From assembly GCA_951828535.1 (NCBI GenBank), contig OX639990.1, positions 2,157,300 through 2,221,299 of the forward strand: 64,000 nucleotides of DNA, given 5' to 3'. Under the pieces are notes generated by a model. The model saw nothing but the letters and a program-made list of their open reading frames with translations. It made no database searches and was not told the DNA's origin. Position 1 is the first letter of the stretch; the number at the start of each line of letters is the position of its first letter. The translations under genes and the position numbers were made by a program. Positions 1 to 64,000 of the stretch are shown piece by piece. This DNA is from an uncultured Candidatus Entotheonella sp. (GTDB lineage: Bacteria; Tectomicrobia; Entotheonellia; Entotheonellales; Entotheonellaceae).

Positions 1-494
1 ACCCGTACAACGCCGACATCACCCCCGACGGACGGTTGGCCATCGTCGCCAACACGGGCAACAACGGCCGCTCCGACGGCAATATCGACTCGATCACCGT
101 GATCGACTTGCAGCACAGTCCGCCGCGCGTCGTCGACCACCTGGCGGCGGGCGACGCGCCGGAGGGCATCACCATCAGCCCGGACAGCCGCCTGGCGGTG
201 ACCGGCAACCTGTGCGGCAGCGACGCGCCCCCGGACGCCTGGTTTCTGCGCAGCCCGGGGTGCATCCAGGTGTTCGAGATCGGCGACGCGGGCGTGCGCC
301 ACGTGGCGGAACTACCGGCCGGCGGCGTTCCCGAAGCGCTGGCCTTCAGCCCGGACGGCCGCTGGCTGCTGGTGGCCAACCTGCTGGATGCCGATGTGAG
401 CGTGTTCAAGGTGCAGGACGGTCAGATCGTCGATACGGGCCGCAAGCTGGCGCTGCCCGGACACCCGGGCTCGATGCGCGCCACCACGCCCTGA
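1..494 (+). CDS. YVTN-type beta-propeller protein, C-terminal part
   Basis: The reading frame is open from base 3 to the stop at 494, so the gene starts outside the window. The visible part has two propeller-like repeats: a PDGRLAIVANTGNN segment at the start and a SPDGRWLLVANLLDADVSV segment near residue 120, each followed by a strand-turn pattern. This is the repeat of YVTN/lactonase-like seven-bladed propellers, often exported or binding small ligands. The function of this member cannot be inferred. A 54-bp gap separates it from the quinone oxidoreductase gene downstream on the same strand. Confidence 0.75.
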   Translation, partial: PYNADITPDGRLAIVANTGNNGRSDGNIDSITVIDLQHSPPRVVDHLAAGDAPEGITISPDSRLAVTGNLCGSDAPPDAWFLRSPGCIQVFEIGDAGVRHVAELPAGGVPEALAFSPDGRWLLVANLLDADVSVFKVQDGQIVDTGRKLALPGHPGSMRATTP

Positions 495-548
495 AGCTCG
501 ATTTCCCGGTCCGGCAAAGGGCCGCATAACCCAGGAGAAAAGTAAGCG

Positions 549-1550
549 ATGCCGATGGCGGCGGTAATTCACGAGAAAGGGGCGCCCGATGTGCTGCGCT
601 GGGAGTCCATCGACGTGCCGGCGCCGGGCCCCGGCGAGGTGCAGCTGCGCAACGAGGCGGTCGGGCTCAACTTCGTCGATACCTATCACCGCCGCGGCAT
701 CCCGCACCCCTGGCCGGTGCCGCCGCTGCCGGTCGTGCTCGGCTTCGAGGGCGCCGGTCGCGTCGAGGCGGTCGGCCCCGGCGTCAGCGGGTTTTCAGCG
801 GGAGACCGGGTGGCCTACGCGCTGCCGCCCCACGGCGCCTACAGCCAGGTGCGCAACTATCCCACCGCGAACCTCCTCAAGGTGCCTGCTTCCCTCGACC
901 ATCTCGACGACCGCATCCTCGCCGCCTCGATGCTTAAGGGCCTGACGGTGCAATATCTCGTGCGGCGGACGTACCGCGTGGAGCGGGGCGACGTCGTGCT
1001 CGTCCACGCCGCGGCGGGCGCCACGGGGCTGCTCCTTTGCCAGTGGGCGAAGCACCTCGGGGCGATCGTCATCGGCACCGTGAGCTCGGCGGCGAAAGCG
1101 GAACAGGCACGCGCGGCAGGGGCGGCACACGTCGTCATCCATGGCGAGGGGGATTTTGTCGCCACCGTCCGCGAGGTAACCAACGGCGAGGGCTGCGCCG
1201 TCGTCTACGAATCGATCGGCAAGGACACGTTCCGCCGTTCTCTCGATTGCCTGCGCCCCCTCGGCATGATGGCGAGCTACGGCCACGCCTCCGGCCCGCC
1301 CGACCCCGTCGACGTCATCGAACTCGGCGCGCGCGGCTCCCTCTTTCTCACCCGTCCCGCGATCATGCACTACCTCGGAACGCGCGACGCCCTGGAACGC
1401 GGCGGGGAAGAACTGTTCGACGTCCTCGCCCAAGGGGTCGTACGGCCCGCCGTGAACCACGTCTACCCGCTCGCGGAGGCCGCCGAAGCACATCGGGCGC
1501 TCGAAGCGAGAGAGACCACAGGCGCCACCGTGTTCCTGCCCTGGGCGTGA
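549..1550 (+). CDS. Zinc-independent NADPH:quinone oxidoreductase (MDR family)
   Basis: 333 residues, the usual length of the QOR branch of the medium-chain dehydrogenase/reductase superfamily. The N-terminal GroES-like half contains GLNFVDTYHRRG and LGFEGAGRVEAVGPGV. The Rossmann half has the QOR-type nucleotide loop HAAAGATGLLLCQWAKHLGA near residue 157, and the ligands of the structural zinc lobe are absent. It should reduce quinones or alpha,beta-unsaturated carbonyls with NADPH in the cytoplasm. The ATG at 549 follows an AGGAGA ribosome binding site at about 532-537. No operon partner follows, because the accessory zone begins after it. Confidence 0.9.
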   Translation: MPMAAVIHEKGAPDVLRWESIDVPAPGPGEVQLRNEAVGLNFVDTYHRRGIPHPWPVPPLPVVLGFEGAGRVEAVGPGVSGFSAGDRVAYALPPHGAYSQVRNYPTANLLKVPASLDHLDDRILAASMLKGLTVQYLVRRTYRVERGDVVLVHAAAGATGLLLCQWAKHLGAIVIGTVSSAAKAEQARAAGAAHVVIHGEGDFVATVREVTNGEGCAVVYESIGKDTFRRSLDCLRPLGMMASYGHASGPPDPVDVIELGARGSLFLTRPAIMHYLGTRDALERGGEELFDVLAQGVVRPAVNHVYPLAEAAEAHRALEARETTGATVFLPWA

Positions 1551-1857
1551 GGGGCGTTCCTGCGAACCTGCTCGTGCCCGAAACAGCCAAAATCGCCCTT
1601 CCTGGTGGGACACCGGCAGGCGCCATTTCAAAATCGCTCTCTGCCGGCAACGACGCGGATCTCCAGATCGACAGGGCCACCAACAGGCCATAATTTAAAC
1701 TAGGCAAAGTTGCGTGGGCTTGGTACAGGTTCTCACCAGAGAAGGAAAACGATTGTAATGATGAGCCAAGAAGAATTTCACGAGATGAATTGTCTTCTTA
1801 TCCTTCCTGGCTAAGGTGTGCTGAAAGGAGGTTAAGAAGACACCTGATGTTAGTTGA
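1551..1857. other. Intergenic stretch without a recognisable gene
   Basis: No open frame here looks coding. GC content drops clearly after about 1690 compared with the oxidoreductase gene, which marks the left edge of the accessory zone. An AGGAGG-like motif near 1826-1831 precedes only a very short frame. Confidence 0.5.
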
Positions 1858-2046
1858 CGCTGGCTCTGGGCTCTGACCGAGCTAGCGGACAAGTTCGAGC
1901 GCCAAGCCGAAAACTTCGCCTTTTACTTGCTGGTGGACTTGGAGGAAGCCTGTGCCGAGGGCTTGACGGATGCCTCCTTGAATGCGCAGCGCTACGGGTT
2001 CCGCTGGAGATGGTGCAGGGGCGAAGGGTGTGAGGGGGAGATGTAA
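1858..2046 (+). pseudogene. Fragment of an unknown gene upstream of the DUF4238 fragment
   Basis: A 62-codon frame opens directly after a TGA at 1855-1857 and ends at a TAA one base before the next ATG. It has no start codon at its beginning. Its composition (ELADKFERQAENFAFYLLVD, then LEEACAEGLTDASL) looks protein-like and helical. The tight spacing to the next gene suggests the 3' end of a gene once coupled to it. I do not recognise the family. Confidence 0.3.
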
Positions 2047-2047
2047 A

Positions 2048-2212
2048 ATGAGCCAACCGAGACGTCAGCATTACGTGTCAGAGATGCAACAACGCCACTT
2101 CACGGACGACAAAGGAAAACTATACTTCTTTCGAAAATCTCAACGCGAGACAGGTGCTCTCCAGTCCATACCTGAAAAAATCTTCGTGGAAAAGGATCAC
2201 TATACCCTGTTC
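2048..2212 (+). pseudogene. DUF4238-type protein, N-terminal fragment cut by IS-B
   Basis: The first 55 codons read MSQPRRQHYVSEMQQRHFT and then GKLYFFRK and EKDHYT. This matches the start of DUF4238 proteins, in which a QHYVP..L..F motif is followed by a GKL(Y/W) strand and an EKDFYT-like segment. The family is of unknown function. The homology stops exactly at the IS-B terminal repeat at 2213, and the frame then runs a few codons into the element. I find no matching 3' half elsewhere in the window. Confidence 0.6.
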
Positions 2213-2423
2213 TGGAGTTGCCCCGTTTCCGTGGACAGTTGATAGCTTGGCATTTAAGCAGCTTGTTGATGGCTCCTCTCGAAGTTTAGTGGCGACAGGT
2301 AGCCGAGGCCAGAGTGACGACGGTGTGGGTTGTACCAGCCTTCTATGTATTCGAAGATCGCCATGCGGGCCTCAGCTTGGGTACGGAATACGCGCCGGTC
2401 AATGAATTCGCATTCAAGGGTGG
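2213..2423 (-). mobile_element. IS-B remnant (3' terminal 211 bp)
   Basis: The segment starts with the IS-B right terminal repeat (TGGAGTTGCCCCGTTTCCGT) and follows the reverse complement of the full IS-B copies, covering the last codons of orfB. It stops at the TGACC terminus of IS-C at 2424. The other 1.04 kb of the element is missing, so an IS-C-adjacent deletion or a recombination has removed it. Confidence 0.9.
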
Positions 2424-2486
2424 TGACCTAGCCCCTTGAATCCGGGCCACGGGGATGTAGAGTCCATTGTAGGGAGGATGGGCTCT

Positions 2487-2750
2487 ATGAAGCGCAGATT
2501 AACGGACCAGCAGATCATCGGTATGATCCGGGAGCAGGAGGCGGGGCTGAAGACTTCCGAGGTCTGCCGCAAATACGGCATCAGCGACGCCACCTTCTAC
2601 AAGTACAAGGCCAAGTACGGGGGCATGAGCGTCTCCGATGCGAGGAGGCTGCGCGCCCTGGAGGCGGAAAACGCCAGGCTCAAGCGCCTTCTGGCCGATG
2701 CCATGCTCGACAATGCCGCTCTGAGGGATCTCACGACAAAAAACTTCTGA
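2487..2750 (+). CDS. IS-C transposase OrfA (HTH)
   Basis: 87 residues from the ATG at 2487, which lies 9 bases after the GGGAGG site at 2472-2477. It is a classic IS407-group Orf[21 protein letters not shown], then the helix-turn-helix ending in [20 protein letters not shown], then a leucine-zipper-like [18 protein letters not shown]. It binds the terminal repeats. The run of As in ACAAAAAACTTCTGA at its end is the likely -1 frameshift site that makes the OrfAB fusion. Confidence 0.88.
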
Positions 2751-2782
2751 CGCCCGACGCCAAGCGGGTAGCCGTTCGGCAG

Positions 2783-3661
2783 GTGATGATGGTACACGGC
2801 TTGAGCGAGCGGCGGGCGTGTCAACTGGTTGGGCTGGATCGCTCCACGTTCCAGTATTACAAGAAGACGGGTACGGACGCAGTCCTGAGGGAGCGGCTCA
2901 AGACGATGGCCGGCGAACGCCGCCGCTTCGGCTACCGGCGCCTGGGCATCCTGTTACACCGCGAGGGCTTCGTGGTTAATCACAAGAAGCTCTTTCGCCT
3001 TTACCGTGAAGAGGATCTGGCGGTGCGGCGCCGGCGGGGCCGCAAGCGGGCTTTGGGGACGCGCAGGCCCACAATCGTGCCGAGTCGCCCCAATGAACGC
3101 TGGAGCCTGGATTTCGTCTCTGACAGCCTTGCCGAAGGGCGAAAGTTCCGAGCCTTGTGCATCGTCGATGACTTCTCGCGCGAAGCGCTGGCCATCGTGG
3201 CGGACTTCTCGCTATCAGGCGTTCGAGTGGTACGAGAGTTGGACCGACTTGTCTCGGTGCGTGGCAGGCCTGTCCTGATTGTCTCGGACAACGGTACCGA
3301 GTTGACCAGTCACGCTGTTCTCAAGTGGTCGAAGGACACCCGGATCGACTGGCATTACATTGCGCCCGGCAAGCCGACCCAGAATGCTTTTGTGGAGAGC
3401 TTCAACGGCCGGTTTCGGGACGAATGCCTGAACGAGCATCTGTTCAGCACGTTGTCTGAGGCGCGCCATCTGATTGAAGACTGGAGGCGGGACTACAACA
3501 CTCTTCGGCCGCACAGCTCGTTAGGCGGCCTGTCGCCAAGCATCTACGCCGACCTCAGGCGCGTGCCTCGACCTGCCTTGGCTGAACTGTATCAGGGCAC
3601 TGGCGAGAAGGCTCGGATCGCAATGTCGAAAGAAGCAGCAACCATGAACAGACTCTACTGA
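2783..3661 (+). CDS. IS-C transposase OrfB (DDE, rve domain)
   Basis: 292 residues from the first ATG of the frame. The frame is open upstream to the orfA slippage site and encodes LLTPDAKR there, so the active enzyme is probably the OrfAB frameshift product. It has an N-terminal HTH_21-like part ([18 protein letters not shown]) and an integrase core with [16 protein letters not shown] and [17 protein letters not shown] as the D, D and E motifs. All three catalytic residues are present and the length is normal for the group. Confidence 0.88.
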
Positions 3662-3736
3662 CCGGTGGCGGGAATCAGGGGGCAGGGTCAATCGGGACCC
3701 CTTTGAATTACTGTAGGGCGGTGGAGGTGTAACCCG

Positions 3737-4219
3737 ATGAACTCAGAGAGAGTCCCGATAACATTGAATGAGATTCCCTATTCGTCCCTGGGGGTCGAGG
3801 AGCGTAGCGACGAGGCCCCCAGGGACGGCCGCGCCGGAGCGACGCCTGACCCGGAGGTCGTGGCCAAGCCGAAACGGCGCCAGTTCACCGCGGAGTATCG
3901 GCTGCGGACCCTTGAGGAGGCCGATCGCTGCACACAGCCCGGCGAAGTGGGTCGCCTGCTTCGCCGCGAGGGGCTCTACAGCTCTCATCTGGCGACTTGG
4001 CGAAAGGCGCGACGAAAGGGCTCCTTGCGGGAGTTGGCCTCGAAGAAGCGCGGCGCGAAACCGGCCGAACGCAACCCGCTGGATGCGAAAGTGCAAATGC
4101 TCGAAGCGAAAGTGGCACGCCTGGAACACGAGTTGCACACCGCGCACACGATCCTGGACGTGCAGGGAAAAGTTGCCGGGCTGCTGGGATTGAACCTCGA
4201 ACACGAAACGCGCTCCTGA
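3737..4219 (+). CDS. IS-A transposase OrfA
   Basis: 160 residues. After a poorly conserved 45-residue leader comes an IS3-type helix-turn-helix region (RRQFTAEYRLRTLEEADRC, then YSSHLATWRKARRKG), followed by a heptad-rich helix (LDAKVQMLEAKVARLEHELH). It should bind the element ends with OrfB. Its stop overlaps the orfB start as TGATG. The sequence is the same as in the other two copies. The upstream promoter region has lost 24 bp of the element end. Confidence 0.85.
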   Translation: MNSERVPITLNEIPYSSLGVEERSDEAPRDGRAGATPDPEVVAKPKRRQFTAEYRLRTLEEADRCTQPGEVGRLLRREGLYSSHLATWRKARRKGSLRELASKKRGAKPAERNPLDAKVQMLEAKVARLEHELHTAHTILDVQGKVAGLLGLNLEHETRS

Positions 4220-5301
4220 TGGCGGCCCAATCGCTGGCAGAGCAGGTCGGCATCGTGCCGGCGTGCCGGGCGCTGGGCGTGTCGCGGGCGACTTTCTACC
4301 GTCGTCAGAGGTCAACTCCCGGGCACCAGCAGCCCCGTTCAACGCCCGCCCGGGCACTGTGTGACGCCGAGCGCGAGCAGGTCCTCGATATGCTCGCCTG
4401 TCCACGCTTCGTTGATCGTGCGCCGGCGGAGGTGGTGGCAACACTGCTCGACGAAGGCTACTACCTGTGCTCGGAGCGCACCATGTATCGGATCCTGGCC
4501 ACCAACCAGCCGGTCCGCGAGAGACGCGATCAGCGTGTGCACCCCCAGTACGCCAAACCCGAACTGGTGGCCACGGCCCCGAACCAGACCTGGTCCTGGG
4601 ATATAACCAGACTGCTGGGGCCGACCAAGTGGACGTACTTCTACCTCTACGTGATGCTCGACATCTTCAGCCGCTACGCGGTCGGCTGGATGGTCGCCGA
4701 CCGGGAGAACTCGGCGCTGGCTGCCAGTCTCATCGAAGAGACCTGCCACAAACAAGGTGTCCGGCCCCAGGTCCTCACCTTGCACTCCGACCGCGGGGCG
4801 CCGATGACGAGCAAGTGCACCGCGCAACTGCTCGCCGACCTCGGGGTCACGCGCTCGCTGAGCCGCCCCCAGGTCTCCGATGACAACCCGTTTTCCGAGG
4901 CGCAGTTCAAGACCCTGAAGTACCACCCAGGCTTCCCCGGGCGGTTCCACAACATCACCGCCGCCATCGCCTTCTGTCGAACGTTCTTCCCTTGGTACAA
5001 CACCGAGCATCGACATGGCGGCATTGCCATGCTCACCCCGGACGATGTCCATCACCATCGAACCGAGAGCGTGCTGCGCAGGCGCGGGCGGACCCTTCAA
5101 ACCGCCTGGGCCCGTCATCCCGAGCGCTTCGTTCGAGGCATCCCAAAGCCAGACCCCCTACCCGAATCGGTCTGGATCAATCCACCCGTGACATCCACAA
5201 CAGGAGAAACTACTCTGGAGTTGACCCGCTTTCGTGGATACCTAATCCTTTTGGGAGGAGGAATCCACGATGCCACGAACACGTCCCGCATACCCGCCTG
5301 A
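4219..5301 (+). CDS. IS-A transposase OrfB with an altered C-terminus
   Basis: The true start is the ATG at 4219 overlapping the orfA stop; the frame is open further upstream only as an antisense-like extension over orfA. The DDE core has the motifs SWDITRLLGPTKW, LHSDRGAPMT and FSEAQFKTLKYHP. In the intact copies the protein ends TTGETTQ at 333 residues. Here IS-B enters just before the last two codons (Gln-stop), so 28 IS-B-encoded residues are added before a stop. The catalytic domain is untouched. Confidence 0.82.
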   Translation: MAAQSLAEQVGIVPACRALGVSRATFYRRQRSTPGHQQPRSTPARALCDAEREQVLDMLACPRFVDRAPAEVVATLLDEGYYLCSERTMYRILATNQPVRERRDQRVHPQYAKPELVATAPNQTWSWDITRLLGPTKWTYFYLYVMLDIFSRYAVGWMVADRENSALAASLIEETCHKQGVRPQVLTLHSDRGAPMTSKCTAQLLADLGVTRSLSRPQVSDDNPFSEAQFKTLKYHPGFPGRFHNITAAIAFCRTFFPWYNTEHRHGGIAMLTPDDVHHHRTESVLRRRGRTLQTAWARHPERFVRGIPKPDPLPESVWINPPVTSTTGETTLELTRFRGYLILLGGGIHDATNTSRIPA

Positions 5302-5584
5302 GTTTCGCCACCAGATGGTGGAGCTGGTTCGCTCAGGTAGATCTGCTACGGAACTGGCCCGCGACTTCGAGTGCTGTGCGGAGACCATCCGCAAGTGGGT
5401 CCGCCAGGCCGACCTCGACGAAGGCCGCCGTGACGACGGCCTGACGAGCGACGATCGCGATGAGCTTCGCCGCCTACGCCGTGAAAACCGTCAGTTGCGT
5501 CTTGAGCGCGAGATACTGGCAAAAGCCACGGCCTGGTTTGCTCGGGAGACCGGCTCGGTACCCGCAAAGCCTTCGAGTTCATGA
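5270..5584 (+). CDS. IS-B transposase OrfA
   Basis: 104 residues beginning MPRTRPAYPPEFRHQMVELV, a typical HTH_Tnp_1 start for the IS3 group, with the recognition helix region ELARDFECCAETIRKWVRQA and a coiled-coil ELRRLRRENRQLRLEREIL near the end. A GGAGGAGG site lies 7-10 bases upstream of the ATG. The stop overlaps the orfB start (ATGA). The same 104 residues occur in all three full copies. Confidence 0.9.
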   Translation: MPRTRPAYPPEFRHQMVELVRSGRSATELARDFECCAETIRKWVRQADLDEGRRDDGLTSDDRDELRRLRRENRQLRLEREILAKATAWFARETGSVPAKPSSS

Positions 5585-6429
5585 GAGCGAATCAGGCCCG
5601 TTACCCCATCGCCAAGGTGGCCCGTTTGCTCGGCGTCTCCCCGAGCGGGTACTACGCCTGGCGAGACCGTGAGTTGTCGCCTCGCCAGCAATACGATGCT
5701 GTCCTCAAGGCTTGCATCAGCAACATCCATCATCGCAGCCGCGGCACTTACGGAGCACCTCGAATTCACGCCGAGCTTGCCGCCGACGGTATCCATATCG
5801 GTCGCAAGCGCGTGGCCAGGTTGATGCGAGAGATGAGCCTGGTCGGGGTATCCAGACGCAAGGGAACACGCACCACGCGCCGCGACCACAGGCTTCGTCC
5901 AGCTCCAGACCTCGTTGAGCGCAGGTTCGAAGCCGATGCACCTGACCTTCTGTGGGTGGCCGATATCACCTACGTGCCGACCTGGGCCGGATTCCTGTTT
6001 CTGGCGGTCGTCGTCGACGCCTTCAGCCGGCGGGTTGTGGGCTGGTCGATGGCCAATCACCTGCGCACCGAGCTGGTGCTCGAGGCGCTGAACATGGCGC
6101 TGTGGCAACGCCGTCCAGGCAGCGTCGTTCATCACAGCGATCAAGGTAGCCAATATACGTCCTACGCGTTCGGGAAACGCTGCCGAGAGATGGGCGTCGC
6201 GCCGTCCATGGGTTCGGTAGGTGACTGTTTTGACAACGCTATGGCGGAAAGTTTCTTCGCCACCCTTGAATGCGAATTCATTGACCGGCGCGTATTCCGT
6301 ACCCAAGCTGAGGCCCGCATGGCGATCTTCGAATACATAGAAGGCTGGTACAACCCACACCGTCGTCACTCTGGCCTCGGCTACCTGTCGCCACTAAACT
6401 TCGAGAGGAGCCATCAACAAGCTGCTTAA
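5581..6429 (+). CDS. IS-B transposase OrfB (DDE)
   Basis: 282 residues. It has an HTH_21 region (IAKVARLLGVSPSGYYAWRD) and an rve integrase core with WVADITYVPT, HSDQGSQYTS and NAMAESFFATLECE as the D, D and E motifs. It ends with the typical YNPHRRHSGLGYLSP segment. It is intact and would catalyse IS-B excision and insertion. It overlaps orfA by 4 bp, so translation is by coupling or by frameshift within the overlap. Confidence 0.92.
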   Translation: MRANQARYPIAKVARLLGVSPSGYYAWRDRELSPRQQYDAVLKACISNIHHRSRGTYGAPRIHAELAADGIHIGRKRVARLMREMSLVGVSRRKGTRTTRRDHRLRPAPDLVERRFEADAPDLLWVADITYVPTWAGFLFLAVVVDAFSRRVVGWSMANHLRTELVLEALNMALWQRRPGSVVHHSDQGSQYTSYAFGKRCREMGVAPSMGSVGDCFDNAMAESFFATLECEFIDRRVFRTQAEARMAIFEYIEGWYNPHRRHSGLGYLSPLNFERSHQQAA

Positions 6430-6518
6430 ATGCCAAGCTATCAACTGTCCACGGAAACGGGGCAACTCCAACTCAGTAAATCGCAGTCGTCAGTGTCTCA
6501 AAGTCGTTGACAGGTTCC

Positions 6519-7250
6519 GAAGTAAAAGCCGCTGTGGAAATGGAGTTGGAGACCCGCTTCGCCGGCATTCAGTTCGACAGTCAACTTGCAGCTTTGAACT
6601 TCCGCGTATTGAGCATCGACTTAGCGGAAGGCTTCACAAAAGAAGAAGCGGAAGCAATCACGTCAGAAATCGAGACGTTGTACCCTTTTCAACAGGCCAG
6701 CGCAGAAAGTCGCGACAAGCTCAGGTTTGCCGTCGAAACTGCGGCGAAGAATTTTGCTCTAATCGACGCGCCCGAACTTGTGTTTCAGCTTGAAGAGATA
6801 GCTCCAGACTTGCTTGAGACGAGTAGCGACACCGCACAGTTAATGATCCAGCTACTAGGCAACCGGCTGCTTGCCCACGTTGATGCTCCGGGCTCCTGGA
6901 CGGACGCAAAAGGTTTCATGAAGGAGACCTATGAAAGATATCGGACGTATGCTGAGAGAGCCAAAGCCACCGGCTACCCTGAACTTCATTTGGCATATGA
7001 AATGCTGCTGAACTTTGTAGGGAAAGAGCGACCGGAGCAGATCATGAACCTGATTGAGGACGCCCGCAGCTTGAATGTTCGAGATTCTGAGAACTTCGTC
7101 AAGCTCATGATGAAATTGGAAAGCGGCGATGTAGGCATTACGGGAGCACAGAGGGTCGCCACGCAAACCGAGAATTTTCTTTGCCGGTACAAGGATCAAA
7201 GCGCGCTTCTTTTCGATGTTGCGAAAGACTCGGGACTCCAGTGCCCGTAG
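6519..7250 (+). pseudogene. Unknown gene, probably 5'-truncated by IS-A
   Basis: An open frame enters directly from the end of IS-A and runs 243 codons to a TAG at 7248-7250. The first in-frame ATG is at 6540 and has no evident ribosome binding site, so the native start was probably lost to the element. The product is acidic and mostly helical, with no membrane segment or signal peptide. I do not recognise the family. GC content is lower than in the core genes, which fits acquired DNA. Confidence 0.5.
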
Positions 7251-7645
7251 CACGCGACGCCGCTCTACCTTATCTGAGGGTTTCTAAGAGCGGCAAAACG
7301 AGCGTTTACCAGTCTTCGAAGACCGCTGTTACCCTTCGACGCCACGGTTTTCTGCGTCAGCAAGCGTGTTCCTGACCCATTTTGGGACTGTCATTGGGCT
7401 TGGGCTCACATTAGTTAAGACGAACTCACCTTGTTGAGTATGACACCGGGTGATCCCTATTGTGCCGCTTGATCGGTCGTCTCCCTCTGAGCTACGCAGC
7501 CTCATTTTGGCAGGAAAACGGACGTGTTTCTGATACCTCCCACCGATGTCGCAAGGCCCGCTGATCTCCGCAAGAACACCCGTTGCATAATTCTTCGCCA
7601 GATTGCATGATGAGTGCTCTCTCTTCTGATAAGGATGCAGACAGC
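7251..7645. other. Non-coding stretch upstream of the resolvase relic
   Basis: I see no convincing gene here. In an intact Tn3-type element the res sites would lie directly upstream of the resolvase start at 7646, but I could not identify res subsites or a 38-bp terminal repeat. Confidence 0.4.
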
Positions 7646-7780
7646 ATGCTGATTGGCTATGCGCGCGTATCAAAGGCGGATGGCAGCCAGCTTCTGGACT
7701 TGCAGCGCGACCCCCTGACCGACGCTGGCGTTGCCGAGGAGCGCATCTACGAAGACCGCGCTTCGGGACGCAGGGATAAA
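7646..7780 (+). pseudogene. Tn3-type serine resolvase, N-terminal fragment
   Basis: 45 codons from the ATG at 7646 read MLIGYARVSKADGSQLLDLQ, with the catalytic serine region YARVS and the IYEDRASGRRDK segment of TnpR/invertase proteins. After RRDK the frame no longer resembles a resolvase, where RPGL would be expected. About three quarters of the gene, including the C-terminal DNA-binding domain, is gone. It marks an ancient transposon boundary just upstream of the lipoprotein gene. Confidence 0.8.
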
Positions 7781-7803
7781 ACACACAACGCGGGGATTTG
7801 GAA

Positions 7804-8778
7804 ATGTCGAGTCCATATGTGCGACTGGTCGCTACGCTGCTCGTGCTCGCTCTTACGGGTTGTGCATCCACGGGCGGATTTCCAGAAAGGCCAGAGCAGG
7901 TTTCCACAAAGTTGGCAAAGCTACAAGAGAAGTTCTTTCTGCCGGGAACGGATGTACTTCAAGAATATGAAACCAAGAACGGCGAAGCAAAACGTGCGTA
8001 CCGAGACAAGGTCGTACATGGACGCCTGCTGGCACTTGACATGCAGTACGGATTGTTCAAGGAAGCAATCTACGAAGAGGGGATTCTTTCGAACCTCTCG
8101 GTCGACATCCTCGGCGTTGTGGTTGGGGCGGCGGGCGCAGTCACTTCCGGTGCGGATGCGAGCCGGATACTCTCCGCACTTTCAGGTGGTATCTCGGGCA
8201 CCGGCACAGCCATAAACAAGAACCTATACTACGAACGCACGCTCCCGGCACTGATCGCCTTGATGAACGCGAAACGAGACGAGATTCGGGCGGATATCCT
8301 AAACGGATTGACGGTAGACGCCGTAGCGTATCCATTGGGCCGTGCACTTACTGACCTTGAGCGCTATCTCCAGGCCGGCTCGATTCCCGGTGCCGTAGAG
8401 GCCGTGATCGCAACCGCAGGCCAAACAAAAGCAGAGGCTGAGAAGCAAATCTCAATTGTGCGCAGTAGGGCCTTTGTTGATGCAAGAGCGCAGGAGCGGG
8501 TTGATGAACTCCTGAGTCTTGCAGACCAATTGCCAAACGGCGCTGCGCGAGACATTCTTGCAGCTCCACCTTCCGAAATCGATGGTGATGCTTTGGCCGC
8601 TATTAAGGGTCGGTTGGGCGGAAAGGACTTGGGCTCGCAGGAAGCAGCCGACCTGCTCAAAGATGACCGGACAGCTAAGGAAAGCCTCAAGATGGTGCTA
8701 GTGCTAATTGCCAACCGTTCGGAGGAGAATCTCGAAATCTGGAAAGCGGCAATGGTCTCTAAGGTGGAGAAAAAGTAG
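7804..8778 (+). CDS. Putative lipoprotein of unknown function
   Basis: 324 residues from the ATG at 7804, with a GGGG motif about 9 bases upstream. The first 20 residues form a signal peptide with a lipobox (LVLALTGCAS), so the mature protein should be lipidated at Cys. A glycine/alanine-rich segment near residues 105-140 (GVVVGAAGAVTSG) could contact the membrane. The rest is helical and charged. No family is recognised. It is followed after one base by a 57-codon gene, so the two are probably co-translated. Confidence 0.75.
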   Translation: MSSPYVRLVATLLVLALTGCASTGGFPERPEQVSTKLAKLQEKFFLPGTDVLQEYETKNGEAKRAYRDKVVHGRLLALDMQYGLFKEAIYEEGILSNLSVDILGVVVGAAGAVTSGADASRILSALSGGISGTGTAINKNLYYERTLPALIALMNAKRDEIRADILNGLTVDAVAYPLGRALTDLERYLQAGSIPGAVEAVIATAGQTKAEAEKQISIVRSRAFVDARAQERVDELLSLADQLPNGAARDILAAPPSEIDGDALAAIKGRLGGKDLGSQEAADLLKDDRTAKESLKMVLVLIANRSEENLEIWKAAMVSKVEKK

Positions 8779-8779
8779 C

Positions 8780-8953
8780 ATGCCATCAACAATCGATACT
8801 TCAGAACAGTTTCCGGCCGGAACGACCAAGGCTCAGATGGACAAAGAGGTCGAGTTAAGGCTTAAGGCCGGAGCCATCACTAGCACCTATACGGGCTCCC
8901 AGGCGCAGGGTTGGACGCTCACTACGACCTGGAACGTTTTCGGGGAGCAGTAG
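8780..8953 (+). CDS. Small conserved-looking protein coupled to the lipoprotein
   Basis: 57 residues from the ATG at 8780, one base after the stop of the lipoprotein gene; the GGTGGAG in the end of that gene acts as ribosome binding site. The sequence starts MPSTIDTSEQFPAGTTKAQM and ends GWTLTTTWNVFGEQ, without a signal peptide or membrane segment. The tight spacing and balanced composition support a real gene. The function is unknown. Confidence 0.6.
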   Translation: MPSTIDTSEQFPAGTTKAQMDKEVELRLKAGAITSTYTGSQAQGWTLTTTWNVFGEQ

Positions 8954-9030
8954 CTCGGCGCTTCCAACCCACCCACTGGAGTTGACCCGCTTTCGTGGAT
9001 ACCTAATCCTTTTGGGAGGAGGAATCCACG

Positions 9031-9345
9031 ATGCCACGAACACGTCCCGCATACCCGCCTGAGTTTCGCCACCAGATGGTGGAGCTGGTTCGCTCAGGTA
9101 GATCTGCTACGGAACTGGCCCGCGACTTCGAGTGCTGTGCGGAGACCATCCGCAAGTGGGTCCGCCAGGCCGACCTCGACGAAGGCCGCCGTGACGACGG
9201 CCTGACGAGCGACGATCGCGATGAGCTTCGCCGCCTACGCCGTGAAAACCGTCAGTTGCGTCTTGAGCGCGAGATACTGGCAAAAGCCACGGCCTGGTTT
9301 GCTCGGGAGACCGGCTCGGTACCCGCAAAGCCTTCGAGTTCATGA
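9031..9345 (+). CDS. IS-B transposase OrfA (copy 2)
   Basis: The 104-residue product is identical in sequence to OrfA of the copy at 5270-5584, with the same HTH and coiled-coil parts and the same GGAGGAGG ribosome binding site. It is intact and overlaps orfB by 4 bp. Confidence 0.9.
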   Translation: MPRTRPAYPPEFRHQMVELVRSGRSATELARDFECCAETIRKWVRQADLDEGRRDDGLTSDDRDELRRLRRENRQLRLEREILAKATAWFARETGSVPAKPSSS

Positions 9346-10190
9346 GAGCGAATCAGGCCCGTTACCCCATCGCCAAGGTGGCCCGTTTGCTCGGCGTCTC
9401 CCCGAGCGGGTACTACGCCTGGCGAGACCGTGAGTTGTCGCCTCGCCAGCAATACGATGCTGTCCTCAAGGCTTGCATCAGCAACATCCATCATCGCAGC
9501 CGCGGCACTTACGGAGCACCTCGAATTCACGCCGAGCTTGCCGCCGACGGTATCCATATCGGTCGCAAGCGCGTGGCCAGGTTGATGCGAGAGATGAGCC
9601 TGGTCGGGGTATCCAGACGCAAGGGAACACGCACCACGCGCCGCGACCACAGGCTTCGTCCAGCTCCAGACCTCGTTGAGCGCAGGTTCGAAGCCGATGC
9701 ACCTGACCTTCTGTGGGTGGCCGATATCACCTACGTGCCGACCTGGGCCGGATTCCTGTTTCTGGCGGTCGTCGTCGACGCCTTCAGCCGGCGGGTTGTG
9801 GGCTGGTCGATGGCCAATCACCTGCGCACCGAGCTGGTGCTCGAGGCGCTGAACATGGCGCTGTGGCAACGCCGTCCAGGCAGCGTCGTTCATCACAGCG
9901 ATCAAGGTAGCCAATATACGTCCTACGCGTTCGGGAAACGCTGCCGAGAGATGGGCGTCGCGCCGTCCATGGGTTCGGTAGGTGACTGTTTTGACAACGC
10001 TATGGCGGAAAGTTTCTTCGCCACCCTTGAATGCGAATTCATTGACCGGCGCGTATTCCGTACCCAAGCTGAGGCCCGCATGGCGATCTTCGAATACATA
10101 GAAGGCTGGTACAACCCACACCGTCGTCACTCTGGCCTCGGCTACCTGTCGCCACTAAACTTCGAGAGGAGCCATCAACAAGCTGCTTAA
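9342..10190 (+). CDS. IS-B transposase OrfB (copy 2)
   Basis: The 282-residue DDE transposase is identical to the one at 5581-6429; the D, D and E motifs (WVADITYV, HSDQGSQYT, AMAESFFATLECE) are all present. Identity at the protein level over three copies shows recent spread. Confidence 0.92.
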   Translation: MRANQARYPIAKVARLLGVSPSGYYAWRDRELSPRQQYDAVLKACISNIHHRSRGTYGAPRIHAELAADGIHIGRKRVARLMREMSLVGVSRRKGTRTTRRDHRLRPAPDLVERRFEADAPDLLWVADITYVPTWAGFLFLAVVVDAFSRRVVGWSMANHLRTELVLEALNMALWQRRPGSVVHHSDQGSQYTSYAFGKRCREMGVAPSMGSVGDCFDNAMAESFFATLECEFIDRRVFRTQAEARMAIFEYIEGWYNPHRRHSGLGYLSPLNFERSHQQAA

Positions 10191-10231
10191 ATGCCAAGCT
10201 ATCAACTGTCCACGGAAACGGGGCAACTCCA

Positions 10232-10564
10232 AAGCTTGGATTGGGGTTCGGACCCGCGAAGCGTAGCGAGCGGCTCTTGATGACTGAGAGTGTTCGGTTG
10301 GTGGAAGACTGGTTTTGGGGATGGGGTGCCATAGGGGAGAAGGGGTACCCGTGTGTCGCCGGACGCTTTCTACCAAGTCTCCAGGCCGCGCTTAGCTTCC
10401 CAAGGCCCATCCAGACTACCTCTACCTGGCGTAGAGTAATTCTGTGTATAAACCTTGCGATGACGCCAGGCACGGAGCAGGCTCTGAGTGTGCCGGTAAC
10501 GGACACCATGACCACCACACGTTCAATAAAAGGCCTTTCGCCATGTCATGTGATAGACCCTTTC
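10232..10564. other. 333-bp stretch between IS-B and IS-A
   Basis: No gene is supported on either strand. The sequence is unlike both flanking elements. It is bounded by two IS ends that both lack target duplications, so it may be a small piece left between rearrangements. Confidence 0.5.
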
Positions 10565-10603
10565 GGAACCTGTCAACGACTTTGAGACACTGACGACTGC
10601 GAT

Positions 10604-11605
10604 TTACTGAGTAGTTTCTCCTGTTGTGGATGTCACGGGTGGATTGATCCAGACCGATTCGGGTAGGGGGTCTGGCTTTGGGATGCCTCGAACGAAGCGC
10701 TCGGGATGACGGGCCCAGGCGGTTTGAAGGGTCCGCCCGCGCCTGCGCAGCACGCTCTCGGTTCGATGGTGATGGACATCGTCCGGGGTGAGCATGGCAA
10801 TGCCGCCATGTCGATGCTCGGTGTTGTACCAAGGGAAGAACGTTCGACAGAAGGCGATGGCGGCGGTGATGTTGTGGAACCGCCCGGGGAAGCCTGGGTG
10901 GTACTTCAGGGTCTTGAACTGCGCCTCGGAAAACGGGTTGTCATCGGAGACCTGGGGGCGGCTCAGCGAGCGCGTGACCCCGAGGTCGGCGAGCAGTTGC
11001 GCGGTGCACTTGCTCGTCATCGGCGCCCCGCGGTCGGAGTGCAAGGTGAGGACCTGGGGCCGGACACCTTGTTTGTGGCAGGTCTCTTCGATGAGACTGG
11101 CAGCCAGCGCCGAGTTCTCCCGGTCGGCGACCATCCAGCCGACCGCGTAGCGGCTGAAGATGTCGAGCATCACGTAGAGGTAGAAGTACGTCCACTTGGT
11201 CGGCCCCAGCAGTCTGGTTATATCCCAGGACCAGGTCTGGTTCGGGGCCGTGGCCACCAGTTCGGGTTTGGCGTACTGGGGGTGCACACGCTGATCGCGT
11301 CTCTCGCGGACCGGCTGGTTGGTGGCCAGGATCCGATACATGGTGCGCTCCGAGCACAGGTAGTAGCCTTCGTCGAGCAGTGTTGCCACCACCTCCGCCG
11401 GCGCACGATCAACGAAGCGTGGACAGGCGAGCATATCGAGGACCTGCTCGCGCTCGGCGTCACACAGTGCCCGGGCGGGCGTTGAACGGGGCTGCTGGTG
11501 CCCGGGAGTTGACCTCTGACGACGGTAGAAAGTCGCCCGCGACACGCCCAGCGCCCGGCACGCCGGCACGATGCCGACCTGCTCTGCCAGCGATTGGGCC
11601 GCCAT
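10604..11605 (-). CDS. IS-A transposase OrfB (copy 2)
   Basis: 333 residues from the ATG overlapping the orfA stop, ending TTGETTQ. The DDE motifs SWDITRLLG, LHSDRGAPMT and FSEAQFKTLK are intact. The frame is open upstream over orfA, but the family start and the TGATG overlap support this start. Confidence 0.9.
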   Translation of the reverse strand: MAAQSLAEQVGIVPACRALGVSRATFYRRQRSTPGHQQPRSTPARALCDAEREQVLDMLACPRFVDRAPAEVVATLLDEGYYLCSERTMYRILATNQPVRERRDQRVHPQYAKPELVATAPNQTWSWDITRLLGPTKWTYFYLYVMLDIFSRYAVGWMVADRENSALAASLIEETCHKQGVRPQVLTLHSDRGAPMTSKCTAQLLADLGVTRSLSRPQVSDDNPFSEAQFKTLKYHPGFPGRFHNITAAIAFCRTFFPWYNTEHRHGGIAMLTPDDVHHHRTESVLRRRGRTLQTAWARHPERFVRGIPKPDPLPESVWINPPVTSTTGETTQ

Positions 11606-12087
11606 CAGGAGCGCGTTTCGTGTTCGAGGTTCAATCCCAGCAGCCCGGCAACTTTTCCCTGCACGTCCAGGATCGTGTGCGCGGTGTGCAACTCGTGTTC
11701 CAGGCGTGCCACTTTCGCTTCGAGCATTTGCACTTTCGCATCCAGCGGGTTGCGTTCGGCCGGTTTCGCGCCGCGCTTCTTCGAGGCCAACTCCCGCAAG
11801 GAGCCCTTTCGTCGCGCCTTTCGCCAAGTCGCCAGATGAGAGCTGTAGAGCCCCTCGCGGCGAAGCAGGCGACCCACTTCGCCGGGCTGTGTGCAGCGAT
11901 CGGCCTCCTCAAGGGTCCGCAGCCGATACTCCGCGGTGAACTGGCGCCGTTTCGGCTTGGCCACGACCTCCGGGTCAGGCGTCGCTCCGGCGCGGCCGTC
12001 CCTGGGGGCCTCGTCGCTACGCTCCTCGACCCCCAGGGACGAATAGGGAATCTCATTCAATGTTATCGGGACTCTCTCTGAGTTCAT
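11605..12087 (-). CDS. IS-A transposase OrfA (copy 2)
   Basis: The 160-residue product is identical to that of 3737-4219: a helix-turn-helix region followed by a heptad helix. A GGAGGTG ribosome binding site lies about 8 bases upstream of the ATG at 12087. Confidence 0.86.
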   Translation of the reverse strand: MNSERVPITLNEIPYSSLGVEERSDEAPRDGRAGATPDPEVVAKPKRRQFTAEYRLRTLEEADRCTQPGEVGRLLRREGLYSSHLATWRKARRKGSLRELASKKRGAKPAERNPLDAKVQMLEAKVARLEHELHTAHTILDVQGKVAGLLGLNLEHETRS

Positions 12088-12157
12088 CGGGTTACACCTC
12101 CACCGCCCTACAGTAATTCAAAGGGGTCCCGATGTCTCAGTCATGTTGGCAGAGAGG

Positions 12158-12370
12158 GGGAACGCGCTCAGAAACGAGCCGGCGACTAACAGGATAACGA
12201 TGCCGATGCCGAGCCAGACTGCACATCCGATCGCGCGTCAGGCGAATGCCTTGGCCTCCCGGCCGTTGCTATCGGCTGCTCATGGTGCCTTGCTTATCCC
12301 TTCTGGGCGGCCGTTTTCTATGGACGCACTCAAAGTTTACAGAATGAGACATTATGTCGCCTTCGGGCGC
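12158..12370. other. Short stretch next to IS-A with a possible membrane-protein relic
   Basis: On the minus strand one frame reads a hydrophobic segment (VWLGIGIVILLVAGSFLSAF) that runs into the IS-A end at 12157. It opens just after a stop and has no start codon. It may be the remnant of a membrane-protein gene cut by IS-A, but nothing more can be said. Confidence 0.25.
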
Positions 12371-12405
12371 CAAAAAGCCCCTCTGAGGAATGTCCTGGAG
12401 GGGCT
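12371..12405 (-). terminator. Rho-independent terminator after brnA
   Basis: On the minus strand the arms AGCCCCTC (12398-12405) and GAGGGGCT (12376-12383) form an 8-bp GC-rich stem, followed by TTTTTGG. It lies 61 bp after the brnA stop and would end the brnTA transcript. Confidence 0.8.
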
Positions 12406-12465
12406 GCAGGCAACTTTGGGTAACCTTGGCTTATGTCAACTTTGCCCGACTGTTCGGTTCCGTGT

Positions 12466-12777
12466 TCACGATTTAGGGCGGGCTGGACCCTGCTTCGCTT
12501 CCATGTAACTGCGCAGGACCGCATTGATACGCGTCTGATACCCACGTCCCTGGGACTTGAAGAACTGAAGCACATCCCTGTCAATGCGAACCGAGATGAT
12601 TTGCTTTGACGGCGGCATTACAATCCTCGCCTGCGACCAGTCGACCTCTCCTTCCTCTGGGTCCACTTCAGGCTCCACACCTGCGGCATCCTGCTTCTCA
12701 AGCCACTCCCAATCTGTCTCGCCCTTATGGAGGTTCGCCTCCGCCAAGGACATACGCGTGATATTCTCTCCGCTCAT
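12466..12777 (-). CDS. brnA: BrnA-type antitoxin
   Basis: Up to 103 residues. The C-terminal half has the BrnA_antitoxin ribbon-helix-helix pattern: PSKQIISVRIDRDVLQFFKS, then GRGYQTRINAVLRSYMEA. It neutralises BrnT and, as a dimer, represses the operon. The start overlaps the brnT 3' end by about 50 bp; a second ATG at 12753 (MSLAEANLHKG) is an alternative that resembles the usual BrnA start better. Translation is presumably coupled to brnT. A terminator follows. Confidence 0.85.
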   Translation of the reverse strand: MSGENITRMSLAEANLHKGETDWEWLEKQDAAGVEPEVDPEEGEVDWSQARIVMPPSKQIISVRIDRDVLQFFKSQGRGYQTRINAVLRSYMEAKQGPARPKS

Positions 12778-13036
12778 GTGTTCGTGCCCGCCTTGCGGTG
12801 ATGATTCTGCGACGGCCGTCCCTTACCGTGTAAACCACGGCGATCTCTTTGCCATCCACGATACCAACAGCGACCCACCGCGTTTCCGCCGGGTGCCGCG
12901 ACAGCGTTTCCAGGACCGGACCGTCAAAAATCCGAACGGCGTCTCTAAAATCAATGCGACGTTCTTCTAACACCGTCTGTCGTTTGTTCTCGTCCCACTC
13001 GAACCCCAAGGGGCTTCCTTCGGGTATGTTCGGCAT
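12725..13036 (-). CDS. brnT: BrnT-type ribonuclease toxin
   Basis: 103 residues. The N-terminus FEWDENKRQTVLEERRIDFRDAV and the end RRIITARRARTHERREY are hallmarks of BrnT, a RelE-fold mRNA-cleaving toxin. The C-terminus is about 10 residues longer than usual (HAYVLGGGEPP), which produces the long overlap with brnA. The ATG at 13036 has a GAGGAA site 7 bases upstream. A stronger AGGAGG site precedes a different-frame ATG at 13077 that would encode a short leader peptide. Confidence 0.88.
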   Translation of the reverse strand: MPNIPEGSPLGFEWDENKRQTVLEERRIDFRDAVRIFDGPVLETLSRHPAETRWVAVGIVDGKEIAVVYTVRDGRRRIITARRARTHERREYHAYVLGGGEPP

Positions 13037-13111
13037 CTGAGATTCCTCTTGTCGCTGTTCATCATCTGCCTGGACATACTCTCTCCTCCTTAGTGGGGTT
13101 AGGGGTTAACA

Positions 13112-13137
13112 GTTGTATTTATAACTATAAATACAAC
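13112..13137. promoter_or_regulatory. Perfect palindromic operator upstream of brnTA
   Basis: Two perfect 12-bp arms, GTTGTATTTATA and its complement, are separated by AC. The site is AT-rich in a GC-rich region and lies 75 bp upstream of the brnT start. It contains TATA-like stretches that could include the -10 element. BrnA-type antitoxins repress their own promoter, so this is the natural candidate operator. Confidence 0.7.
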
Positions 13138-13335
13138 GAATCACGTCTGTCAAGCGATTCGCTGCCCTGCACAGACGGTTACTTTGCTAGGGAGCGTATA
13201 TGGCGACGAATCTGCCGGAACGCTCAAAGTACGTAGTGGTCAGAAATTGACGATGCCTCCGGTACCACATGGCTCTGGAGATCCGATCTGGGTCCAGCGG
13301 GCCAGTTCGTGAGATGCCGGCATCAGCAGAGGAAT

Positions 13336-13361
13336 GTCGGATTGCGCTTTGCTGATCCGAC
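13336..13361. repeat. REP-like palindrome 1
   Basis: A 26-bp imperfect palindrome with arms GTCGGATT and GATCCGAC, about 45 bp after the DUF4392 stop. It shares its arms with similar 26-bp units at 21653 and 49724. Confidence 0.65.
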
Positions 13362-13407
13362 CTACATTTTGCTTTCGATCCCACGGGGAACGAAACGCTT
13401 TGGGACG

Positions 13408-14289
13408 TTACAAACCCTGCCCTGCCTCGCCTTCCCGCCGCATCCCCTCTGCCTCCAACAGACCGTTCAGGCGCTCAAGGACATCCGTATTTTCGGACAA
13501 ATTGAAACTGTCCACCGTGCAGTCGGCGACGCCGGTCACACCGTCCACGGCGCCCAGTGAGACCAAACGGCGAATGCAGGCCGACTCGTCGGCAGGCCGC
13601 GGCAGTAGATTTCGGTCCGCCAAGCGAGACAGCGCGGCCACCACGCCATACGCCCCCCAGTTGGCCACGCTGGCGATGACCAGATGGGTCGCGCGGGTGA
13701 CTGTGGGTTCGTCAGGCAGGGTGGCCACCTCGGGAATGTGACTTGCCAGGTTTCCCATGCCGATTTCATTGCCGCCGTCGCCGATGCCGACGCTGTGCGG
13801 ATGTTGCCGAAAAAGGTGGTCGAGTCGGGCGGTGTGCGGGGAGATGTCCTGGCCGCGCATGTTCAGGTAGGTTCCGCTGCGGGTGAGACCGCAGCGTTCG
13901 ATGGCGATCAAAGCGGTGGGTGCAATGCGGTCGAGCAGGTCGCGGGCAACCTCACGGCTCGTGGTGTCATCGGCGATGGGGAAATCCACCGTTTCCGTGT
14001 CGTCGGGGGCCAGATCGGCCAGCAGGGGTGCGGTGTAAGCGTCGCTGACGTACACCACCCGGTTGCCCAAGGCTTCCAATGCCCGCCCCAGAGCCAGCGC
14101 CCCCGGTGGGCCATCGGTTTCGGGTGCGTCGGCGCGTTGCACGTAGAAGCCGGTGGCAATCAGCACCGTTCCAGTGTGCGCCAGCAGAAACCGCGCCGCC
14201 GCCTCGCAGAAGCCGGTCGGAAGATACGGCCGCAGGGCTGCAACGCCTCTCCTGTCCTGCGCCAGAATGACATCCTCAAGGGTCGTCAT
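13408..14289 (-). CDS. DUF4392 (D-glutamate cyclase-like) protein
   Basis: 293 residues. The sequence GIGDGGNEIGMGNL near residue 165 and the N-terminal TGFYVQRADAPETDGPPGAL are characteristic of DUF4392, the domain forming the C-terminal part of mammalian D-glutamate cyclase (DGLUCY), which converts D-glutamate to 5-oxo-D-proline. Stand-alone bacterial members are assumed to act on D-glutamate or related compounds; that is inference here. It is the last gene of a minus-strand run with DUF3151 and MmgE/PrpD genes, 37 bp after the former. Confidence 0.85.
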   Translation of the reverse strand: MTTLEDVILAQDRRGVAALRPYLPTGFCEAAARFLLAHTGTVLIATGFYVQRADAPETDGPPGALALGRALEALGNRVVYVSDAYTAPLLADLAPDDTETVDFPIADDTTSREVARDLLDRIAPTALIAIERCGLTRSGTYLNMRGQDISPHTARLDHLFRQHPHSVGIGDGGNEIGMGNLASHIPEVATLPDEPTVTRATHLVIASVANWGAYGVVAALSRLADRNLLPRPADESACIRRLVSLGAVDGVTGVADCTVDSFNLSENTDVLERLNGLLEAEGMRREGEAGQGL

Positions 14290-14326
14290 AAAGCCTCGCC
14301 TCGGCGTTCGCGCGCGGGCCGGTACG

Positions 14327-14776
14327 TTACGAGTCCAACGGGTGGTCGGGGTCGAGGTCGCGCAGGAAATGACTGATTCGCGTCACCTCCGCCGCCTCAC
14401 CGATGGCCTCGGCGGCCTGCCGAAGGCCGTTCAGGCAACGCAGGAACGGCCGGTTGGGCTCGTCCTGCCAGCGCAGTTGCTGGGTGCCATTCCAGCCGCT
14501 GGCGCGGGCGCGGTCGAGACCGCGATGGTAACCGACGCGGAAAAAAGCGTACGCCGCGATCACGTCATCGGCCAGCGCCAACTCGCCGAGCGCCGCCCAA
14601 GCGCTCAACGAGGCGGGATGCTGCGACGCAATCGCGCTCAGCCGTTCGCGGCAGGCCGCCGGTTCGATGTCGCCCGCCTCCAAGGCCGCCTGCGCCTGTG
14701 CGGCGCGTTCGGCGCTGTCTCCGGGATCGTCGGACAACACGGAAACGGGCTGCCCGAAGGGAATGTCGATTGCCAT
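14327..14776 (-). CDS. DUF3151-family protein
   Basis: 149 residues from the ATG at 14776, preceded by a GGAGG site; the longer upstream frame lies over the MmgE gene and is rejected. It has the family pattern HPASLSAWAALGELAL, then AYAFFRVGYHRGLDRARASG and DEPNRPFLRCLNGL. DUF3151 is known mainly from Actinobacteria and has no assigned function. Finding it in an apparently Gram-negative genome hints at horizontal transfer or a wider distribution. It lies 29 bp after mmgE/prpD and probably shares its transcript. Confidence 0.8.
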   Translation of the reverse strand: MAIDIPFGQPVSVLSDDPGDSAERAAQAQAALEAGDIEPAACRERLSAIASQHPASLSAWAALGELALADDVIAAYAFFRVGYHRGLDRARASGWNGTQQLRWQDEPNRPFLRCLNGLRQAAEAIGEAAEVTRISHFLRDLDPDHPLDS

Positions 14777-14805
14777 CTTAACCTCCAGTTCAAGGGGATA
14801 GGGAC

Positions 14806-16149
14806 TCAGGAGCGCGGCGCCGTACTGAGGATGTCCACCAGGCTGCGCAGGTCCGGCAGGGTGTCGAGCTGATACAGGCAGCGCGCCACGAGCAGCGTCC
14901 GCTCGGTTGACAGCACGGCAGCGGCGCACTGGCGAAACTTGGCCTCGAACTCGGGACGCGTCGGGGGGCGCTGCGGGCTGCCGCGGGCGTGTTCGACGGT
15001 CTCGATCAGGCTGCGGCCGTCGTTGAGGTCGGCTCGCAAAACGGCAGGGGAATCGGAACCGTCCGGCGTCTCCAAAGACGCGTCCTGCTCCACCTCGACG
15101 CGCCCCATCAGGGCTTGTACCTCGTCAGCCGACACGCGGGAGGGGTTGAACTGCGGCAAGCCCACCCGGCCGTCGCACAAGGCCACCGCGACGGCATACG
15201 GCAGACTGCGCTGCGCCTGCTGCGGATTGGCGGGCGCAAAGGACAGGGCCGGCATCGCGGACGGATTCACCCGGCATACGAGACGCCGCACCCGATCGGG
15301 CTCGATGCCCTGTTGATGCAGCGCCAGCGCGGCGTCGATGAAGCCATGCGCAGCGATGTCAGTCGGGTACAGCTTGAAGTGCAACTCGGCGCGGTCCAGC
15401 GCGAAATCGTCGCCCCAGCTTTTCAGCACCTTGTCGGCCTGAAATGACCCATCCCCAAAAAGCGCCAGCCAAGCCGCGAGTTCCTCGCCGGCCTTCACGT
15501 CGCCGCTGTTGAAGTCCTGACCCGCCTGCAAGGCGCAGAGCAGCCCGCTGCGCGCCGCCTGGCCGCTCTGCATCTCCGAGTCATCGCCGCCGGTCGTCTC
15601 AGCCGCGGTCATCACAAAGGCATGACGCAACTGCTCGGGCGACAGGCCCAGCAACCGTCCCGCAGCTGCCGCCGCGCCCATCGTTCCGGCAACGGCGGTC
15701 ATGCGCCCACGCTGCCGGTCGGAATCCACAGCCGCCGCCAGCCGCGCCGCGACCTCGTAGCCGGCGACGTACGCCGTCAGCGCTTCCGGCCCACTGACCT
15801 CTCGGACCTCGCTCACAGCCAGCAGAATCGGCAGCAGAACCGACGTGAAATGCCCGCCGCTGGGAACATGAACGTCGCTGTAGAGATAGGCGTCCGTCAT
15901 GGTGCCCAGCAGCCAGGCGGCGTCGAGCTGGCTCACACGCAGAGACGGGTCGCCGATGACGCGAACCTGCGGCGCCGAATCCATGTCCGCGATCAGGCGC
16001 CGCACGTGCTGCGTTGCCGGGTGGTGCGTGCCGGCCAGCGCCGTGCCGCAGGCGTCGAACACGGCCAGCTTGGCGCGGCTGCGGACGCGGCGCGGCAGGG
16101 CTTCGAAGCTCAGGCCGGGAATCCAATCAGCGAGAGAGACGCTGGTCAT
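14806..16149 (-). CDS. MmgE/PrpD family protein
   Basis: 447 residues from the ATG at 16149. Family features are the N-terminal all-helical domain (AVFDACGTALAGTHHPATQH; LYSDVHVPSGGHFTSVLLP; TAYVAGYEVAARLA) and the later KLYPTDIAAHGFIDAAL segment. The family includes 2-methylcitrate dehydratase PrpD, immune-responsive gene 1 decarboxylase and MmgE. No methylcitrate synthase or lyase is nearby, so the substrate cannot be assigned. It lies between the 125-residue unknown gene and DUF3151 in a minus-strand cluster. Confidence 0.88.
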   Translation of the reverse strand: MTSVSLADWIPGLSFEALPRRVRSRAKLAVFDACGTALAGTHHPATQHVRRLIADMDSAPQVRVIGDPSLRVSQLDAAWLLGTMTDAYLYSDVHVPSGGHFTSVLLPILLAVSEVREVSGPEALTAYVAGYEVAARLAAAVDSDRQRGRMTAVAGTMGAAAAAGRLLGLSPEQLRHAFVMTAAETTGGDDSEMQSGQAARSGLLCALQAGQDFNSGDVKAGEELAAWLALFGDGSFQADKVLKSWGDDFALDRAELHFKLYPTDIAAHGFIDAALALHQQGIEPDRVRRLVCRVNPSAMPALSFAPANPQQAQRSLPYAVAVALCDGRVGLPQFNPSRVSADEVQALMGRVEVEQDASLETPDGSDSPAVLRADLNDGRSLIETVEHARGSPQRPPTRPEFEAKFRQCAAAVLSTERTLLVARCLYQLDTLPDLRSLVDILSTAPRS

Positions 16150-16224
16150 AAGGGACGGCCTCCGCCGCCTGTCCACAGCCCTGCGACCGTTAGCGAGACA
16201 GGTCGTATTAAGATGCGAGTGCTG

Positions 16225-16602
16225 CTAAGCCGGGCGAGCGGCCAGCATGTCGCGCGCCGTTTCGACACTGCTCTGCACGTTGTGCTCGGCCAGATACTTG
16301 TCCAGGTCTTCACCGTGCAAGTCGCCGACGGCATGGAAGCTGACGGCGAACTGATCGGGCTGAAACCAGGTAGCTTTCTTGAGGAGGGACACCGACGCCA
16401 CGCGGTAGCTGGAATCGCTTGGCCGACGCTGCGCCAGATGTTGCAGAAAATCCGGTCGTTGGAAGAGGTCCGGGGACCACTTGAGGCGCACGGGTTGATC
16501 CGACTGTGCCATGTAGCACAGATCGAGCCCCGCTTCCTTGAGGTCACGCCGCAAGCGCCGGTAATCGGCGTCGGTCAGGATGATCAGATCTGGGGTATTC
16601 AA
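16225..16602 (-). CDS. Unknown 125-residue protein coupled to the ABC-F gene
   Basis: The frame begins with a TTG that overlaps the TGA stop of the ABC-F gene (TTGA), which suggests coupled translation. The product (MNTPDLIILTDADYRRLRRD at the start) is soluble, with no signal peptide or membrane segment. The sequence SFHAVGDLHGEDLDKYL near residue 90 has no motif I can assign. Codon usage resembles its neighbours. Confidence 0.6.
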   Translation of the reverse strand: MNTPDLIILTDADYRRLRRDLKEAGLDLCYMAQSDQPVRLKWSPDLFQRPDFLQHLAQRRPSDSSYRVASVSLLKKATWFQPDQFAVSFHAVGDLHGEDLDKYLAEHNVQSSVETARDMLAARPA

Positions 16603-18473
16603 CTCACGCTCCCTTCTTCAATGGCCATGCTGTTTTCCCACTCTTCCAAAAGCTGTTGCAACCGTTCCGAGGCGTCCCCTTGCCGGCTGCTGATGTCGGC
16701 AAGCTGCTGCCAATCGCTGGGGTCATGACGGGTGTCCAATTCGGCCTGCAGAGCGGCAATTTCGGCCTCGACCTGGGCGATCTCACGCTCGATGGAGCCC
16801 GGCGTGCGCCGTTTGACGCCGCGGCGCCGGGGAGGCAGCGGCGCTTTCTTGCGAACCTTGGCCACCGGGGCGGGTGACGGGGCCGTCATGGCCGCCTGGT
16901 AATCGGAATAATTGCCGGCGTGCGACGTGCACGCGCCGTCGTGGAGAAGCAGCAGCCGGTCGATGACGCGATCCAGAAAATAGCGGTCGTGCGACACGAT
17001 CAACAGGGTGCCGGGATAGTCCGCCAGGGCCTGCTCAAGCACCTCGCAGGCGGGGATGTCCAGGTGGTTGGTCGGCTCGTCAAGCACCAGCAGGTTGGCC
17101 TTGGTCAGCATCAGCTTCGCCAGCGCCACGCGGCTCTTCTGCCCGCCGCTCAGACTGCCGATAGTCTGCCACACCTCATCACCCGAAAACAGGAAGCGGC
17201 CCAGGTGACTCCGCATCTCGCCCTGCGTCCAATCCGGCGCCATCTGCCACACCTCGTCGAGGACAGTGCGCCGCGCTTGCAGACTGGCCAGTTCCTGATC
17301 GTAATACGCCACGGCAATGTTGCTGCCGACGCGCAGGGTGCCTTCGTCGGGCGTTTCCTGACCCGTCAGCAGGCGCAGCAGGGTGCTCTTGCCGGCCCCA
17401 TTGGGGCCCGTCAGGCCGACTTTCTCGCCGCGGTAGACGGTGAACGACAGGCGCCGCAACACCTCGCGCTGGCCGTAGCGCTTTTGCAGATTGCGGCACA
17501 CCAGCACCTCGTGGTTCTCGCGCCGGTTGGCGGTGAACTGCACGTTCAGGCGGCGTCCGTCGCCGCCCGGCCTTTCCAGCCGCTCGATGCGCCCCAGCAT
17601 CTTCTGACGGCTCTGCGCCTGCTTGGTCTTCTGCCCCGCCATGTTGCGACGGATGAATTCCTCGTGACGCTCGATCTCGGCCTGCTGCTGATCATAGGCC
17701 TTTCGCTGCTGCTCGCGGCGCAGCGCCTTGGCGGCCACGTAGGCGGAATAATTGCCGGCATAACGCTGCAAGCTGTGCTGCTCCAGCTCGACGATCTCAT
17801 CGACGGTGCGGTCGAGAAAATAGCGATCGTGCGACACGGCCACGACGGCACCCGCATAATCCCGCAGGACATCTTCCAGCCATTCCGTCGCCTGCACGTC
17901 GAGGTGGTTCGAGGGCTCGTCCAGCAGCAGCAGATCAGGCTCTTCCAGGAGCACGCGGGCCAGGGCGGCGATATTCTTCTGACCGCCGCTGAGGTGCCGA
18001 ACCGGTGTTTGCAACGCTTCGGGACGGAATCCCAGTCCCGACAGCGTGGCCTCGACGCGCGCCCGGATGGCATAGCCCTGCCGAGCATTGAACTCCTCCA
18101 TCAGCGCCCCGTAGCGTTGCATGTCGGCGTCGCTGGCCTGCTGGTGCGCCATGCGCGCTTCCAGGCGGGCCATTTCCGCCTGCATGTCCAGCAGGGGGCG
18201 GAACGCCTCGCACACCTCGTCGTACAGCGTCCGGTCGCCCTCCGCCGCCATTTCCTGAGTGAGGTAGCCGAGGCGCACCTGACGCGCCGTTTCGATGGCG
18301 CCGCGATCGGCGCTCATCACACCGCTGAGGAGATTGAGGAGGGTGCTTTTGCCGCTGCCGTTGGCGCCCACCAGGCCGATCTTGCATCCGGCTTCGATCT
18401 GCCAGGAAACATCTTGCAGAACCGGCACCCCGGCGAAGGTCTTGGTGATATTGCTTACACGCAGAAGAGTCAT
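16599..18473 (-). CDS. ABC-F family ATPase
   Basis: 624 residues with two ABC domains and no membrane segment. Domain 1 has GLVGANGSGKST near residue 34, the signature LSGGQKNIAALAR and the Walker B LLLLDEPSNHLD. A charged linker with QKTKQAQSRQKMLGRIERL follows (P-site tRNA interaction motif region), then domain 2 with GLTGPNGAGKST, LSGGQKSRVALAK and VLDEPTNHLD. The tail is coiled coil (EREIAQVEAEIAALQAELD), as in Uup/YheS-like members. Such proteins act on ribosomes (translation factors). Which subfamily this is remains open. Confidence 0.93.
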   Translation of the reverse strand: MTLLRVSNITKTFAGVPVLQDVSWQIEAGCKIGLVGANGSGKSTLLNLLSGVMSADRGAIETARQVRLGYLTQEMAAEGDRTLYDEVCEAFRPLLDMQAEMARLEARMAHQQASDADMQRYGALMEEFNARQGYAIRARVEATLSGLGFRPEALQTPVRHLSGGQKNIAALARVLLEEPDLLLLDEPSNHLDVQATEWLEDVLRDYAGAVVAVSHDRYFLDRTVDEIVELEQHSLQRYAGNYSAYVAAKALRREQQRKAYDQQQAEIERHEEFIRRNMAGQKTKQAQSRQKMLGRIERLERPGGDGRRLNVQFTANRRENHEVLVCRNLQKRYGQREVLRRLSFTVYRGEKVGLTGPNGAGKSTLLRLLTGQETPDEGTLRVGSNIAVAYYDQELASLQARRTVLDEVWQMAPDWTQGEMRSHLGRFLFSGDEVWQTIGSLSGGQKSRVALAKLMLTKANLLVLDEPTNHLDIPACEVLEQALADYPGTLLIVSHDRYFLDRVIDRLLLLHDGACTSHAGNYSDYQAAMTAPSPAPVAKVRKKAPLPPRRRGVKRRTPGSIEREIAQVEAEIAALQAELDTRHDPSDWQQLADISSRQGDASERLQQLLEEWENSMAIEEGSVS

Positions 18474-18753
18474 GGGTAGTCAGTCTAATTGACACCGGCG
18501 AGCAGCGTCAAGAACGGTGCCAACACACGCTTCGGCGTTGCGCCGGGCGGGGGGCGTGTCTATACTGGCGTCACTCCATCCATGTTCAGCCGTATCTATT
18601 GATTGGATGCCGCGAGGGCAGATTCGGTACCGCCAAACCGTTGGCGGGAGCGGCCTTTGGACCCTATCTCATTTGGATTTCCCCCTCTCCCCAATGAGGT
18701 GGAGGGGCAGGGAGGGGGAGCATGAGCCGGCATTTTCAAAAGGAGTACAAGGG

Positions 18754-19362
18754 ATGTCAGATTTCAGGCAGCAGCTATTCCACCAGTTCGTTGCCAACGG
18801 GGTGACGGACTGTATCGAGTCGTTCAAGACGCAGTACCAGGCCAAGCGGGAGAACCGCTTTCACCTTGACGGCATCACGTATGAGATCAGCACGCCGGCC
18901 ATCAACGGGGACGCCATTCAGCTGGAAATCAGCTCCAAAATTCCGCAGGACGATCTGGACCGGGAAGAGTTCACCAACTATTTCTCGGCCATTGGGGAAT
19001 TCCTCGCCAGCGACGCCAAGCGCCCAGAAGACATGGACATGGAAAACATCGTGCAACAGGAGGCGAACGGCGAGTCGACCAAGGAGCGGGATTACGTTCG
19101 GTTGCGCTATCGCTATGGCTTCGAGGAAATGTACGACAACGACACGATCACCGAGCGCATCGCCGCCGTGCAGAAGGACCCGGAGGCCCATCCGCTGCCG
19201 GAGATTCCCAACGTCAATACCCTGGCCGGTCGCGTGGTACTGTCATGCGTGGAGGAGTTCATGCGGCAGGAAGCAACGGAGCGCATGCAGCGCCTTATCG
19301 AGGCCAATCAGGAGGTACGGCAGACGTTCAGCAAAACCGATGCGGCCAAGATCGAGGAATAA
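18754..19362 (+). CDS. Acidic unknown protein, 202 residues
   Basis: The start is the ATG at 18754 with an AAGGAG site about 9 bases upstream; the upstream frame is not supported. The product begins MSDFRQQLFHQFVANGVTDC, is strongly acidic and mainly helical, and has no signal peptide. No family is recognised. It is convergent with cvpA, whose stop lies 17 bp further on. The 280 bp upstream hold no other gene. Confidence 0.65.
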   Translation: MSDFRQQLFHQFVANGVTDCIESFKTQYQAKRENRFHLDGITYEISTPAINGDAIQLEISSKIPQDDLDREEFTNYFSAIGEFLASDAKRPEDMDMENIVQQEANGESTKERDYVRLRYRYGFEEMYDNDTITERIAAVQKDPEAHPLPEIPNVNTLAGRVVLSCVEEFMRQEATERMQRLIEANQEVRQTFSKTDAAKIEE

Positions 19363-19378
19363 GCCGGAAACGCCGGCT

Positions 19379-20017
19379 CTATTGCGGCTCGGGCGCCGGG
19401 GCGCCATTGTCGGGGGCGGAATCATCCGGAGCGAACGGGTCTGGCACGTACGGCTCGACGACCTCCGGCAGCCCCAGCTCCGGGAGGGCGGGCAGTTGTT
19501 CCGGCGTGATGGGCGACTCTTCAAAGGCGCTAAGACTTTGCTGCAGGAGCGTCCTTTCCAGCAGGCCGGCAGTGTAGCCGAACGTCGGGCCCAGAATGGA
19601 CGTATGGGTCAACAGGATCGTCAGGTCAGGCAGGAATCTGTTGCCCACCAGGAACAGCAGGGAAACGAAGACGACGACCTTCAGCAGGCCAAAGCAGAAA
19701 CCCAGCAGCCGGTCGAGAATGGAAAGCCCCATCGCATGGGTCAACACCGCGCCCAATTTGACGAAGCCGACGAAGAGCACCACCGCGGCGATGAAGACCA
19801 GCGCCATGCCGACAACCTGCCGCACCCAGCTTTCACTGACGACCCCATCCAGGGCAACAAACACGTGGGGATAGGCGTACACTCCCAGCGCCACCACCAC
19901 CACAAAGCCCAGGAGCGACAGCATTTCCCGCAAGAACCCCCGAAACAGGCTCCAGATTCCGCTCAGGATCAAGACCACAATCATCGCCAAGTCGAACCAA
20001 TGGATACCACTGTCCAT
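19379..20017 (-). CDS. CvpA family membrane protein
   Basis: 212 residues with four predicted membrane segments (about 8-30, 33-53, 65-90, 100-125). The FRGFLREMLSLLGFVVVVAL region is typical of CvpA, the colicin V production and purine-biosynthesis-linked family. The C-terminal 60 residues are proline- and acid-rich (PELGLPEVVEPYVPDPFAPD). There is no purF neighbour, unlike in enterobacteria. Confidence 0.85.
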   Translation of the reverse strand: MDSGIHWFDLAMIVVLILSGIWSLFRGFLREMLSLLGFVVVVALGVYAYPHVFVALDGVVSESWVRQVVGMALVFIAAVVLFVGFVKLGAVLTHAMGLSILDRLLGFCFGLLKVVVFVSLLFLVGNRFLPDLTILLTHTSILGPTFGYTAGLLERTLLQQSLSAFEESPITPEQLPALPELGLPEVVEPYVPDPFAPDDSAPDNGAPAPEPQ

Positions 20018-20206
20018 GCGGCAAGCTCCGTCACCTTCGAGGGTTGGTTTGTGCAGCCAACGGCTTGCGTTACGCCGCGGCCAGCAGGCACGCTTGGGAG
20101 GGCTGCCAGTCTACCGCTTGCCCGCGGGGAGGTCAAACCGTCATCATGCCAACAACGCCGCGTAGGCGGGTTCTGCCCCACGGCATCACAGTAGAGGAGA
20201 AGACAG

Positions 20207-20743
20207 ATGAGCCGATTCTTTGGAGCCGTTACCCAGAATGGCTACGTCGTACGAGACATCCAGGCCGCCATGCGGCACTGGATCGAGGTGTTGGACGTTG
20301 GCCCGTGGTATTACGTCGAGCGCGCGCCCATCGTGGATTTTTCCTATAAGGGGACGCCCTCGCCTGCCGAGGTCTCGATTGCCCTGGCGAACTCGGGCAC
20401 GCTGCAAATCGAGCTTATCCAGCAACGCAACGACGGGCCGTCGATGTACCGCGATTTCCTGGAGGCGGGGCACGAGGGTCTGCAGCACGTTGCGTATTGG
20501 ACAACCACGTTCGAGGCCGACCTCGCGCGCGCCCTCGACGCCGGCTACGCCATCGGCCAGTCCGGGCGCGTCGGAGACCGGGGACCGTTTGTCTACTTCC
20601 AAACCGAGGGGCATCCCGGCACGGTGGTCGAGCTCTCGGACATCAGCGGCCCCAAGGGGCGGATGTTTCAGCGCATTGCCGAAGCCGCACGCGGCTGGGA
20701 CGGCACCGATCCCATTCGCACCGTCTGGCCGATGGACGAATAA
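20207..20743 (+). CDS. VOC family (glyoxalase-like) protein
   Basis: 178 residues, a single vicinal-oxygen-chelate unit with the beta-alpha-beta-beta-beta pattern. It begins FFGAVTQNGYVVRDIQAAM and has IELIQQRNDGPSMYRDFL and GLQHVAYWT; the His and Glu are candidate metal ligands (GTVVELSD at the end). Substrate unknown. The next gene is a SMP-30-type lactonase 26 bp downstream on the same strand, so both may act in one catabolic route. Confidence 0.85.
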   Translation: MSRFFGAVTQNGYVVRDIQAAMRHWIEVLDVGPWYYVERAPIVDFSYKGTPSPAEVSIALANSGTLQIELIQQRNDGPSMYRDFLEAGHEGLQHVAYWTTTFEADLARALDAGYAIGQSGRVGDRGPFVYFQTEGHPGTVVELSDISGPKGRMFQRIAEAARGWDGTDPIRTVWPMDE

Positions 20744-20769
20744 AACGAGGCAAGAGAGGAGGAGGTGTC

Positions 20770-21630
20770 ATGGGTGATCCGCTCAGCAGAATTCTGGCAA
20801 CAACAGAAGCCGAGCAGCTGGCCACGGGATTTGGCTTCACGGAAGGGCCGACCTGGCATCCCGACGGCTTTTACTATTTCGTGGACCTGCCCAACAACCG
20901 GCTGCACCGCCTGATCCCGGGACAAGCACCGGAAACGGTGCGTGAGAACACCGGCGAAGGCAACGGCACGACGTTCGACCTGCAAGGCCGCTTACTCATG
21001 TGCGAAGGCGGCAACCGCCGGGTCACCCGCATGACAGCCGACAGCCAAGTCGAGACGGTTGCCGAGCGCTATGAGGGTCGGCGCCTGAACCGGCCCAATG
21101 ACGTGGTGTGCGCATCGGACGGCAGCATTTACTTCACCGACCCCGGTCTGCGCGTCCCCTTTGCGGCGCGCGAGTGCCCCTATTCGGGGGTATATCGAAT
21201 CGCAACCGACGGCGCCATGACCCTGGTGGCGGACTGCGAGTATCCGAACGGTCTGGCCTTTTCGCCCGACGAGAAAACCCTATACGTCTCCAATACGCGC
21301 TGGGGAGCCTACATTCACGCCATCGAAATCGGGGCGGATGGTCTCATGGTGCGTCGGCAGATGTTCGCCGACATGTCGTCCGTGGAGACCGACGGCGTGC
21401 CGGACGGCATGAAGGTGGACGTGGAAGGCAACGTCTACTGCACCGGTCCGGGCGGCACCTGGGTGTTCGCTCCCGACGGCACCCGGCTGGGCATCATTCG
21501 CACCCCGGAGATCCCGGCGAATCTGCTGTTCGGCGGCCCCGACCGGCAGACGATCTTCTTCACGGCCCGAACCTCCGTCTACGCCCTGCGCAGCAAAATA
21601 CCCGGCCTGCCGCATCCGTGGACGCGGTAG
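20770..21630 (+). CDS. SMP-30/gluconolactonase-family protein
   Basis: 286 residues from the ATG at 20770, with a strong AGGAGGAGG site. It is a six-bladed propeller with the metal-site motifs FTEGPTWHPDG (Glu), GRRLNRPNDVVCASDGSIYF (Asn and the Asp-rich turn) and SNTRW, and PDGMKVDVEGNVYCTGPGG carrying the catalytic Asp. These are typical of gluconolactonase and lactone hydrolases acting with Ca or Zn. It is located with a VOC gene, suggesting a small catabolic unit. Confidence 0.88.
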   Translation: MGDPLSRILATTEAEQLATGFGFTEGPTWHPDGFYYFVDLPNNRLHRLIPGQAPETVRENTGEGNGTTFDLQGRLLMCEGGNRRVTRMTADSQVETVAERYEGRRLNRPNDVVCASDGSIYFTDPGLRVPFAARECPYSGVYRIATDGAMTLVADCEYPNGLAFSPDEKTLYVSNTRWGAYIHAIEIGADGLMVRRQMFADMSSVETDGVPDGMKVDVEGNVYCTGPGGTWVFAPDGTRLGIIRTPEIPANLLFGGPDRQTIFFTARTSVYALRSKIPGLPHPWTR

Positions 21631-21652
21631 CTATTTTCGTATCAAGCCGTAG

Positions 21653-21678
21653 GTCGGATTAGCGAATCATAATCCGAC
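21653..21678. repeat. REP-like palindrome 2
   Basis: 26 bp with arms GTCGGATTA and TAATCCGAC around GCGAATCA, between the SMP-30 and NYN genes. Same family as the units at 13336 and 49724. Confidence 0.75.
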
Positions 21679-21705
21679 ATTCCACATACACGAAGGTGAG
21701 GCGGC

Positions 21706-22335
21706 ATGGACCGCGTCTTCATTTATTGGGACAACTCGAACATCTTCCACGAAGCGCAGCGATTGGCCGAGGAGGGCTCGGAAGGCCCCAATGCGCGCTA
21801 TCGCATTCGAGTGCACTTTGACAACATGCTGCGGCTGGCGCACGCGGACCGGACCATTGAGCGGGCCTTGGCAGTAGGTTCGGTGCCGCCGGAGATGCGG
21901 CAACTGTGGAACCGGATGGAAAGCAACGGAATTGAAGTCAGATTATTCGACCGCGGCAGCCGGGAACGGGGTGAACAGGAAATGCCCGACCGCCTCCTGC
22001 AATTGCGGATGCTCGAAGATGCCCTGGATTACAACGGCAGCCCCGGCATTGTGGTCCTGCTTACCGGCGACGGCGCCGGCTATCTGGAAGGAGCCGGTTT
22101 TCACAGCACCCTGGAACGCATGCACCGGCGCAGTTGGCGTATAGAGATCCTGTCCTGGGTGCACGCCTGTAATCAACGTATGCGCCGCTGGGCTGAGAAC
22201 AATGGCGTCTTCGTGCCCCTGGACGACTTCTACGACGCCATCACCTTTATGGAACCCTCCCGACCTGGCTTCGAGCTCGCCCAATCCCGCGACGCCGCTC
22301 CCCTCGATTTGTCCCGCCGCCTGATGACATCGTGA
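21706..22335 (+). CDS. NYN/PIN-like domain protein (LabA/DUF88 type)
   Basis: 209 residues. The start MDRVFIYWDNSNIFHEAQRL holds the first acidic residue and Asn of the NYN fold. EMPDRLLQLRMLEDALDY and VVLLTGDGAGY supply the further Asp residues of the metal site. NYN proteins are PIN-like RNases or RNA-binding proteins. The gene is convergent with panC, which ends 5 bp away. The natural target is unknown. Confidence 0.83.
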   Translation: MDRVFIYWDNSNIFHEAQRLAEEGSEGPNARYRIRVHFDNMLRLAHADRTIERALAVGSVPPEMRQLWNRMESNGIEVRLFDRGSRERGEQEMPDRLLQLRMLEDALDYNGSPGIVVLLTGDGAGYLEGAGFHSTLERMHRRSWRIEILSWVHACNQRMRRWAENNGVFVPLDDFYDAITFMEPSRPGFELAQSRDAAPLDLSRRLMTS

Positions 22336-22339
22336 CTCG

Positions 22340-23218
22340 CTAATCGGCGCAGGCGGGCTCTCCCACCGTGAGGTTATCGATCAGCCGCACCTCGTCGACG
22401 AAGGCCGCCAGCGACAGCAGAGCCGCCCCCCGGCTTGACCGGGGGGCGGCGGCCTCCACGACGTCCAACTCCGCCAGCGTTTCCGGGTGCGCGACGCTGA
22501 CGTAATCGATCCGCGCCATCGGCGTGGCGTTAACCACCGTCCGCATCACAGCCCGCAGCGCCTCCGCCTGACTCTCTCCCTGCGCGAAGGCGTCGCTGCC
22601 GGCCTGCAAGGCGCGAAACAGGCAGGTGGCGTGCGGGCGCACTTGCGGGGACAGCAGGACGTTGCGCGAGCTCATGGCGAGGCCGTCCGGCTCCCGCACG
22701 GTGGGACAACTGACCACCGTCAGCGGGAAATTCAGGTCCTCCACCAGGTGCTTGACGACCGCCACCTGCTGGGCGTCCTTCTGCCCGAAGTAGACGCGCT
22801 GTGGTTGAAACACGTTCATCAGCTTGGCGACCACGGTGGCCACGCCGCGAAAATGGCCGGGCCGCGCGGCGCCCTCCAACGGGCGGGACACTTCTTCCAC
22901 ATGAATATAGGTCTGGTAGCCAGGGGGATAAACCAACTCCGGGGGCGGCGTCCAGACCAAGTCGACGCCCTCCTGTTTCAGCAGAGCAAGGTCGCGTTCG
23001 GGGTCGCGCGGGTAGGTTGCCAGGTCGTCAGGGTTTTGAAACTGAGCCGGGTTGACGAAGATGCTGACACCGACGCGGCTGTTGTCGCGGCGGGCTTGGC
23101 GCACCAGGCTGAGGTGCCCCTCGTGCAGGAATCCCATGGTAGGCACGAGGCCCCAGGTGGCCGAGGGGTCAGCATGGCGCGCGCGACGGACGGCAGCGAT
23201 GTCCGCAACAACCTGCAT
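22340..23218 (-). CDS. panC: Pantothenate synthetase
   Basis: 292 residues. It ligates pantoate and beta-alanine with ATP in coenzyme A synthesis. Family motifs are PTMGFLHEGHLSLVRQAR (the HIGH-like loop), SIFVNPAQF, YFGQKDAQQVAVVKHLV, and VSCPTVREPDGLAMSSRNVLL with the KMSKS-like part. Length is normal. panB is not adjacent; the upstream neighbour, 11 bp away on the same strand, is an LLM oxidoreductase. Confidence 0.96.
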   Translation of the reverse strand: MQVVADIAAVRRARHADPSATWGLVPTMGFLHEGHLSLVRQARRDNSRVGVSIFVNPAQFQNPDDLATYPRDPERDLALLKQEGVDLVWTPPPELVYPPGYQTYIHVEEVSRPLEGAARPGHFRGVATVVAKLMNVFQPQRVYFGQKDAQQVAVVKHLVEDLNFPLTVVSCPTVREPDGLAMSSRNVLLSPQVRPHATCLFRALQAGSDAFAQGESQAEALRAVMRTVVNATPMARIDYVSVAHPETLAELDVVEAAAPRSSRGAALLSLAAFVDEVRLIDNLTVGEPACAD

Positions 23219-23229
23219 ACGGCGCCCCG

Positions 23230-24324
23230 CTACCCGGCCACACTGGCCGTCTGGGCGCGGAAATGCGGCATCACCTGCGTGCCGAACAGTTCGAGGGCGC
23301 GCATGACCTTGGCGTGCGGCACGCCGGGAAAACCGAATTGGGCAAACACGCGATGGATGCCGCGCTGCTCGATCAGCGCCAAGCGCTCGCTGACCACCTC
23401 CGGCGTGCCGATGAGCGGCGGCATGACGGCCTGGCCGGGTTCCGCCGAACGGTCTCGGTCGCGCTGCCGGTTGGCCCAGAACTCGTAGCCCGGCGGCAGG
23501 TTGCCGTCGCGGTCGGTCGGCATGCCGATGGGCGCCCCGGTGGTGCCGATGCTGCTCATCACGCGACTGTGGAAGTCCTCAAGCCCCCGGATGTCGCCCT
23601 GCGCCTCGTCCATCGTCGGCGCCACGTACACCCGGCTGGCCACCGGCAGGTCGATGTGGGCGTGCTCGTGGCCGAATGCCTCCATTTTGTCGTGCCACAG
23701 CTTGACGACCTGCGGCGCCTGTCCCATCACGTCGGTGGGGCCGCCGACGATAATTGGAATGCGGCGGCTGGCGGCAAACTCGACGCTGGTCGGGCTGGTG
23801 CTGACGGCGATATACAGCGGCGGGTGCGGCTTCTGCACCGGCTTGGGCAGCACCCAGAGGTCGTCCACGTGCGTGTATTTGCCGTGAAAGGTGAGGCGCT
23901 CCTCCGTCCAGGCGCGCGTGATGACCTCAAGCGATTCGTGAAACCGCTCGCGCGCCTCGTTGATCGGCACGCCGAGGCCGTCGAACTCCTGCCGCTGATA
24001 GCCGCTGCCGATGCCGAAATTGAGCCGCCCGTTGCTGAGGATGTCCAGCGTCGCCGCCTCTTCCGCGGCGATGATCGGGTTGTGGAAGGGCAGGATGCTA
24101 ATTGCCGTGCCGATGCGCACCTGCTTGGTCCGCGCCGCAATCGCGCCCATCCACGTGTTGATCCCCGAAACCAGCCCATGCCGCGAGAAGTGATGCTCCC
24201 CGACCCACACCTCGTCAAACCCCAGTTGGTCCACCAGCTCGATGCGCTCCAGCGTTTCGTGAAACAGCCGCGGCTCCGTATCGCTCTCGTGAAACGGAAT
24301 GATGGTAAAGAACCCGAATTTCAT
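23230..24324 (-). CDS. LLM-class flavin-dependent oxidoreductase
   Basis: 364 residues with the TIM-barrel of the luciferase-like monooxygenase family: ERIELVDQLGFDEVWVGEHHF, then LPFHNPIIAAEEAATLDIL and SNGRLNFGIGSGYQRQEFDG. It uses FMNH2 or F420 to oxidise an unknown substrate. The protein resembles bacterial luciferase alpha-like members with the C-terminal GTPEVVSERLALIEQRGI segment. It precedes panC by 11 bp on the same strand, which may be incidental. Confidence 0.9.
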   Translation of the reverse strand: MKFGFFTIIPFHESDTEPRLFHETLERIELVDQLGFDEVWVGEHHFSRHGLVSGINTWMGAIAARTKQVRIGTAISILPFHNPIIAAEEAATLDILSNGRLNFGIGSGYQRQEFDGLGVPINEARERFHESLEVITRAWTEERLTFHGKYTHVDDLWVLPKPVQKPHPPLYIAVSTSPTSVEFAASRRIPIIVGGPTDVMGQAPQVVKLWHDKMEAFGHEHAHIDLPVASRVYVAPTMDEAQGDIRGLEDFHSRVMSSIGTTGAPIGMPTDRDGNLPPGYEFWANRQRDRDRSAEPGQAVMPPLIGTPEVVSERLALIEQRGIHRVFAQFGFPGVPHAKVMRALELFGTQVMPHFRAQTASVAG

Positions 24325-24349
24325 GAGATTACCCCCTCAGCCAATTGGT

Positions 24350-25633
24350 TCAAGATGAGATATTCGCCTCGTTATGCAGCGGCGCATAAATCGTCAGCAG
24401 GAGTTCTGCATCATCGATAAGCCGGTACTCCGGCTCCTTGCCTGACAAGCGCGTGCTGTTGTCCAGAATGATCGGCACACCTTCGCCCCGTTTTTCCATT
24501 ATGTTCTTGCGGTCCGTGATGAGCCAGGGGTCGTCGGGTGCCGGGCACTTCGCCAGCAGGCTGCATACGGCCTCATTGCGGGCGGACTGCCGGTAGCGGA
24601 GGCTGTCGATTGTCAACGAGTTAGCGATGGCGCCGGGGGAGTAGATTTCCAGGCGATTATCGAACAATCGCAATCGAATCTTGGAACCGTAAACCGAGTA
24701 ATCCCGGTGAGCAACGGCATTGGTAACGGCCTCAAACACGGCGGTCATGTCGTATTGCGGGCGGTCGATTCGGCCCATGGTCTTGACGGCAGCCGTCTTC
24801 ATGTTCTTGGCCACGAAGCGGCACGCTTCAACGATCTGACGATCCAATGGCCCGGATACATCTACGGCATCGAGTTGATAAGGATCCTCGCCCGAACCCG
24901 TGCGGATTTCGTCACCCCGGTAGGCAACCGCCTGCACATAGGCGTTGGGAAGCCAGCGGCGGGGCTCCTCGCTTGCCATCAACACACCGGCGACCGTCGG
25001 CCTCATTGCCCCTGCTTCATCGGCTCCCACCATGCCAAGCTTGCGCAAATAAGTGTCCCGGTCATCGTCGGAGCGCGGCGTGCGAAATCGCTGCCACAGG
25101 TCAGGCGCCAAATCCTCAACCCGCGCACTGGCGACAATTTGCTCGTCGAAGCGAATCATGCGGGTCTGGCTGCGTTGCTGGAACATTCTGGCAAGGTACT
25201 CAGTGGACATGGGCCGCTTCGATTCTGCTATACGGTGCAGGAAACCGCCGGGGCTTCGGTGCACGAACAGGCTGCGGGGGATGTCCACCTTGATAACCAT
25301 TGCCTCCACCCCTGAGCTTGAGGGCAGCGACAATCGGTCTAATACGAAGTCTTCAATTGGCGGGTCGATGGAATCCGAACATACCTCCCGGACGAGTTTG
25401 GTCACCAAGTCAAGACGACCGGCGGGAATGCCCACGATCTCGCGGGTGGCGTCCTCGACACCGAAAACAAACACGCCGCCTCGGCTGTTTGCGAATGCGG
25501 CAAAGCCGTCAGCAAGGCTGTCCCGGTGGGGGCCTATAATCCTGTTGCCGCTGAAGCGCACCTCCTTGAATTCCAGGAAGGTGCTTTCGCCGAGACGAAT
25601 TTTGTCCAGCAATTCCTTCTTGCTGTCAAACAT
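24350..25633 (-). CDS. AlbA_2 (Schlafen-type) DNA-binding / HATPase_c_4 protein
   Basis: 427 residues. The N-terminal AlbA_2 domain has ESTFLEFKEVRFSGNRI, then DGFAAFANSRGGVFVFGVED. The middle carries a GHKL-like ATPase core (AVFEAVTNAVAHRDYSVYGS; LEIYSPGAI; KRGEGVPII). Such proteins are annotated as ATP-dependent regulators or RecG-like and are common in defence islands. Its start overlaps the end of the trlF-type gene upstream by 8 bp, so the two are translated together. A regulator or partner role in the same system is inferred. Confidence 0.88.
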   Translation of the reverse strand: MFDSKKELLDKIRLGESTFLEFKEVRFSGNRIIGPHRDSLADGFAAFANSRGGVFVFGVEDATREIVGIPAGRLDLVTKLVREVCSDSIDPPIEDFVLDRLSLPSSSGVEAMVIKVDIPRSLFVHRSPGGFLHRIAESKRPMSTEYLARMFQQRSQTRMIRFDEQIVASARVEDLAPDLWQRFRTPRSDDDRDTYLRKLGMVGADEAGAMRPTVAGVLMASEEPRRWLPNAYVQAVAYRGDEIRTGSGEDPYQLDAVDVSGPLDRQIVEACRFVAKNMKTAAVKTMGRIDRPQYDMTAVFEAVTNAVAHRDYSVYGSKIRLRLFDNRLEIYSPGAIANSLTIDSLRYRQSARNEAVCSLLAKCPAPDDPWLITDRKNIMEKRGEGVPIILDNSTRLSGKEPEYRLIDDAELLLTIYAPLHNEANISS

Positions 25634-28553
25634 GAGTCGGCTCTCTCCCCAGACGACGGTAGCGGCGCTCGAACGCCTCGAGTCCGCCTTCCATCACCCG
25701 GCAAACCTCCGCTCGCATGGCTTCCTCCTGCAATGATCCCGACTGACGGATCATGCACTGCCCCTGCGCGAAATCGAGCGCGTGCAGCATCTCCGCATCC
25801 CCGTTTACCACGATATTCGGGTTGTGGGTCACGACGATAATTTGCCGCCTGAGCTTGTTCTCCCGAATCTGGCGTACAACTAGGTCATAGATCAGGTGGT
25901 TGTCCAGATCGTCCTCTGGCTGATCCAGCACCAGAGGTTCTTCCCCATGCGCCAGCAGGAAGGCCAGCATGGCTGCCGACCGTTGCCCTGCGGATGCCTG
26001 GGCAATTGGCTGAAAATCTTTGCCGTCGCCCGCGCGGCTGTACGTCACGCTCAACCCGTCATCGGGAAACCACGTCAGCAGTCTGTCGAGAAAGTCGGGG
26101 CCCTGTTCGAATTTGCGTTCGAGATAGTTGTTGAAATGCCCGCCAAAATCGCCCTGACCGGAGCAGGCCGCTGTCAGACGACATTTGAAGCCGTCGAGAC
26201 GCTGTTCCATCTGCTCACTCCGCGGCAACTCTTCTTTCGGCAAATTTGCAAGGAGTTCCGGCACCACGGCTCGGGTCGGTCGCTCATCCTCAATTGTCAG
26301 GATGTCGTCCTGGAAGCGATCGTCGAGAACATCCAACGTCTCCCGCAAGGATCGCTCAATGGCGCGCGGGTCATTGCCGTATCGATGAATTTCAATGCGC
26401 ACGAATTGATTCTGCGCCAGCGCCTTGGAAAGAAACGCATGACGAGCGACACTGATGGCGCGGCGGGCTTGCTGGACTTCCCGGAGGCGTTCCTGCGACT
26501 GCTCGACCCGCCTGTCCCGCTCGTCCCTCTCCGACTCCAGATTCTTCATTTCTCCTTCAAGTCGTTGCCGTTCCTGGACCAACTGGCCATATTGGTCCAG
26601 GTCGGAGACACCTTCCGATTCCAGCGCTTCGACCAGATTCTCATAGTTGCCGGTGGCTTGCTCCACAGAGGCTTGCCAAGAACTCTTCATCAATGCCTCA
26701 CGCTGCATTTCAACCGCCTCGCGCAGACGCTGCGCCACGTCGCACATACCCTGGGCCGCCGAATTTACGGCAGCACCTAAAGCCGTCATGAACTCGGCGA
26801 GTTGTTGGTCTTCTCGCGAAGTCTCGTCGATCAACCCATCCGGCAGGTCTTCAGTCTGAAGTTCTGCGGCCATTGCCTCAATGCGTTGCGCGGCCTTCTC
26901 CGCCGTATCCAACTGCCGATCTGCTTCCCTGCGCTGTCGGTCACGCCGCCGGTAGGCTGTCAGAATAGCGGCATGGCCCGCCTCCTCGAAGTGCCGCAGC
27001 TTGCGCTCGACATCTCGCAACGCCACTTTAAGCTGATCCTGCCGGCCCAACTTTTCGTCTAACTCCCGGATCCCCGCGCGCAACGCAAAAAACGCATTGC
27101 ACGCTTCATTCAGTTGCTCCCGGTAGGCATACACCCCAGCCGCCTCGTCGATTACCTGCAGAAGCGCCTGTTGGCTATCCCCCGCCAACTCGGCAATCTG
27201 CCCTTGGCTGAACACCCGGAGCGGAAAACGATCCGACGTGACGGTTTGCGCGGACGACGATACCCAATCCCCATCGCCGGATTCATCCTCTACGACTGTG
27301 CCGGCGCCGTCCTGTTGCCAATGCACGCGATGTCGGACGCCGTCTCGCATCACGGTCCACTGGATCTTCGTCTTGTCCGTCAAACCGCCTTCATGCATAC
27401 GGTTCAAGGGAACCCGATTGAATCGCTCGAAGGTCAGGCGAGGCCCACTACGCGCCTCCAAATGCGTCAATTCATCCTCGCGCCTTGCCGCAAGCCTCAA
27501 CGCATGGACGACCGTAGATTTACCCGTACCGCGTCCTCCGACCAGGGCATTGAGCCACGGGCTGAAGTCGAGCTTGGCCGGCCTTCCGCGTCCCATGTAC
27601 CGCGCATTGGCTATCTCAATGGACTCGATGCAATGTTTCGGCGTTGCGAAGGGATCGAACGGATCCTGCGCGTCGCTGCGGCGGATCGAAAAACCGTTGC
27701 CATCCAGTAACGCAAGGCGCAGCCCCTCGAGCGATGGCTTTGCCATTTTGACCCACGTGTAATGGGAGCCTGGGAAACGATCCCCAGCACCCCCAGTAGG
27801 GTGATGCGAATCCGATCCGAGGACGTCGCTCCAGGCCAGTTTGCGTTGCCGATAAAGATCGGGGGGTTCGGAACACGGGTCGACGACCTCCATCGCGAAC
27901 AAACCGCCAAAGTCAAGTAGTGGGGCCAGCGTGTTTCCGTTTAGTCCCCAGGCGCCTGATGATGGCTCGTCCACATGCGCAAGGATCGGAATGCCTCCGT
28001 CATTGCAGATGGCTTCGACGACGCTGAGGGGCGCCAATTCGGCTGCAACGTCACTCGCGCCCCGTTCGCCGCGATATCGGACGGCACCTACTAGCGTTGC
28101 GATGTCGACAGATGCCGAGTCGGTCTCAAGTATCCCAAGGACATGAATTCCACCACTGGCCGTGACTTCCACACCCGGAAACAAGTGCAACGGTCGGAAA
28201 TCAGGGTGCTGACCCTGTTCAAGCTCATGGAGCGCTTGCTTTAGCCTGTCGACCCACTCTCCCGAGTTGTGGTCCGTTACCGCCACACAATCCACCTCAG
28301 CACGCATGAAGTGGAGCAGCCAATCCACCGGCGTGATCTGCCTCAAGGAAGCCTGGTCTGGTCCCTTGCCATAGTCTACGGACGCTGGCGTATGCGTGTG
28401 GAAGTCGAACTTCCACCACCGTGCTCCCGGATACTGCCAACGTTGGTCTTGAACAGAGGGCATGCCGGCATCTCGACCCATTCGTTCTGGATTTACTTCA
28501 TTGCCGGAGGGCGGCAAGACTTTTGATTTTCCGGCGGATCGATGAGTGACCAT
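25626..28553 (-). CDS. TrlF-type PHP-domain / SMC-like ABC ATPase
   Basis: About 975 residues. The N-terminal PHP domain has the metal motifs FDFHTHTPAS (about 50), VTDHNSG (about 94), an AHVDEP His (about 193) and GSDSHHP (about 248). An SMC/RecN-like ATPase follows: Walker A GGRGTGKST at about 339, a coiled coil at about 460-740, signature SAGQRSAAML at about 858 and Walker B PLVLDQPEDDLDN. PHP-SMC fusions of this design are known as TrlF and as the Ppl antiphage class. The start is uncertain: TTG 28589 and later ATGs are possible. It is the first gene of a two-gene unit. Confidence 0.88.
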   Translation of the reverse strand: MVTHRSAGKSKVLPPSGNEVNPERMGRDAGMPSVQDQRWQYPGARWWKFDFHTHTPASVDYGKGPDQASLRQITPVDWLLHFMRAEVDCVAVTDHNSGEWVDRLKQALHELEQGQHPDFRPLHLFPGVEVTASGGIHVLGILETDSASVDIATLVGAVRYRGERGASDVAAELAPLSVVEAICNDGGIPILAHVDEPSSGAWGLNGNTLAPLLDFGGLFAMEVVDPCSEPPDLYRQRKLAWSDVLGSDSHHPTGGAGDRFPGSHYTWVKMAKPSLEGLRLALLDGNGFSIRRSDAQDPFDPFATPKHCIESIEIANARYMGRGRPAKLDFSPWLNALVGGRGTGKSTVVHALRLAARREDELTHLEARSGPRLTFERFNRVPLNRMHEGGLTDKTKIQWTVMRDGVRHRVHWQQDGAGTVVEDESGDGDWVSSSAQTVTSDRFPLRVFSQGQIAELAGDSQQALLQVIDEAAGVYAYREQLNEACNAFFALRAGIRELDEKLGRQDQLKVALRDVERKLRHFEEAGHAAILTAYRRRDRQRREADRQLDTAEKAAQRIEAMAAELQTEDLPDGLIDETSREDQQLAEFMTALGAAVNSAAQGMCDVAQRLREAVEMQREALMKSSWQASVEQATGNYENLVEALESEGVSDLDQYGQLVQERQRLEGEMKNLESERDERDRRVEQSQERLREVQQARRAISVARHAFLSKALAQNQFVRIEIHRYGNDPRAIERSLRETLDVLDDRFQDDILTIEDERPTRAVVPELLANLPKEELPRSEQMEQRLDGFKCRLTAACSGQGDFGGHFNNYLERKFEQGPDFLDRLLTWFPDDGLSVTYSRAGDGKDFQPIAQASAGQRSAAMLAFLLAHGEEPLVLDQPEDDLDNHLIYDLVVRQIRENKLRRQIIVVTHNPNIVVNGDAEMLHALDFAQGQCMIRQSGSLQEEAMRAEVCRVMEGGLEAFERRYRRLGREPTHV

Positions 28554-28727
28554 TTTTAACTTACTCAGATATGTGCCGTGAAGACGCAATTGGAATCGGT
28601 GTGGAGGATGAATCGATCCGGACGCTTCATCAAGCTCTTGGTGACGTCTGTGGAAACTGCCGAGCGGAATTAGACATTACCGCCATCGAAAGTGTCAAGC
28701 TGCCGTAGGAACGCGGTTCCCCCGCAG

Positions 28728-28755
28728 GTCGGATTAACCGCAGGCGTAACCCGGC
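28728..28755. repeat. Degenerate REP-like palindrome
   Basis: A 28-bp unit starting GTCGGATTAACC and ending GTAACCCGGC, related to the three 26-bp palindromes but with mismatched arms. It lies between the TrlF-type gene and the glycosylase gene. Confidence 0.4.
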
Positions 28756-28790
28756 AATATCAAACAGCCCCAACGTCCGCCCGCCGGGTC

Positions 28791-29726
28791 TCAGCCCTCG
28801 CTGCGCCGTCGGCCCATTTCGGCGTAGCAATAGACGAGGGCGAGGCCGCGGTACGGGCGCCAGCGTTCGGCAAAGGCGCGCATCTCGGCTTCGGAGGCTT
28901 TTTCCGTTTTGCCCAACAGGCTTTGGGCGAGGTATTTGACCACCGCAAGGTCGCCGGCAGGAAAGACGTCGGGACGGATGAGGCCGCGCACCAGGGCGGT
29001 TTCGGCGGTCCAGCGGCCGATGCCCTTGAGAACGGTCAGGCGCGCAATGAGGTCGTCGTCGGACAACGAGTCCAACTCGGCGGGCGGCGCAGGGAAAGGG
29101 GTGGAAGAAGCAAAGGCATCGCCAAGGCGAATGAGCGCCCCGGCCTTGGCGTTGCTCAGGCGGAAGGGGCGCAGGGCCTCCACGCTCTGCTCGGCGAAGC
29201 GGCGCGGCTCCGGGAAGGCCCAGTACGTATGGCCGCCGACGCGCCACTTGCGCCCGAAGCTTTCGACCAATTCCCGCTTGATGGAATGGGCGAAGGTGAG
29301 GTTGACCTGCTGCGACAGCACCGCGCCGACGAGGGCCTCGAACAGCGTCGGGCTGGCCGCCAGGCGCAGGCCGCGGAAGCGTTTGACCGCTGGTGCCAGC
29401 AGGTCGTTGTCGCGCGCCATGCGGTAGAACGGTCGGAGGTCGAGATCGGTGCACAGGAGGTGCCGAACCTGCGCCTCGAACGCCGCCTGTTGCAGCGGCG
29501 CCTTGGATGGGCTGCGCAATTCCACCGCAAGACGCGGCTTGCTGACGGTGCCGACGTCCGTCACCGTGGCCAGGGCAAGCTGGCGACCGGCGGTGAGCAG
29601 ACGGCGGTATTGCTTGCCGTTGAGCAGATCGACGATCTCGCTGTCAAACCGCCCGAAGCGCGCGGCGGTCAGGTCGAAGGAGTACGGGGCTCGCGGGATG
29701 ATCTCGAAGGTGTCGATTTGGGGCAT
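28791..29726 (-). CDS. AlkA-type DNA-3-methyladenine glycosylase
   Basis: 311 residues from the ATG at 29726, with an AGAGA site upstream. The frame is open further upstream over the sirtuin gene, but that part has no family character. The helix-hairpin-helix GPD core is visible: FEALVGAVLSQQVNLTFAHS, then LTVLKGIGRWTAETALVRGL with the catalytic Asp in PDVFPAGDLAV. It removes alkylated bases in base-excision repair. The sirtuin gene ends 30 bp upstream on the same strand. Confidence 0.9.
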   Translation of the reverse strand: MPQIDTFEIIPRAPYSFDLTAARFGRFDSEIVDLLNGKQYRRLLTAGRQLALATVTDVGTVSKPRLAVELRSPSKAPLQQAAFEAQVRHLLCTDLDLRPFYRMARDNDLLAPAVKRFRGLRLAASPTLFEALVGAVLSQQVNLTFAHSIKRELVESFGRKWRVGGHTYWAFPEPRRFAEQSVEALRPFRLSNAKAGALIRLGDAFASSTPFPAPPAELDSLSDDDLIARLTVLKGIGRWTAETALVRGLIRPDVFPAGDLAVVKYLAQSLLGKTEKASEAEMRAFAERWRPYRGLALVYCYAEMGRRRSEG

Positions 29727-29755
29727 GATCTTCCGTTCAAGAGAGACAGGGCGAA

Positions 29756-30505
29756 TCAGGGCATAGCACCGGTCACGCTCGCCAAGGTCGGGCCGATTTC
29801 GCGGTGCAGCACCAGGTCGGCGATGGGATCGAGGTCGGTCGGCTCGCGGTTGAGAATCACCAGGCGAGCGCCGCGGTGCTTGGCAAGAGCGGGAAAACCG
29901 GCGGCGGGGTAGACGACCAGTGACGAGCCGACAGCCACAAACAGGTCGCAGGCGTTGGTTTCCGCCTCGGCGCGCGCCATCTCCGCTTCCGGCATGGCCT
30001 GGCCGAACGAGATGGTGGCGGTCTTGATGTAGCCGCCGCAATGGCAATCCGGCGGCTCGCCGTCGCGCTCAAATTGCTCCCGAATGGGGTCAAGCTCATA
30101 GCGCTCCCGGCAGCCGAGACAATGAGCGTACGTCGTGTTGCCGTGCAGTTCGATGACCTGCTCGTCCGGCACCCCGGACGCCTGGTGCAGCCCGTCGATA
30201 TTCTGGGTGATGACGCACGATGCCTTGCCCTGTCGCACCAGCCTGGCGATGGCGGCGTGCCCGTCGTTGGGCCGGGCGATGCTGAGCGTCTTGTCGGTCT
30301 CGAACTTGCGCCGCCAGGACTCCTGCCGCGCCTCGCGCGACGCCATGAACTCCGCAAAGTCGATGGGCCGAAAGCGGGTCCAGATGCCGCCCGGACTGCG
30401 AAAATCGGGAATGCCCGATTCGGTGCTGACGCCAGCGCCGGTGAAAAACACGATACGGCCGGCATCCTCAATGTACTCGCGGAATTGCGTCAGATCGGCA
30501 TCCAT
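29756..30505 (-). CDS. Sir2-family NAD-dependent protein deacylase
   Basis: 249 residues. The NAD site GAGVSTESGIPDFRSPGG lies near residue 21, with QNIDGLHQASG and the catalytic His in ELHGNTTYAHCLGC. Zinc Cys pairs CLGC and CHCG follow, and GSSLVVYPAAG completes the fold. This is a class U/III type bacterial sirtuin, which removes acyl groups from lysines. It is flanked on the same strand by the transporter gene upstream and alkA downstream with short gaps. Confidence 0.94.
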   Translation of the reverse strand: MDADLTQFREYIEDAGRIVFFTGAGVSTESGIPDFRSPGGIWTRFRPIDFAEFMASREARQESWRRKFETDKTLSIARPNDGHAAIARLVRQGKASCVITQNIDGLHQASGVPDEQVIELHGNTTYAHCLGCRERYELDPIREQFERDGEPPDCHCGGYIKTATISFGQAMPEAEMARAEAETNACDLFVAVGSSLVVYPAAGFPALAKHRGARLVILNREPTDLDPIADLVLHREIGPTLASVTGAMP

Positions 30506-30539
30506 CCCGTCCTCCTCAGATGATCCAACGGCTCCGAGC

Positions 30540-31094
30540 TCACGCCTCCACGGGCCGGGTCAAGCCCAGCAACAGCCGGAACGGGATCAACAACAGCGCC
30601 GCAAACACCGCCTTCACCGCCAGGTCGCCCACTGCCCACGTGGTCCACGGCAGGCCGGTTCCGGCAAAGGCCAGGGAGAAGAACAGCGCCGTATCCAGGA
30701 TCGACCCCAGCGACGACGACACCAACGGCGGCTGCCACCACTTGAGATGCCGCAGCCGGTCGAACACCCACACGTCGGTGAGCTGGCTGACCAGAAAGGC
30801 GCTCCCCGACGCCCCGGCAATGCGCGGCGTTGCCAGCCACGCGGACAGCACGACCGCAAACGCAAAGCCGACCCACACCACGCGCCGCGCGCTGCCCGGC
30901 CCCAAACGCCGATTCGTCAGATCGGTGACCAGAAACGCGAACGGGTACGACAGCGCGCCCCACCTCAACCAGTCGTTGATCGGATATTGCACCAGAATGT
31001 TCGAGGCCGTCACCACCACCACCATGGCAGCGATGCCGACCGCCACCCCGCGAGCGCCGCTGCGGTCGTGCTGGCCGTCGTTTCGTTCCTGCAT
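30540..31094 (-). CDS. Queuosine precursor transporter (VUT/YhhQ family)
   Basis: 184 residues and about six membrane segments. Family marks are ASNILVQYPINDWL, LSYPFAFLVTDLTNRRLG, RIAGASGSAFLVSQLTDVWVF and SSLGSILDTALFFSLAF. It imports preQ0/preQ1 for tRNA queuosine. The ATG at 31094 lies about 50 bp from the direct-repeat-bounded island that starts at 31142. No queuosine pathway gene is next to it. Confidence 0.92.
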   Translation of the reverse strand: MQERNDGQHDRSGARGVAVGIAAMVVVVTASNILVQYPINDWLRWGALSYPFAFLVTDLTNRRLGPGSARRVVWVGFAFAVVLSAWLATPRIAGASGSAFLVSQLTDVWVFDRLRHLKWWQPPLVSSSLGSILDTALFFSLAFAGTGLPWTTWAVGDLAVKAVFAALLLIPFRLLLGLTRPVEA

Positions 31095-31141
31095 TTTCAG
31101 TTTGTCCCCACCTGCATTGATGCACCCATTTGGAAGGGCCT

Positions 31142-31217
31142 ACCCTACCCCGCCCCCTCGGCGTTGTCCATTTGGAAACACGGGTATTCTCTGTCGCAAT
31201 CTGCTGAGATGCACAGG
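31142..31217. repeat. Direct repeat, left copy (76 bp)
   Basis: The segment from ACCCTACCCCGCCCCCTCGG to GCTGAGATGCACAGG recurs at 34048-34124 in the same orientation with one inserted C and one C/T change. The two copies bracket a 2.8-kb stretch of mobile and unknown DNA. Confidence 0.9.
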
Positions 31218-31220
31218 ACA

Positions 31221-31276
31221 GTTCGGCTCAGGTCATAACCTGAAGGTCGTAGGTTCAAATCCTACCCCCGCAACCA
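31221..31276 (+). pseudogene. 3' fragment of a tRNA-Met (CAT) gene
   Basis: The sequence GGTCATAACCTGAAGGTCGT followed by a complete T-arm (GTAGG TTCAAAT CCTAC) and CCCCGCAACCA matches the 3' half of a tRNA-Met, including an encoded CCA. No complementary acceptor 5' strand or D-arm is present upstream, where direct-repeat sequence stands instead. Such 3' tRNA halves are typical remains of island attachment sites. A terminator follows directly. Confidence 0.75.
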
Positions 31277-31279
31277 AAA

Positions 31280-31312
31280 AATCCCCGCTATTCCAACAGG
31301 ATAGCGGGGATT
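31280..31312 (+). terminator. Rho-independent terminator after the tRNA fragment
   Basis: Arms AATCCCCGCTAT and ATAGCGGGGATT pair perfectly over 12 bp around the loop TCCAACAGG, followed by TTCTTTT. It is placed where a tRNA transcript would end. Confidence 0.88.
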
Positions 31313-32038
31313 TTCTTTTGGCCCGCAATATCAAATCGTAGCGGCGTAAGCATACCGTAAGCGGATTCGATCCAATCCAGGCGCATCCTTGCGCACCGTT
31401 TGCAAGCGGTAGAGCCGTAAGCGTTTGGCGTGACCGCCCTTGCGTGATCAGGCGTCGGCTGTCAATAGCAGCCGAAAATTGCGCATTTTTGGCAATCGAA
31501 AATTTCTCACATGCAGCTTGCGGTCGGTAACCATCCGGCGTAGGCCGCCTGTTCCGATGGTGTGAGCTTGGACAGTCTGAGTGCTCGGGTAGTGGGCTTC
31601 TCATCGTCCGACCAGAACCGGCGTGTCCGACGCCCCACCGCAACCCCCTAACGATAGTGTCCATTAGCCGACAATGGGCACTACCGACCGCTGGAACCTC
31701 GCCAGAGACTGCGGCTCCAAACCGTCTCGCCACAAGCGCGGTCACGCCAGACGCTTACACGGTTACCGACGTCCCGACCGGTTGATCCCATTTCTTTCCG
31801 AGCATCCATGCCCGACGCCTAACAACAAGTCCTTCAACGCGCCGCTCTGGGCGCAGTCCGAGTTCGCGATGAGCGTCGAACCGGCGTCTACGATGGACGT
31901 CGTGACAGGCAGGTTGTGGGTCTGTGGGTTTAGGCTCAAAAGTACCTGGCCGGCCTTGCTAGCGCTTCACCGGTACTGATGCGGCCAACCTAACTGATGC
32001 GGCCAACCTATATGAAGGTACCCCAAGGCCCGGGGGGG
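31313..32038. other. Island DNA without a supported gene
   Basis: The 726 bp hold no convincing coding frame. The long minus-strand frame here ends inside the tRNA fragment with the well-known spurious GVGFEPTTFRL tail. Position next to a tRNA 3' end is where an integrase gene would be expected, but no integrase motif is visible. An 18-bp tandem repeat lies near the right end. Confidence 0.5.
31975..32010. repeat. Tandem repeat, 2 x 18 bp
   Basis: The unit ACTGATGCGGCCAACCTA occurs twice without interruption or mismatch at 31975-31992 and 31993-32010, about 30 bp after the stop-side end of the unknown minus-strand gene at 32039. Confidence 0.85.
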
Positions 32039-32653
32039 CTAGGGTTGCACGAACAGCTCTGGACATGTGGATTTCAGGTTGGAGTACCCGATCGCAGCTA
32101 TTTCTTCTTGCGAGTACTTCGCCACCAATTCCATGGGATCACGATTAGCAGCAATTGCATCCGATAGCGGATTACCCTCAGCCAGCAAATCCGGGTTCAG
32201 GATTACGTAGAGGGCCAAGAATACATTCATCGGCAAGGTGGTTTCTCCGAATATCAACATGTAATTCATCACCGCGGAAAAGATACGAATTCCGCTTTGT
32301 TCCCAACCTTTGAATTCGTAAGAACCATCATGATCCTTGTCAGCATGCTTGAAAAAATTTTGAGCCTTATTCAGTCGTTGGAAGAACTCTTTGCAATGTT
32401 CTGGCTTGATTCTGATCTCCAATTCCTCTTTCCATGAGAAACGAAAACCGCTCGGCTCAGTAAATTGCTCTCGTTGCCGATCAAGAATTTCTGCTCGATC
32501 ATTCCGGTAGATTCCCTCTAGAATGCCATCAGCCGCGCAGCAAAGTGTGTAAGCGGAAATCAAGTCGCGATTTTCCAGAAATAGCTTGATTGCAGTCTCA
32601 AGTTGGCGGGTTGCAGCTTGCCTTTTTAACACCTTCATCTCTTCGTCAAACAT
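32039..32653 (-). CDS. Unknown island protein, 204 residues
   Basis: The start MFDEEMKVLKRQAATRQLET at 32653 is preferred over the longer frame. The sequence is helical, with LNKAQNFFKHADKDHDGSYE near residue 100, a pattern I associate only loosely with uncharacterised HEPN-like helical proteins. GC content is clearly lower than in the surrounding core genes, so it is probably foreign. It lies between the 18-bp tandem repeat and IS-D. Confidence 0.6.
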   Translation of the reverse strand: MFDEEMKVLKRQAATRQLETAIKLFLENRDLISAYTLCCAADGILEGIYRNDRAEILDRQREQFTEPSGFRFSWKEELEIRIKPEHCKEFFQRLNKAQNFFKHADKDHDGSYEFKGWEQSGIRIFSAVMNYMLIFGETTLPMNVFLALYVILNPDLLAEGNPLSDAIAANRDPMELVAKYSQEEIAAIGYSNLKSTCPELFVQP

Positions 32654-32725
32654 AACCTGACCCTTCGTCGGTGCTGTCGACCAAATGTACATGCCGGCAA
32701 TTCGCACGGTCGGGTCCACGACTAG

Positions 32726-33537
32726 GGCCTGTTCACACTATCGCAGCGCATCGAAGATGAGCGCGAAGAGGATAAAGCCCAGGAAGATCACGTCGAGCTT
32801 CTCGTAGCGACTGAAAATGCGACGAAAACCCTTCAGACGACGAAACAACCGCTCTATCTCGTTGCGGCGTTTGTATAGTTCTCGGTCGTATTCCCACGGC
32901 TCCACCCGTGTACTCAGAGGCGGTACCACCGGGGTGAAACCCAGGTCCAAGGCCAACTGCCGCGTCTCGTCGCCTTCATAGGCGCGGTCCATGACCAAGG
33001 AGCAGGACTCCTGCCATGCACCAAGACCACGCAGCAGGTCACGCCCTTGCGGGGCGTCGTGCGCCTGCCCAGGTGACAACGAAAACGTCAGCGCCGTGCG
33101 AGAATCCGCGGCAACCATATGAATCTTGGTGGTCCAGCCGCCGCGGGATTTGCCAATGGCTTGGTGACCGTTTTTTTTAACGCCCCCGTGCCATCGGGAT
33201 GCACCTTGACTGAGGTGCTGTCCATGGAGAGCACCTCAAGTTTAAGGCGCACGATCTGCTCTCGCTGCAGGTGTTCGAACACGCGGTCGAGCACGCCGTT
33301 TTTCGACCAGCGATTCATGCGGGTGTAGATGGTGTGCCAATTGCCAAAGGACTGGGGCAGGCCGCGCCATTTGCAACCATGCTCAGCGACGTACAGGATA
33401 GCGTTCAGAACATGCCGGTTGGACACCCTGACGTTGCCGCGTTGTATCGGCAGGTAGGGTGCGATGCGTTGGTACTGAGTTTCAGTGATTTCCATTCGTC
33501 AATCATAGCATGATATGCTCATTTGTGTTAACAGGCC
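32726..33537 (-). mobile_element. IS-D (IS5 family, IS427-like), 812 bp
   Basis: Terminal repeats are GGCCTGTTCACAC at the left and, read inward, GGCCTGTTAACACAAATG at the right. The target CTAG is duplicated at 32722-32725 and 33538-33541. The transposase is encoded in two frames joined at a run of eight As. The element is complete and lies within the direct-repeat-bounded island. Confidence 0.9.
32738..33495 (-). CDS. IS-D transposase (two frames, likely programmed frameshift)
   Basis: Frame 1 (33495 to about 33175) encodes the DUF4096-like N-terminus (YLPIQRGNVRVSNRHVLNAI; GCKWRGLPQSFGNWHTIYTR; LSMDSTSVKVH). Frame 2 (to 32738) encodes the DDE part (DRAYEGDETRQLALDLGF; ERLFRRLKGFRRIFSRYEK with the catalytic Glu). 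Between them lies AAAAAAAA, where the natural continuation KSRGGWTTKIH is read only after a frame change. This is the usual IS427-group design, so the split is probably programmed. Confidence 0.88.
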
Positions 33538-33750
33538 CTAGACGGTGGCCACTCCGACAGCACGCCGAAGCTCGCACCCGGCAGAGCCGCGAATGCCTTC
33601 TGCTTGTTACTAGTTCACAGCCCGGATCTTGTGCCGGACCACCTTCGGCGCATCCGAAAACGACACCATCATCCCGCCTTGAAACTTCACCCAATCCGGC
33701 CGCGGCGCTTCCGCCTAATCCGGCGAGCACGCGACCGCCGGCGTGACCCT

Positions 33751-34023
33751 CTAGATTTCCCCGCTGGGTCGTTCGATGGAACTTCCGTCTAACAGCTTCT
33801 CATACAGGTACACCGCACACTCGATAACGATCAGGTGCGAATAGCGGATCCCACACAGAGTGACGCCGTTCAAGATGCGCGGGGCTGGGTTCCTGGCGGC
33901 CGACGAAGCCGCTTCGTCCTCGACGGTTGCCAGCCGACCCACATTGATCGCGTGAGTTGCCTCGAAGTTCACTACCGTCCGAATCAGCTCCTTTAGTGAG
34001 ATGCCCTTGCCGTCGAACAGCAT
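33751..34023 (-). CDS. Unknown 90-residue protein
   Basis: Starts MLFDGKGISLKELIRTVVNF and continues EATHAINVGRLATVEDE, ending near YLYEKLLDGSSIERPSGEI. The pattern looks coding (acidic/hydrophobic alternation, no low-complexity) but I cannot assign a family. It may be the C-terminal part of a longer protein. It lies just inside the right direct repeat. The 209 bp between IS-D and its end hold no supported gene. Confidence 0.45.
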   Translation of the reverse strand: MLFDGKGISLKELIRTVVNFEATHAINVGRLATVEDEAASSAARNPAPRILNGVTLCGIRYSHLIVIECAVYLYEKLLDGSSIERPSGEI

Positions 34024-34047
34024 TGGAAACTAGAACGATTAGGACCC

Positions 34048-34124
34048 ACCCTACCCCGCCCCCTCGGCCGTTGTCCATTTGGAAACACGGGTATTCTCTG
34101 TCGTAATCTGCTGAGATGCACAGG
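34048..34124. repeat. Direct repeat, right copy (77 bp)
   Basis: Second copy of the 76-bp sequence at 31142, same orientation, differing by one added C and one C-to-T change. It marks the right edge of the presumed island. Confidence 0.9.
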
Positions 34125-34277
34125 CGTGCCGAAGCTGCCCTGTCGCCGACAACCAGATGGCAATCCCCCAAAAAAGTGGCGGCCCGACTGCATCGACCGC
34201 TTTGTCGGCTCCGCAAACCGTCCCCACTCTCCGCCAAGTAGCACCTTTCGTCTCAACGGGTCTTTCTTTACGACGCG

Positions 34278-34763
34278 TCAGAGGAACATCTGAAAGTCCT
34301 CTTCCTCGCTTGGACGGCAAAACTCGGCCCGCATGCGATTAAAGGCGTCCTCCGGCACCGCGCGGTCCGGGCCGCGTGCAAGGTTGCGTTCCCAGGCTTT
34401 GTCGTCGGCCGCGGGCATGACGGCCGCAATGCGCAGATAATCCCTGGGGAATAGACACAGGCGCCGGCAGCGACCGTTCACCGTGAGGTTCGTCTGATCC
34501 CAAATCACGGAAATTCGCCTGCGGATGGCCTCCTTTGCCTGCCTCCACATGACGGCGTCCGCGATGTCGAACTGTTCGGCGAAAATGGTTGCATATGGCA
34601 GACCCCGGCGGGCAGCCTCCTTTTCGAGGTAGGCGTCGGTGCCAATAATTTCGCACGGTCGTCCTTGGCTCCTGATGGTACAGGCCAGGCGTCCGGCGGC
34701 AGTGCTCTTGCCGCTTCCCGGCAAGCCGACGAGCATGATCAGTAAAGGGGGTTCGACAGCCAT
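34278..34763 (-). CDS. P-loop kinase-like protein (AAA_33 / polynucleotide-kinase type)
   Basis: 161 residues. It has Walker A LVGLPGSGKSTAAGRL, IGTDAYLEKEAARRG (the strand 2/D motif), and VIWDQTNLTVNGR (Walker B-like), followed by an arginine-containing lid segment. This matches the T4 Pnk-like kinases acting on nucleic acid ends or small molecules. The substrate is not predictable. It lies 47 bp after the GH12-like gene on the same strand. Confidence 0.82.
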   Translation of the reverse strand: MAVEPPLLIMLVGLPGSGKSTAAGRLACTIRSQGRPCEIIGTDAYLEKEAARRGLPYATIFAEQFDIADAVMWRQAKEAIRRRISVIWDQTNLTVNGRCRRLCLFPRDYLRIAAVMPAADDKAWERNLARGPDRAVPEDAFNRMRAEFCRPSEEEDFQMFL

Positions 34764-34810
34764 CGGACCTTCTTATGTTTCGATAGGTATTCTGGACAAT
34801 TTCCGAGCTC

Positions 34811-35665
34811 TTAGTTGACGCTGATTCGATAGCTCTTGAGCCATACCTCGCCGGTGCCGCTCATGACTTCGTTTCCCAATTCCACCGAGGCCACGTAACC
34901 ATCGGCAGGAAGATGGCCGTGATCCGTCAGGTAATCGAGAAATTCCTTGACGTCGATTCTGCCGCTTAGCCGGGCCGTGCGGGCGTTGAAGGCGATGTAG
35001 GCAACCTTCGGGGCGCCGTGCTCCTTGAGCCACTCGGCGTGCGGCTTGATGGTGAGGTCATACGTCGCGTCGCCAATCGTGACCCTTTTGGCCAGATACC
35101 CCGGATAAGGTTCCCACGCCCGCGCCCGTTCGCCCACCCAGATCATGATCTCGTGCGTGATGGCCGACGGTGTCGGCCTCCCGCTGTTTGTCACCCATAT
35201 GTCGAAGGCCAGGTTGTAGCGCCCCCGTGCCTGCATCTCGATGTCATAAGCAACGGATAGCTCGTCGATAGCGGTTATTCGACGCGGCAGGTTCGCCGTC
35301 GTCGAAGACGTGAACCATGGTTTATGTCCATAGATGACTTCCGGATATGCCTTTACGTTCCCGCCTGCGCGCGGCCATTGCCAGCGCCAGCCGTACTGCA
35401 CCTTGCCATCCACAACACGCTTCAATAGGCATTGGGCACGATGCTCTGTTTTGATAGTTCCTTGGTTCCAGACGTTGTTCTCGTAAACGAGGCCGGCATT
35501 CCGTAATTTGGCCCAATCCCTACAGTAGGTGTCGACATCAGCGGTGTCGAAGCTGCTCGGCAGAGGCTCCTTCGCCGGCTCACACCCGGCGAGCAGGAAC
35601 ACAGCCGAGCCCACCAAGGCCGCAAGCAGCGCGAGCCTGAAACGAGGTGCCTGTTCACGAAGCAT
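34811..35665 (-). CDS. GH12-like lipoprotein (putative beta-glucanase)
   Basis: 284 residues with a signal peptide and lipobox (SAVFLLAGCEP). The body resembles glycoside hydrolase family 12: YENNVWNQGTI at the start, GWRWQWP, YPEVIYGHKPW, and the two expected glutamates in HEIMIWVGE (nucleophile position) and GNEVMSGTGEVWLK (acid/base position). GH12 enzymes cleave beta-1,4-glucans or xyloglucan. Membrane anchoring would place it in the periplasm or on the outer membrane. The activity is inferred from pattern only. Confidence 0.75.
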   Translation of the reverse strand: MLREQAPRFRLALLAALVGSAVFLLAGCEPAKEPLPSSFDTADVDTYCRDWAKLRNAGLVYENNVWNQGTIKTEHRAQCLLKRVVDGKVQYGWRWQWPRAGGNVKAYPEVIYGHKPWFTSSTTANLPRRITAIDELSVAYDIEMQARGRYNLAFDIWVTNSGRPTPSAITHEIMIWVGERARAWEPYPGYLAKRVTIGDATYDLTIKPHAEWLKEHGAPKVAYIAFNARTARLSGRIDVKEFLDYLTDHGHLPADGYVASVELGNEVMSGTGEVWLKSYRISVN

Positions 35666-35757
35666 AGCGCTATCTCCTCACCAGCCCCCTCGATCACACT
35701 CGGGCGGGACCTGATTTATTCTTGACGTCCATCGTCAATCATCTACACTGAACTTCC

Positions 35758-36045
35758 ATGATTCTCAGCTACCGGGACAGGAAGACAGAGCGCTTTGCCA
35801 ATGGTCAATTCGTAAGCGATTTTCAAGGCTTTGAGCAGCAAGCCGTCAAGCGACTGTCAATCCTGCATGCGGCACCGTCCCTCCAAACGTTGAGGGGCAC
35901 GCCAAGCAATCGACTGGAAGCACTCAGTGGAGACCGCCAAGGACAGTATGCCATCCGCATCAACCGGCGGTGGCGCATCTGCTTCGAATGGCCGGACGGC
36001 CAACCAGGGCCGAGCCAAGTTGAGATCGTGGATTACCATTCATGA
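35758..36045 (+). CDS. higB: HigB-type RelE/ParE-fold toxin
   Basis: 95 residues, the normal length. The sequence has the HigB pattern: RKTERFANGQFVSDF at the start, RLSILHAAPSLQTLRGTPSNRLEALSG-like middle region with the GxR...L turn, and QYAIRINRRWRICFEW at the end, which holds the RNA-cleaving basic residues. It degrades mRNA on ribosomes. The antitoxin gene follows after 13 bp, toxin first, as usual for higBA. Confidence 0.92.
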   Translation: MILSYRDRKTERFANGQFVSDFQGFEQQAVKRLSILHAAPSLQTLRGTPSNRLEALSGDRQGQYAIRINRRWRICFEWPDGQPGPSQVEIVDYHS

Positions 36046-36058
36046 GGGAGAGAAACGG

Positions 36059-36391
36059 ATGCTGAAACGAGCCGTCCATCCCGGTTTGGTGTTAAAGGAC
36101 GAATTGGCGGAACTCGGTATCACACCAACGGAATTCGCGCGTCAGATCGGTGTGCCGCCCAACCGGGTGAGCCAAATCATCAATGGCAAGCGCACCATCA
36201 CCGGCGATACGGCCCTTCGATTCGGGCACTGGTTCGGTGTTGAGCCCGAATTCTGGCTGAATCTGCAGAATCATTTTGATCTTGTGCGTGCCCGCCAGCA
36301 ATCGGGCAAGGCAGTTCGGCTTCTACCGACAAGGGCCAATCTTCCGCCTCACCCTTATGGAGAATCGGCACGGCCACTGACATACGGGTGA
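36059..36391 (+). CDS. higA: HigA-type antitoxin with an unusual C-terminal tail
   Basis: 110 residues from the ATG at 36059 with a GGGAGAG site. The helix-turn-helix domain (GITPTEFARQIGVPPNRVSQ, then INGKRTITGDTALRFGHWFG) and the FWLNLQNHFDLVRA segment are typical. The last ~15 codons (from PHPYGES) run antisense through a relic of brnA, so the native 3' end was probably replaced when the two loci were joined. It binds and represses through its HTH, and should still be functional. Confidence 0.88.
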   Translation: MLKRAVHPGLVLKDELAELGITPTEFARQIGVPPNRVSQIINGKRTITGDTALRFGHWFGVEPEFWLNLQNHFDLVRARQQSGKAVRLLPTRANLPPHPYGESARPLTYG

Positions 36392-36440
36392 TATTCTCTC
36401 CGCCCATGCGTCCACGCCCTTCTTGCGGGGATGATTCCGC
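36349..36440 (-). pseudogene. Relic of a second brnT/brnA junction
   Basis: About 90 bp match the brnT-3'/brnA-5' overlap at 12718-12810. On the minus strand one frame reads GGENITRMSV and LHKGE (compare MSGENITRMSL and LHKGE of BrnA), another reads RRAWTHGRREYHPYV (compare RRARTHERREYHAYV of BrnT). Both genes are otherwise gone. It overlaps the end of higA in antisense. Confidence 0.8.
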
Positions 36441-36454
36441 GGCCTCCAGGTCCA

Positions 36455-36625
36455 TTATGCCCGATTCCGGATGAGGTCATCCACGTCGACGGCAAACGCG
36501 GTCGCCAGCTTGCTGAGGGTGTGGACGGACCCGGTGCCGCGGCCCGCCTCAATCTCGACGACCTGCACGCGGTTGACGCCGCAAGCCTGAGCGAGCGCAA
36601 CTTGGGTAAGCTGACGGAACTCGCG
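36455..36625 (-). pseudogene. Xre-type HTH gene, C-terminal relic
   Basis: 56 codons read REFRQLTQVALAQACGVNRV, then VVEIEAGRGTGSVHTLSKLA and FAVDVDDLI, which is a clear Cro/C1-type helix-turn-helix. The frame is closed by a TAG immediately upstream and lacks a start codon, so the N-terminus is lost. It may be the antitoxin of a third toxin-antitoxin pair. It lies next to the brn relic. Confidence 0.75.
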
Positions 36626-36678
36626 CTAGACGCACAGGGGCGCCTGGTACCCCGGAATGCCCAGCAACACAGTACACT

Positions 36679-36994
36679 TCACCTGTCTGTGGCCTCGTCA
36701 TTTGGACCCTGGGGGATGTCAGGATCCAAAGAGTTTTGAAAAGGGTTGTTGAACCGGTTCGGAACACACTCAAAGTGTTCGGGCAGGCATCCATAATCTT
36801 CCAGGTATTCTTCCTTCGTTAGTACCTCTAGACTGTTCGTGTCCATTTCAGGCAGTCCCCACTTTTCACGAGCGACGACAAAGGCGTCCCTACGGGTTGT
36901 TGCCAATATCCGCAGACATGAGGAAAGATCGGAACGCCCTCTCAGCAAGTATGCGAAGTAGACTCCCAGATTATTGACGCTTAGATAGGCCCGC
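36679..36994 (-). pseudogene. Unknown gene split by IS-C, 3' part
   Basis: 105 codons of open frame end at 36679 and begin exactly at the IS-C terminus. The product (RAYLSVNNLGVYFAYLLRG, later VVAREKWGLPEMDTNSLEVL) is unassigned. When IS-C and one copy of a 3-bp duplication (CGC) are removed, this frame joins the one at 41133-41197 and reads GLRAYLSVNN across the junction. Confidence 0.55.
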
Positions 36995-37060
36995 TGACCC
37001 AGCCCCTTGAATCCGGGCCGCGGTGATGTAGAGTCTCTTGGAGCTGGGAGGATGGACTCT

Positions 37061-37324
37061 ATGAAGCGTAGATTCACGGACCAGCAGATCATCGCCATGA
37101 TCCGCGAGCAAGAGGCTGGCTTGAAGACCTCCGAGGTGTGCCGCAAGCATGGCATCAGCGACGCCACCTTCTACAAGTACAAGGCCAAGTTCGGCGGCAT
37201 GACCGTGTCGGATGCAAGGAAGCTGCGCGTCCTGGAGGCGGAAAACGCCAACCTCAAGCGGCTCTTGGCCGAGGCCATGCTGGACAACGCCGCCCTGAAG
37301 GAGCTGGCGACAAAAAACTTCTGA
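37061..37324 (+). CDS. IS-C transposase OrfA (copy 2)
   Basis: 87 residues, start [20 protein letters not shown] with a GGGAGG site 9 bases upstream. It differs from the copy at 2487 at several positions (for example [17 protein letters not shown] and NANLKRLLAEAML), so the two IS-C copies are older relatives rather than recent duplicates. The A-rich slippage site at its end is kept. orfB is broken. Confidence 0.85.
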   Translation: MKRRFTDQQIIAMIREQEAGLKTSEVCRKHGISDATFYKYKAKFGGMTVSDARKLRVLEAENANLKRLLAEAMLDNAALKELATKNF

Positions 37325-37465
37325 CGCCCGACGCCAAGCGAAGAGCCGTGCATCACGTGATGACGGTACATGGCTTGAGCGAGCGGCGGGCGTGCAAGCT
37401 GGTGGCGCTGGATCGCTCCACGTTCCGGAACCTGTCAACGACTTTGAGACACTGACGACTGCGAT

Positions 37466-38467
37466 TTACTGAGTAGTTTCTCCTGTTGTGGATGTCACGG
37501 GTGGATTGATCCAGACCGATTCGGGTAGGGGGTCTGGCTTTGGGATGCCTCGAACGAAGCGCTCGGGATGACGGGCCCAGGCGGTTTGAAGGGTCCGCCC
37601 GCGCCTGCGCAGCACGCTCTCGGTTCGATGGTGATGGACATCGTCCGGGGTGAGCATGGCAATGCCGCCATGTCGATGCTCGGTGTTGTACCAAGGGAAG
37701 AACGTTCGACAGAAGGCGATGGCGGCGGTGATGTTGTGGAACCGCCCGGGGAAGCCTGGGTGGTACTTCAGGGTCTTGAACTGCGCCTCGGAAAACGGGT
37801 TGTCATCGGAGACCTGGGGGCGGCTCAGCGAGCGCGTGACCCCGAGGTCGGCGAGCAGTTGCGCGGTGCACTTGCTCGTCATCGGCGCCCCGCGGTCGGA
37901 GTGCAAGGTGAGGACCTGGGGCCGGACACCTTGTTTGTGGCAGGTCTCTTCGATGAGACTGGCAGCCAGCGCCGAGTTCTCCCGGTCGGCGACCATCCAG
38001 CCGACCGCGTAGCGGCTGAAGATGTCGAGCATCACGTAGAGGTAGAAGTACGTCCACTTGGTCGGCCCCAGCAGTCTGGTTATATCCCAGGACCAGGTCT
38101 GGTTCGGGGCCGTGGCCACCAGTTCGGGTTTGGCGTACTGGGGGTGCACACGCTGATCGCGTCTCTCGCGGACCGGCTGGTTGGTGGCCAGGATCCGATA
38201 CATGGTGCGCTCCGAGCACAGGTAGTAGCCTTCGTCGAGCAGTGTTGCCACCACCTCCGCCGGCGCACGATCAACGAAGCGTGGACAGGCGAGCATATCG
38301 AGGACCTGCTCGCGCTCGGCGTCACACAGTGCCCGGGCGGGCGTTGAACGGGGCTGCTGGTGCCCGGGAGTTGACCTCTGACGACGGTAGAAAGTCGCCC
38401 GCGACACGCCCAGCGCCCGGCACGCCGGCACGATGCCGACCTGCTCTGCCAGCGATTGGGCCGCCAT
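37466..38467 (-). CDS. IS-A transposase OrfB (copy 3)
   Basis: 333 residues identical to the copy at 10604-11605, with an intact DDE triad and the native TTGETTQ end. This is one of two copies with undisturbed coding and both terminal repeats. Confidence 0.9.
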   Translation of the reverse strand: MAAQSLAEQVGIVPACRALGVSRATFYRRQRSTPGHQQPRSTPARALCDAEREQVLDMLACPRFVDRAPAEVVATLLDEGYYLCSERTMYRILATNQPVRERRDQRVHPQYAKPELVATAPNQTWSWDITRLLGPTKWTYFYLYVMLDIFSRYAVGWMVADRENSALAASLIEETCHKQGVRPQVLTLHSDRGAPMTSKCTAQLLADLGVTRSLSRPQVSDDNPFSEAQFKTLKYHPGFPGRFHNITAAIAFCRTFFPWYNTEHRHGGIAMLTPDDVHHHRTESVLRRRGRTLQTAWARHPERFVRGIPKPDPLPESVWINPPVTSTTGETTQ

Positions 38468-38949
38468 CAGGAGCGCGTTTCGTGTTCGAGGTTCAATCCC
38501 AGCAGCCCGGCAACTTTTCCCTGCACGTCCAGGATCGTGTGCGCGGTGTGCAACTCGTGTTCCAGGCGTGCCACTTTCGCTTCGAGCATTTGCACTTTCG
38601 CATCCAGCGGGTTGCGTTCGGCCGGTTTCGCGCCGCGCTTCTTCGAGGCCAACTCCCGCAAGGAGCCCTTTCGTCGCGCCTTTCGCCAAGTCGCCAGATG
38701 AGAGCTGTAGAGCCCCTCGCGGCGAAGCAGGCGACCCACTTCGCCGGGCTGTGTGCAGCGATCGGCCTCCTCAAGGGTCCGCAGCCGATACTCCGCGGTG
38801 AACTGGCGCCGTTTCGGCTTGGCCACGACCTCCGGGTCAGGCGTCGCTCCGGCGCGGCCGTCCCTGGGGGCCTCGTCGCTACGCTCCTCGACCCCCAGGG
38901 ACGAATAGGGAATCTCATTCAATGTTATCGGGACTCTCTCTGAGTTCAT
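38467..38949 (-). CDS. IS-A transposase OrfA (copy 3)
   Basis: 160 residues identical to the other two copies: HTH region plus heptad helix, overlapping orfB as TGATG. Confidence 0.86.
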   Translation of the reverse strand: MNSERVPITLNEIPYSSLGVEERSDEAPRDGRAGATPDPEVVAKPKRRQFTAEYRLRTLEEADRCTQPGEVGRLLRREGLYSSHLATWRKARRKGSLRELASKKRGAKPAERNPLDAKVQMLEAKVARLEHELHTAHTILDVQGKVAGLLGLNLEHETRS

Positions 38950-39233
38950 CGGGTTACACCTCCACCGCCCTACAGTAATTCAAAGGGGTCCCGATGTCTC
39001 AGTCATGTTGGCAGAGAGGGTTCCAGTATCACAAGAAGCCGGGTACGGACGCGGCCCTGAGAGAGCGACTAAAGGGGATGGCCGGCGAGCGTCGTCGGTT
39101 TGGCTACCGGCGCTTGGGCATCCTGTTACGACGTGAGGGCTTCGTGGTGAATCACAAGAAGCTCTTTCGCCTTTACCGTGAAGAAGGGCTTGTGGAGTTG
39201 CCCCGTTTCCGTGGACAGTTGATAGCTTGGCAT

Positions 39234-40082
39234 TTAAGCAGCTTGTTGATGGCTCCTCTCGAAGTTTAGTGGCGACAGGTAGCCGAGGCCAGAGTGACGA
39301 CGGTGTGGGTTGTACCAGCCTTCTATGTATTCGAAGATCGCCATGCGGGCCTCAGCTTGGGTACGGAATACGCGCCGGTCAATGAATTCGCATTCAAGGG
39401 TGGCGAAGAAACTTTCCGCCATAGCGTTGTCAAAACAGTCACCTACCGAACCCATGGACGGCGCGACGCCCATCTCTCGGCAGCGTTTCCCGAACGCGTA
39501 GGACGTATATTGGCTACCTTGATCGCTGTGATGAACGACGCTGCCTGGACGGCGTTGCCACAGCGCCATGTTCAGCGCCTCGAGCACCAGCTCGGTGCGC
39601 AGGTGATTGGCCATCGACCAGCCCACAACCCGCCGGCTGAAGGCGTCGACGACGACCGCCAGAAACAGGAATCCGGCCCAGGTCGGCACGTAGGTGATAT
39701 CGGCCACCCACAGAAGGTCAGGTGCATCGGCTTCGAACCTGCGCTCAACGAGGTCTGGAGCTGGACGAAGCCTGTGGTCGCGGCGCGTGGTGCGTGTTCC
39801 CTTGCGTCTGGATACCCCGACCAGGCTCATCTCTCGCATCAACCTGGCCACGCGCTTGCGACCGATATGGATACCGTCGGCGGCAAGCTCGGCGTGAATT
39901 CGAGGTGCTCCGTAAGTGCCGCGGCTGCGATGATGGATGTTGCTGATGCAAGCCTTGAGGACAGCATCGTATTGCTGGCGAGGCGACAACTCACGGTCTC
40001 GCCAGGCGTAGTACCCGCTCGGGGAGACGCCGAGCAAACGGGCCACCTTGGCGATGGGGTAACGGGCCTGATTCGCTCTCAT
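39234..40082 (-). CDS. IS-B transposase OrfB (copy 3)
   Basis: 282-residue DDE transposase, identical to the copies at 5581 and 9342; intact. Confidence 0.92.
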   Translation of the reverse strand: MRANQARYPIAKVARLLGVSPSGYYAWRDRELSPRQQYDAVLKACISNIHHRSRGTYGAPRIHAELAADGIHIGRKRVARLMREMSLVGVSRRKGTRTTRRDHRLRPAPDLVERRFEADAPDLLWVADITYVPTWAGFLFLAVVVDAFSRRVVGWSMANHLRTELVLEALNMALWQRRPGSVVHHSDQGSQYTSYAFGKRCREMGVAPSMGSVGDCFDNAMAESFFATLECEFIDRRVFRTQAEARMAIFEYIEGWYNPHRRHSGLGYLSPLNFERSHQQAA

Positions 40083-40393
40083 GAACTCGAAGGCTTTGCG
40101 GGTACCGAGCCGGTCTCCCGAGCAAACCAGGCCGTGGCTTTTGCCAGTATCTCGCGCTCAAGACGCAACTGACGGTTTTCACGGCGTAGGCGGCGAAGCT
40201 CATCGCGATCGTCGCTCGTCAGGCCGTCGTCACGGCGGCCTTCGTCGAGGTCGGCCTGGCGGACCCACTTGCGGATGGTCTCCGCACAGCACTCGAAGTC
40301 GCGGGCCAGTTCCGTAGCAGATCTACCTGAGCGAACCAGCTCCACCATCTGGTGGCGAAACTCAGGCGGGTATGCGGGACGTGTTCGTGGCAT
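40079..40393 (-). CDS. IS-B transposase OrfA (copy 3)
   Basis: 104-residue HTH protein identical to the other two copies; GGAGGAGG site upstream and 4-bp overlap with orfB. Confidence 0.9.
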   Translation of the reverse strand: MPRTRPAYPPEFRHQMVELVRSGRSATELARDFECCAETIRKWVRQADLDEGRRDDGLTSDDRDELRRLRRENRQLRLEREILAKATAWFARETGSVPAKPSSS

Positions 40394-41132
40394 CGTGGAT
40401 TCCTCCTCCCAAAAGGATTAGGTATCCACGAAAGCGGGTCAACTCCAAAGAGGATCTGGCGGTGCGGCGCCGGCGGGGCCGCAAGCGGGCTGTGGGGACC
40501 CGCAAGCCCAGGATTGTGCCAAGGCGACCCGATGAGCGCTGGAGCCTGGACTTCGTCTCCGATAGTCTTGCCGATGGGCGTCGGTTTCGGGCCTTGTGTA
40601 TCGTCGATGACTTTTCGCGCGAAGCCTTGGCGATCGTGCCGGATTTCTCGCTCTCAGGGGTTCGGGTTGCCCGAGAGTTGGAGCGCATCATCGCGTTGCG
40701 CAGCAGACCTGCGTTGATCGTCTCCGACAACGGCACCGAACTGACCCGTCATGCGGTCCTCAAGTGGTCGCAGGAAGCCAGGATCGACTGGCATTACATC
40801 GCGCCGGGCAAGCCGACGCAGAATGCCTTCGTGGAGAGCTTCATCGGCAGGCTGCGGGACGAATGCCTCAATGAGCACTTATTCACGACATTAGGCGAGG
40901 CGCGCAACCTCATTGAAGACTGGAGGCGGGACTACAATACGACCCGGCCGCACAGTTCGTTGGGCGGCCTGCCGCCAAGCATCTACGCCGGCCTCAGGTG
41001 TATTGACGGGCATGCTGAACGTGAGTTGTTTCATGGCTCTACGCCGCAGGCCCTGACAGCGGCGTTGTGAAGAGCAACGATCGTGAACAGACTCTACTAT
41101 CCAATGGCAGGAACTAGGGGGCTGGGTCAGTA

Positions 41133-41197
41133 CGCAGCCCACAGAATAAGCGCCGGTTGCGCATTGCCCTCACAAGGCGAATACTACGCCCCGCCAT
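41133..41197 (-). pseudogene. Unknown gene split by IS-C, 5' part
   Basis: From the ATG at 41197 the frame reads MAGRSIRLVRAMRNRRLFCGL and then meets the IS-C end. Joined to 36679-36994 it would give a protein of about 126 residues. No clear ribosome binding site is visible before the ATG, so this 5' end is less certain than the 3' part. Confidence 0.45.
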
Positions 41198-41234
41198 GAA
41201 TCGCTAATTACTCACAAAATAAGGAGATACACGG

Positions 41235-41987
41235 ATGCGCTTACAAGGCAAGGTCGCCATCATCACCGGGGGTGCCCGCGGGCAGGGAGCGGCGGAGGCG
41301 AGGATGTTTACGAGGGAAGGCGCCAGAGTCGTGTTTGGCGACGTGCTGGACGAGGACGGCAGGAAGGTGGAGGCCGAGATTGCGGCGGCGGGCGGTGAGG
41401 CGGTTTACGTGCGCCTCGACGTGACCGACGAGGACGCCTGGCGCGAGGCGGTCGGCACCGCGGTGTCGCGCTTCGGCAAGGTCGATATCCTGGTCAACAA
41501 CGCCGGCATCGCCAGTTGGAACGCCGGCGACGACGCCACCGTGGAAGAGTGGGACCGCATCATGGAGATCAACGCCAAGGGGGTGTTTCTGGGCACCAAG
41601 GCGGTGATCCCGGCGATGCGCGCGGCGGGCGGCGGTTCCATCATCAACATCTCGTCGATCTCCGGCATGGTGGGCCAAACCAACATCCACCCCGGCTACA
41701 ACGCCTCCAAAGGCGCCGTGCGCATTCTCACCAAGTCCACCGCGGTGCAGCATGCCACCGAGGGCATCCGCTGCAACTCCATCCACCCCGGCCCGGTGAA
41801 AACGCCGATGACCGAACGCGGTTGGTCCGACCCGGAGTGGCTGCGCGCCATGCAGCGCCGCACCCCGCTCGGCAGGTACGCCGAGCCCGACGAAATCGCC
41901 TACGGCGTCCTCTTTCTGGCGTCCGACGAGTCGTCGTTCATGACCGGCAGCGAGATGGTCATCGACGGCGGCGTGACGGCGCTGTAA
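41235..41987 (+). CDS. Short-chain dehydrogenase/reductase
   Basis: 250 residues of the classical SDR type. The cofactor loop GGARGQGAAEARMF is at residue 12, LDVTDEDAW follows, NNAGIAS is near residue 89, the catalytic Ser is in INISSISGM, and Tyr-Lys is in YNASKGA. The end SSFMTGSEMVIDGG is typical. The Asp after the second strand (FGDVLDEDG) suggests NAD preference. An AAGGAG site precedes the ATG. Substrate unknown. It is followed by three lactonase-like genes after 172 bp. Confidence 0.93.
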   Translation: MRLQGKVAIITGGARGQGAAEARMFTREGARVVFGDVLDEDGRKVEAEIAAAGGEAVYVRLDVTDEDAWREAVGTAVSRFGKVDILVNNAGIASWNAGDDATVEEWDRIMEINAKGVFLGTKAVIPAMRAAGGGSIINISSISGMVGQTNIHPGYNASKGAVRILTKSTAVQHATEGIRCNSIHPGPVKTPMTERGWSDPEWLRAMQRRTPLGRYAEPDEIAYGVLFLASDESSFMTGSEMVIDGGVTAL

Positions 41988-42159
41988 GCCCTTATTTCAC
42001 ATTATCTTAATGCCACCTTTTTGGCGTTTGACATGCCGGAAACCCCCGTGCTATGTTACGCCGCCGCGTGACATGAGGTTGTAATCGTGAGCATTTCCAA
42101 ACCGGCCCAGGGGTTTATCTGCGCCCCGGGACGATTTTTCCATAGATGAGGAGACTGGT

Positions 42160-43029
42160 ATGCGTAAGTTTGTGATCGCCGTGGCGCTGTTCGCCATGGT
42201 CTGCGTGATTGGCGCCTCCACGGCCGCCGCCATGAGCCATGGCGCTTCCGGCCCCAAGGTCTACTGGACGGCCAGCGGCCTGTTCGGCCCCTTCAACATC
42301 CAGGGTCTGATTCCGACCTATCCCGATGCCCGTGACATCCTGATCCCCATCAACATGTGGATCATCGATCACCCGATGGGCCTGGTCGTCTATGATACCG
42401 GCAACAACATCGCTATTTCCGATGGCTCCTGCACGAGCCACTGGCTCGCGGGCCTCTGCGATTTCCTGCAACCCTCCCAGGCGCGCGGCGACGTGATCGA
42501 CAAGCAACTCGAAAAGGTCGGCTTCACGGTCGACGACGTCAAGATCGTCATCACCTCGCACTCCCACCTGGACCACATCGGCAACATCGAGATGTTCCCG
42601 AATGCCATCCACGTGATTCAGAAGAAGGAACTGTACCAGGCCTGGTGGCCGGAGAAGTTCCAGCGCGGCGGGGCGCACGTCATGGCCGATTATGACGACG
42701 CGCGTGATTTCACCTATTTCGAGTTGAACGGCGACTATGACCTGTTCGGCGACGGCAGCCTGATGGTCATCAGCACCCCGGGCCACACCCTCGGGCATCA
42801 ATCCGTGAAGGTGCGGATGGCCGACACCGGCACGGTTATCCTGACCCAGGACGCGGTGTGGATGGAAGAGAACCTGGAAGGCTATCCCGCCGGCCTGAAC
42901 TACAGCATCCTGGACTACACCAATTCCGTGAACCGGCTGAAGATGATGCGCGACATTGAGAACGCGCCGTTGTGGCTGGGACACAGCATCAAGCAATACG
43001 AAGAGATGGGCGAGAAGTGGTACCAGTAG
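42160..43029 (+). CDS. Exported AHL-lactonase-like metallo-beta-lactamase-fold hydrolase 1
   Basis: 289 residues. Residues 1-24 form a signal peptide (ATG at 42160, site GAGGAGA). The metal site is complete: HSHLDH at 134-139, H209 in STPGHTLGH, D231 in LTQDAVW and H275 in LGHS, the dinuclear pattern of AHL lactonases (AiiA/AttM). Cys91 and Cys100 are kept in all three paralogues and could form a disulfide in the periplasm. N-acyl homoserine lactone hydrolysis is the best guess; other lactones or esters are possible. Confidence 0.85.
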   Translation: MRKFVIAVALFAMVCVIGASTAAAMSHGASGPKVYWTASGLFGPFNIQGLIPTYPDARDILIPINMWIIDHPMGLVVYDTGNNIAISDGSCTSHWLAGLCDFLQPSQARGDVIDKQLEKVGFTVDDVKIVITSHSHLDHIGNIEMFPNAIHVIQKKELYQAWWPEKFQRGGAHVMADYDDARDFTYFELNGDYDLFGDGSLMVISTPGHTLGHQSVKVRMADTGTVILTQDAVWMEENLEGYPAGLNYSILDYTNSVNRLKMMRDIENAPLWLGHSIKQYEEMGEKWYQ

Positions 43030-43041
43030 CCCGCGCCGCGT

Positions 43042-43068
43042 GAGCCTTTCTGCTGTCGGGGAAGGCTC
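43042..43068 (+). terminator. Hairpin after lactonase gene 1
   Basis: Arms GAGCCTT and AAGGCTC around a TCTGCTGTCGGGG loop, 12 bp after the stop. There is no T-run, so it is more likely a transcript-stabilising or attenuating hairpin than a full terminator. Confidence 0.4.
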
Positions 43069-43145
43069 GCCTAGAGGGGGCGAGGGTGCTGTCGGCCTCC
43101 GCCCCTTGTTGACGTGAAGAGCAGTCATCGATAAGGAGAGAGGTA

Positions 43146-44018
43146 ATGAAGAAGCTCACAATCGCTGTGGCAATCCTTGTCATGGTGTGTGTCGGCGCCT
43201 CCTCGGTCGCCGCCATGAGTCACGGCGCCGCCGGTCCCAAGATTTTCTGGACCGCCAGCGGCCTGTTCGGCCCCCTGCCCATTAGCGTTTTGCTGCCCTC
43301 CTATCCGAAAGACCAGGACCACGACATCATGATCCCCATCAACATGTGGATCATCGATCACCCGATGGGCCTGATCGTGTTTGACACCGGCAACAACGTG
43401 GCCATCTCCGATGGTAATTGCACCAGCCATTGGAACGAGGGCTTCTGCGGCCTCCTGCAACCGTCCCAGACGCGTGCGGACGTCATCGACAAGATACTCG
43501 AAAAGGTCGGCTTCAGCGTCGGTGACGTAAAGATCGTCATCACCTCGCACTCGCACCTGGACCACATCGGCAATATCGAGATGTTTCCGGATGCCATCCA
43601 CGTGATCCAGAAGAAGGAACTGTACCAGGCCTGGTGGCCGGAGAAGTTCCAGCGTGGTGGGGCGCACGTGGTCGCCGACTATGACGACGCGCGTGATTTC
43701 ACCTACTTTGAGCTCGACGGCGATTATGACCTGTTCGGCGACGGCAGCGTGGTGATCATCAGCACCCCGGGCCACACCCTCGGGCACCAGTCGGTCAAGG
43801 TGCGGATGGCTGATACCGGCACGGTCATACTGACGCAAGACGCCGTGTGGGTGAAGGAGAACCTGGAGGGGCACCCCGCCGGGCTCAATTACAGCATCCT
43901 CGACTACACGAATTCGGTGAACCGCATCAAGATGATTCGTGACATCGAGAACGCTCAGGTCTGGATGGGCCACAGCATGGAACAGTACGAGGCGATGGGC
44001 GAAAAGTGGTACCAGTAG
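43146..44018 (+). CDS. Exported AHL-lactonase-like hydrolase 2
   Basis: 290 residues with a signal peptide (MKKLTIAVAILVMVCVGASS). It is closely related to the first paralogue, with the same metal motif HSHLDHIGN, the later GHTLGHQS, TQDAVW and MGHS, and the two conserved Cys. Short differences cluster in residues 45-60 (ISVLLPSYPKDQDHDIM), near where the substrate pocket would lie. An AAGGAGAG site precedes the ATG. It lies 116 bp after gene 1. Confidence 0.86.
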   Translation: MKKLTIAVAILVMVCVGASSVAAMSHGAAGPKIFWTASGLFGPLPISVLLPSYPKDQDHDIMIPINMWIIDHPMGLIVFDTGNNVAISDGNCTSHWNEGFCGLLQPSQTRADVIDKILEKVGFSVGDVKIVITSHSHLDHIGNIEMFPDAIHVIQKKELYQAWWPEKFQRGGAHVVADYDDARDFTYFELDGDYDLFGDGSVVIISTPGHTLGHQSVKVRMADTGTVILTQDAVWVKENLEGHPAGLNYSILDYTNSVNRIKMIRDIENAQVWMGHSMEQYEAMGEKWYQ

Positions 44019-44032
44019 CCCGCACGACGTGA

Positions 44033-44058
44033 AGCCTTCCTGCTTGTCGGGGAAGGCT
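44033..44058 (+). terminator. Hairpin after lactonase gene 2
   Basis: Arms AGCCTTCC and GGAAGGCT (8 bp, perfect), no T-run, same relative place as the hairpin after gene 1. The intergenic regions 1-2 and 2-3 are themselves similar, which points to tandem duplication of gene plus spacer. Confidence 0.45.
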
Positions 44059-44143
44059 GGCTTCAAAGGGGCGGGGGGCCGCTATGTTGGTTCCCGCCCC
44101 TGGTTGATTATCGGGCAGTAATCGATATCGATAAGGAGAGGTT

Positions 44144-45016
44144 ATGAAAAAGCTTGCCATCGCTGCGGCAATCCTCATCATGGTTTGTGTCGGCGCCTCC
44201 TCGGTCGCCGCCATGAGTCACGGAGACGCCAAGGTGAGGATATTCTGGACCGGCAGCGGCCTGCTCGGACCCTTCTCCATTCTCGACGTGCTGCCCACCT
44301 ATCCCAAAGACCAGGACCGGCAAGTCATGATGCCCGTCGTCATGTTTATCATCGACCACCCGAAGGGCCTGGTGGTGTTTGACACCGGCAACAACGTGGC
44401 CATCTCCGACGGCAATTGCAAGAGCCACTGGAATTCCTGGATTTGCGATGCCCTGCAGCCCTCCCAGACGCGCGAGGAGGTCATCGACAGGCAACTCGAA
44501 AAGGTCGGCTACAGTGTCGGCGACGTCAAGATCGTCATCACCTCGCACTCGCACCTGGACCACATCGGCAACATCGAGATGTTCCCGGATGCCATCCACG
44601 TGATCCAGAAGAAGGAGCTGTACCAAGCCTGGTGGCCGGAGAAATTCCAGCGCGGTGGGGCGCACGTGATGGCCGACTATGACGACGCGCGTGACTTCAT
44701 CTATTTCGAACTGGACGGCGACTATGACCTGTTCGGCGACGGCAGCGTGATCGTCATCAGCACCCCAGGCCACACCCTGGGCCACCAGTCGGTCAAGGTA
44801 CAATTGGCCGACACCGGCACGGTTCTCCTGACCCAAGACGCCGTGTGGGTGGAGGAAAACCTGGAGGGATACCCCGCCGGGCTCAACTACAGCATCCTCG
44901 ACTACAACAAGTCGATCCAGCGCATCAAGATGCTTCGTGACATCGAGAACGCCCAGTTGTGGCTGGGCCACAGCATGAAACAGCACGAGGAAATGGCCGA
45001 AAAGTGGTACCAGTAG
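44144..45016 (+). CDS. Exported AHL-lactonase-like hydrolase 3
   Basis: 290 residues with a signal peptide (MKKLAIAAAILIMVCVGASS). It keeps all metal ligands and both Cys residues. It differs from the other two most in residues 25-75 (GDAKVRIFWTGSGLLGPFSI; MMPVVMFIIDHPKG) and around WNSWICDALQ, so its substrate range may have shifted. An AAGGAGAGG site precedes the ATG. It ends before a true terminator at 45030. Confidence 0.86.
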   Translation: MKKLAIAAAILIMVCVGASSVAAMSHGDAKVRIFWTGSGLLGPFSILDVLPTYPKDQDRQVMMPVVMFIIDHPKGLVVFDTGNNVAISDGNCKSHWNSWICDALQPSQTREEVIDRQLEKVGYSVGDVKIVITSHSHLDHIGNIEMFPDAIHVIQKKELYQAWWPEKFQRGGAHVMADYDDARDFIYFELDGDYDLFGDGSVIVISTPGHTLGHQSVKVQLADTGTVLLTQDAVWVEENLEGYPAGLNYSILDYNKSIQRIKMLRDIENAQLWLGHSMKQHEEMAEKWYQ

Positions 45017-45029
45017 CCCGGTGACCGGA

Positions 45030-45056
45030 GGCCCTTCCCAGCGGACGGGCCTTTTC
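45030..45056 (+). terminator. Rho-independent terminator after the lactonase array
   Basis: Arms AGGCCC and GGGCCT around TTCCCAGCGGAC, followed by TTTCTG. It separates the lactonase genes from the ABC exporter operon. Confidence 0.7.
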
Positions 45057-45089
45057 TGATTGACCCACCAACACGAGCGCTGTAAGGGC

Positions 45090-46016
45090 ATGATTACCCT
45101 CGAATCTGTCTCCAAACGCTACGGTTCCCAAACCGTCATCCACGACCTGTCGTTCTCGGTGGAAAAGGGCGAGATCGTCGGATTCCTTGGCCCGAACGGC
45201 TCGGGCAAGACCACCACGCTGCGCATGATCGCCGGCTACACCACGGCCAGCGCCGGACGCGTCAGCGTGGCCGGCTACGACATGGCCACCCAGAATGACA
45301 CGGCCGCCTCCCACATTGGCTATCTGCCGGAACACCCGCCGCTTTACGACACCCTGGACGTGACCGCCTATCTGCGCTTCGTCGCCAAGGCCAAGGGCGT
45401 GGCGCGTTCGGAGGTGGCCAGCGAGTTCGACCGCGTCGTCGCTGCCTGCCGCCTGGAGGACGTGGCGCGGCGTGAAATCTACAAACTGTCCAAGGGCTAC
45501 CGGCAGCGCGTCGGGCTGGCGCAAGCCCTGCTCGGCAAGCCGCAGGTGCTGCTGCTGGACGAGCCGACCATCGGCCTGGACCCGGGCCAACTGCACGAGG
45601 CGCGCGACATCATCCGATCCTTCGGCGCCGAGCACGCGGTGCTGTTCAGCACCCACATCCTCTCGGAAGTCACCATGATCTGTAAGCGCGTGGCCATCAT
45701 CAACAACGGACGGCTGCTGGCCATCGACTCGCCGAGCGGCCTGCAGCAGGCATTGGAGCAGACGAACCGCGTGAGCTTGCAGGTGACGGCGCCCGTCGAC
45801 GAGCTGCGGCAGGAATTGCTATCTGTCGACGGCGTGCGCAGCGTGGAGGTGGAGGCCGACGGCGACCGACTGCAGGTCGAATGCCAGATCGAGCCGCGCG
45901 ACGGCGTGGAGGCGGCCATCGCCCGCGCCGTGGCGCCGCGCTGGCCGTTGCACAGCCTCGGGCGGCAGGAGCCGACGCTGGAAAACATCTTCCTGCAATA
46001 CGTGAGCGAGGGATGA
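45090..46016 (+). CDS. ABC transporter ATPase (GldA-like)
   Basis: 308 residues. Walker A is [13 protein letters not shown] (near 33), the signature [16 protein letters not shown], Walker [12 protein letters not shown] and the H-loop STHI. A C-terminal domain of about 80 residues follows, as in ATPases paired with ABC-2 permeases and gliding-type GldA/NosF relatives. The permease gene follows after 4 bp. The ATG at 45090 is preferred; GTAAGGGC is a weak site. Confidence 0.92.
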
Positions 46017-46020
46017 CGGC

Positions 46021-46728
46021 ATGAAAGGTGCCCTGGCCGTGTATCAAAAGGAGCTGCGGCTCTATTTTCGCTCCCCCATCGCCTACTTCGTGATGGCGAT
46101 ATTCCTGGTCGGCACCGGCTACTTCTTCACCTACAGCATCTTCCTCACCGGCAACGCCAGGATGACCGAGACCTTCCAGAACATGGCCATCCTGCTGCTG
46201 CTCGTCTTGCCCGTCGTCTCCATGCGGTTGTTCACCAGCGAGTACAACGGCCGCACCATGGAGCTGCTGGCCACCCTGCCGCTGCGGCCCTGGCAGATCG
46301 TGCTGGGCAAATTCGCCGGCGCCGTCACCATCCTGCTGCTCATGACCGCCGGCACGCTAATCGACGTGGTGCCGCTGTACCTGTTCGGCAACCCCGAGGG
46401 CATGACAATCCTCTCCGGCTACATCGGCTTCATCCTCCTGGGCATGACCTGCCTGGCCATCGGCCAGTTGTTTTCCGCCCTGACGCAGAACCAGATCGTG
46501 GCGGCGCTCATTACCGTGGCGGTGCTGCTGGCCTTCTGGTTCATCGCCAATGCCCAGCGCTTCCAGACGTCCTATGCGTGGCGGAATGTGCTCGGCTACC
46601 TCTCGTTTTCACGCCATTTCGAGGAATTCGTGCAGGGGCTGGTGCGCACCGAGTCGGTGATCTTCTACCTCGTCGTGTGCGCCATCGTCCTGGTTCTCAA
46701 CACCAGTTATCTGCGGTGGCAGCGCTGA
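46021..46728 (+). CDS. ABC-2 type permease (GldF-like)
   Basis: 235 residues with six membrane segments. It opens LAVYQKELRLYFRSPIAYFV, the typical ABC-2 start, and has the MRLFTSEYNGRTMELLATLP cytoplasmic loop that contacts the ATPase. It forms the channel of the exporter with the upstream ATPase. The next gene starts one base after its stop. Confidence 0.92.
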   Translation: MKGALAVYQKELRLYFRSPIAYFVMAIFLVGTGYFFTYSIFLTGNARMTETFQNMAILLLLVLPVVSMRLFTSEYNGRTMELLATLPLRPWQIVLGKFAGAVTILLLMTAGTLIDVVPLYLFGNPEGMTILSGYIGFILLGMTCLAIGQLFSALTQNQIVAALITVAVLLAFWFIANAQRFQTSYAWRNVLGYLSFSRHFEEFVQGLVRTESVIFYLVVCAIVLVLNTSYLRWQR

Positions 46729-46729
46729 C

Positions 46730-48364
46730 ATGGAACGTTCCTTCCTTTCGGGCATCATTCTGTTGCTGGGGGTCGCCCTGCTGGCGGCCGCGCTGGCCGT
46801 ACACGCCATTCTGCTGGAGCCGTCGGTGTGGACCCTGGCACTCGCCATCGTCGGCGCCCTGCTGATGGTATGGGGCCTGGTGGCGCTGCGCCGCGACATC
46901 GGCGCCCTGCTGCACCGCCGCCGCACGGAGATCGCCCTGTACGCCCTGGGCATGGTGGGCGTGCTCATGGTGGTAGCGTACCTGTCCGCCCTCTACCCGC
47001 TGCGCTATGACCTCACCGACGAGGGCCTGCACTCGCTGTCCGAGCATACCGTCGCCATGCTGGAGCGCATCGAAAAGCCGGTGCACATCGTCTTCTTCCA
47101 CGACCCCCTGTTGCGCCCAACGGTTGAGCTGTACGAGTTGATCGCCGAGCAAACGCCACTGGTGACGGTTGATTTTTACGACCCGATGATCAACCCGGCG
47201 CAGGCGCGGATGCGGGGCGTGCAGTTCGCCGGCACCGCCGTGCTGGAAAGCGAGGGCCGCACCATGCAGGTGCACGGCAGCGAGGAGATCGACATCGCCA
47301 ACGGCATCCTGCGCATCGCGCAAGACGCCAACCAGCGCGTCTGCTTCCTCGAAGGGCACGGCGAGGCGGACCCCTTCAGCACCGAATCGCACGACCACAT
47401 GGAAGGCGAGGCCGGGCACACGCACGGCTTGGGCGGCAAGACCATCGTGCACGAGCGCCACGGCATGGCCAAGGCGCGGCACACTCTGGAAGCCCTGAAT
47501 TACAAGGTCGAAAAAGTATCGCTGGTGGGCGGTGTCGGGGCGCTCGACGACTGTGCGGTGCTGGTCGTGGCGGGACCGAAGGTGCCGTTGCTGGAGGCCG
47601 AGATCACGACGATAGAGGATTTTCTGACCGCCAACGGCAACGCCTTTTTCCTGCTCGACCCCTTCGTGCAAAGCGGCCTGGAGCCAGTGCTTCAGGCGCT
47701 CGGCGTGGTGGTGAACGACAACATCGTCATCGACGAGGCCAGACACTTCTGGGCCGACGTGTCGTCGCCTGCGGTCACCAGCTACAACCATCACCAAGTG
47801 ACCCGCGAGCTGCCGCTGACGTTCTACCCCGGCTCGCGTTCGTTGTCGCCAACCCTCGAACGGGTGCCGGGCACCAGCGTGATGCCGATTGTCAACTCGT
47901 CCACCAACAGCTACGGCGAGGCGACGCCCGACCGCGTCGGGCTGGACGAGGCGGACCAAGCGGGGCCGAACACGATCATGGCCATCATCAGCCGGCGGCC
48001 GGTGGACCCGGTCAGCGCCGAAGCCCTGCGACGACTTGGGCCGCAGGAGGCCCTGCCGCCTGAGGACGCCAACGGGGACGCGGCGGCCATGCCCACCGGG
48101 CGGTCGCGCATCGCGGTCGTGGGCGACTCGGATTTCGCCACCAATTCCTTCTTCCACATCCTGGGCAACGGCACCCTGTTCGTGAACACGGTGAGCTATC
48201 TGGCGGCCCAGGAGAACCTCATCGGCATCGAGCCCCGCACCTACGACCTACCGCGCGTCAACCTCACCAATCGGCAGATGAAGGGCACCCTCTTCCTGAC
48301 CATCGTGCTCATCCCCGGCATCCTGGCCGTGGTTGGCATCGGAGTCTGGTGGAAGCAGCGATGA
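46730..48364 (+). CDS. GldG-family membrane-anchored protein
   Basis: 544 residues. Two membrane segments lie near residues 8-30 and 33-50, a third near 67-90, and a last one at 522-540. The large periplasmic part has the ABC_transp_aux/GldG pattern (RYDLTDEGLHSLSEHTVAML; NGILRIAQDANQRVCFLEGHGE; FFLLDPF). A His-rich insert (about residues 210-251, HDHMEGEAGHTHG) may bind metal. GldG is the auxiliary subunit of GldAFG-type exporters; in non-gliding bacteria the substrate is unknown. Confidence 0.88.
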   Translation: MERSFLSGIILLLGVALLAAALAVHAILLEPSVWTLALAIVGALLMVWGLVALRRDIGALLHRRRTEIALYALGMVGVLMVVAYLSALYPLRYDLTDEGLHSLSEHTVAMLERIEKPVHIVFFHDPLLRPTVELYELIAEQTPLVTVDFYDPMINPAQARMRGVQFAGTAVLESEGRTMQVHGSEEIDIANGILRIAQDANQRVCFLEGHGEADPFSTESHDHMEGEAGHTHGLGGKTIVHERHGMAKARHTLEALNYKVEKVSLVGGVGALDDCAVLVVAGPKVPLLEAEITTIEDFLTANGNAFFLLDPFVQSGLEPVLQALGVVVNDNIVIDEARHFWADVSSPAVTSYNHHQVTRELPLTFYPGSRSLSPTLERVPGTSVMPIVNSSTNSYGEATPDRVGLDEADQAGPNTIMAIISRRPVDPVSAEALRRLGPQEALPPEDANGDAAAMPTGRSRIAVVGDSDFATNSFFHILGNGTLFVNTVSYLAAQENLIGIEPRTYDLPRVNLTNRQMKGTLFLTIVLIPGILAVVGIGVWWKQR

Positions 48365-48978
48365 AGAGCGGTAGCCGTGCACGGCTGATCGTCGTCTGGC
48401 TGGTGTTCGTGGTGCTGGTGGGGGCGGTCATCGTCATCGAGCGCGCCGACCTGATGGCCCCGGAGGAGGATGAGCACGGGCACGGGGAACACGAGGAGCG
48501 TGAGGTGCGCATGCTGATGCCGGCGCCGCTGGCACAGTTGACGGCGGTCGAGATCGGCTACGCCGGTACCCTGCACCGCTTTGAACGCGACGCCAACAGC
48601 GCTTGGTTCTATCACACCCACGACCAAGGCCCCGAACCCGCAGAAAACCACGAGCATCAAGCCGACGCCGCCTTCACGCAACGGATCGACCTCGCCCTGG
48701 CCGCCTTCGGCCGCACTCGCATCGAGCGCGATTTCATGCTGGCCAGGGACGCCGAGGCCTACGGCATCGCCAGCCCGGACATGATCATCCTGGTCTACGG
48801 TTCGGAAAGCGAGGAGCCGCTCGCCCAGTACACCATCGGCGACGTCGCGCCGGACACCTTCAGCCGCTACGCCCAGGCCGCCGGGCACGACGAGGTCGTC
48901 ACCATCCCCAATTACCAGATCACCAATCTGCTGGACCTGATTGCCTCAGTGACGGGTCAATCCGAAGGGACGAAATGA
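48361..48978 (+). CDS. DUF4340 protein, short form
   Basis: 205 residues from the ATG overlapping the gldG-like stop (ATGA). There is one N-terminal membrane segment (residues 8-26) and a periplasmic remainder. It has two His-rich stretches (EDEHGHGEHEE and HTHDQGPEPAENHEHQ). DUF4340 proteins regularly follow GldG in such operons; this one is shorter than most and has only one repeat of the domain. Function unknown, presumably accessory to the exporter. Confidence 0.82.
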   Translation: MKSGSRARLIVVWLVFVVLVGAVIVIERADLMAPEEDEHGHGEHEEREVRMLMPAPLAQLTAVEIGYAGTLHRFERDANSAWFYHTHDQGPEPAENHEHQADAAFTQRIDLALAAFGRTRIERDFMLARDAEAYGIASPDMIILVYGSESEEPLAQYTIGDVAPDTFSRYAQAAGHDEVVTIPNYQITNLLDLIASVTGQSEGTK

Positions 48979-49733
48979 ACACGGCCAACCCAACCGCCGC
49001 CGTGCCCGTTATGGTCTCCTGGTCTTCCGGCAAAGACTCCGCCTGGGCGCTGCATACCCTCCGGCAACAGCCTGAGCGCTACGACGTGCGCGGCATTTTC
49101 ACCACCGTCACCACAACCTTCGACCGCATCTCCATCCACTCCACGCCGCGCTGGGTCCTGAAAATGCAGTCCGAACGGCTCGGCCTGCCGCTCTACGAGA
49201 TACCCATTCCGTCGCCGTGCACCAACGCGCAGTACGAAGCCGCCATGCAAGCGTTTCTGGACCGGGTTCGGGCATTGCCGGAACACCGGGCGGCGTCGCA
49301 TCTCGCCTTCGGCGACCTGTTCCTGGAAGACATCCGGCGCTACCGGGAAGACAGGCTCGGCGGCACCGGCTTCACGCCGCTCTTCCCGGTCTGGGGAAAC
49401 GACACCTCCCGGCTCGCCGAGACGATGATCGCCTCCGGGGTGCGCGCCATCATCACCGCCGGTGACTCACGGCTGCCGAGCGACATGGTGGGCCGGTGGT
49501 TCGACCGCCAGCTTCTCGCCGACCTGCCCGACGGCATCGACCCCCTGGGCGAAAACGGCGAGTTCCACACCTGCGTCATCGACGGCCCGATGTTCACCTC
49601 ACCCATCCAGGCCCAGCCGGGGCAAGTCGTCCAGCGAGAGGTCGCCCCCGTCAACGACGACGGCATTCACTCGAAAAGTTCCTCTCCCACCTACGTCACC
49701 TACGCCGACATCGTTGCCTGTAAGTCGGATTAG
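48975..49733 (+). CDS. Dph6-like PP-loop ATPase
   Basis: 252 residues; the start overlaps the DUF4340 stop (ATGA). The PP-loop motif SWSSGKDSAWAL is at residue 15, and the C-terminal ENGEFHTCVIDGP is the family hallmark of diphthine-ammonia ligase-like proteins. Bacteria have no diphthamide, so it must act on another substrate. Its stop codon lies inside a REP-like palindrome, which has extended or replaced the last codons (ACKSD). Confidence 0.87.
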   Translation: MNTANPTAAVPVMVSWSSGKDSAWALHTLRQQPERYDVRGIFTTVTTTFDRISIHSTPRWVLKMQSERLGLPLYEIPIPSPCTNAQYEAAMQAFLDRVRALPEHRAASHLAFGDLFLEDIRRYREDRLGGTGFTPLFPVWGNDTSRLAETMIASGVRAIITAGDSRLPSDMVGRWFDRQLLADLPDGIDPLGENGEFHTCVIDGPMFTSPIQAQPGQVVQREVAPVNDDGIHSKSSSPTYVTYADIVACKSD

Positions 49734-49749
49734 CGCAGCGTAATCCGAC
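49724..49749. repeat. REP-like palindrome 3, overlapping a stop codon
   Basis: 26 bp with arms GTCGGATTA and TAATCCGAC around GCGCAGCG. The TAG of the Dph6-like gene is within the left arm. Same family as 13336 and 21653. Confidence 0.78.
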
Positions 49750-50056
49750 ATTCCTTCTCATACCTCGTCCTTAGCATCAGGCGCCTGCACTCCCCATATC
49801 GGGCAGCCGCATCTCGAGTGCGGCAGGAGGCAGTATGGGAACGCAAACGATTCCGCGAGCGCCAGGATGCCGGTATCAGCGTATCGGCACGGCCGACGAG
49901 CGCCATTTCCAGAAACGGCCGGTCGAACGGGTCCCGGTATTCCGGGACCACGGGCGGCGAGTCCGCTATGGTGACGGTTTCGCAGTAGGTCAGATAGTCG
50001 TCGAGCAGGTCTTGTCGTTCGTCAGCCGTCAAACCGAACTTCGGATAGACCATCAA
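49730..50056 (-). pseudogene. PIN-domain (VapC-like) toxin, truncated and frameshifted
   Basis: The frame reads YPKFGLTADERQDLLDDYLT and YRDPFDRPFLEMALVGRADT, the middle of a PIN toxin with the second and third acidic residues. The first ~60 residues with the initial Asp are missing. After RADTLI the homology changes frame; the neighbouring frame reads ILALAESFAFP, the expected continuation. So the toxin is dead twice over. Confidence 0.75.
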
Positions 50057-50246
50057 CGCGGATCAACTCGACCGTGGTGTCTCGGCTTGCGAGTAGGCGA
50101 AGGCGGTCGGCGCGGTTCACACGCACGGGCGTCAAGACGATGCGGCCGTTCTCCGTGGTCACGTCAAAGTACTCGGTAGCCTCCACCGCAGCGGTTACGG
50201 CCTTGGGCAGGGTCAGTTGGCTCTCGGCAGGATCGCTGCTTAATAC
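50057..50246 (-). pseudogene. Antitoxin relic cognate to the PIN fragment
   Basis: A frame without a start codon reads ESQLTLPKAVTAAVEATEYF, then ENGRIVLTPVRVNRADRLR, which matches AbrB-like antitoxins paired with PIN toxins. It opens after a TGA overlapping the end of the DUF899 gene and runs into the PIN fragment. A deletion has fused the two genes. Confidence 0.6.
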
Positions 50247-50938
50247 TCGTCATGCCGCCGAATCCATTCCTGTTTCCAGTTTAGGCCGTCCTCATCCCGC
50301 CCTCTCGGCACGATGTCCAGGAAGTGGTACGCGCCGTTGAGCATGTCGAGGCCCCGCGCATAGGTTGAATAGGTGTGGAACACCTCGTTCGCCTCGCTCC
50401 GGGCGAAGACGCTGGCGCCAGGCAGTTCTTCCCGGCCAAAGGGACGCGTCGTGTAGTTGTAATAGATCTGGTTTCGCGCCTTATCGTCTTCTGAGAAGCC
50501 GACGTGGAAATCCGCGTTGAAGTCGTTATCGTGCGACGACACCCACTTGAACGTCCAGCCCATCCGCAACCTGTACGCTTCGATCTGCCCCAGGGTGGCC
50601 TTCGAGATCGCCACCAGATTGACATCGCGAGCGTTCAGGTGCATGCCGATGCCGTTGAAATTGTCCGCCCAATAGGAGCAACTTCGGCACGGCTGATCCC
50701 CCCAACTCGGGTGATACATGAAGTGGTAAACGACGAGTTGGCTGTAGCCGTTGAACAGGTCGGCGAGTGTTTCTTTGCCCTCCCGCCCTTCGAATACGTA
50801 GGACTTGTCGACTTTGACCCAAGGCAATGCCTGCCGTTCCTTCGCCAGTGCGTCGCGCTGCTTGTTGAAAACCTTCTCCTTTTCAAGGAGGGCAATGCGC
50901 TCCCCGAGCCATTCCTCTCGGCTCACGACTCTGTTCAT
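50240..50938 (-). CDS. DUF899 (thioredoxin-like) protein
   Basis: 232 residues from the ATG at 50938 with a GGGAGAG site. Family marks are VSREEWLGERIALLEKEKVF, WVKVDKSYVFEG, MYHPSWGDQPCRSCSYWADN (a CRSC pair) and EVFHTYSTYARGLDMLN near the end. DUF899 proteins have a thioredoxin-like fold of unknown role, often linked to stress. The C-terminal codons overlap the antitoxin relic. Confidence 0.9.
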   Translation of the reverse strand: MNRVVSREEWLGERIALLEKEKVFNKQRDALAKERQALPWVKVDKSYVFEGREGKETLADLFNGYSQLVVYHFMYHPSWGDQPCRSCSYWADNFNGIGMHLNARDVNLVAISKATLGQIEAYRLRMGWTFKWVSSHDNDFNADFHVGFSEDDKARNQIYYNYTTRPFGREELPGASVFARSEANEVFHTYSTYARGLDMLNGAYHFLDIVPRGRDEDGLNWKQEWIRRHDEY

Positions 50939-51309
50939 GAATTCTCTCCCTCGAAATGTCTTTCGCCCGGCTTGCACCACTGAGCGATCGTCATGGCATC
51001 ATCGCAAGGTTTGTACGAGGAAGTACACCTGGGATTTCGCCCCCTTCCGCAAACGACCCCCGGTTGTTGGTCGGCGGTCAAGGCGCCCTTCCGACTTGCG
51101 CAACGGGTGGTCGAGCGTTGCCAGGGGCTGGCTGGGCCGAAAGGATACTTCCAGATGTGCGGTGTCACCCCGCCTTCCTCGGTCACGTGCCGCATGGTGC
51201 CAGTCGCCGTGGGTTCTGCTTCGTCTCCCATGCACCCGGCAAGGCATACGGAATTGTCGATAACGATAGCCGTCAGGATCTGTCTGCGTCAGGTGGGCTT
51301 ATGTCCAGT
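50939..51309. other. Stretch between DUF899 and the coiled-coil gene
   Basis: Open frames exist on both strands but none has family character or a good start. One minus-strand frame ends in a 4-bp overlap with the DUF899 start, but its composition (rich in Arg, Cys, Ser, Pro) argues against coding. It most likely holds the DUF899 promoter. Confidence 0.4.
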
Positions 51310-51801
51310 TCAGGGCGAGGGCGCGTCGGCGGTCTGTAGCTGCTCCGTGAGAGTGTCGATTCGCGTTTCGTTTCGGGAGACGCGGTCGCTGAGCTTGCGG
51401 AACTCGGAGACATCTTCGGCGAGTTCCTCGATGCGGCTGTCTTGGGCGTCAAAGCGTTGATTGATGTCCTTGTCTTGGACGTCAAAACGCTGGTTGATGT
51501 ACTTATCCTGGTCGTCGAAGCGCTGGTTTACGGTGTCGAAGCCTTGGAGTATGAATCTGTTTTGGTCGTCGATGCGCTGGTTAAAGTACTTATTCTGGTC
51601 GTCGAAACGCTGGTTCATCTCCGCTTTGAGGTCGTCGATGCGCTTGTCCTGAGCATCAAAGCGCTGATTGATGTACTCGAAGCGTTGGTGGATGGGTCTG
51701 ACGACGCTGAATTGCATAATTCCGGCGAATCCGCCGAGGATGGCGATGGTTACCGTCATGGGTCCTGCGTTGTCTCTGATCCAGTTCCATACCTTGCGCA
51801 T
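51310..51801 (-). CDS. Membrane-anchored protein with 11-residue coiled-coil repeats
   Basis: 163 residues. One membrane segment lies near residues 14-34 (MTVTIAILGGFAGIMQFSVV). From about residue 42 the chain is built of 11-residue units of the type NQRFDDQDKYI, repeated six times with small insertions, then a heptad tail (RIEELAEDVSEFRKLSDRVS). Hendecad coiled coils form long right-handed rods. The protein resembles small phage- or defence-linked coiled-coil proteins only in form. Function unknown. Confidence 0.72.
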   Translation of the reverse strand: MRKVWNWIRDNAGPMTVTIAILGGFAGIMQFSVVRPIHQRFEYINQRFDAQDKRIDDLKAEMNQRFDDQNKYFNQRIDDQNRFILQGFDTVNQRFDDQDKYINQRFDVQDKDINQRFDAQDSRIEELAEDVSEFRKLSDRVSRNETRIDTLTEQLQTADAPSP

Positions 51802-51929
51802 AGATACCCCCAGAGTCGTAGGAATCGAAGGATTGTATCACGAGTCGGGGGTAAAGCGGCTTGGCAGGACTGGCCATCAGCATGTCGGGCTCTGGCAGGG
51901 TAATCTGTAGCCGAGCTACCGGCAACGCC

Positions 51930-52739
51930 TCACGACTGTCGCGGGACTCCCCGCTCCGGCAGCGGCGCGCGCGGCAACACCAGCAGGCCGCCCAGTTCCG
52001 GCTCCCAGCGTACCTTGGCCTGGATGCGGAAATAGCGCGCCAAATGAGCCTCGGTGATGACCTCCCGCGGCGTGCCCAGTGCCACGACGGCCCCCTCCGA
52101 CAGCATGACGATGCGGTCGCAGAAGCGCGCCGCCAGGGCGAGGTCGTGAATCGCGATCAGGGCGCAGCGCCTTTCCCGGACCACGGCGCGCACCAGCATA
52201 AGCATTTCCAACTGGTGCGCCACGTCGAGGTTTGCCGTCGGCTCGTCAAGCAGCAGGATGGTGGCTTGCTGGGCCAGCGCCCGGGCCAGAATCACCCGCT
52301 GGCGTTCGCCGCCGGAGAGTTCCTGCAGGGTGCGCTCGGTCAGCGCCTGGGTTGACGTGGCCTCGAGCGCCCATCGGATCGCCGCCTCGTCCGCCGGCGT
52401 CTCGGGCTGGAAGCGCCCCAGATGCGGGTGCCGCCCCATGGCCACGACGTCCCGGACCGAGAAAGCAATCTCCATCACCGTGTCCTGCGGCACAAACGCA
52501 GCGTGGCGCGCCAGCGCCTTTCTCGACAACGCCACGATGGGAGTGCCGACGACGCGCAATTCACCCTGATCCGACGCCAGCAGGCCCAGGGCCAGACGCA
52601 ACAGGGTGGACTTGCCGCTGCCGTTGGGGCCGACGAGGCCGACCACCTCCCCGGCGCCAATGGAAAAGGTCACCTGGGAGAGCACCGCGCGGTCCTGATA
52701 CGCAAAGGTCAGGTCACGCAGCTCAAGCAGCGCCGACAT
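51930..52739 (-). CDS. btuD: Cobalamin/Fe-siderophore ABC transporter ATPase
   Basis: 269 residues from the ATG overlapping the permease stop (TGATG). Walker A is GLVGPNGSGKST, the signature ELSGGERQRVILARAL, Walker B ILLLDEPTANLD, H-loop AIHDL. This is the FecE/BtuD type. The context (downstream of a B12 riboswitch, btuB, btuF and btuC, next to cobO) assigns it to vitamin B12 import. Confidence 0.92.
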   Translation of the reverse strand: MSALLELRDLTFAYQDRAVLSQVTFSIGAGEVVGLVGPNGSGKSTLLRLALGLLASDQGELRVVGTPIVALSRKALARHAAFVPQDTVMEIAFSVRDVVAMGRHPHLGRFQPETPADEAAIRWALEATSTQALTERTLQELSGGERQRVILARALAQQATILLLDEPTANLDVAHQLEMLMLVRAVVRERRCALIAIHDLALAARFCDRIVMLSEGAVVALGTPREVITEAHLARYFRIQAKVRWEPELGGLLVLPRAPLPERGVPRQS

Positions 52740-53773
52740 CACAGCAGACCTTCGCGGCGGTGCCGCAGCAGCAGGAAGAGAAAGAACGGCGCGCCGATGA
52801 GGGCGGTGAGAACGCCGAGGCGCAATTCTTCGGGGGCGATGAGGGCACGCGCCAGGCAATCGGCGAATACCAGGAAGGCGGCGCCGACAACCAGGGCGAG
52901 GGGCAGCAGCCATTGATGGTGCGGCCCGATCAGGCGGCGCAGAATGTGGGGAATGATCAGGCCGACAAAGCCGATGACGCCGGAAACGGCAACGGCGACG
53001 CCGGTGACCAGTGAGGTGGCGATAATCAGCACCCGGCGCACCCGCACCACGTCCACGCCAACTGAGGCGGCGTGGACGTCGCCCAGCAGCAGCACGTCCA
53101 GATCGCGGGCATAGGCGATGATCAGGCCGGCAGCGAGCAGGGTGACGGGCGCCACCAGCTTGACGTGCTCCCAGGTGCGTCCGTCCAGGCCGCCCAGCAG
53201 CCACAGGATCAACTGACGGCCGATGTCGTAGTTGGCCAGCGACAGCGACAGCACGAACGACGTCAAGGCGGCGTTCAGGCTGCCCACCGCGACGCCCGCC
53301 AGCAACAGAGTGCCAATCGGGGTTTGACCGCGCCGCGTGGCGATGCCGTAGACGACGAAGGCGGTGAGGCCGGCTGAGCCGCAGGCCAGGATGGGCAGGG
53401 GCCAGACGGAGTGGGCGGCCAGGCCGAGATACAGGGCAATGACCGCGCCCAAGGCGGCGCCGGACGACACCCCCAAGACCCCAGGGTCCGCCAGGGGATT
53501 GCGGAACAGGGCTTGCAAGGCGCCGCCGCACAGGGCCAGGCCGCCGCCCACGCACAAGCCCACCAGCACGCGCGGCAGGCGAACGTGCAGCAGCACGGTG
53601 GCCTCCCAGGTCGGCCAGTCCGGCGTTACCGGCAGCCCGGCGGCGTGCGCCACGATGCCGGCGAGATGACGCCAGGGAATCGACACCGCGCCGTACATCG
53701 TCCCCGCCAGCACGGCGGCGACAAGCCCCAGCCCGGCCAACGCGCACGCCAAGGCTCGCTGCCGCCGTCTCAC
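52739..53773 (-). CDS. btuC: Cobalamin ABC transporter permease
   Basis: 344 residues from a GTG overlapping the btuF stop (GTGA). About ten membrane segments of the FecCD type. It has RLPRVLVGLCVGGGLALCGG, NPLADPGVLGVSSGAALG, and GVIGFVGLIIPHILRRLIGP, which includes the ATPase-contact loop. The upstream extension of the frame over btuF is not used. Forms the inner-membrane channel with BtuD. Confidence 0.92.
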   Translation of the reverse strand: MRRRQRALACALAGLGLVAAVLAGTMYGAVSIPWRHLAGIVAHAAGLPVTPDWPTWEATVLLHVRLPRVLVGLCVGGGLALCGGALQALFRNPLADPGVLGVSSGAALGAVIALYLGLAAHSVWPLPILACGSAGLTAFVVYGIATRRGQTPIGTLLLAGVAVGSLNAALTSFVLSLSLANYDIGRQLILWLLGGLDGRTWEHVKLVAPVTLLAAGLIIAYARDLDVLLLGDVHAASVGVDVVRVRRVLIIATSLVTGVAVAVSGVIGFVGLIIPHILRRLIGPHHQWLLPLALVVGAAFLVFADCLARALIAPEELRLGVLTALIGAPFFLFLLLRHRREGLL

Positions 53774-54765
53774 AGGGAAAACGCCTCCGGATGCAGTAGC
53801 CGCGCGATGGCTTCGAGCGCCTTGACCGAATAGTGGGACACCGAACTGAGCCAGGCACCCCTGATGCCATGGACGCGCCCGTCGCGGACGGCCGGCACGT
53901 CGGCCCAGACGGGGTGATGCAGAAACGCCGCGGCGCCGTTGCCGCCCGTCCGCCGCTCCCATTCGGAAACCAGGACCACCTCGGGCCGCAAGCTGACGGC
54001 GACTTCCAGGGGCAATCGTCCCTGGCCCTGCAAACCCACGTCCCGCGCCACGTTGTGCCCGCCGGCCAGGGTGATCATGGCGTCGATGAGGGTGTCCTCA
54101 CCGGCCGAGTAGCCGCCCCCGCCGTAATACAGCACGCGCGGCCGCGCCAGGCCCTGCGTCCGTCTTTCCACGTCGGCGATGCGCTGCCGCATGTCGTCGA
54201 CGAGCCGGGCACCGTTGCCGTCCGCCCCCACCGCGGCGGCAAGCATGTGGATCGAGTTCATGATGTCGGCAAACGAGCGGTACCACTGAAAGCGCACCAC
54301 CGGAATGCCCGCCGATACCAGCAGCCGCACCGTGGTGGCCCGCGTGTAGCTGGCCAGCACCACCAGGTCGGGCCGCAAGGCCAGCATGGTTTCGGTCTCG
54401 GCGTGGATGCGCGGCAAATCCGGCGGTAACAGCTTGGCGACGTCGGACAAGCCCGGCTCGTCGACCAGGTACGTCACCCCGGCCAAGCGCTCGGACGGCA
54501 CCAGGGCGGTGAGAATCTCATCGCTGGCCAACACCCCCGACAGGATACGGTTCGGCGGCGTGGCCAGTGTTTGCGGGACTCCAGACGGGTCAACCAGCCG
54601 CTTGGGGAAGTCCTGACCGACGACCTGTGTGGCGTGAAAGGGCCGCGCGCCGAGCAAGGACAGCCGCGTCGTGCCGCCGGTGGCCGCGAACGCCACAACG
54701 CCAAGCACAATCAATACCGCCGGCACAACCGCAACCGCGGCGCGTCCGGCAATTCGTCTGGCCAT
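53770..54765 (-). CDS. btuF: Cobalamin-binding periplasmic protein
   Basis: 331 residues. An N-terminal membrane segment or signal peptide (VVPAVLIVLGVVAFA) is followed by the class III binding-protein fold: RILSGVLASDEILTALVPSE, then ALRPDLVVLASY and PEVVLVSEWERR. It delivers corrinoid to BtuCD. No lipobox Cys is visible, and the hydrophobic N-terminus has no clear cleavage site, so it may stay membrane-anchored. Confidence 0.88.
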   Translation of the reverse strand: MARRIAGRAAVAVVPAVLIVLGVVAFAATGGTTRLSLLGARPFHATQVVGQDFPKRLVDPSGVPQTLATPPNRILSGVLASDEILTALVPSERLAGVTYLVDEPGLSDVAKLLPPDLPRIHAETETMLALRPDLVVLASYTRATTVRLLVSAGIPVVRFQWYRSFADIMNSIHMLAAAVGADGNGARLVDDMRQRIADVERRTQGLARPRVLYYGGGGYSAGEDTLIDAMITLAGGHNVARDVGLQGQGRLPLEVAVSLRPEVVLVSEWERRTGGNGAAAFLHHPVWADVPAVRDGRVHGIRGAWLSSVSHYSVKALEAIARLLHPEAFSL

Positions 54766-54790
54766 CCTTCGCCCTCCTTGGGGTTGCGCC

Positions 54791-56683
54791 CTACAGCGTC
54801 ATCCTGATGCCGCCGAACGCCGCGAAGCCGGGCGCGTCAAAGCCGTACACTTCCTCGTAGTCCTCGTCAAAGAGGTTCTCCAGGCGTCCGAACACCTCCA
54901 GCGTACGCCGCTCGGTTTCGATGAGCTTGTAGCCGAGGGCTACGTCTACCTTGGTGTACGACGGGTTATCCACACGCTGGGCCGGCCAGGAGGACCAGTC
55001 AAGGTCGGCGCGCGTGCCAACGTGGTGCAGGTCGATTCGCCCGTCGAAACGCCCGCGCGTGTACTGGCCAAACAGCCGCACCTTGTGCTCTGGGCGGCGA
55101 TGCAGGGACTCACCCTCCGCGAAGAATCCAAAGATGCCGGCACCGGCGTTGGTGACCTCGCTGCGTAGCCAAGTATAGACGGTGCCGAAGGTCCAGGCCG
55201 GCACCGGCGTGACCGTGGCGGAAAACTCCAGTCCGTACGCCCTGGCCTCCTCGATATTGAAGAAGTTGGACTGGCCCTCCGGCGGTGTACTGTTGTATTC
55301 GATCAAGTCTTCGAAGCGGCTCGAAAAGAAGACACCTTCCAGCCGCAGGCGATCCTCCCACAGCCGCTGTTCGACACCCAACTCCCATGTCATGCTGCGC
55401 TCCGGATCGAGGTCCGGATTGCCAACGGTCCAGAGGGTGGTAAAAATTTCGCCCCACAGGGGCTCCCTGAAACCCGTGCCGAGGGCGGCCCGCAACTTGG
55501 TGCCGCCGGACAGGAAGTAGGCCACCGAAACCTGATAGGTCAGCTCGGTGCCGAACTTGCTGTGTTCGTCGACCCGCAGGCCGCCGACCAGCACCACCGG
55601 CTCCAGCGGCTTCAAGCGAAGCTGTGCGTATCCAGCGGTGATGTGGCGTCGGAAATCGTTCTCCGTATCCTCGTCATCCTCGTGCGCCGCGCCCAGCGTG
55701 AGGGCACCGAGGCGGAAGTCCAGCACCGATTGCCAGTCGATAGCCAGACGTTTTTCGCTGGTTACGAAGAGAGACTCTTCGGGTGACTCGGGATAGCTGT
55801 GGCGCTTGCGCTGGTGAAAGCCGAATTGCAAGCTGCTGTTCCACCAAGGCAGCAGGGCACGGGCGCCCCGCAGGCCCAGGGTGGTCTCGTGGGTCGTCTG
55901 GTACTTATTGTGAAACAGGACGCGTCCGGCACCGTCGGTGGGGAAGTGGTACTCGCTGTCGATATACCGCAGCGTGAGGTCGATGTTCGTGCGCTCGTCC
56001 GGTGACAAGTCGGCGCGCAGGGCCACGTTAGCGTTGTCGTACTGGTTGTTGAAGGCTAGGTGCCCGTCCGAGTCGACACGGCTGGCGGACACCGACAAGC
56101 CGCCCCAGGGTGTTCCGCCGCTCACGGTGGCGCGTTGCGCATTGGTGCCGAAGCTGCCGCCGCCGGCGCTCAGGTTGACCCTCAGGGGTCCGCTGCCCCG
56201 TTTGGTGATGATGTGAATAACCCCGGCGGTGGCGGTGCTGCCGTACAGCGTGCTCGCCGGTCCGCGCACGACTTCAATGCGTTCGATGTTGTCCACCGAC
56301 AGGTCGGCCATATCGAACTTGCCATCCAAGAGGATATTTACCTTCACCCCGTCGATCAGCACAGCCGTGTGGTCCGACTCACTACCGCGGGTGAAGATGC
56401 TCGTCGTTGCGCCCGGCGAACCGGCGCGCACCACGTCCAGACCGGGAACGCTGCGCAGCACGTCGGCGACCGTTTGGGCGCCCTGCGCGGCAATGTGCTC
56501 GGCGCTGATAACGGTCACCGAGCGCGTCGTCCGGCTCAGCCGCTCCGCCGAGCGGGTGGCGGTGACGATCAACGGGTCGAGCCGGAAAGCGTCCTCGTCC
56601 TGCTGCGCCCAGGCGGCGGGCACGTGCAGCCCCAGGACTACGAGCAGGCAAACTGCGATGAAGCTTGAAGTAATACGATGCAT
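54791..56683 (-). CDS. btuB: TonB-dependent receptor, BtuB type
   Basis: 630 residues from the ATG at 56683, with a GGGAGAGG site; earlier codons in the frame lie in the leader. A signal peptide (1-25, ending AAWA) is followed by the TonB box region LDPLIVTATRS, the plug (ISAEHIAAQGAQTVADVLRS; RIEVVRGPASTLYGS) and a 22-strand barrel ending in the terminal phenylalanine-like signature FGGIRMTL. Imports corrinoids across the outer membrane. It is directly under a B12 riboswitch. Confidence 0.94.
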   Translation of the reverse strand: MHRITSSFIAVCLLVVLGLHVPAAWAQQDEDAFRLDPLIVTATRSAERLSRTTRSVTVISAEHIAAQGAQTVADVLRSVPGLDVVRAGSPGATTSIFTRGSESDHTAVLIDGVKVNILLDGKFDMADLSVDNIERIEVVRGPASTLYGSTATAGVIHIITKRGSGPLRVNLSAGGGSFGTNAQRATVSGGTPWGGLSVSASRVDSDGHLAFNNQYDNANVALRADLSPDERTNIDLTLRYIDSEYHFPTDGAGRVLFHNKYQTTHETTLGLRGARALLPWWNSSLQFGFHQRKRHSYPESPEESLFVTSEKRLAIDWQSVLDFRLGALTLGAAHEDDEDTENDFRRHITAGYAQLRLKPLEPVVLVGGLRVDEHSKFGTELTYQVSVAYFLSGGTKLRAALGTGFREPLWGEIFTTLWTVGNPDLDPERSMTWELGVEQRLWEDRLRLEGVFFSSRFEDLIEYNSTPPEGQSNFFNIEEARAYGLEFSATVTPVPAWTFGTVYTWLRSEVTNAGAGIFGFFAEGESLHRRPEHKVRLFGQYTRGRFDGRIDLHHVGTRADLDWSSWPAQRVDNPSYTKVDVALGYKLIETERRTLEVFGRLENLFDEDYEEVYGFDAPGFAAFGGIRMTL

Positions 56684-56887
56684 TGATCCCCTCTCCCGTA
56701 ACGTATCAGGCGGCGCGCTAAGCGGGGCAAACTGCCGACCCGCCATCGGGAGGCAAGGGGATGCCAGGGGTGTGGCAAACGAAAACCGATCGTTGACACG
56801 TGGAAGGCGTGAGAAGAACAACCTGAGCGGTTGGAACGTATGACCTTCACTGGCACCCTCTCCCTCGAAAGGTTTCTCCAGTGAAAA

Positions 56888-57072
56888 AGTCCGGGCAGGT
56901 CTCCTGGCTTGCGGCTACAACCTACTCTCTGCGCCTTCCCGAGGCGGCTGCCTCAGTGGCCGTTGCAGATTTCGTTCCGCTCACAGTTGCGGGACAGCGA
57001 TGGCTTCGCACCATCTTCCCTGATCGCAGCGGGCGCTGCGATACAACCCGGCTTTCTCAATGTGGCGGTATG
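56888..57072 (-). ncRNA. Cobalamin riboswitch
   Basis: On the minus strand the conserved B12-box AGCCAGGAGACCTGCC lies at about 56892-56907, with GCCACTG at about 56956 and the core CGCAACTGTGAGCGGAA upstream of it, and GGTGCGAAGCC further 5'. This is the full B12 aptamer. It precedes btuB by about 200 bp and should shut off btuB-btuF-btuC-btuD when cobalamin is plentiful. Confidence 0.94.
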
Positions 57073-57148
57073 TTAACGGCAGGTCGGTGTGTGTGTCAAT
57101 GCGGGCCGTCTCGGTGCCGCGACGAGCACTCAAGATCTACCGGCAAGA

Positions 57149-57772
57149 TCAGAAGTCGAGGCCGCGCTGCGCCTTGATGCCGGATGCAAACGGGTGCTTC
57201 ACCTCGCGCATCTCGCTCACGAGGTCGGCGTAGTCGGCGATTTCGGACTTGGCGTCGCGGCCGGTGAGGATGACGCTGGTGCGCGGCGCGCGGGCTTGCA
57301 GCCCGTCGAGCACGGCGCTGGAAGACAAGTAGTCATAATGCAGCACCACGTTGATCTCGTCGAGAACGACGAGGTCGTATTCGCCCCCCGCCAGCATCTC
57401 GCATGCATTGGCGAATGCAGCCTCGGCAACGGCGGTGTCACGGGTGCGGTCCTGAGTATCCCAGGTAAAGCCTTCGCCCATGGTGTGCCAAGCCACCTGA
57501 TCCGGGAAACGCTCGAAAAACTGGCGCTCGCCGGTCACCCAATTGCCCTTGATGAACTGCACGACGCCGATCGTCTGTCCCCAGCCGAGCGCCCGCGCCA
57601 TCACGCCGAAGGCCGAACTCGATTTGCCCTTGCCGTCGCCGGTGTACACCAGCACGAGCCCGTGCTCGGGATTCGTGGCCGCGGCTCGCTTCCGGCGCTG
57701 TTCTGCCTGCATCACCTTCATGCGCTCCTTGTGGGCGCGTTCCTCATGTGCGCCGCCGTTGGCTCCAGTCAT
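57149..57772 (-). CDS. cobO: Cob(I)yrinic acid a,c-diamide adenosyltransferase
   Basis: 207 residues of the CobO/BtuR/CobA type. Walker A is VYTGDGKGKSSSAFG, then VVQFIKGNW, DLVVLDEINVVLHYDYL (Walker B) and VILTGRDA. It attaches the adenosyl group to reduced corrinoid in salvage and synthesis. It lies between cbiB upstream and the riboswitch downstream on the same strand. Confidence 0.95.
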   Translation of the reverse strand: MTGANGGAHEERAHKERMKVMQAEQRRKRAAATNPEHGLVLVYTGDGKGKSSSAFGVMARALGWGQTIGVVQFIKGNWVTGERQFFERFPDQVAWHTMGEGFTWDTQDRTRDTAVAEAAFANACEMLAGGEYDLVVLDEINVVLHYDYLSSSAVLDGLQARAPRTSVILTGRDAKSEIADYADLVSEMREVKHPFASGIKAQRGLDF

Positions 57773-57813
57773 GTTTCCTCCCTGTTTGCCAATGCAGATA
57801 ACCCCCCAGGCCG

Positions 57814-58794
57814 CTACGCCGCAGCCAGCAAGACGATTGCCGCGCCAACGACCAAGGCGACGGTCAGCAGCACCGTCCGTCGCGCCTGCCGACAGTCCGC
57901 ACTCGTTCCGGCAGCGGCAGCGGCCGGATCACCGATCCAGACGTCGGTTACCCGCCGGCCGCTCAGCCAGATCGGCCCTGCCAGCCGCCGCCGGATCGCA
58001 CCGGCTAGTGCGGCCTCGCTCCAGCCGGCATTCGGCCCCGGCACAATGGCGTGCTGCCGCCACCCGATACGGAGTGCTCCGCGGCCGGAACTGCCGGGCG
58101 TCAGCGCCCCGGCGCAGGCGATCAGCAACCACGTGAGTCGTGCCGGAATCAGGTTCATCAGGTCGTCGAGACGCGCGCCGCACCAGCCGAACCGGAGATA
58201 GCGCTCGGTCTTGTAGCCGACCATCGAATCCATCGTGCTGACCGCCTTGAACACCACGATGCCGGGCACGCCGGCCAGGCAATACCAGAAGATCGGCGAG
58301 ACGAACCCGTCAACCAGATTTTCGGCCAGGCTTTCGATGCCGCTCCGTCGGCAGGCGGCGGCGTCCATGCGATCGGTGTCGCGGCCGACGAGCCGACCGG
58401 CTGCCTTCCGGGCGGCGGCAAGATCGCCGGCTGCCGCGGCGGCATCGATAGCTCCCACGTGCTTCAGCAAGTCACGGAGCGCCAGCAGGCTGTAGAGCAG
58501 GAAGAGATGCACCACCGAACCCGCCACGGGGTGCAGCCGGGCCGCGCCGGCGAGCAAGGCCGACGTGCTCCCACCCCAGACGAGCGCCAAAACGAGGAAC
58601 AGAACGCACCCACCAAGGTACCCGTCAGCGCCCGCCGCGCGCAGGCGCGTTTCAATCCACCTCAGCGAGCCGCCGATCAGCCGAACCGGGTGCCAGCGGT
58701 AGACCGGATCGCCCAGCAGCAGGTCCAGCACGACAGCCACCGCCAACAGGTCGGCGCGCGGCGCCAGGCTACTCAGGACCACTTGGCGTTCCAA
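57814..58794 (-). CDS. cbiB: Adenosylcobinamide-phosphate synthase
   Basis: 326 residues and about five membrane segments. Family motifs are VLDLLLGDPVYRWHPVRLIG at the start, LVGRDTDRMDAAACRRSGIE, ESLAENLVDGFVSPIFWYCL and VSTMDSMVGYKTERYLRFGW. It joins aminopropanol phosphate to cobyric acid. The frame opens with TTG at 58794, 22 bp inside the end of cbiZ; a GTG at 58782 is an alternative start. Confidence 0.94.
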   Translation of the reverse strand: MERQVVLSSLAPRADLLAVAVVLDLLLGDPVYRWHPVRLIGGSLRWIETRLRAAGADGYLGGCVLFLVLALVWGGSTSALLAGAARLHPVAGSVVHLFLLYSLLALRDLLKHVGAIDAAAAAGDLAAARKAAGRLVGRDTDRMDAAACRRSGIESLAENLVDGFVSPIFWYCLAGVPGIVVFKAVSTMDSMVGYKTERYLRFGWCGARLDDLMNLIPARLTWLLIACAGALTPGSSGRGALRIGWRQHAIVPGPNAGWSEAALAGAIRRRLAGPIWLSGRRVTDVWIGDPAAAAAGTSADCRQARRTVLLTVALVVGAAIVLLAAA

Positions 58795-59927
58795 CCGAGG
58801 GCGATCGCCCGCAGAACCAACTCGACCGGATCGTCGGATGCCAAGGCGAGTTCAGCCCGGAACGCCGGCCAGGATTCCGGCTTGGCCGCAAGCGAGCAGG
58901 CCAGGCAGGCCGCCTGCTGACGCAGCACCTCATTTGCCAGACCCGGCGGGAGGGTGCCGAACGCCACGCGATCAAGCACCGCGGCGAACGCATGGGCCGC
59001 CGCCGCGCTCCCCGGATCGTGGAAGACGGCGTTCCAGTTCTTCTCCAGCAGGCCGTAGCGCCGTTCGGGCAACAACGCCGCCAGACGCTCGGCCGCGCGC
59101 GCCGGGGTGAGGCCGAAGCGGCCCAGCGCGTGAAACAGATCGCGCGTCCGGGAAGGTTCCAGCCCGTTCTGCCAGCACAGTGCTTCCTTGACAGACTCCT
59201 TAACCGCGACCCCGATGATCTCCCCCAGCTTGACGTGCGGACTGGTCGAATCCTTCGGCTTGCGGGACGGATCAAGCGGCGCGGCGAGGCAGAACTGGTC
59301 CGTGCCGGTTCCAGTGGCAATGACCGGCGCGTAGCGGCTGGGAACGGCCAGTTCCGCCAGCGCGGCCGATTTCGCCTCGGTCATCGTGATGCTGGCGCGG
59401 GCATGGGCGGACGGCGTGAGCGGGCAGGCGAGCAGCAGGATCGTGTTGATCGTCCCGGCGTAGGGCGACACCTTGCGCCAGCCGTCGTCGGTCTCCACCC
59501 AGGCGGCGGGATCGCCCGCCCGGGCGGCGTTGCCCGAGACGCCGGCGGTCGTGAAGGCGTCGACGCGCAGATCCTCGAACGCCGCCGACCGGTGGACAGC
59601 GTACGCCATGTTCGCAGCGGTGCCCATCAGGGCGGTGCGGTCGGGGTCGATCCCGATCTCCACACACACGGTATGGTGATAGGCGTCCAGTCCCATGCGC
59701 GCGACCAGGTCGTAGCGCTCCTGATCGCCCTGCCCTTCGCAACTCTGGTGGTTCACTAGGAAGCGGACGTCGTCCCGTTGCCCGCCGCCAACCGCGGAGG
59801 TACTTATCACGCGATGCGGCGCCAGCAACTCGACCGCCAGGTAACGGCCGAAGCGGCGCGCCTCGAACAAGGCGCTGCGGTACAGGACGTCCCCGGATGC
59901 GGGGTGGAGTGGGACGGTCATAGGCAT
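58773..59927 (-). CDS. cbiZ: Adenosylcobinamide amidohydrolase
   Basis: 384 residues from the ATG at 59927. The CbiZ core has VGGGQRDDVRFLVNHQSCEG, FTTAGVSGNAARAGDPA, and the TINTILLLACPLTPSAHARA segment. It removes the aminopropanol side chain of cobinamide to give cobyric acid for remodelling, and is most common in archaea and some bacteria that salvage foreign corrinoids. About 150 C-terminal residues follow the CbiZ domain (LFHALGRFGLTPARAAERLA and later), an extension I cannot assign. It heads the cbiZ-cbiB-cobO run. Confidence 0.9.
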   Translation of the reverse strand: MPMTVPLHPASGDVLYRSALFEARRFGRYLAVELLAPHRVISTSAVGGGQRDDVRFLVNHQSCEGQGDQERYDLVARMGLDAYHHTVCVEIGIDPDRTALMGTAANMAYAVHRSAAFEDLRVDAFTTAGVSGNAARAGDPAAWVETDDGWRKVSPYAGTINTILLLACPLTPSAHARASITMTEAKSAALAELAVPSRYAPVIATGTGTDQFCLAAPLDPSRKPKDSTSPHVKLGEIIGVAVKESVKEALCWQNGLEPSRTRDLFHALGRFGLTPARAAERLAALLPERRYGLLEKNWNAVFHDPGSAAAAHAFAAVLDRVAFGTLPPGLANEVLRQQAACLACSLAAKPESWPAFRAELALASDDPVELVLRAIALGWNAKWS

Positions 59928-60183
59928 GGCAGACTGAGGATGTGGTGGAAATCGATGCGGCGGCACGGGTCGGCCGCGCGCCATATCGTGCACTGCGAGA
60001 CTCGGCCCTCCGAGCCTGCTTTGCTGCACCTATCTTGCTGGAGCCCCTTGGTGAAAGCAAGGCAGCCATTCCGAGGCGTCGCATCTTTCAGAGCCCCGCT
60101 GGGCGCGTTGCAATGACCGCCTTTTGTTGTACAATGCTGCCTCCCAAAACGCTCAACATACCCAGAAAAAGCGAGGTTTGGCC

Positions 60184-61584
60184 TTGCAGTCGCCGCCGTT
60201 TGAATCCCCCTTTGGCCGCGTCTTGACGGTCAGCCAGATCACCCAGGAAATCAAGGAGATTCTGGAGGATTCCTACCCCTTGGTGTGGATCGAGGGCGAG
60301 ATATCCAACCTGCGCCTGGTGCAAAGCGGCCACGCCTATTTCACGCTCAAAGACGCCAAAAGCCAGCTGCGCACGGTCATGTTCCGCTCGTCGGTGCGGC
60401 AACTGCCGTTCACGCCGGAGGCGGGCATGCAGGTGATCGCACGCGGGCGCCTGAGCGTCTATGAGCCGCGCGGCGACTACCAGTTAATCGCCGAAGGGAT
60501 CGAGCCGAAGGGCATCGGCGCGCTGCAAATCGCCTTCGAGCAATTGAAGGAACGGCTATTCCAGGAAGGGCTGTTCGACGAAGACCGCAAGCTGCCCCTG
60601 CCCGTGATGCCGCAGCGCATCGGCATCGTCACCTCGCCTACCGGCGCCGCCATCCGCGACATCATCCAGGTCGCGCACCGGCGCTCCGCCAACGTTCACC
60701 TGTTTCTCTATCCGGTGCGGGTGCAGGGCAACGAAGCCGCCGGGGAAATCGTGCGGGCCATCGCGGCGCTGAACGCCTTCGAACCGCCCCTCGACGTGCT
60801 GATCGTGGGCCGCGGCGGCGGCTCGCTGGAAGACCTGTGGGCGTTCAACGAAGAAGCCGTGGCCTGGGCGGTCGCCGGCTCGGAGATTCCGATCATCTCG
60901 GCGGTTGGGCACGAGACCGATACCACCATCGCCGATTTCGTTGCCGACCTGCGCGCCTCCACGCCCTCGGCAGCGGCGGAGCTGGTGGTCAAGAGCGCCG
61001 AAGAACTGAGCCAGCAAGCCGGGGCGCTGCTGGCACGCATGCACAACGTTGTGCAGCATACCCTCATGCGCTCGGCCACCGCCCTGGAGCACCTGTCTTC
61101 GACGCGCCCGTTCCGCGCACCGCACCGCTTCGTGCAAGCGCGGCAGCAGCAGGTCGACGACCTGATGCTGCAACTCGACAAAGCCTGGCTGAACGACATG
61201 CAGGACCGCACCCGGCGCCTGGAAACCGCCGCCAAAGCCCTGGGCAGGTCGAACCCGCGCTGGCGCTGGCAGCGGCAGCACGCGCATCTGGACATCCAAC
61301 GCCGCCGCCTCGAGACGGCCACCCGATCCCGCCTCAACTTGCGCGATCAAACACTGCGCGGCCTCGGCGGCAAGCTGCATTCCCTCAGCCCCCTGGCCAT
61401 TCTGGCGCGCGGTTACGGCATTTGCCGCGACGCCGCCACGCAACAGCTCATCACCCGTGCCGCGCCCGTGCAACCAGGGCAGCACGTGGAACTTGTTCTG
61501 CACGACGGACAACTCGCCTGCACGGTTGACGATGTCCGAGAAAAAGAAGCCCCTCCGCTAGAGGAAGGGGTTGGGGAAGGGTAA
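60184..61584 (+). CDS. xseA: Exodeoxyribonuclease VII large subunit
   Basis: 466 residues from the TTG at 60184 (GAGG site 9 bases upstream; TTG 60178 is possible). It has an N-terminal OB-fold (VLTVSQITQEIKEILE; LVWIEGEISNLRLVQSGHAY), then the catalytic part (RIGIVTSPTGAAIRDI; IVGRGGGSLEDLWAFNEE; SAVGHETDTTIADFVADLRA), then a coiled-coil C-terminus. With XseB it degrades single-stranded DNA. xseB follows after 5 bp. Confidence 0.95.
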   Translation: MQSPPFESPFGRVLTVSQITQEIKEILEDSYPLVWIEGEISNLRLVQSGHAYFTLKDAKSQLRTVMFRSSVRQLPFTPEAGMQVIARGRLSVYEPRGDYQLIAEGIEPKGIGALQIAFEQLKERLFQEGLFDEDRKLPLPVMPQRIGIVTSPTGAAIRDIIQVAHRRSANVHLFLYPVRVQGNEAAGEIVRAIAALNAFEPPLDVLIVGRGGGSLEDLWAFNEEAVAWAVAGSEIPIISAVGHETDTTIADFVADLRASTPSAAAELVVKSAEELSQQAGALLARMHNVVQHTLMRSATALEHLSSTRPFRAPHRFVQARQQQVDDLMLQLDKAWLNDMQDRTRRLETAAKALGRSNPRWRWQRQHAHLDIQRRRLETATRSRLNLRDQTLRGLGGKLHSLSPLAILARGYGICRDAATQQLITRAAPVQPGQHVELVLHDGQLACTVDDVREKEAPPLEEGVGEG

Positions 61585-61589
61585 CGAAA

Positions 61590-61856
61590 ATGGCCGATCT
61601 GACCTTCGAGCAGGCACTGAAGCGCCTTGAGGAAATCGTCGAGGCGCTGGAAACTGACGATCTCGATCTGGAGAAATCCGTGCAGTTTTACGAGGAAGGG
61701 GTGTCGATGTACCGCCACTGCACGCAGCAGTTGCAGCGGGCTGAAAAGCGCATCGACATCCTGCAGGCCAACGATGACGGCACCCTGACCCCGGAACCCT
61801 TTGCGATTCAAGAAGAAAGCGGGGGTAGCAACGGTCAGGAGGAAATTCCGTTCTAA
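61590..61856 (+). CDS. xseB: Exodeoxyribonuclease VII small subunit
   Basis: 88 residues. The family core FEQALKRLEEIVEALETDDL and LEKSVQFYEEGVSMYRHC is complete. It binds XseA. The ispA gene starts 10 bp after its stop. Confidence 0.95.
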   Translation: MADLTFEQALKRLEEIVEALETDDLDLEKSVQFYEEGVSMYRHCTQQLQRAEKRIDILQANDDGTLTPEPFAIQEESGGSNGQEEIPF

Positions 61857-61866
61857 CGGAGGCTTG

Positions 61867-62760
61867 ATGCAACCCCTGGAGGCGTATCTGCAAGCGCAGC
61901 AACAACGTCTTGAGGCCGCTCTCGATCACCATCTCCCCACCCCTGACGCCGAGCCGCCGGTGCTGTCCGAGGCGATGCGCTACAGCGTGTTCGCCGGTGG
62001 CAAGCGTGTGCGCCCTGTCCTGCTGCTGGCAGCCACCGAGGCGGTCGGCGGCGACGGCGAGGCGGTGCTCCCCGCCGCCTGCGCCCTGGAATTCGTGCAC
62101 ACCTACTCGCTCATCCACGACGACCTGCCCGCCATGGACGACGATGATTACCGGCGCGGCCAGCTCACCAGCCACAAGGTTTTCGGCGAAGCGGTGGCCA
62201 TCCTCGCCGGCGACGCCCTGCTGACCTACGCGTTCGAAGTCATGGCCGGAGCCGACCTGACGAGCCGATTTGCGCCCGCCGTGTTGCTGCTAGCCACGCA
62301 CTGCTTGGCGCGCGCGGCAGGCTGGTCCGGCATGGTGGGGGGGCAAGTGGTGGACATGGCCTCGGAAGGCCGGGAGGTGCCGCTCGACGTGCTCGAATAC
62401 ATCCACCGCCGCAAGACCGCTGCCCTGATCGGCGCGGCCGTCACCATCGGCGGCTTGCTCGGTGGCGGCTCGACGACGCAATTGGAGGCGCTAAGACGCT
62501 ACGGGCAGGCCATCGGACTGGCGTTCCAGATCGCCGACGACGTCCTGGACGTAGAAGGCGACAGCGCCGCGCTGGGCAAACAGGCCGGGCAGGACGACAA
62601 GCACGGCAAGGCGACCTACCCGGCGCTGCTCGGGGTAGAAGCCTCGCGCCAGCATGCCGCGGCGTTGCTGGACGAGGCGCTCACGGCGCTCAGCGAGTTT
62701 GACGCCAGCGCCGAGCGGCTACGACAACTGGCCCGTTTCATCATAACCCGAAAGGCTTGA
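61867..62760 (+). CDS. ispA: Farnesyl diphosphate synthase
   Basis: 297 residues from the ATG at 61867. It has the first Asp-rich motif HDDLPAMDDDDYRRG, GKRVRPVLLL, the HKVFGEAVAILAGDALL helix, and the second Asp-rich motif FQIADDVLDVEGD. Short-chain prenyl synthase of the IspA type, making FPP for undecaprenyl and quinone synthesis. The order xseA-xseB-ispA is common in Proteobacteria. Confidence 0.95.
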   Translation: MQPLEAYLQAQQQRLEAALDHHLPTPDAEPPVLSEAMRYSVFAGGKRVRPVLLLAATEAVGGDGEAVLPAACALEFVHTYSLIHDDLPAMDDDDYRRGQLTSHKVFGEAVAILAGDALLTYAFEVMAGADLTSRFAPAVLLLATHCLARAAGWSGMVGGQVVDMASEGREVPLDVLEYIHRRKTAALIGAAVTIGGLLGGGSTTQLEALRRYGQAIGLAFQIADDVLDVEGDSAALGKQAGQDDKHGKATYPALLGVEASRQHAAALLDEALTALSEFDASAERLRQLARFIITRKA

Positions 62761-62771
62761 GTAGAGAGCGC

Positions 62772-63578
62772 ATGGCCGCCGAACGGGAACGACTCGACAT
62801 CCTGGTCTGGCAACGACAGTTGGCGCCAAGTCGCGCCCAGGCCCAGGCGCTGATCCTGGCGGGCAAAATCGCCGTGGACGGCCAGTGCCTGACGCAATGC
62901 GGGGCGCGGGTGGCCGCCCAGGCGGACGTGAAGTTACTAGGAGATCCAAGTCCGTACGTCAGCCGCGGCGGTGAGAAATTGGCGGCAGGTCTTGAGGCGT
63001 TTGATTGCCGGGTGCAGGATGCCACCGCCCTCGACGTCGGCGCCTCCACGGGCGGCTTTACCGACTGCCTCCTGCAAGCCGGCGCCCGGTGTGTCTACGC
63101 CGTGGACGTCGGCTACGGCCAGCTGCACTGGCGGCTGCGCAACGACCCGCGCGTCGTCGTGCGCGAACGCACCAACGCCCGCTACCTGACGCCGCATGAC
63201 TTCCCGGAACGCATGAGCTTCCTGACGGTGGACGCCTCGTTCATTTCGCTGCGCCTGCTGCTCCCCGCCCTCGTTCCCCTGCTGAAACCACAAGCCGAGG
63301 CGATTCTGCTCGTCAAACCGCAATTCGAAGTCGGAAAAGGCGAGGTCGGAAAAGGCGGTGTGGTGCGCGATGCGGGGCAGCACCGGCAGGTTTTGCAGGC
63401 GATTTTGACGGCGGCGCAAGGGTGCAAGCTGGCGCTGCGCGCGGCAATCCCCTCTCCCCTGCCGGGTCCCAAGGGAAACCGTGAATTTCTCGCCCATCTG
63501 ACCGCAGACACGCCACCCATGGCACAACGGGTACTGGACGACCTGTGTGTGCAGTTGACGAGCAACCCCGGTCGTTGA
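62772..63578 (+). CDS. tlyA: TlyA-family RNA methyltransferase (hemolysin-like)
   Basis: 268 residues from the ATG at 62772; a TTG at 62757 overlapping the ispA stop is an alternative. An S4 RNA-binding domain (RLDILVWQRQLAPSRAQAQA; ILAGKIAVDG) is followed by an FtsJ-like Rossmann domain (YVSRGGEKLAAGLEAF; ALDVGASTGGFTDCLLQAGA; LLVKPQFEVGK). TlyA methylates 2'-OH groups of 16S/23S rRNA. A GKGEVGKGG duplication near residue 200 is slightly unusual. Confidence 0.92.
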   Translation: MAAERERLDILVWQRQLAPSRAQAQALILAGKIAVDGQCLTQCGARVAAQADVKLLGDPSPYVSRGGEKLAAGLEAFDCRVQDATALDVGASTGGFTDCLLQAGARCVYAVDVGYGQLHWRLRNDPRVVVRERTNARYLTPHDFPERMSFLTVDASFISLRLLLPALVPLLKPQAEAILLVKPQFEVGKGEVGKGGVVRDAGQHRQVLQAILTAAQGCKLALRAAIPSPLPGPKGNREFLAHLTADTPPMAQRVLDDLCVQLTSNPGR

Positions 63579-63663
63579 CGCTCAGTGAGGTGGCGCCGGA
63601 AAATCGACCGGGGCGTTAAGGTGTATTTCCCCCGATTGCGGAAAGCCGAGCACGAGGATGGCC

Positions 63664-64000
63664 TCAACCCAAGTTCGCAAGGAACTCGTCGGTCGAAAGG
63701 ATTGCGTGGGCAAACCGCGGATAGCTGAGCTCGACGGCTGCGGTTTGCTCCTTCTGCGACATGCAGCCGACGGCATCCTTTATCATCGTTACATGGTAGC
63801 CCAGCTCAACAGCCTCACGGCCGGTGGCCTCCACGCATGTATTGGTCAACATGCCAGCCAACGCGACGTGGTCAATCCCGTGTTGCCGCAGGATCTGATT
63901 GAGATCGGTGTTGGCGAATCCACTCGCGCTCCAGTGCTCCAACGCGACCATGTCACCCGGTTCAGCCTTCAACCCGTTCAGAAATTCGCCGCGCGGCGTG
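63664..64000 (-). CDS. Isochorismatase-family cysteine hydrolase, C-terminal part
   Basis: The frame is open to the window end, so the 5' part is outside. The visible 112 codons contain TPRGEFLNGLKAEPGDMVAL, FANTDLNQILRQHGIDHVAL and the nucleophile-containing LTNTCVEATGREAVELGY of the isochorismatase/nicotinamidase fold. The reaction is not predictable without the N-terminal catalytic Asp and Lys. Confidence 0.88.
   Translation of the reverse strand, partial: TPRGEFLNGLKAEPGDMVALEHWSASGFANTDLNQILRQHGIDHVALAGMLTNTCVEATGREAVELGYHVTMIKDAVGCMSQKEQTAAVELSYPRFAHAILSTDEFLANLG

Follow-up and report, generated by a model that had tools for sequence, protein, structure and literature searches.

A coupled trlF-trlG gene pair, probably a two-protein defence module, recurs inside several kinds of defence operon

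The 64-kb window (the whole stretch of DNA that was analysed) carries a trlF-trlG gene pair, and this locus is probably a stand-alone module of two coupled proteins, most likely directed against phage or other foreign DNA. The pair is a real, conserved and functional-looking two-gene module. It travels as a unit, and in many bacteria it sits inside other anti-virus systems, and therefore it is likely a two-part defence or suicide switch. The initial annotation had proposed a candidate two-gene defence system here; the wide co-occurrence of the genes and their embedding in known defence operons of relatives support that proposal. The pair and each of its halves are already known. In the literature searched we found no account of the two genes as one defence module that is nested within host operons of five kinds, and a prior description is possible because subscription papers and preprints were mostly outside the search. 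A search of PADLOC gave no model for TrlFG as a two-gene system.

Both open reading frames are intact and lie on the minus strand. The gene trlF (25626..28553) encodes a PHP metallo-phosphoesterase with an SMC/Rad50-type ABC ATPase and coiled coil, as assigned from NCBIfam NF045780, motifs, an AlphaFold2 (AF2) model and Foldseek. The gene trlG (24350..25633) encodes a Schlafen AlbA_2 domain (E16, E21, D61) and a GHKL ATPase domain (N-box E301-N305) with no C-terminal wHTH, as assigned from Pfam (PF04326, PF13749), AF2, Foldseek and residue conservation. The 3' end of trlF overlaps the start of trlG on the minus strand by exactly 8 bp (ATGTTTGA, 25626..25633), just as first described, and GGGGAGAGAG sits upstream of the trlG ATG. 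The proposed survey of this overlap gave a divided answer: tight coupling is conserved, but the exact 8 bp was seen only in a subset of close relatives (L005, L006, L009, L025, L032). The spacing in most pairs ranges from a 3-nt gap to a 22-nt overlap, and most relatives that lack the 8-bp form have a 1-nt gap or an overlap of at most 22 bp. Since the exact 8 bp is confined to few relatives and the others vary, the conserved feature is close coupling and not the length of the overlap.

The trlF frame runs from ATG 28553 to the stop at 25626, with alternative starts at TTG 28589, ATG 28481 and ATG 28463; the similarity to homologues sets in at residue 49-55 when the longest form is taken. A tentative candidate promoter on the minus strand (TTGACA, 18 nt, TCTAAT; 28661..28705) was seen in the sequence, and this stretch is kept, and also duplicated, in a sibling genome (blastn against L002). 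It was not listed in a promoter consensus scan, owing to the C in its -10 element. Over the parts shared by the window and the sibling genome, dN/dS was 0.13 for trlG, 0.18-0.32 for trlF and 0.09-0.12 for neighbour genes. Both trlF and trlG are under purifying selection in this comparison.

The window TrlF scored 590.5 bits against the NCBIfam TrlF model NF045780 (profile 2-944 of 944), above the curated cut-off of 350, and it belongs to the TrlF family. Its PHP ligands (H64/H66, D106/H107, E141, H149, H205, D260) are intact and conserved among 50 aligned homologues, and so are the ATPase motifs: Walker A GGRGTGKS, signature SAGQ, Walker B LVLDQPEDD and the H-loop H922. The AF2 model (mean pLDDT 87.4) has an SMC/Rad50-type head with a coiled coil, and Foldseek matched it with SMC, Rad50 and RecN as well as with SMC proteins from the Wadjet and Lamassu defence systems. 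Motifs, family score and model thus agree with the first description of the protein, which had noted a PHP metal site, a long coiled coil and ABC/SMC motifs.

That description had also given TrlF the architecture of the Ppl antiphage class. Ppl has been described as the product of one gene, a 3'-5' ssDNA exonuclease that becomes active when NTPs are depleted and 3' ends are present (PMC12904381). Like the window TrlF it combines PHP with an SMC ATPase, the homology is full-length, and within the TrlF family the subfamily of the window lies closest to Ppl. The assignment to the TrlF family stood, but the one to Ppl did not, as the window protein reached 554 bits against the Ppl model NF042955 and the cut-off is 1000. 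E. coli Ppl is only 31.8% identical to the window TrlF and is found alone, without TrlG, whereas the window trlF is coupled to trlG. Because of the model score, the low identity and the different gene context, we rejected the view that the locus is Ppl joined by a further gene.

The window TrlG carries the Pfam domains SLFN_AlbA_2 and HATPase_c_4, both over cut-off, and its AF2 model (mean pLDDT 87.6) agrees with them, as had been read from the sequence. Foldseek matched the model with 3lmm (Corynebacterium DIP2311), with Schlafens 5, 11, 13 and 14, and with PDK/histidine kinases. When the TrlG profile was aligned to solved SLFN14 chains (plasmid homologues were left out of the structure alignment), E16 and E21 fell on E206 and E211, the glutamates that the depositors had made alanine, and D61 fell on the GVxD aspartate. 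The window protein thus has the AlbA_2 fold with the E-x4-E...D acids of Schlafens. In its own subfamily E16, E21 and D61 are kept in 38/39, 36/39 and 35/39 proteins, and the equivalents in the other subfamily in 14/14, 10/14 and 12/14. The second catalytic E is replaced by Q in four of the 14 Photorhabdus-type proteins, and some TrlG proteins may therefore lack RNase activity. The GHKL N-box is nearly invariant (E301 in 52 and N305 in all of 53 TrlG proteins). No helix-turn-helix was present at the C-terminus of the window model, and the protein ends after the GHKL domain. TrlG is a bacterial Schlafen and probably an RNase, and by analogy with Schlafens tRNA would be the best guess for its substrate.

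The pairing recurs widely, contrary to the possibility that the genes never meet elsewhere. A TrlG scan over genomes of 84,980 species gave 41 loci, with TrlF directly upstream in 26 of them. Of 369 gammaproteobacterial genomes that were sampled without selection, 20 had TrlF, and TrlG was directly downstream in 12 of these. The subfamily splits of the two trees match. Within the subfamily of the window the distances of TrlF and TrlG are correlated (r 0.97 for 24 pairs; r 0.87 for 16 non-redundant pairs), and none of 5000 permutations in a Mantel test reached the latter value. Chance adjacency is ruled out by the recurrent pairing and this correlation. The word "fixed" for the partner was too strong, because each gene is also found without the other: TrlG alone in BREX, type I restriction and orphan loci, two of which keep just a TrlF remnant, and TrlF alone in forms that include Ppl and one on an E. 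coli IncF plasmid. The pair is also carried on plasmids. Among phage records none holds more than 13% of TrlF, and a phage-borne system was rejected on this ground; distant TrlG relatives are present in Gordonia and Mycobacterium phages.

The genomic context of relatives points to defence. Among the 41 pairs with flanking sequence, 23 were enclosed or flanked by genes of BREX-1, type I, type III, DUF1156/DUF499 or methylase+GmrSD operons, and such genes were seen in 0 of 20 control regions; this is a rough figure as control regions were few and were taken from some of the genomes that also supplied pairs. The neighbourhood queries were partly drawn from the loci themselves; without the loci that supplied them the count was 16/34 (p 1e-4), and after near-identical loci were merged it was 13/28 (p 2e-4). 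Four loci (L073, L101, L105, L110) were counted on the basis of phmmer matches that are weak, at 50-220 bits. The common gene order, on one strand, is methylase, trlF, trlG and effector. It appears in BREX loci as pglX-trlF-trlG-pglZ-brxL (L006, L028, L100, L103, L112), in type I loci as hsdM-hsdS-trlF-trlG-hsdR (L045, L116), in a type III locus as mod-trlF-trlG-res (L027), as DUF1156-trlF-trlG-DUF499 (L030, L031) and as methylase-trlF-trlG-GmrSD (L016, L020, L036). TrlG alone occupies the position of the pair in BREX loci L008, L021 and L038.

The pairing is already known from the insect pathogen Photorhabdus, where the couple was described in 2020 in the temperature-restriction operon trlR-trlF-trlG (PMC7554251). 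Photorhabdus arrests growth at 36 C and the transcription is temperature-induced; deletion of the operon gives growth tolerance, and tolerant clones carried substitutions, stops and IS insertions in trlG and none in the larger trlF (PMC7554251). This arrest is the sole phenotype of a TrlFG pair in the literature searched, which held no report of anti-phage activity. All 16 listed alleles are in trlG (odds of about 5e-9 under equal targeting of the two genes), and therefore TrlG is the growth-restricting member in Photorhabdus. The genes are the same two, adjacent and in the same order, with trlF directly upstream of an AlbA_2 and HATPase_c_4 gene in the window also; the Photorhabdus TrlG has these domains at 14-128 and 298-365. 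The window pair, however, belongs to other subfamilies. The Yersinia pYR3 homologue, the nearest searchable one of Photorhabdus type, is 28% identical to the window in TrlG and about 20% in TrlF, and unlike the window it has Q as second Schlafen acid. When the mutated Photorhabdus residues were mapped on pYR3, 8 of 13 were identical with one offset. Through pYR3, Photorhabdus N335 would correspond to window N353, which is invariant in both subfamilies. No trlR was found in the window by tblastn with the 79-aa pYR3 gene presumed to be trlR, whose best match (E 0.57) lies inside trlF.

Other bacterial Schlafens have been linked with BREX. At least 1017 taxa are reported to have, close to a BREX core, a Schlafen RNase joined to a minimal histidine kinase, and these proteins are presumed to be backup effectors (PMC12839542). 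They resemble TrlG in the AlbA_2/Schlafen and GHKL domains, in the catalytic pattern and, for the relatives of the window, in genomic place. They differ by a reported wHTH fusion and by having no PHP-SMC partner mentioned (PHP appears nowhere in the text of PMC12839542), whereas the window TrlG has no wHTH, is paired with TrlF and lies outside a BREX locus. The logic of the pair would be similar to that of restriction guardians: RloC is an ATPase whose anticodon nuclease responds to DNA breaks, PrrC sits inside EcoprrI, and PARIS is likewise a guardian of restriction systems (PMC12707154). PrrC and PARIS are found in RM/BREX operons like TrlFG of the relatives, and all three, like TrlFG, couple an ABC-type ATPase to a nuclease; their nucleotide or DNA-break triggers (PMC12707154) would have a counterpart in TrlFG. 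In contrast to them, the presumed RNase part of TrlFG has the Schlafen fold, which is another family, and the PHP nuclease of TrlF would be a second one, directed at DNA and built into the sensor.

The best reading of the pair is a DNA-end-sensing nuclease acting together with a cytostatic RNase. From its relationship to E. coli Ppl, TrlF probably binds DNA 3' ends while being restrained by normal NTP levels, and a phage that breaks DNA and drains nucleotides would then release it to degrade DNA. TrlG would cut RNA, most likely tRNA, with its AlbA_2 Schlafen acids under control of the GHKL ATP-binding domain; it may be held back or set off through this domain and TrlF. Once switched on it would stop growth, as the genetics of the Photorhabdus homologue shows. 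The whole module would respond to infection. Pairs in BREX and restriction operons would probably act as a second line, in the manner of PrrC and PARIS, and the window copy, with no methylase beside it, probably acts on its own trigger. As a tentative proposal that we hold at somewhat below even chances, TrlFG is a general mobile guardian of modification-based defence, in which an SMC/PHP DNA-end sensor-nuclease and a Schlafen RNase take the position between methylase and effector in four kinds of system (BREX, type I, type III and DUF1156/DUF499) and fire when the host system fails; the temperature restriction of Photorhabdus would then be self-triggering.

TrlF might instead only keep TrlG inactive and free it on infection, as in a toxin-antitoxin-like or PARIS-like couple. 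The tight coupling and co-inheritance of the genes agree with this, as do the growth-arresting role of TrlG in Photorhabdus (0 trlF against 16 trlG alleles) and the resemblance of an ATPase with a separate nuclease to AriA-AriB. But TrlG persists where TrlF is absent or reduced to a remnant and TrlF occurs without TrlG, therefore neither gene strictly needs the other. A strict toxin-antitoxin system is unlikely for this reason, and we consider the looser couple possible though rather doubtful.

The initial annotation had left it between a regulator and a second effector for the partner gene. That TrlG regulates trlF, as a transcriptional regulator or by sensing nucleotides, with TrlF as the only effector as in Ppl, is improbable. 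AlbA_2 domains do bind nucleic acid, and a C-terminal wHTH has been reported for the Schlafen-histidine kinase proteins of BREX loci (PMC12839542), but the window model has no wHTH past the GHKL domain, the Schlafen catalytic acids are conserved, TrlG exists without TrlF, and its loss has a phenotype of its own (PMC7554251). The effector is favoured because of the Schlafen RNase residues, the absence of a C-terminal HTH and the relief of the Photorhabdus arrest on trlG loss. Still less probable is a growth- or stress-control locus of temperature restriction with no tie to defence. It would account for the only published phenotype, the 36 C arrest with temperature-induced transcription (PMC7554251), which a misfiring defence system would equally give; nesting in five kinds of modification-based defence operon, patchy distribution, decay in the sibling genome and plasmid carriage argue against it. 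The conserved two-gene module, whose defence context in relatives is clear, brings together three things that had been described separately: PHP-SMC nucleases of the Ppl type, the Schlafens of bacteria, and a temperature-restriction operon that lacked an explanation. It thereby opens a direct test of the Photorhabdus failure at 36 C and of the use of bacterial Schlafens.

The window copy itself is stand-alone and does not lie in a defence island. Many relatives have methylase and effector on both sides, but no such flanking genes were found in the window, and a BREX or restriction island there was rejected. In the genome of the window no PglZ was found, with the closest N6 methylase lying about 76 kb off. 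The neighbours of the pair are a luciferase-like monooxygenase, an HhH-GPD glycosylase and a Sir2 protein. It had been noted that the locus stands alone with no IS nearby; the first part is right as to methylases, but the second holds only in part, as an IS5-family transposase (32738-33495) lies 4.1 kb upstream; it and a HigBA-like pair are found 4-8 kb upstream. In the same-genus sibling G001 the locus is rearranged, with a 284-bp deletion in trlF and a frameshift in trlG; the frameshift is a possible assembly error, and the deletion is less likely to be so. Gain, use and loss across the window and this sibling fit a defence gene. The source of the DNA is probably a sponge-symbiont bacterium, and its phylum had only five members in the genome set.

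The block of trlF, trlG and GmrSD, with a methylase upstream, was nearly identical in six homologous loci (L010, L011, L012, L016, L020 and L036), whose hosts are several proteobacteria and one bin labelled Chloroflexota. Because it is nearly the same in such hosts, a wide and recent transfer of the block is suggested. At two other loci, TrlF is reduced to a C-terminal remnant (L003, 7842-8000; L004, 7829-8008) followed by an intact TrlG, so TrlG outlives TrlF; in L004 a HEC-01A-type ATPase gene adjoins the site.

The trlFG site in the same-genus sibling genome G001 (L002, 4913-10837) is rearranged relative to the window. It carries 1.5 kb of additional DNA, the monooxygenase start is present as a partial second copy ahead of trlF, and the putative promoter stretch is duplicated, with the copy after trlG.

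In the window, an IS5-family transposase (32738-33495), composed of two overlapping ORFs (DUF4096 and DDE_Tnp_1), lies 4.1 kb upstream of the pair and adjoins the lowest-GC kilobase of the window. At 31225-31276 lies a half-gene resembling the 3' part of an initiator tRNA and ending in CCA, for which no 5' half was recognisable and ARAGORN called no tRNA; its 32-nt end is single copy genome-wide, allowing up to 3 mismatches. This piece may be a pseudo-tRNA or an integration scar. Overlapping HigB-like toxin and HigA-like HTH genes are located at 35758-36391.
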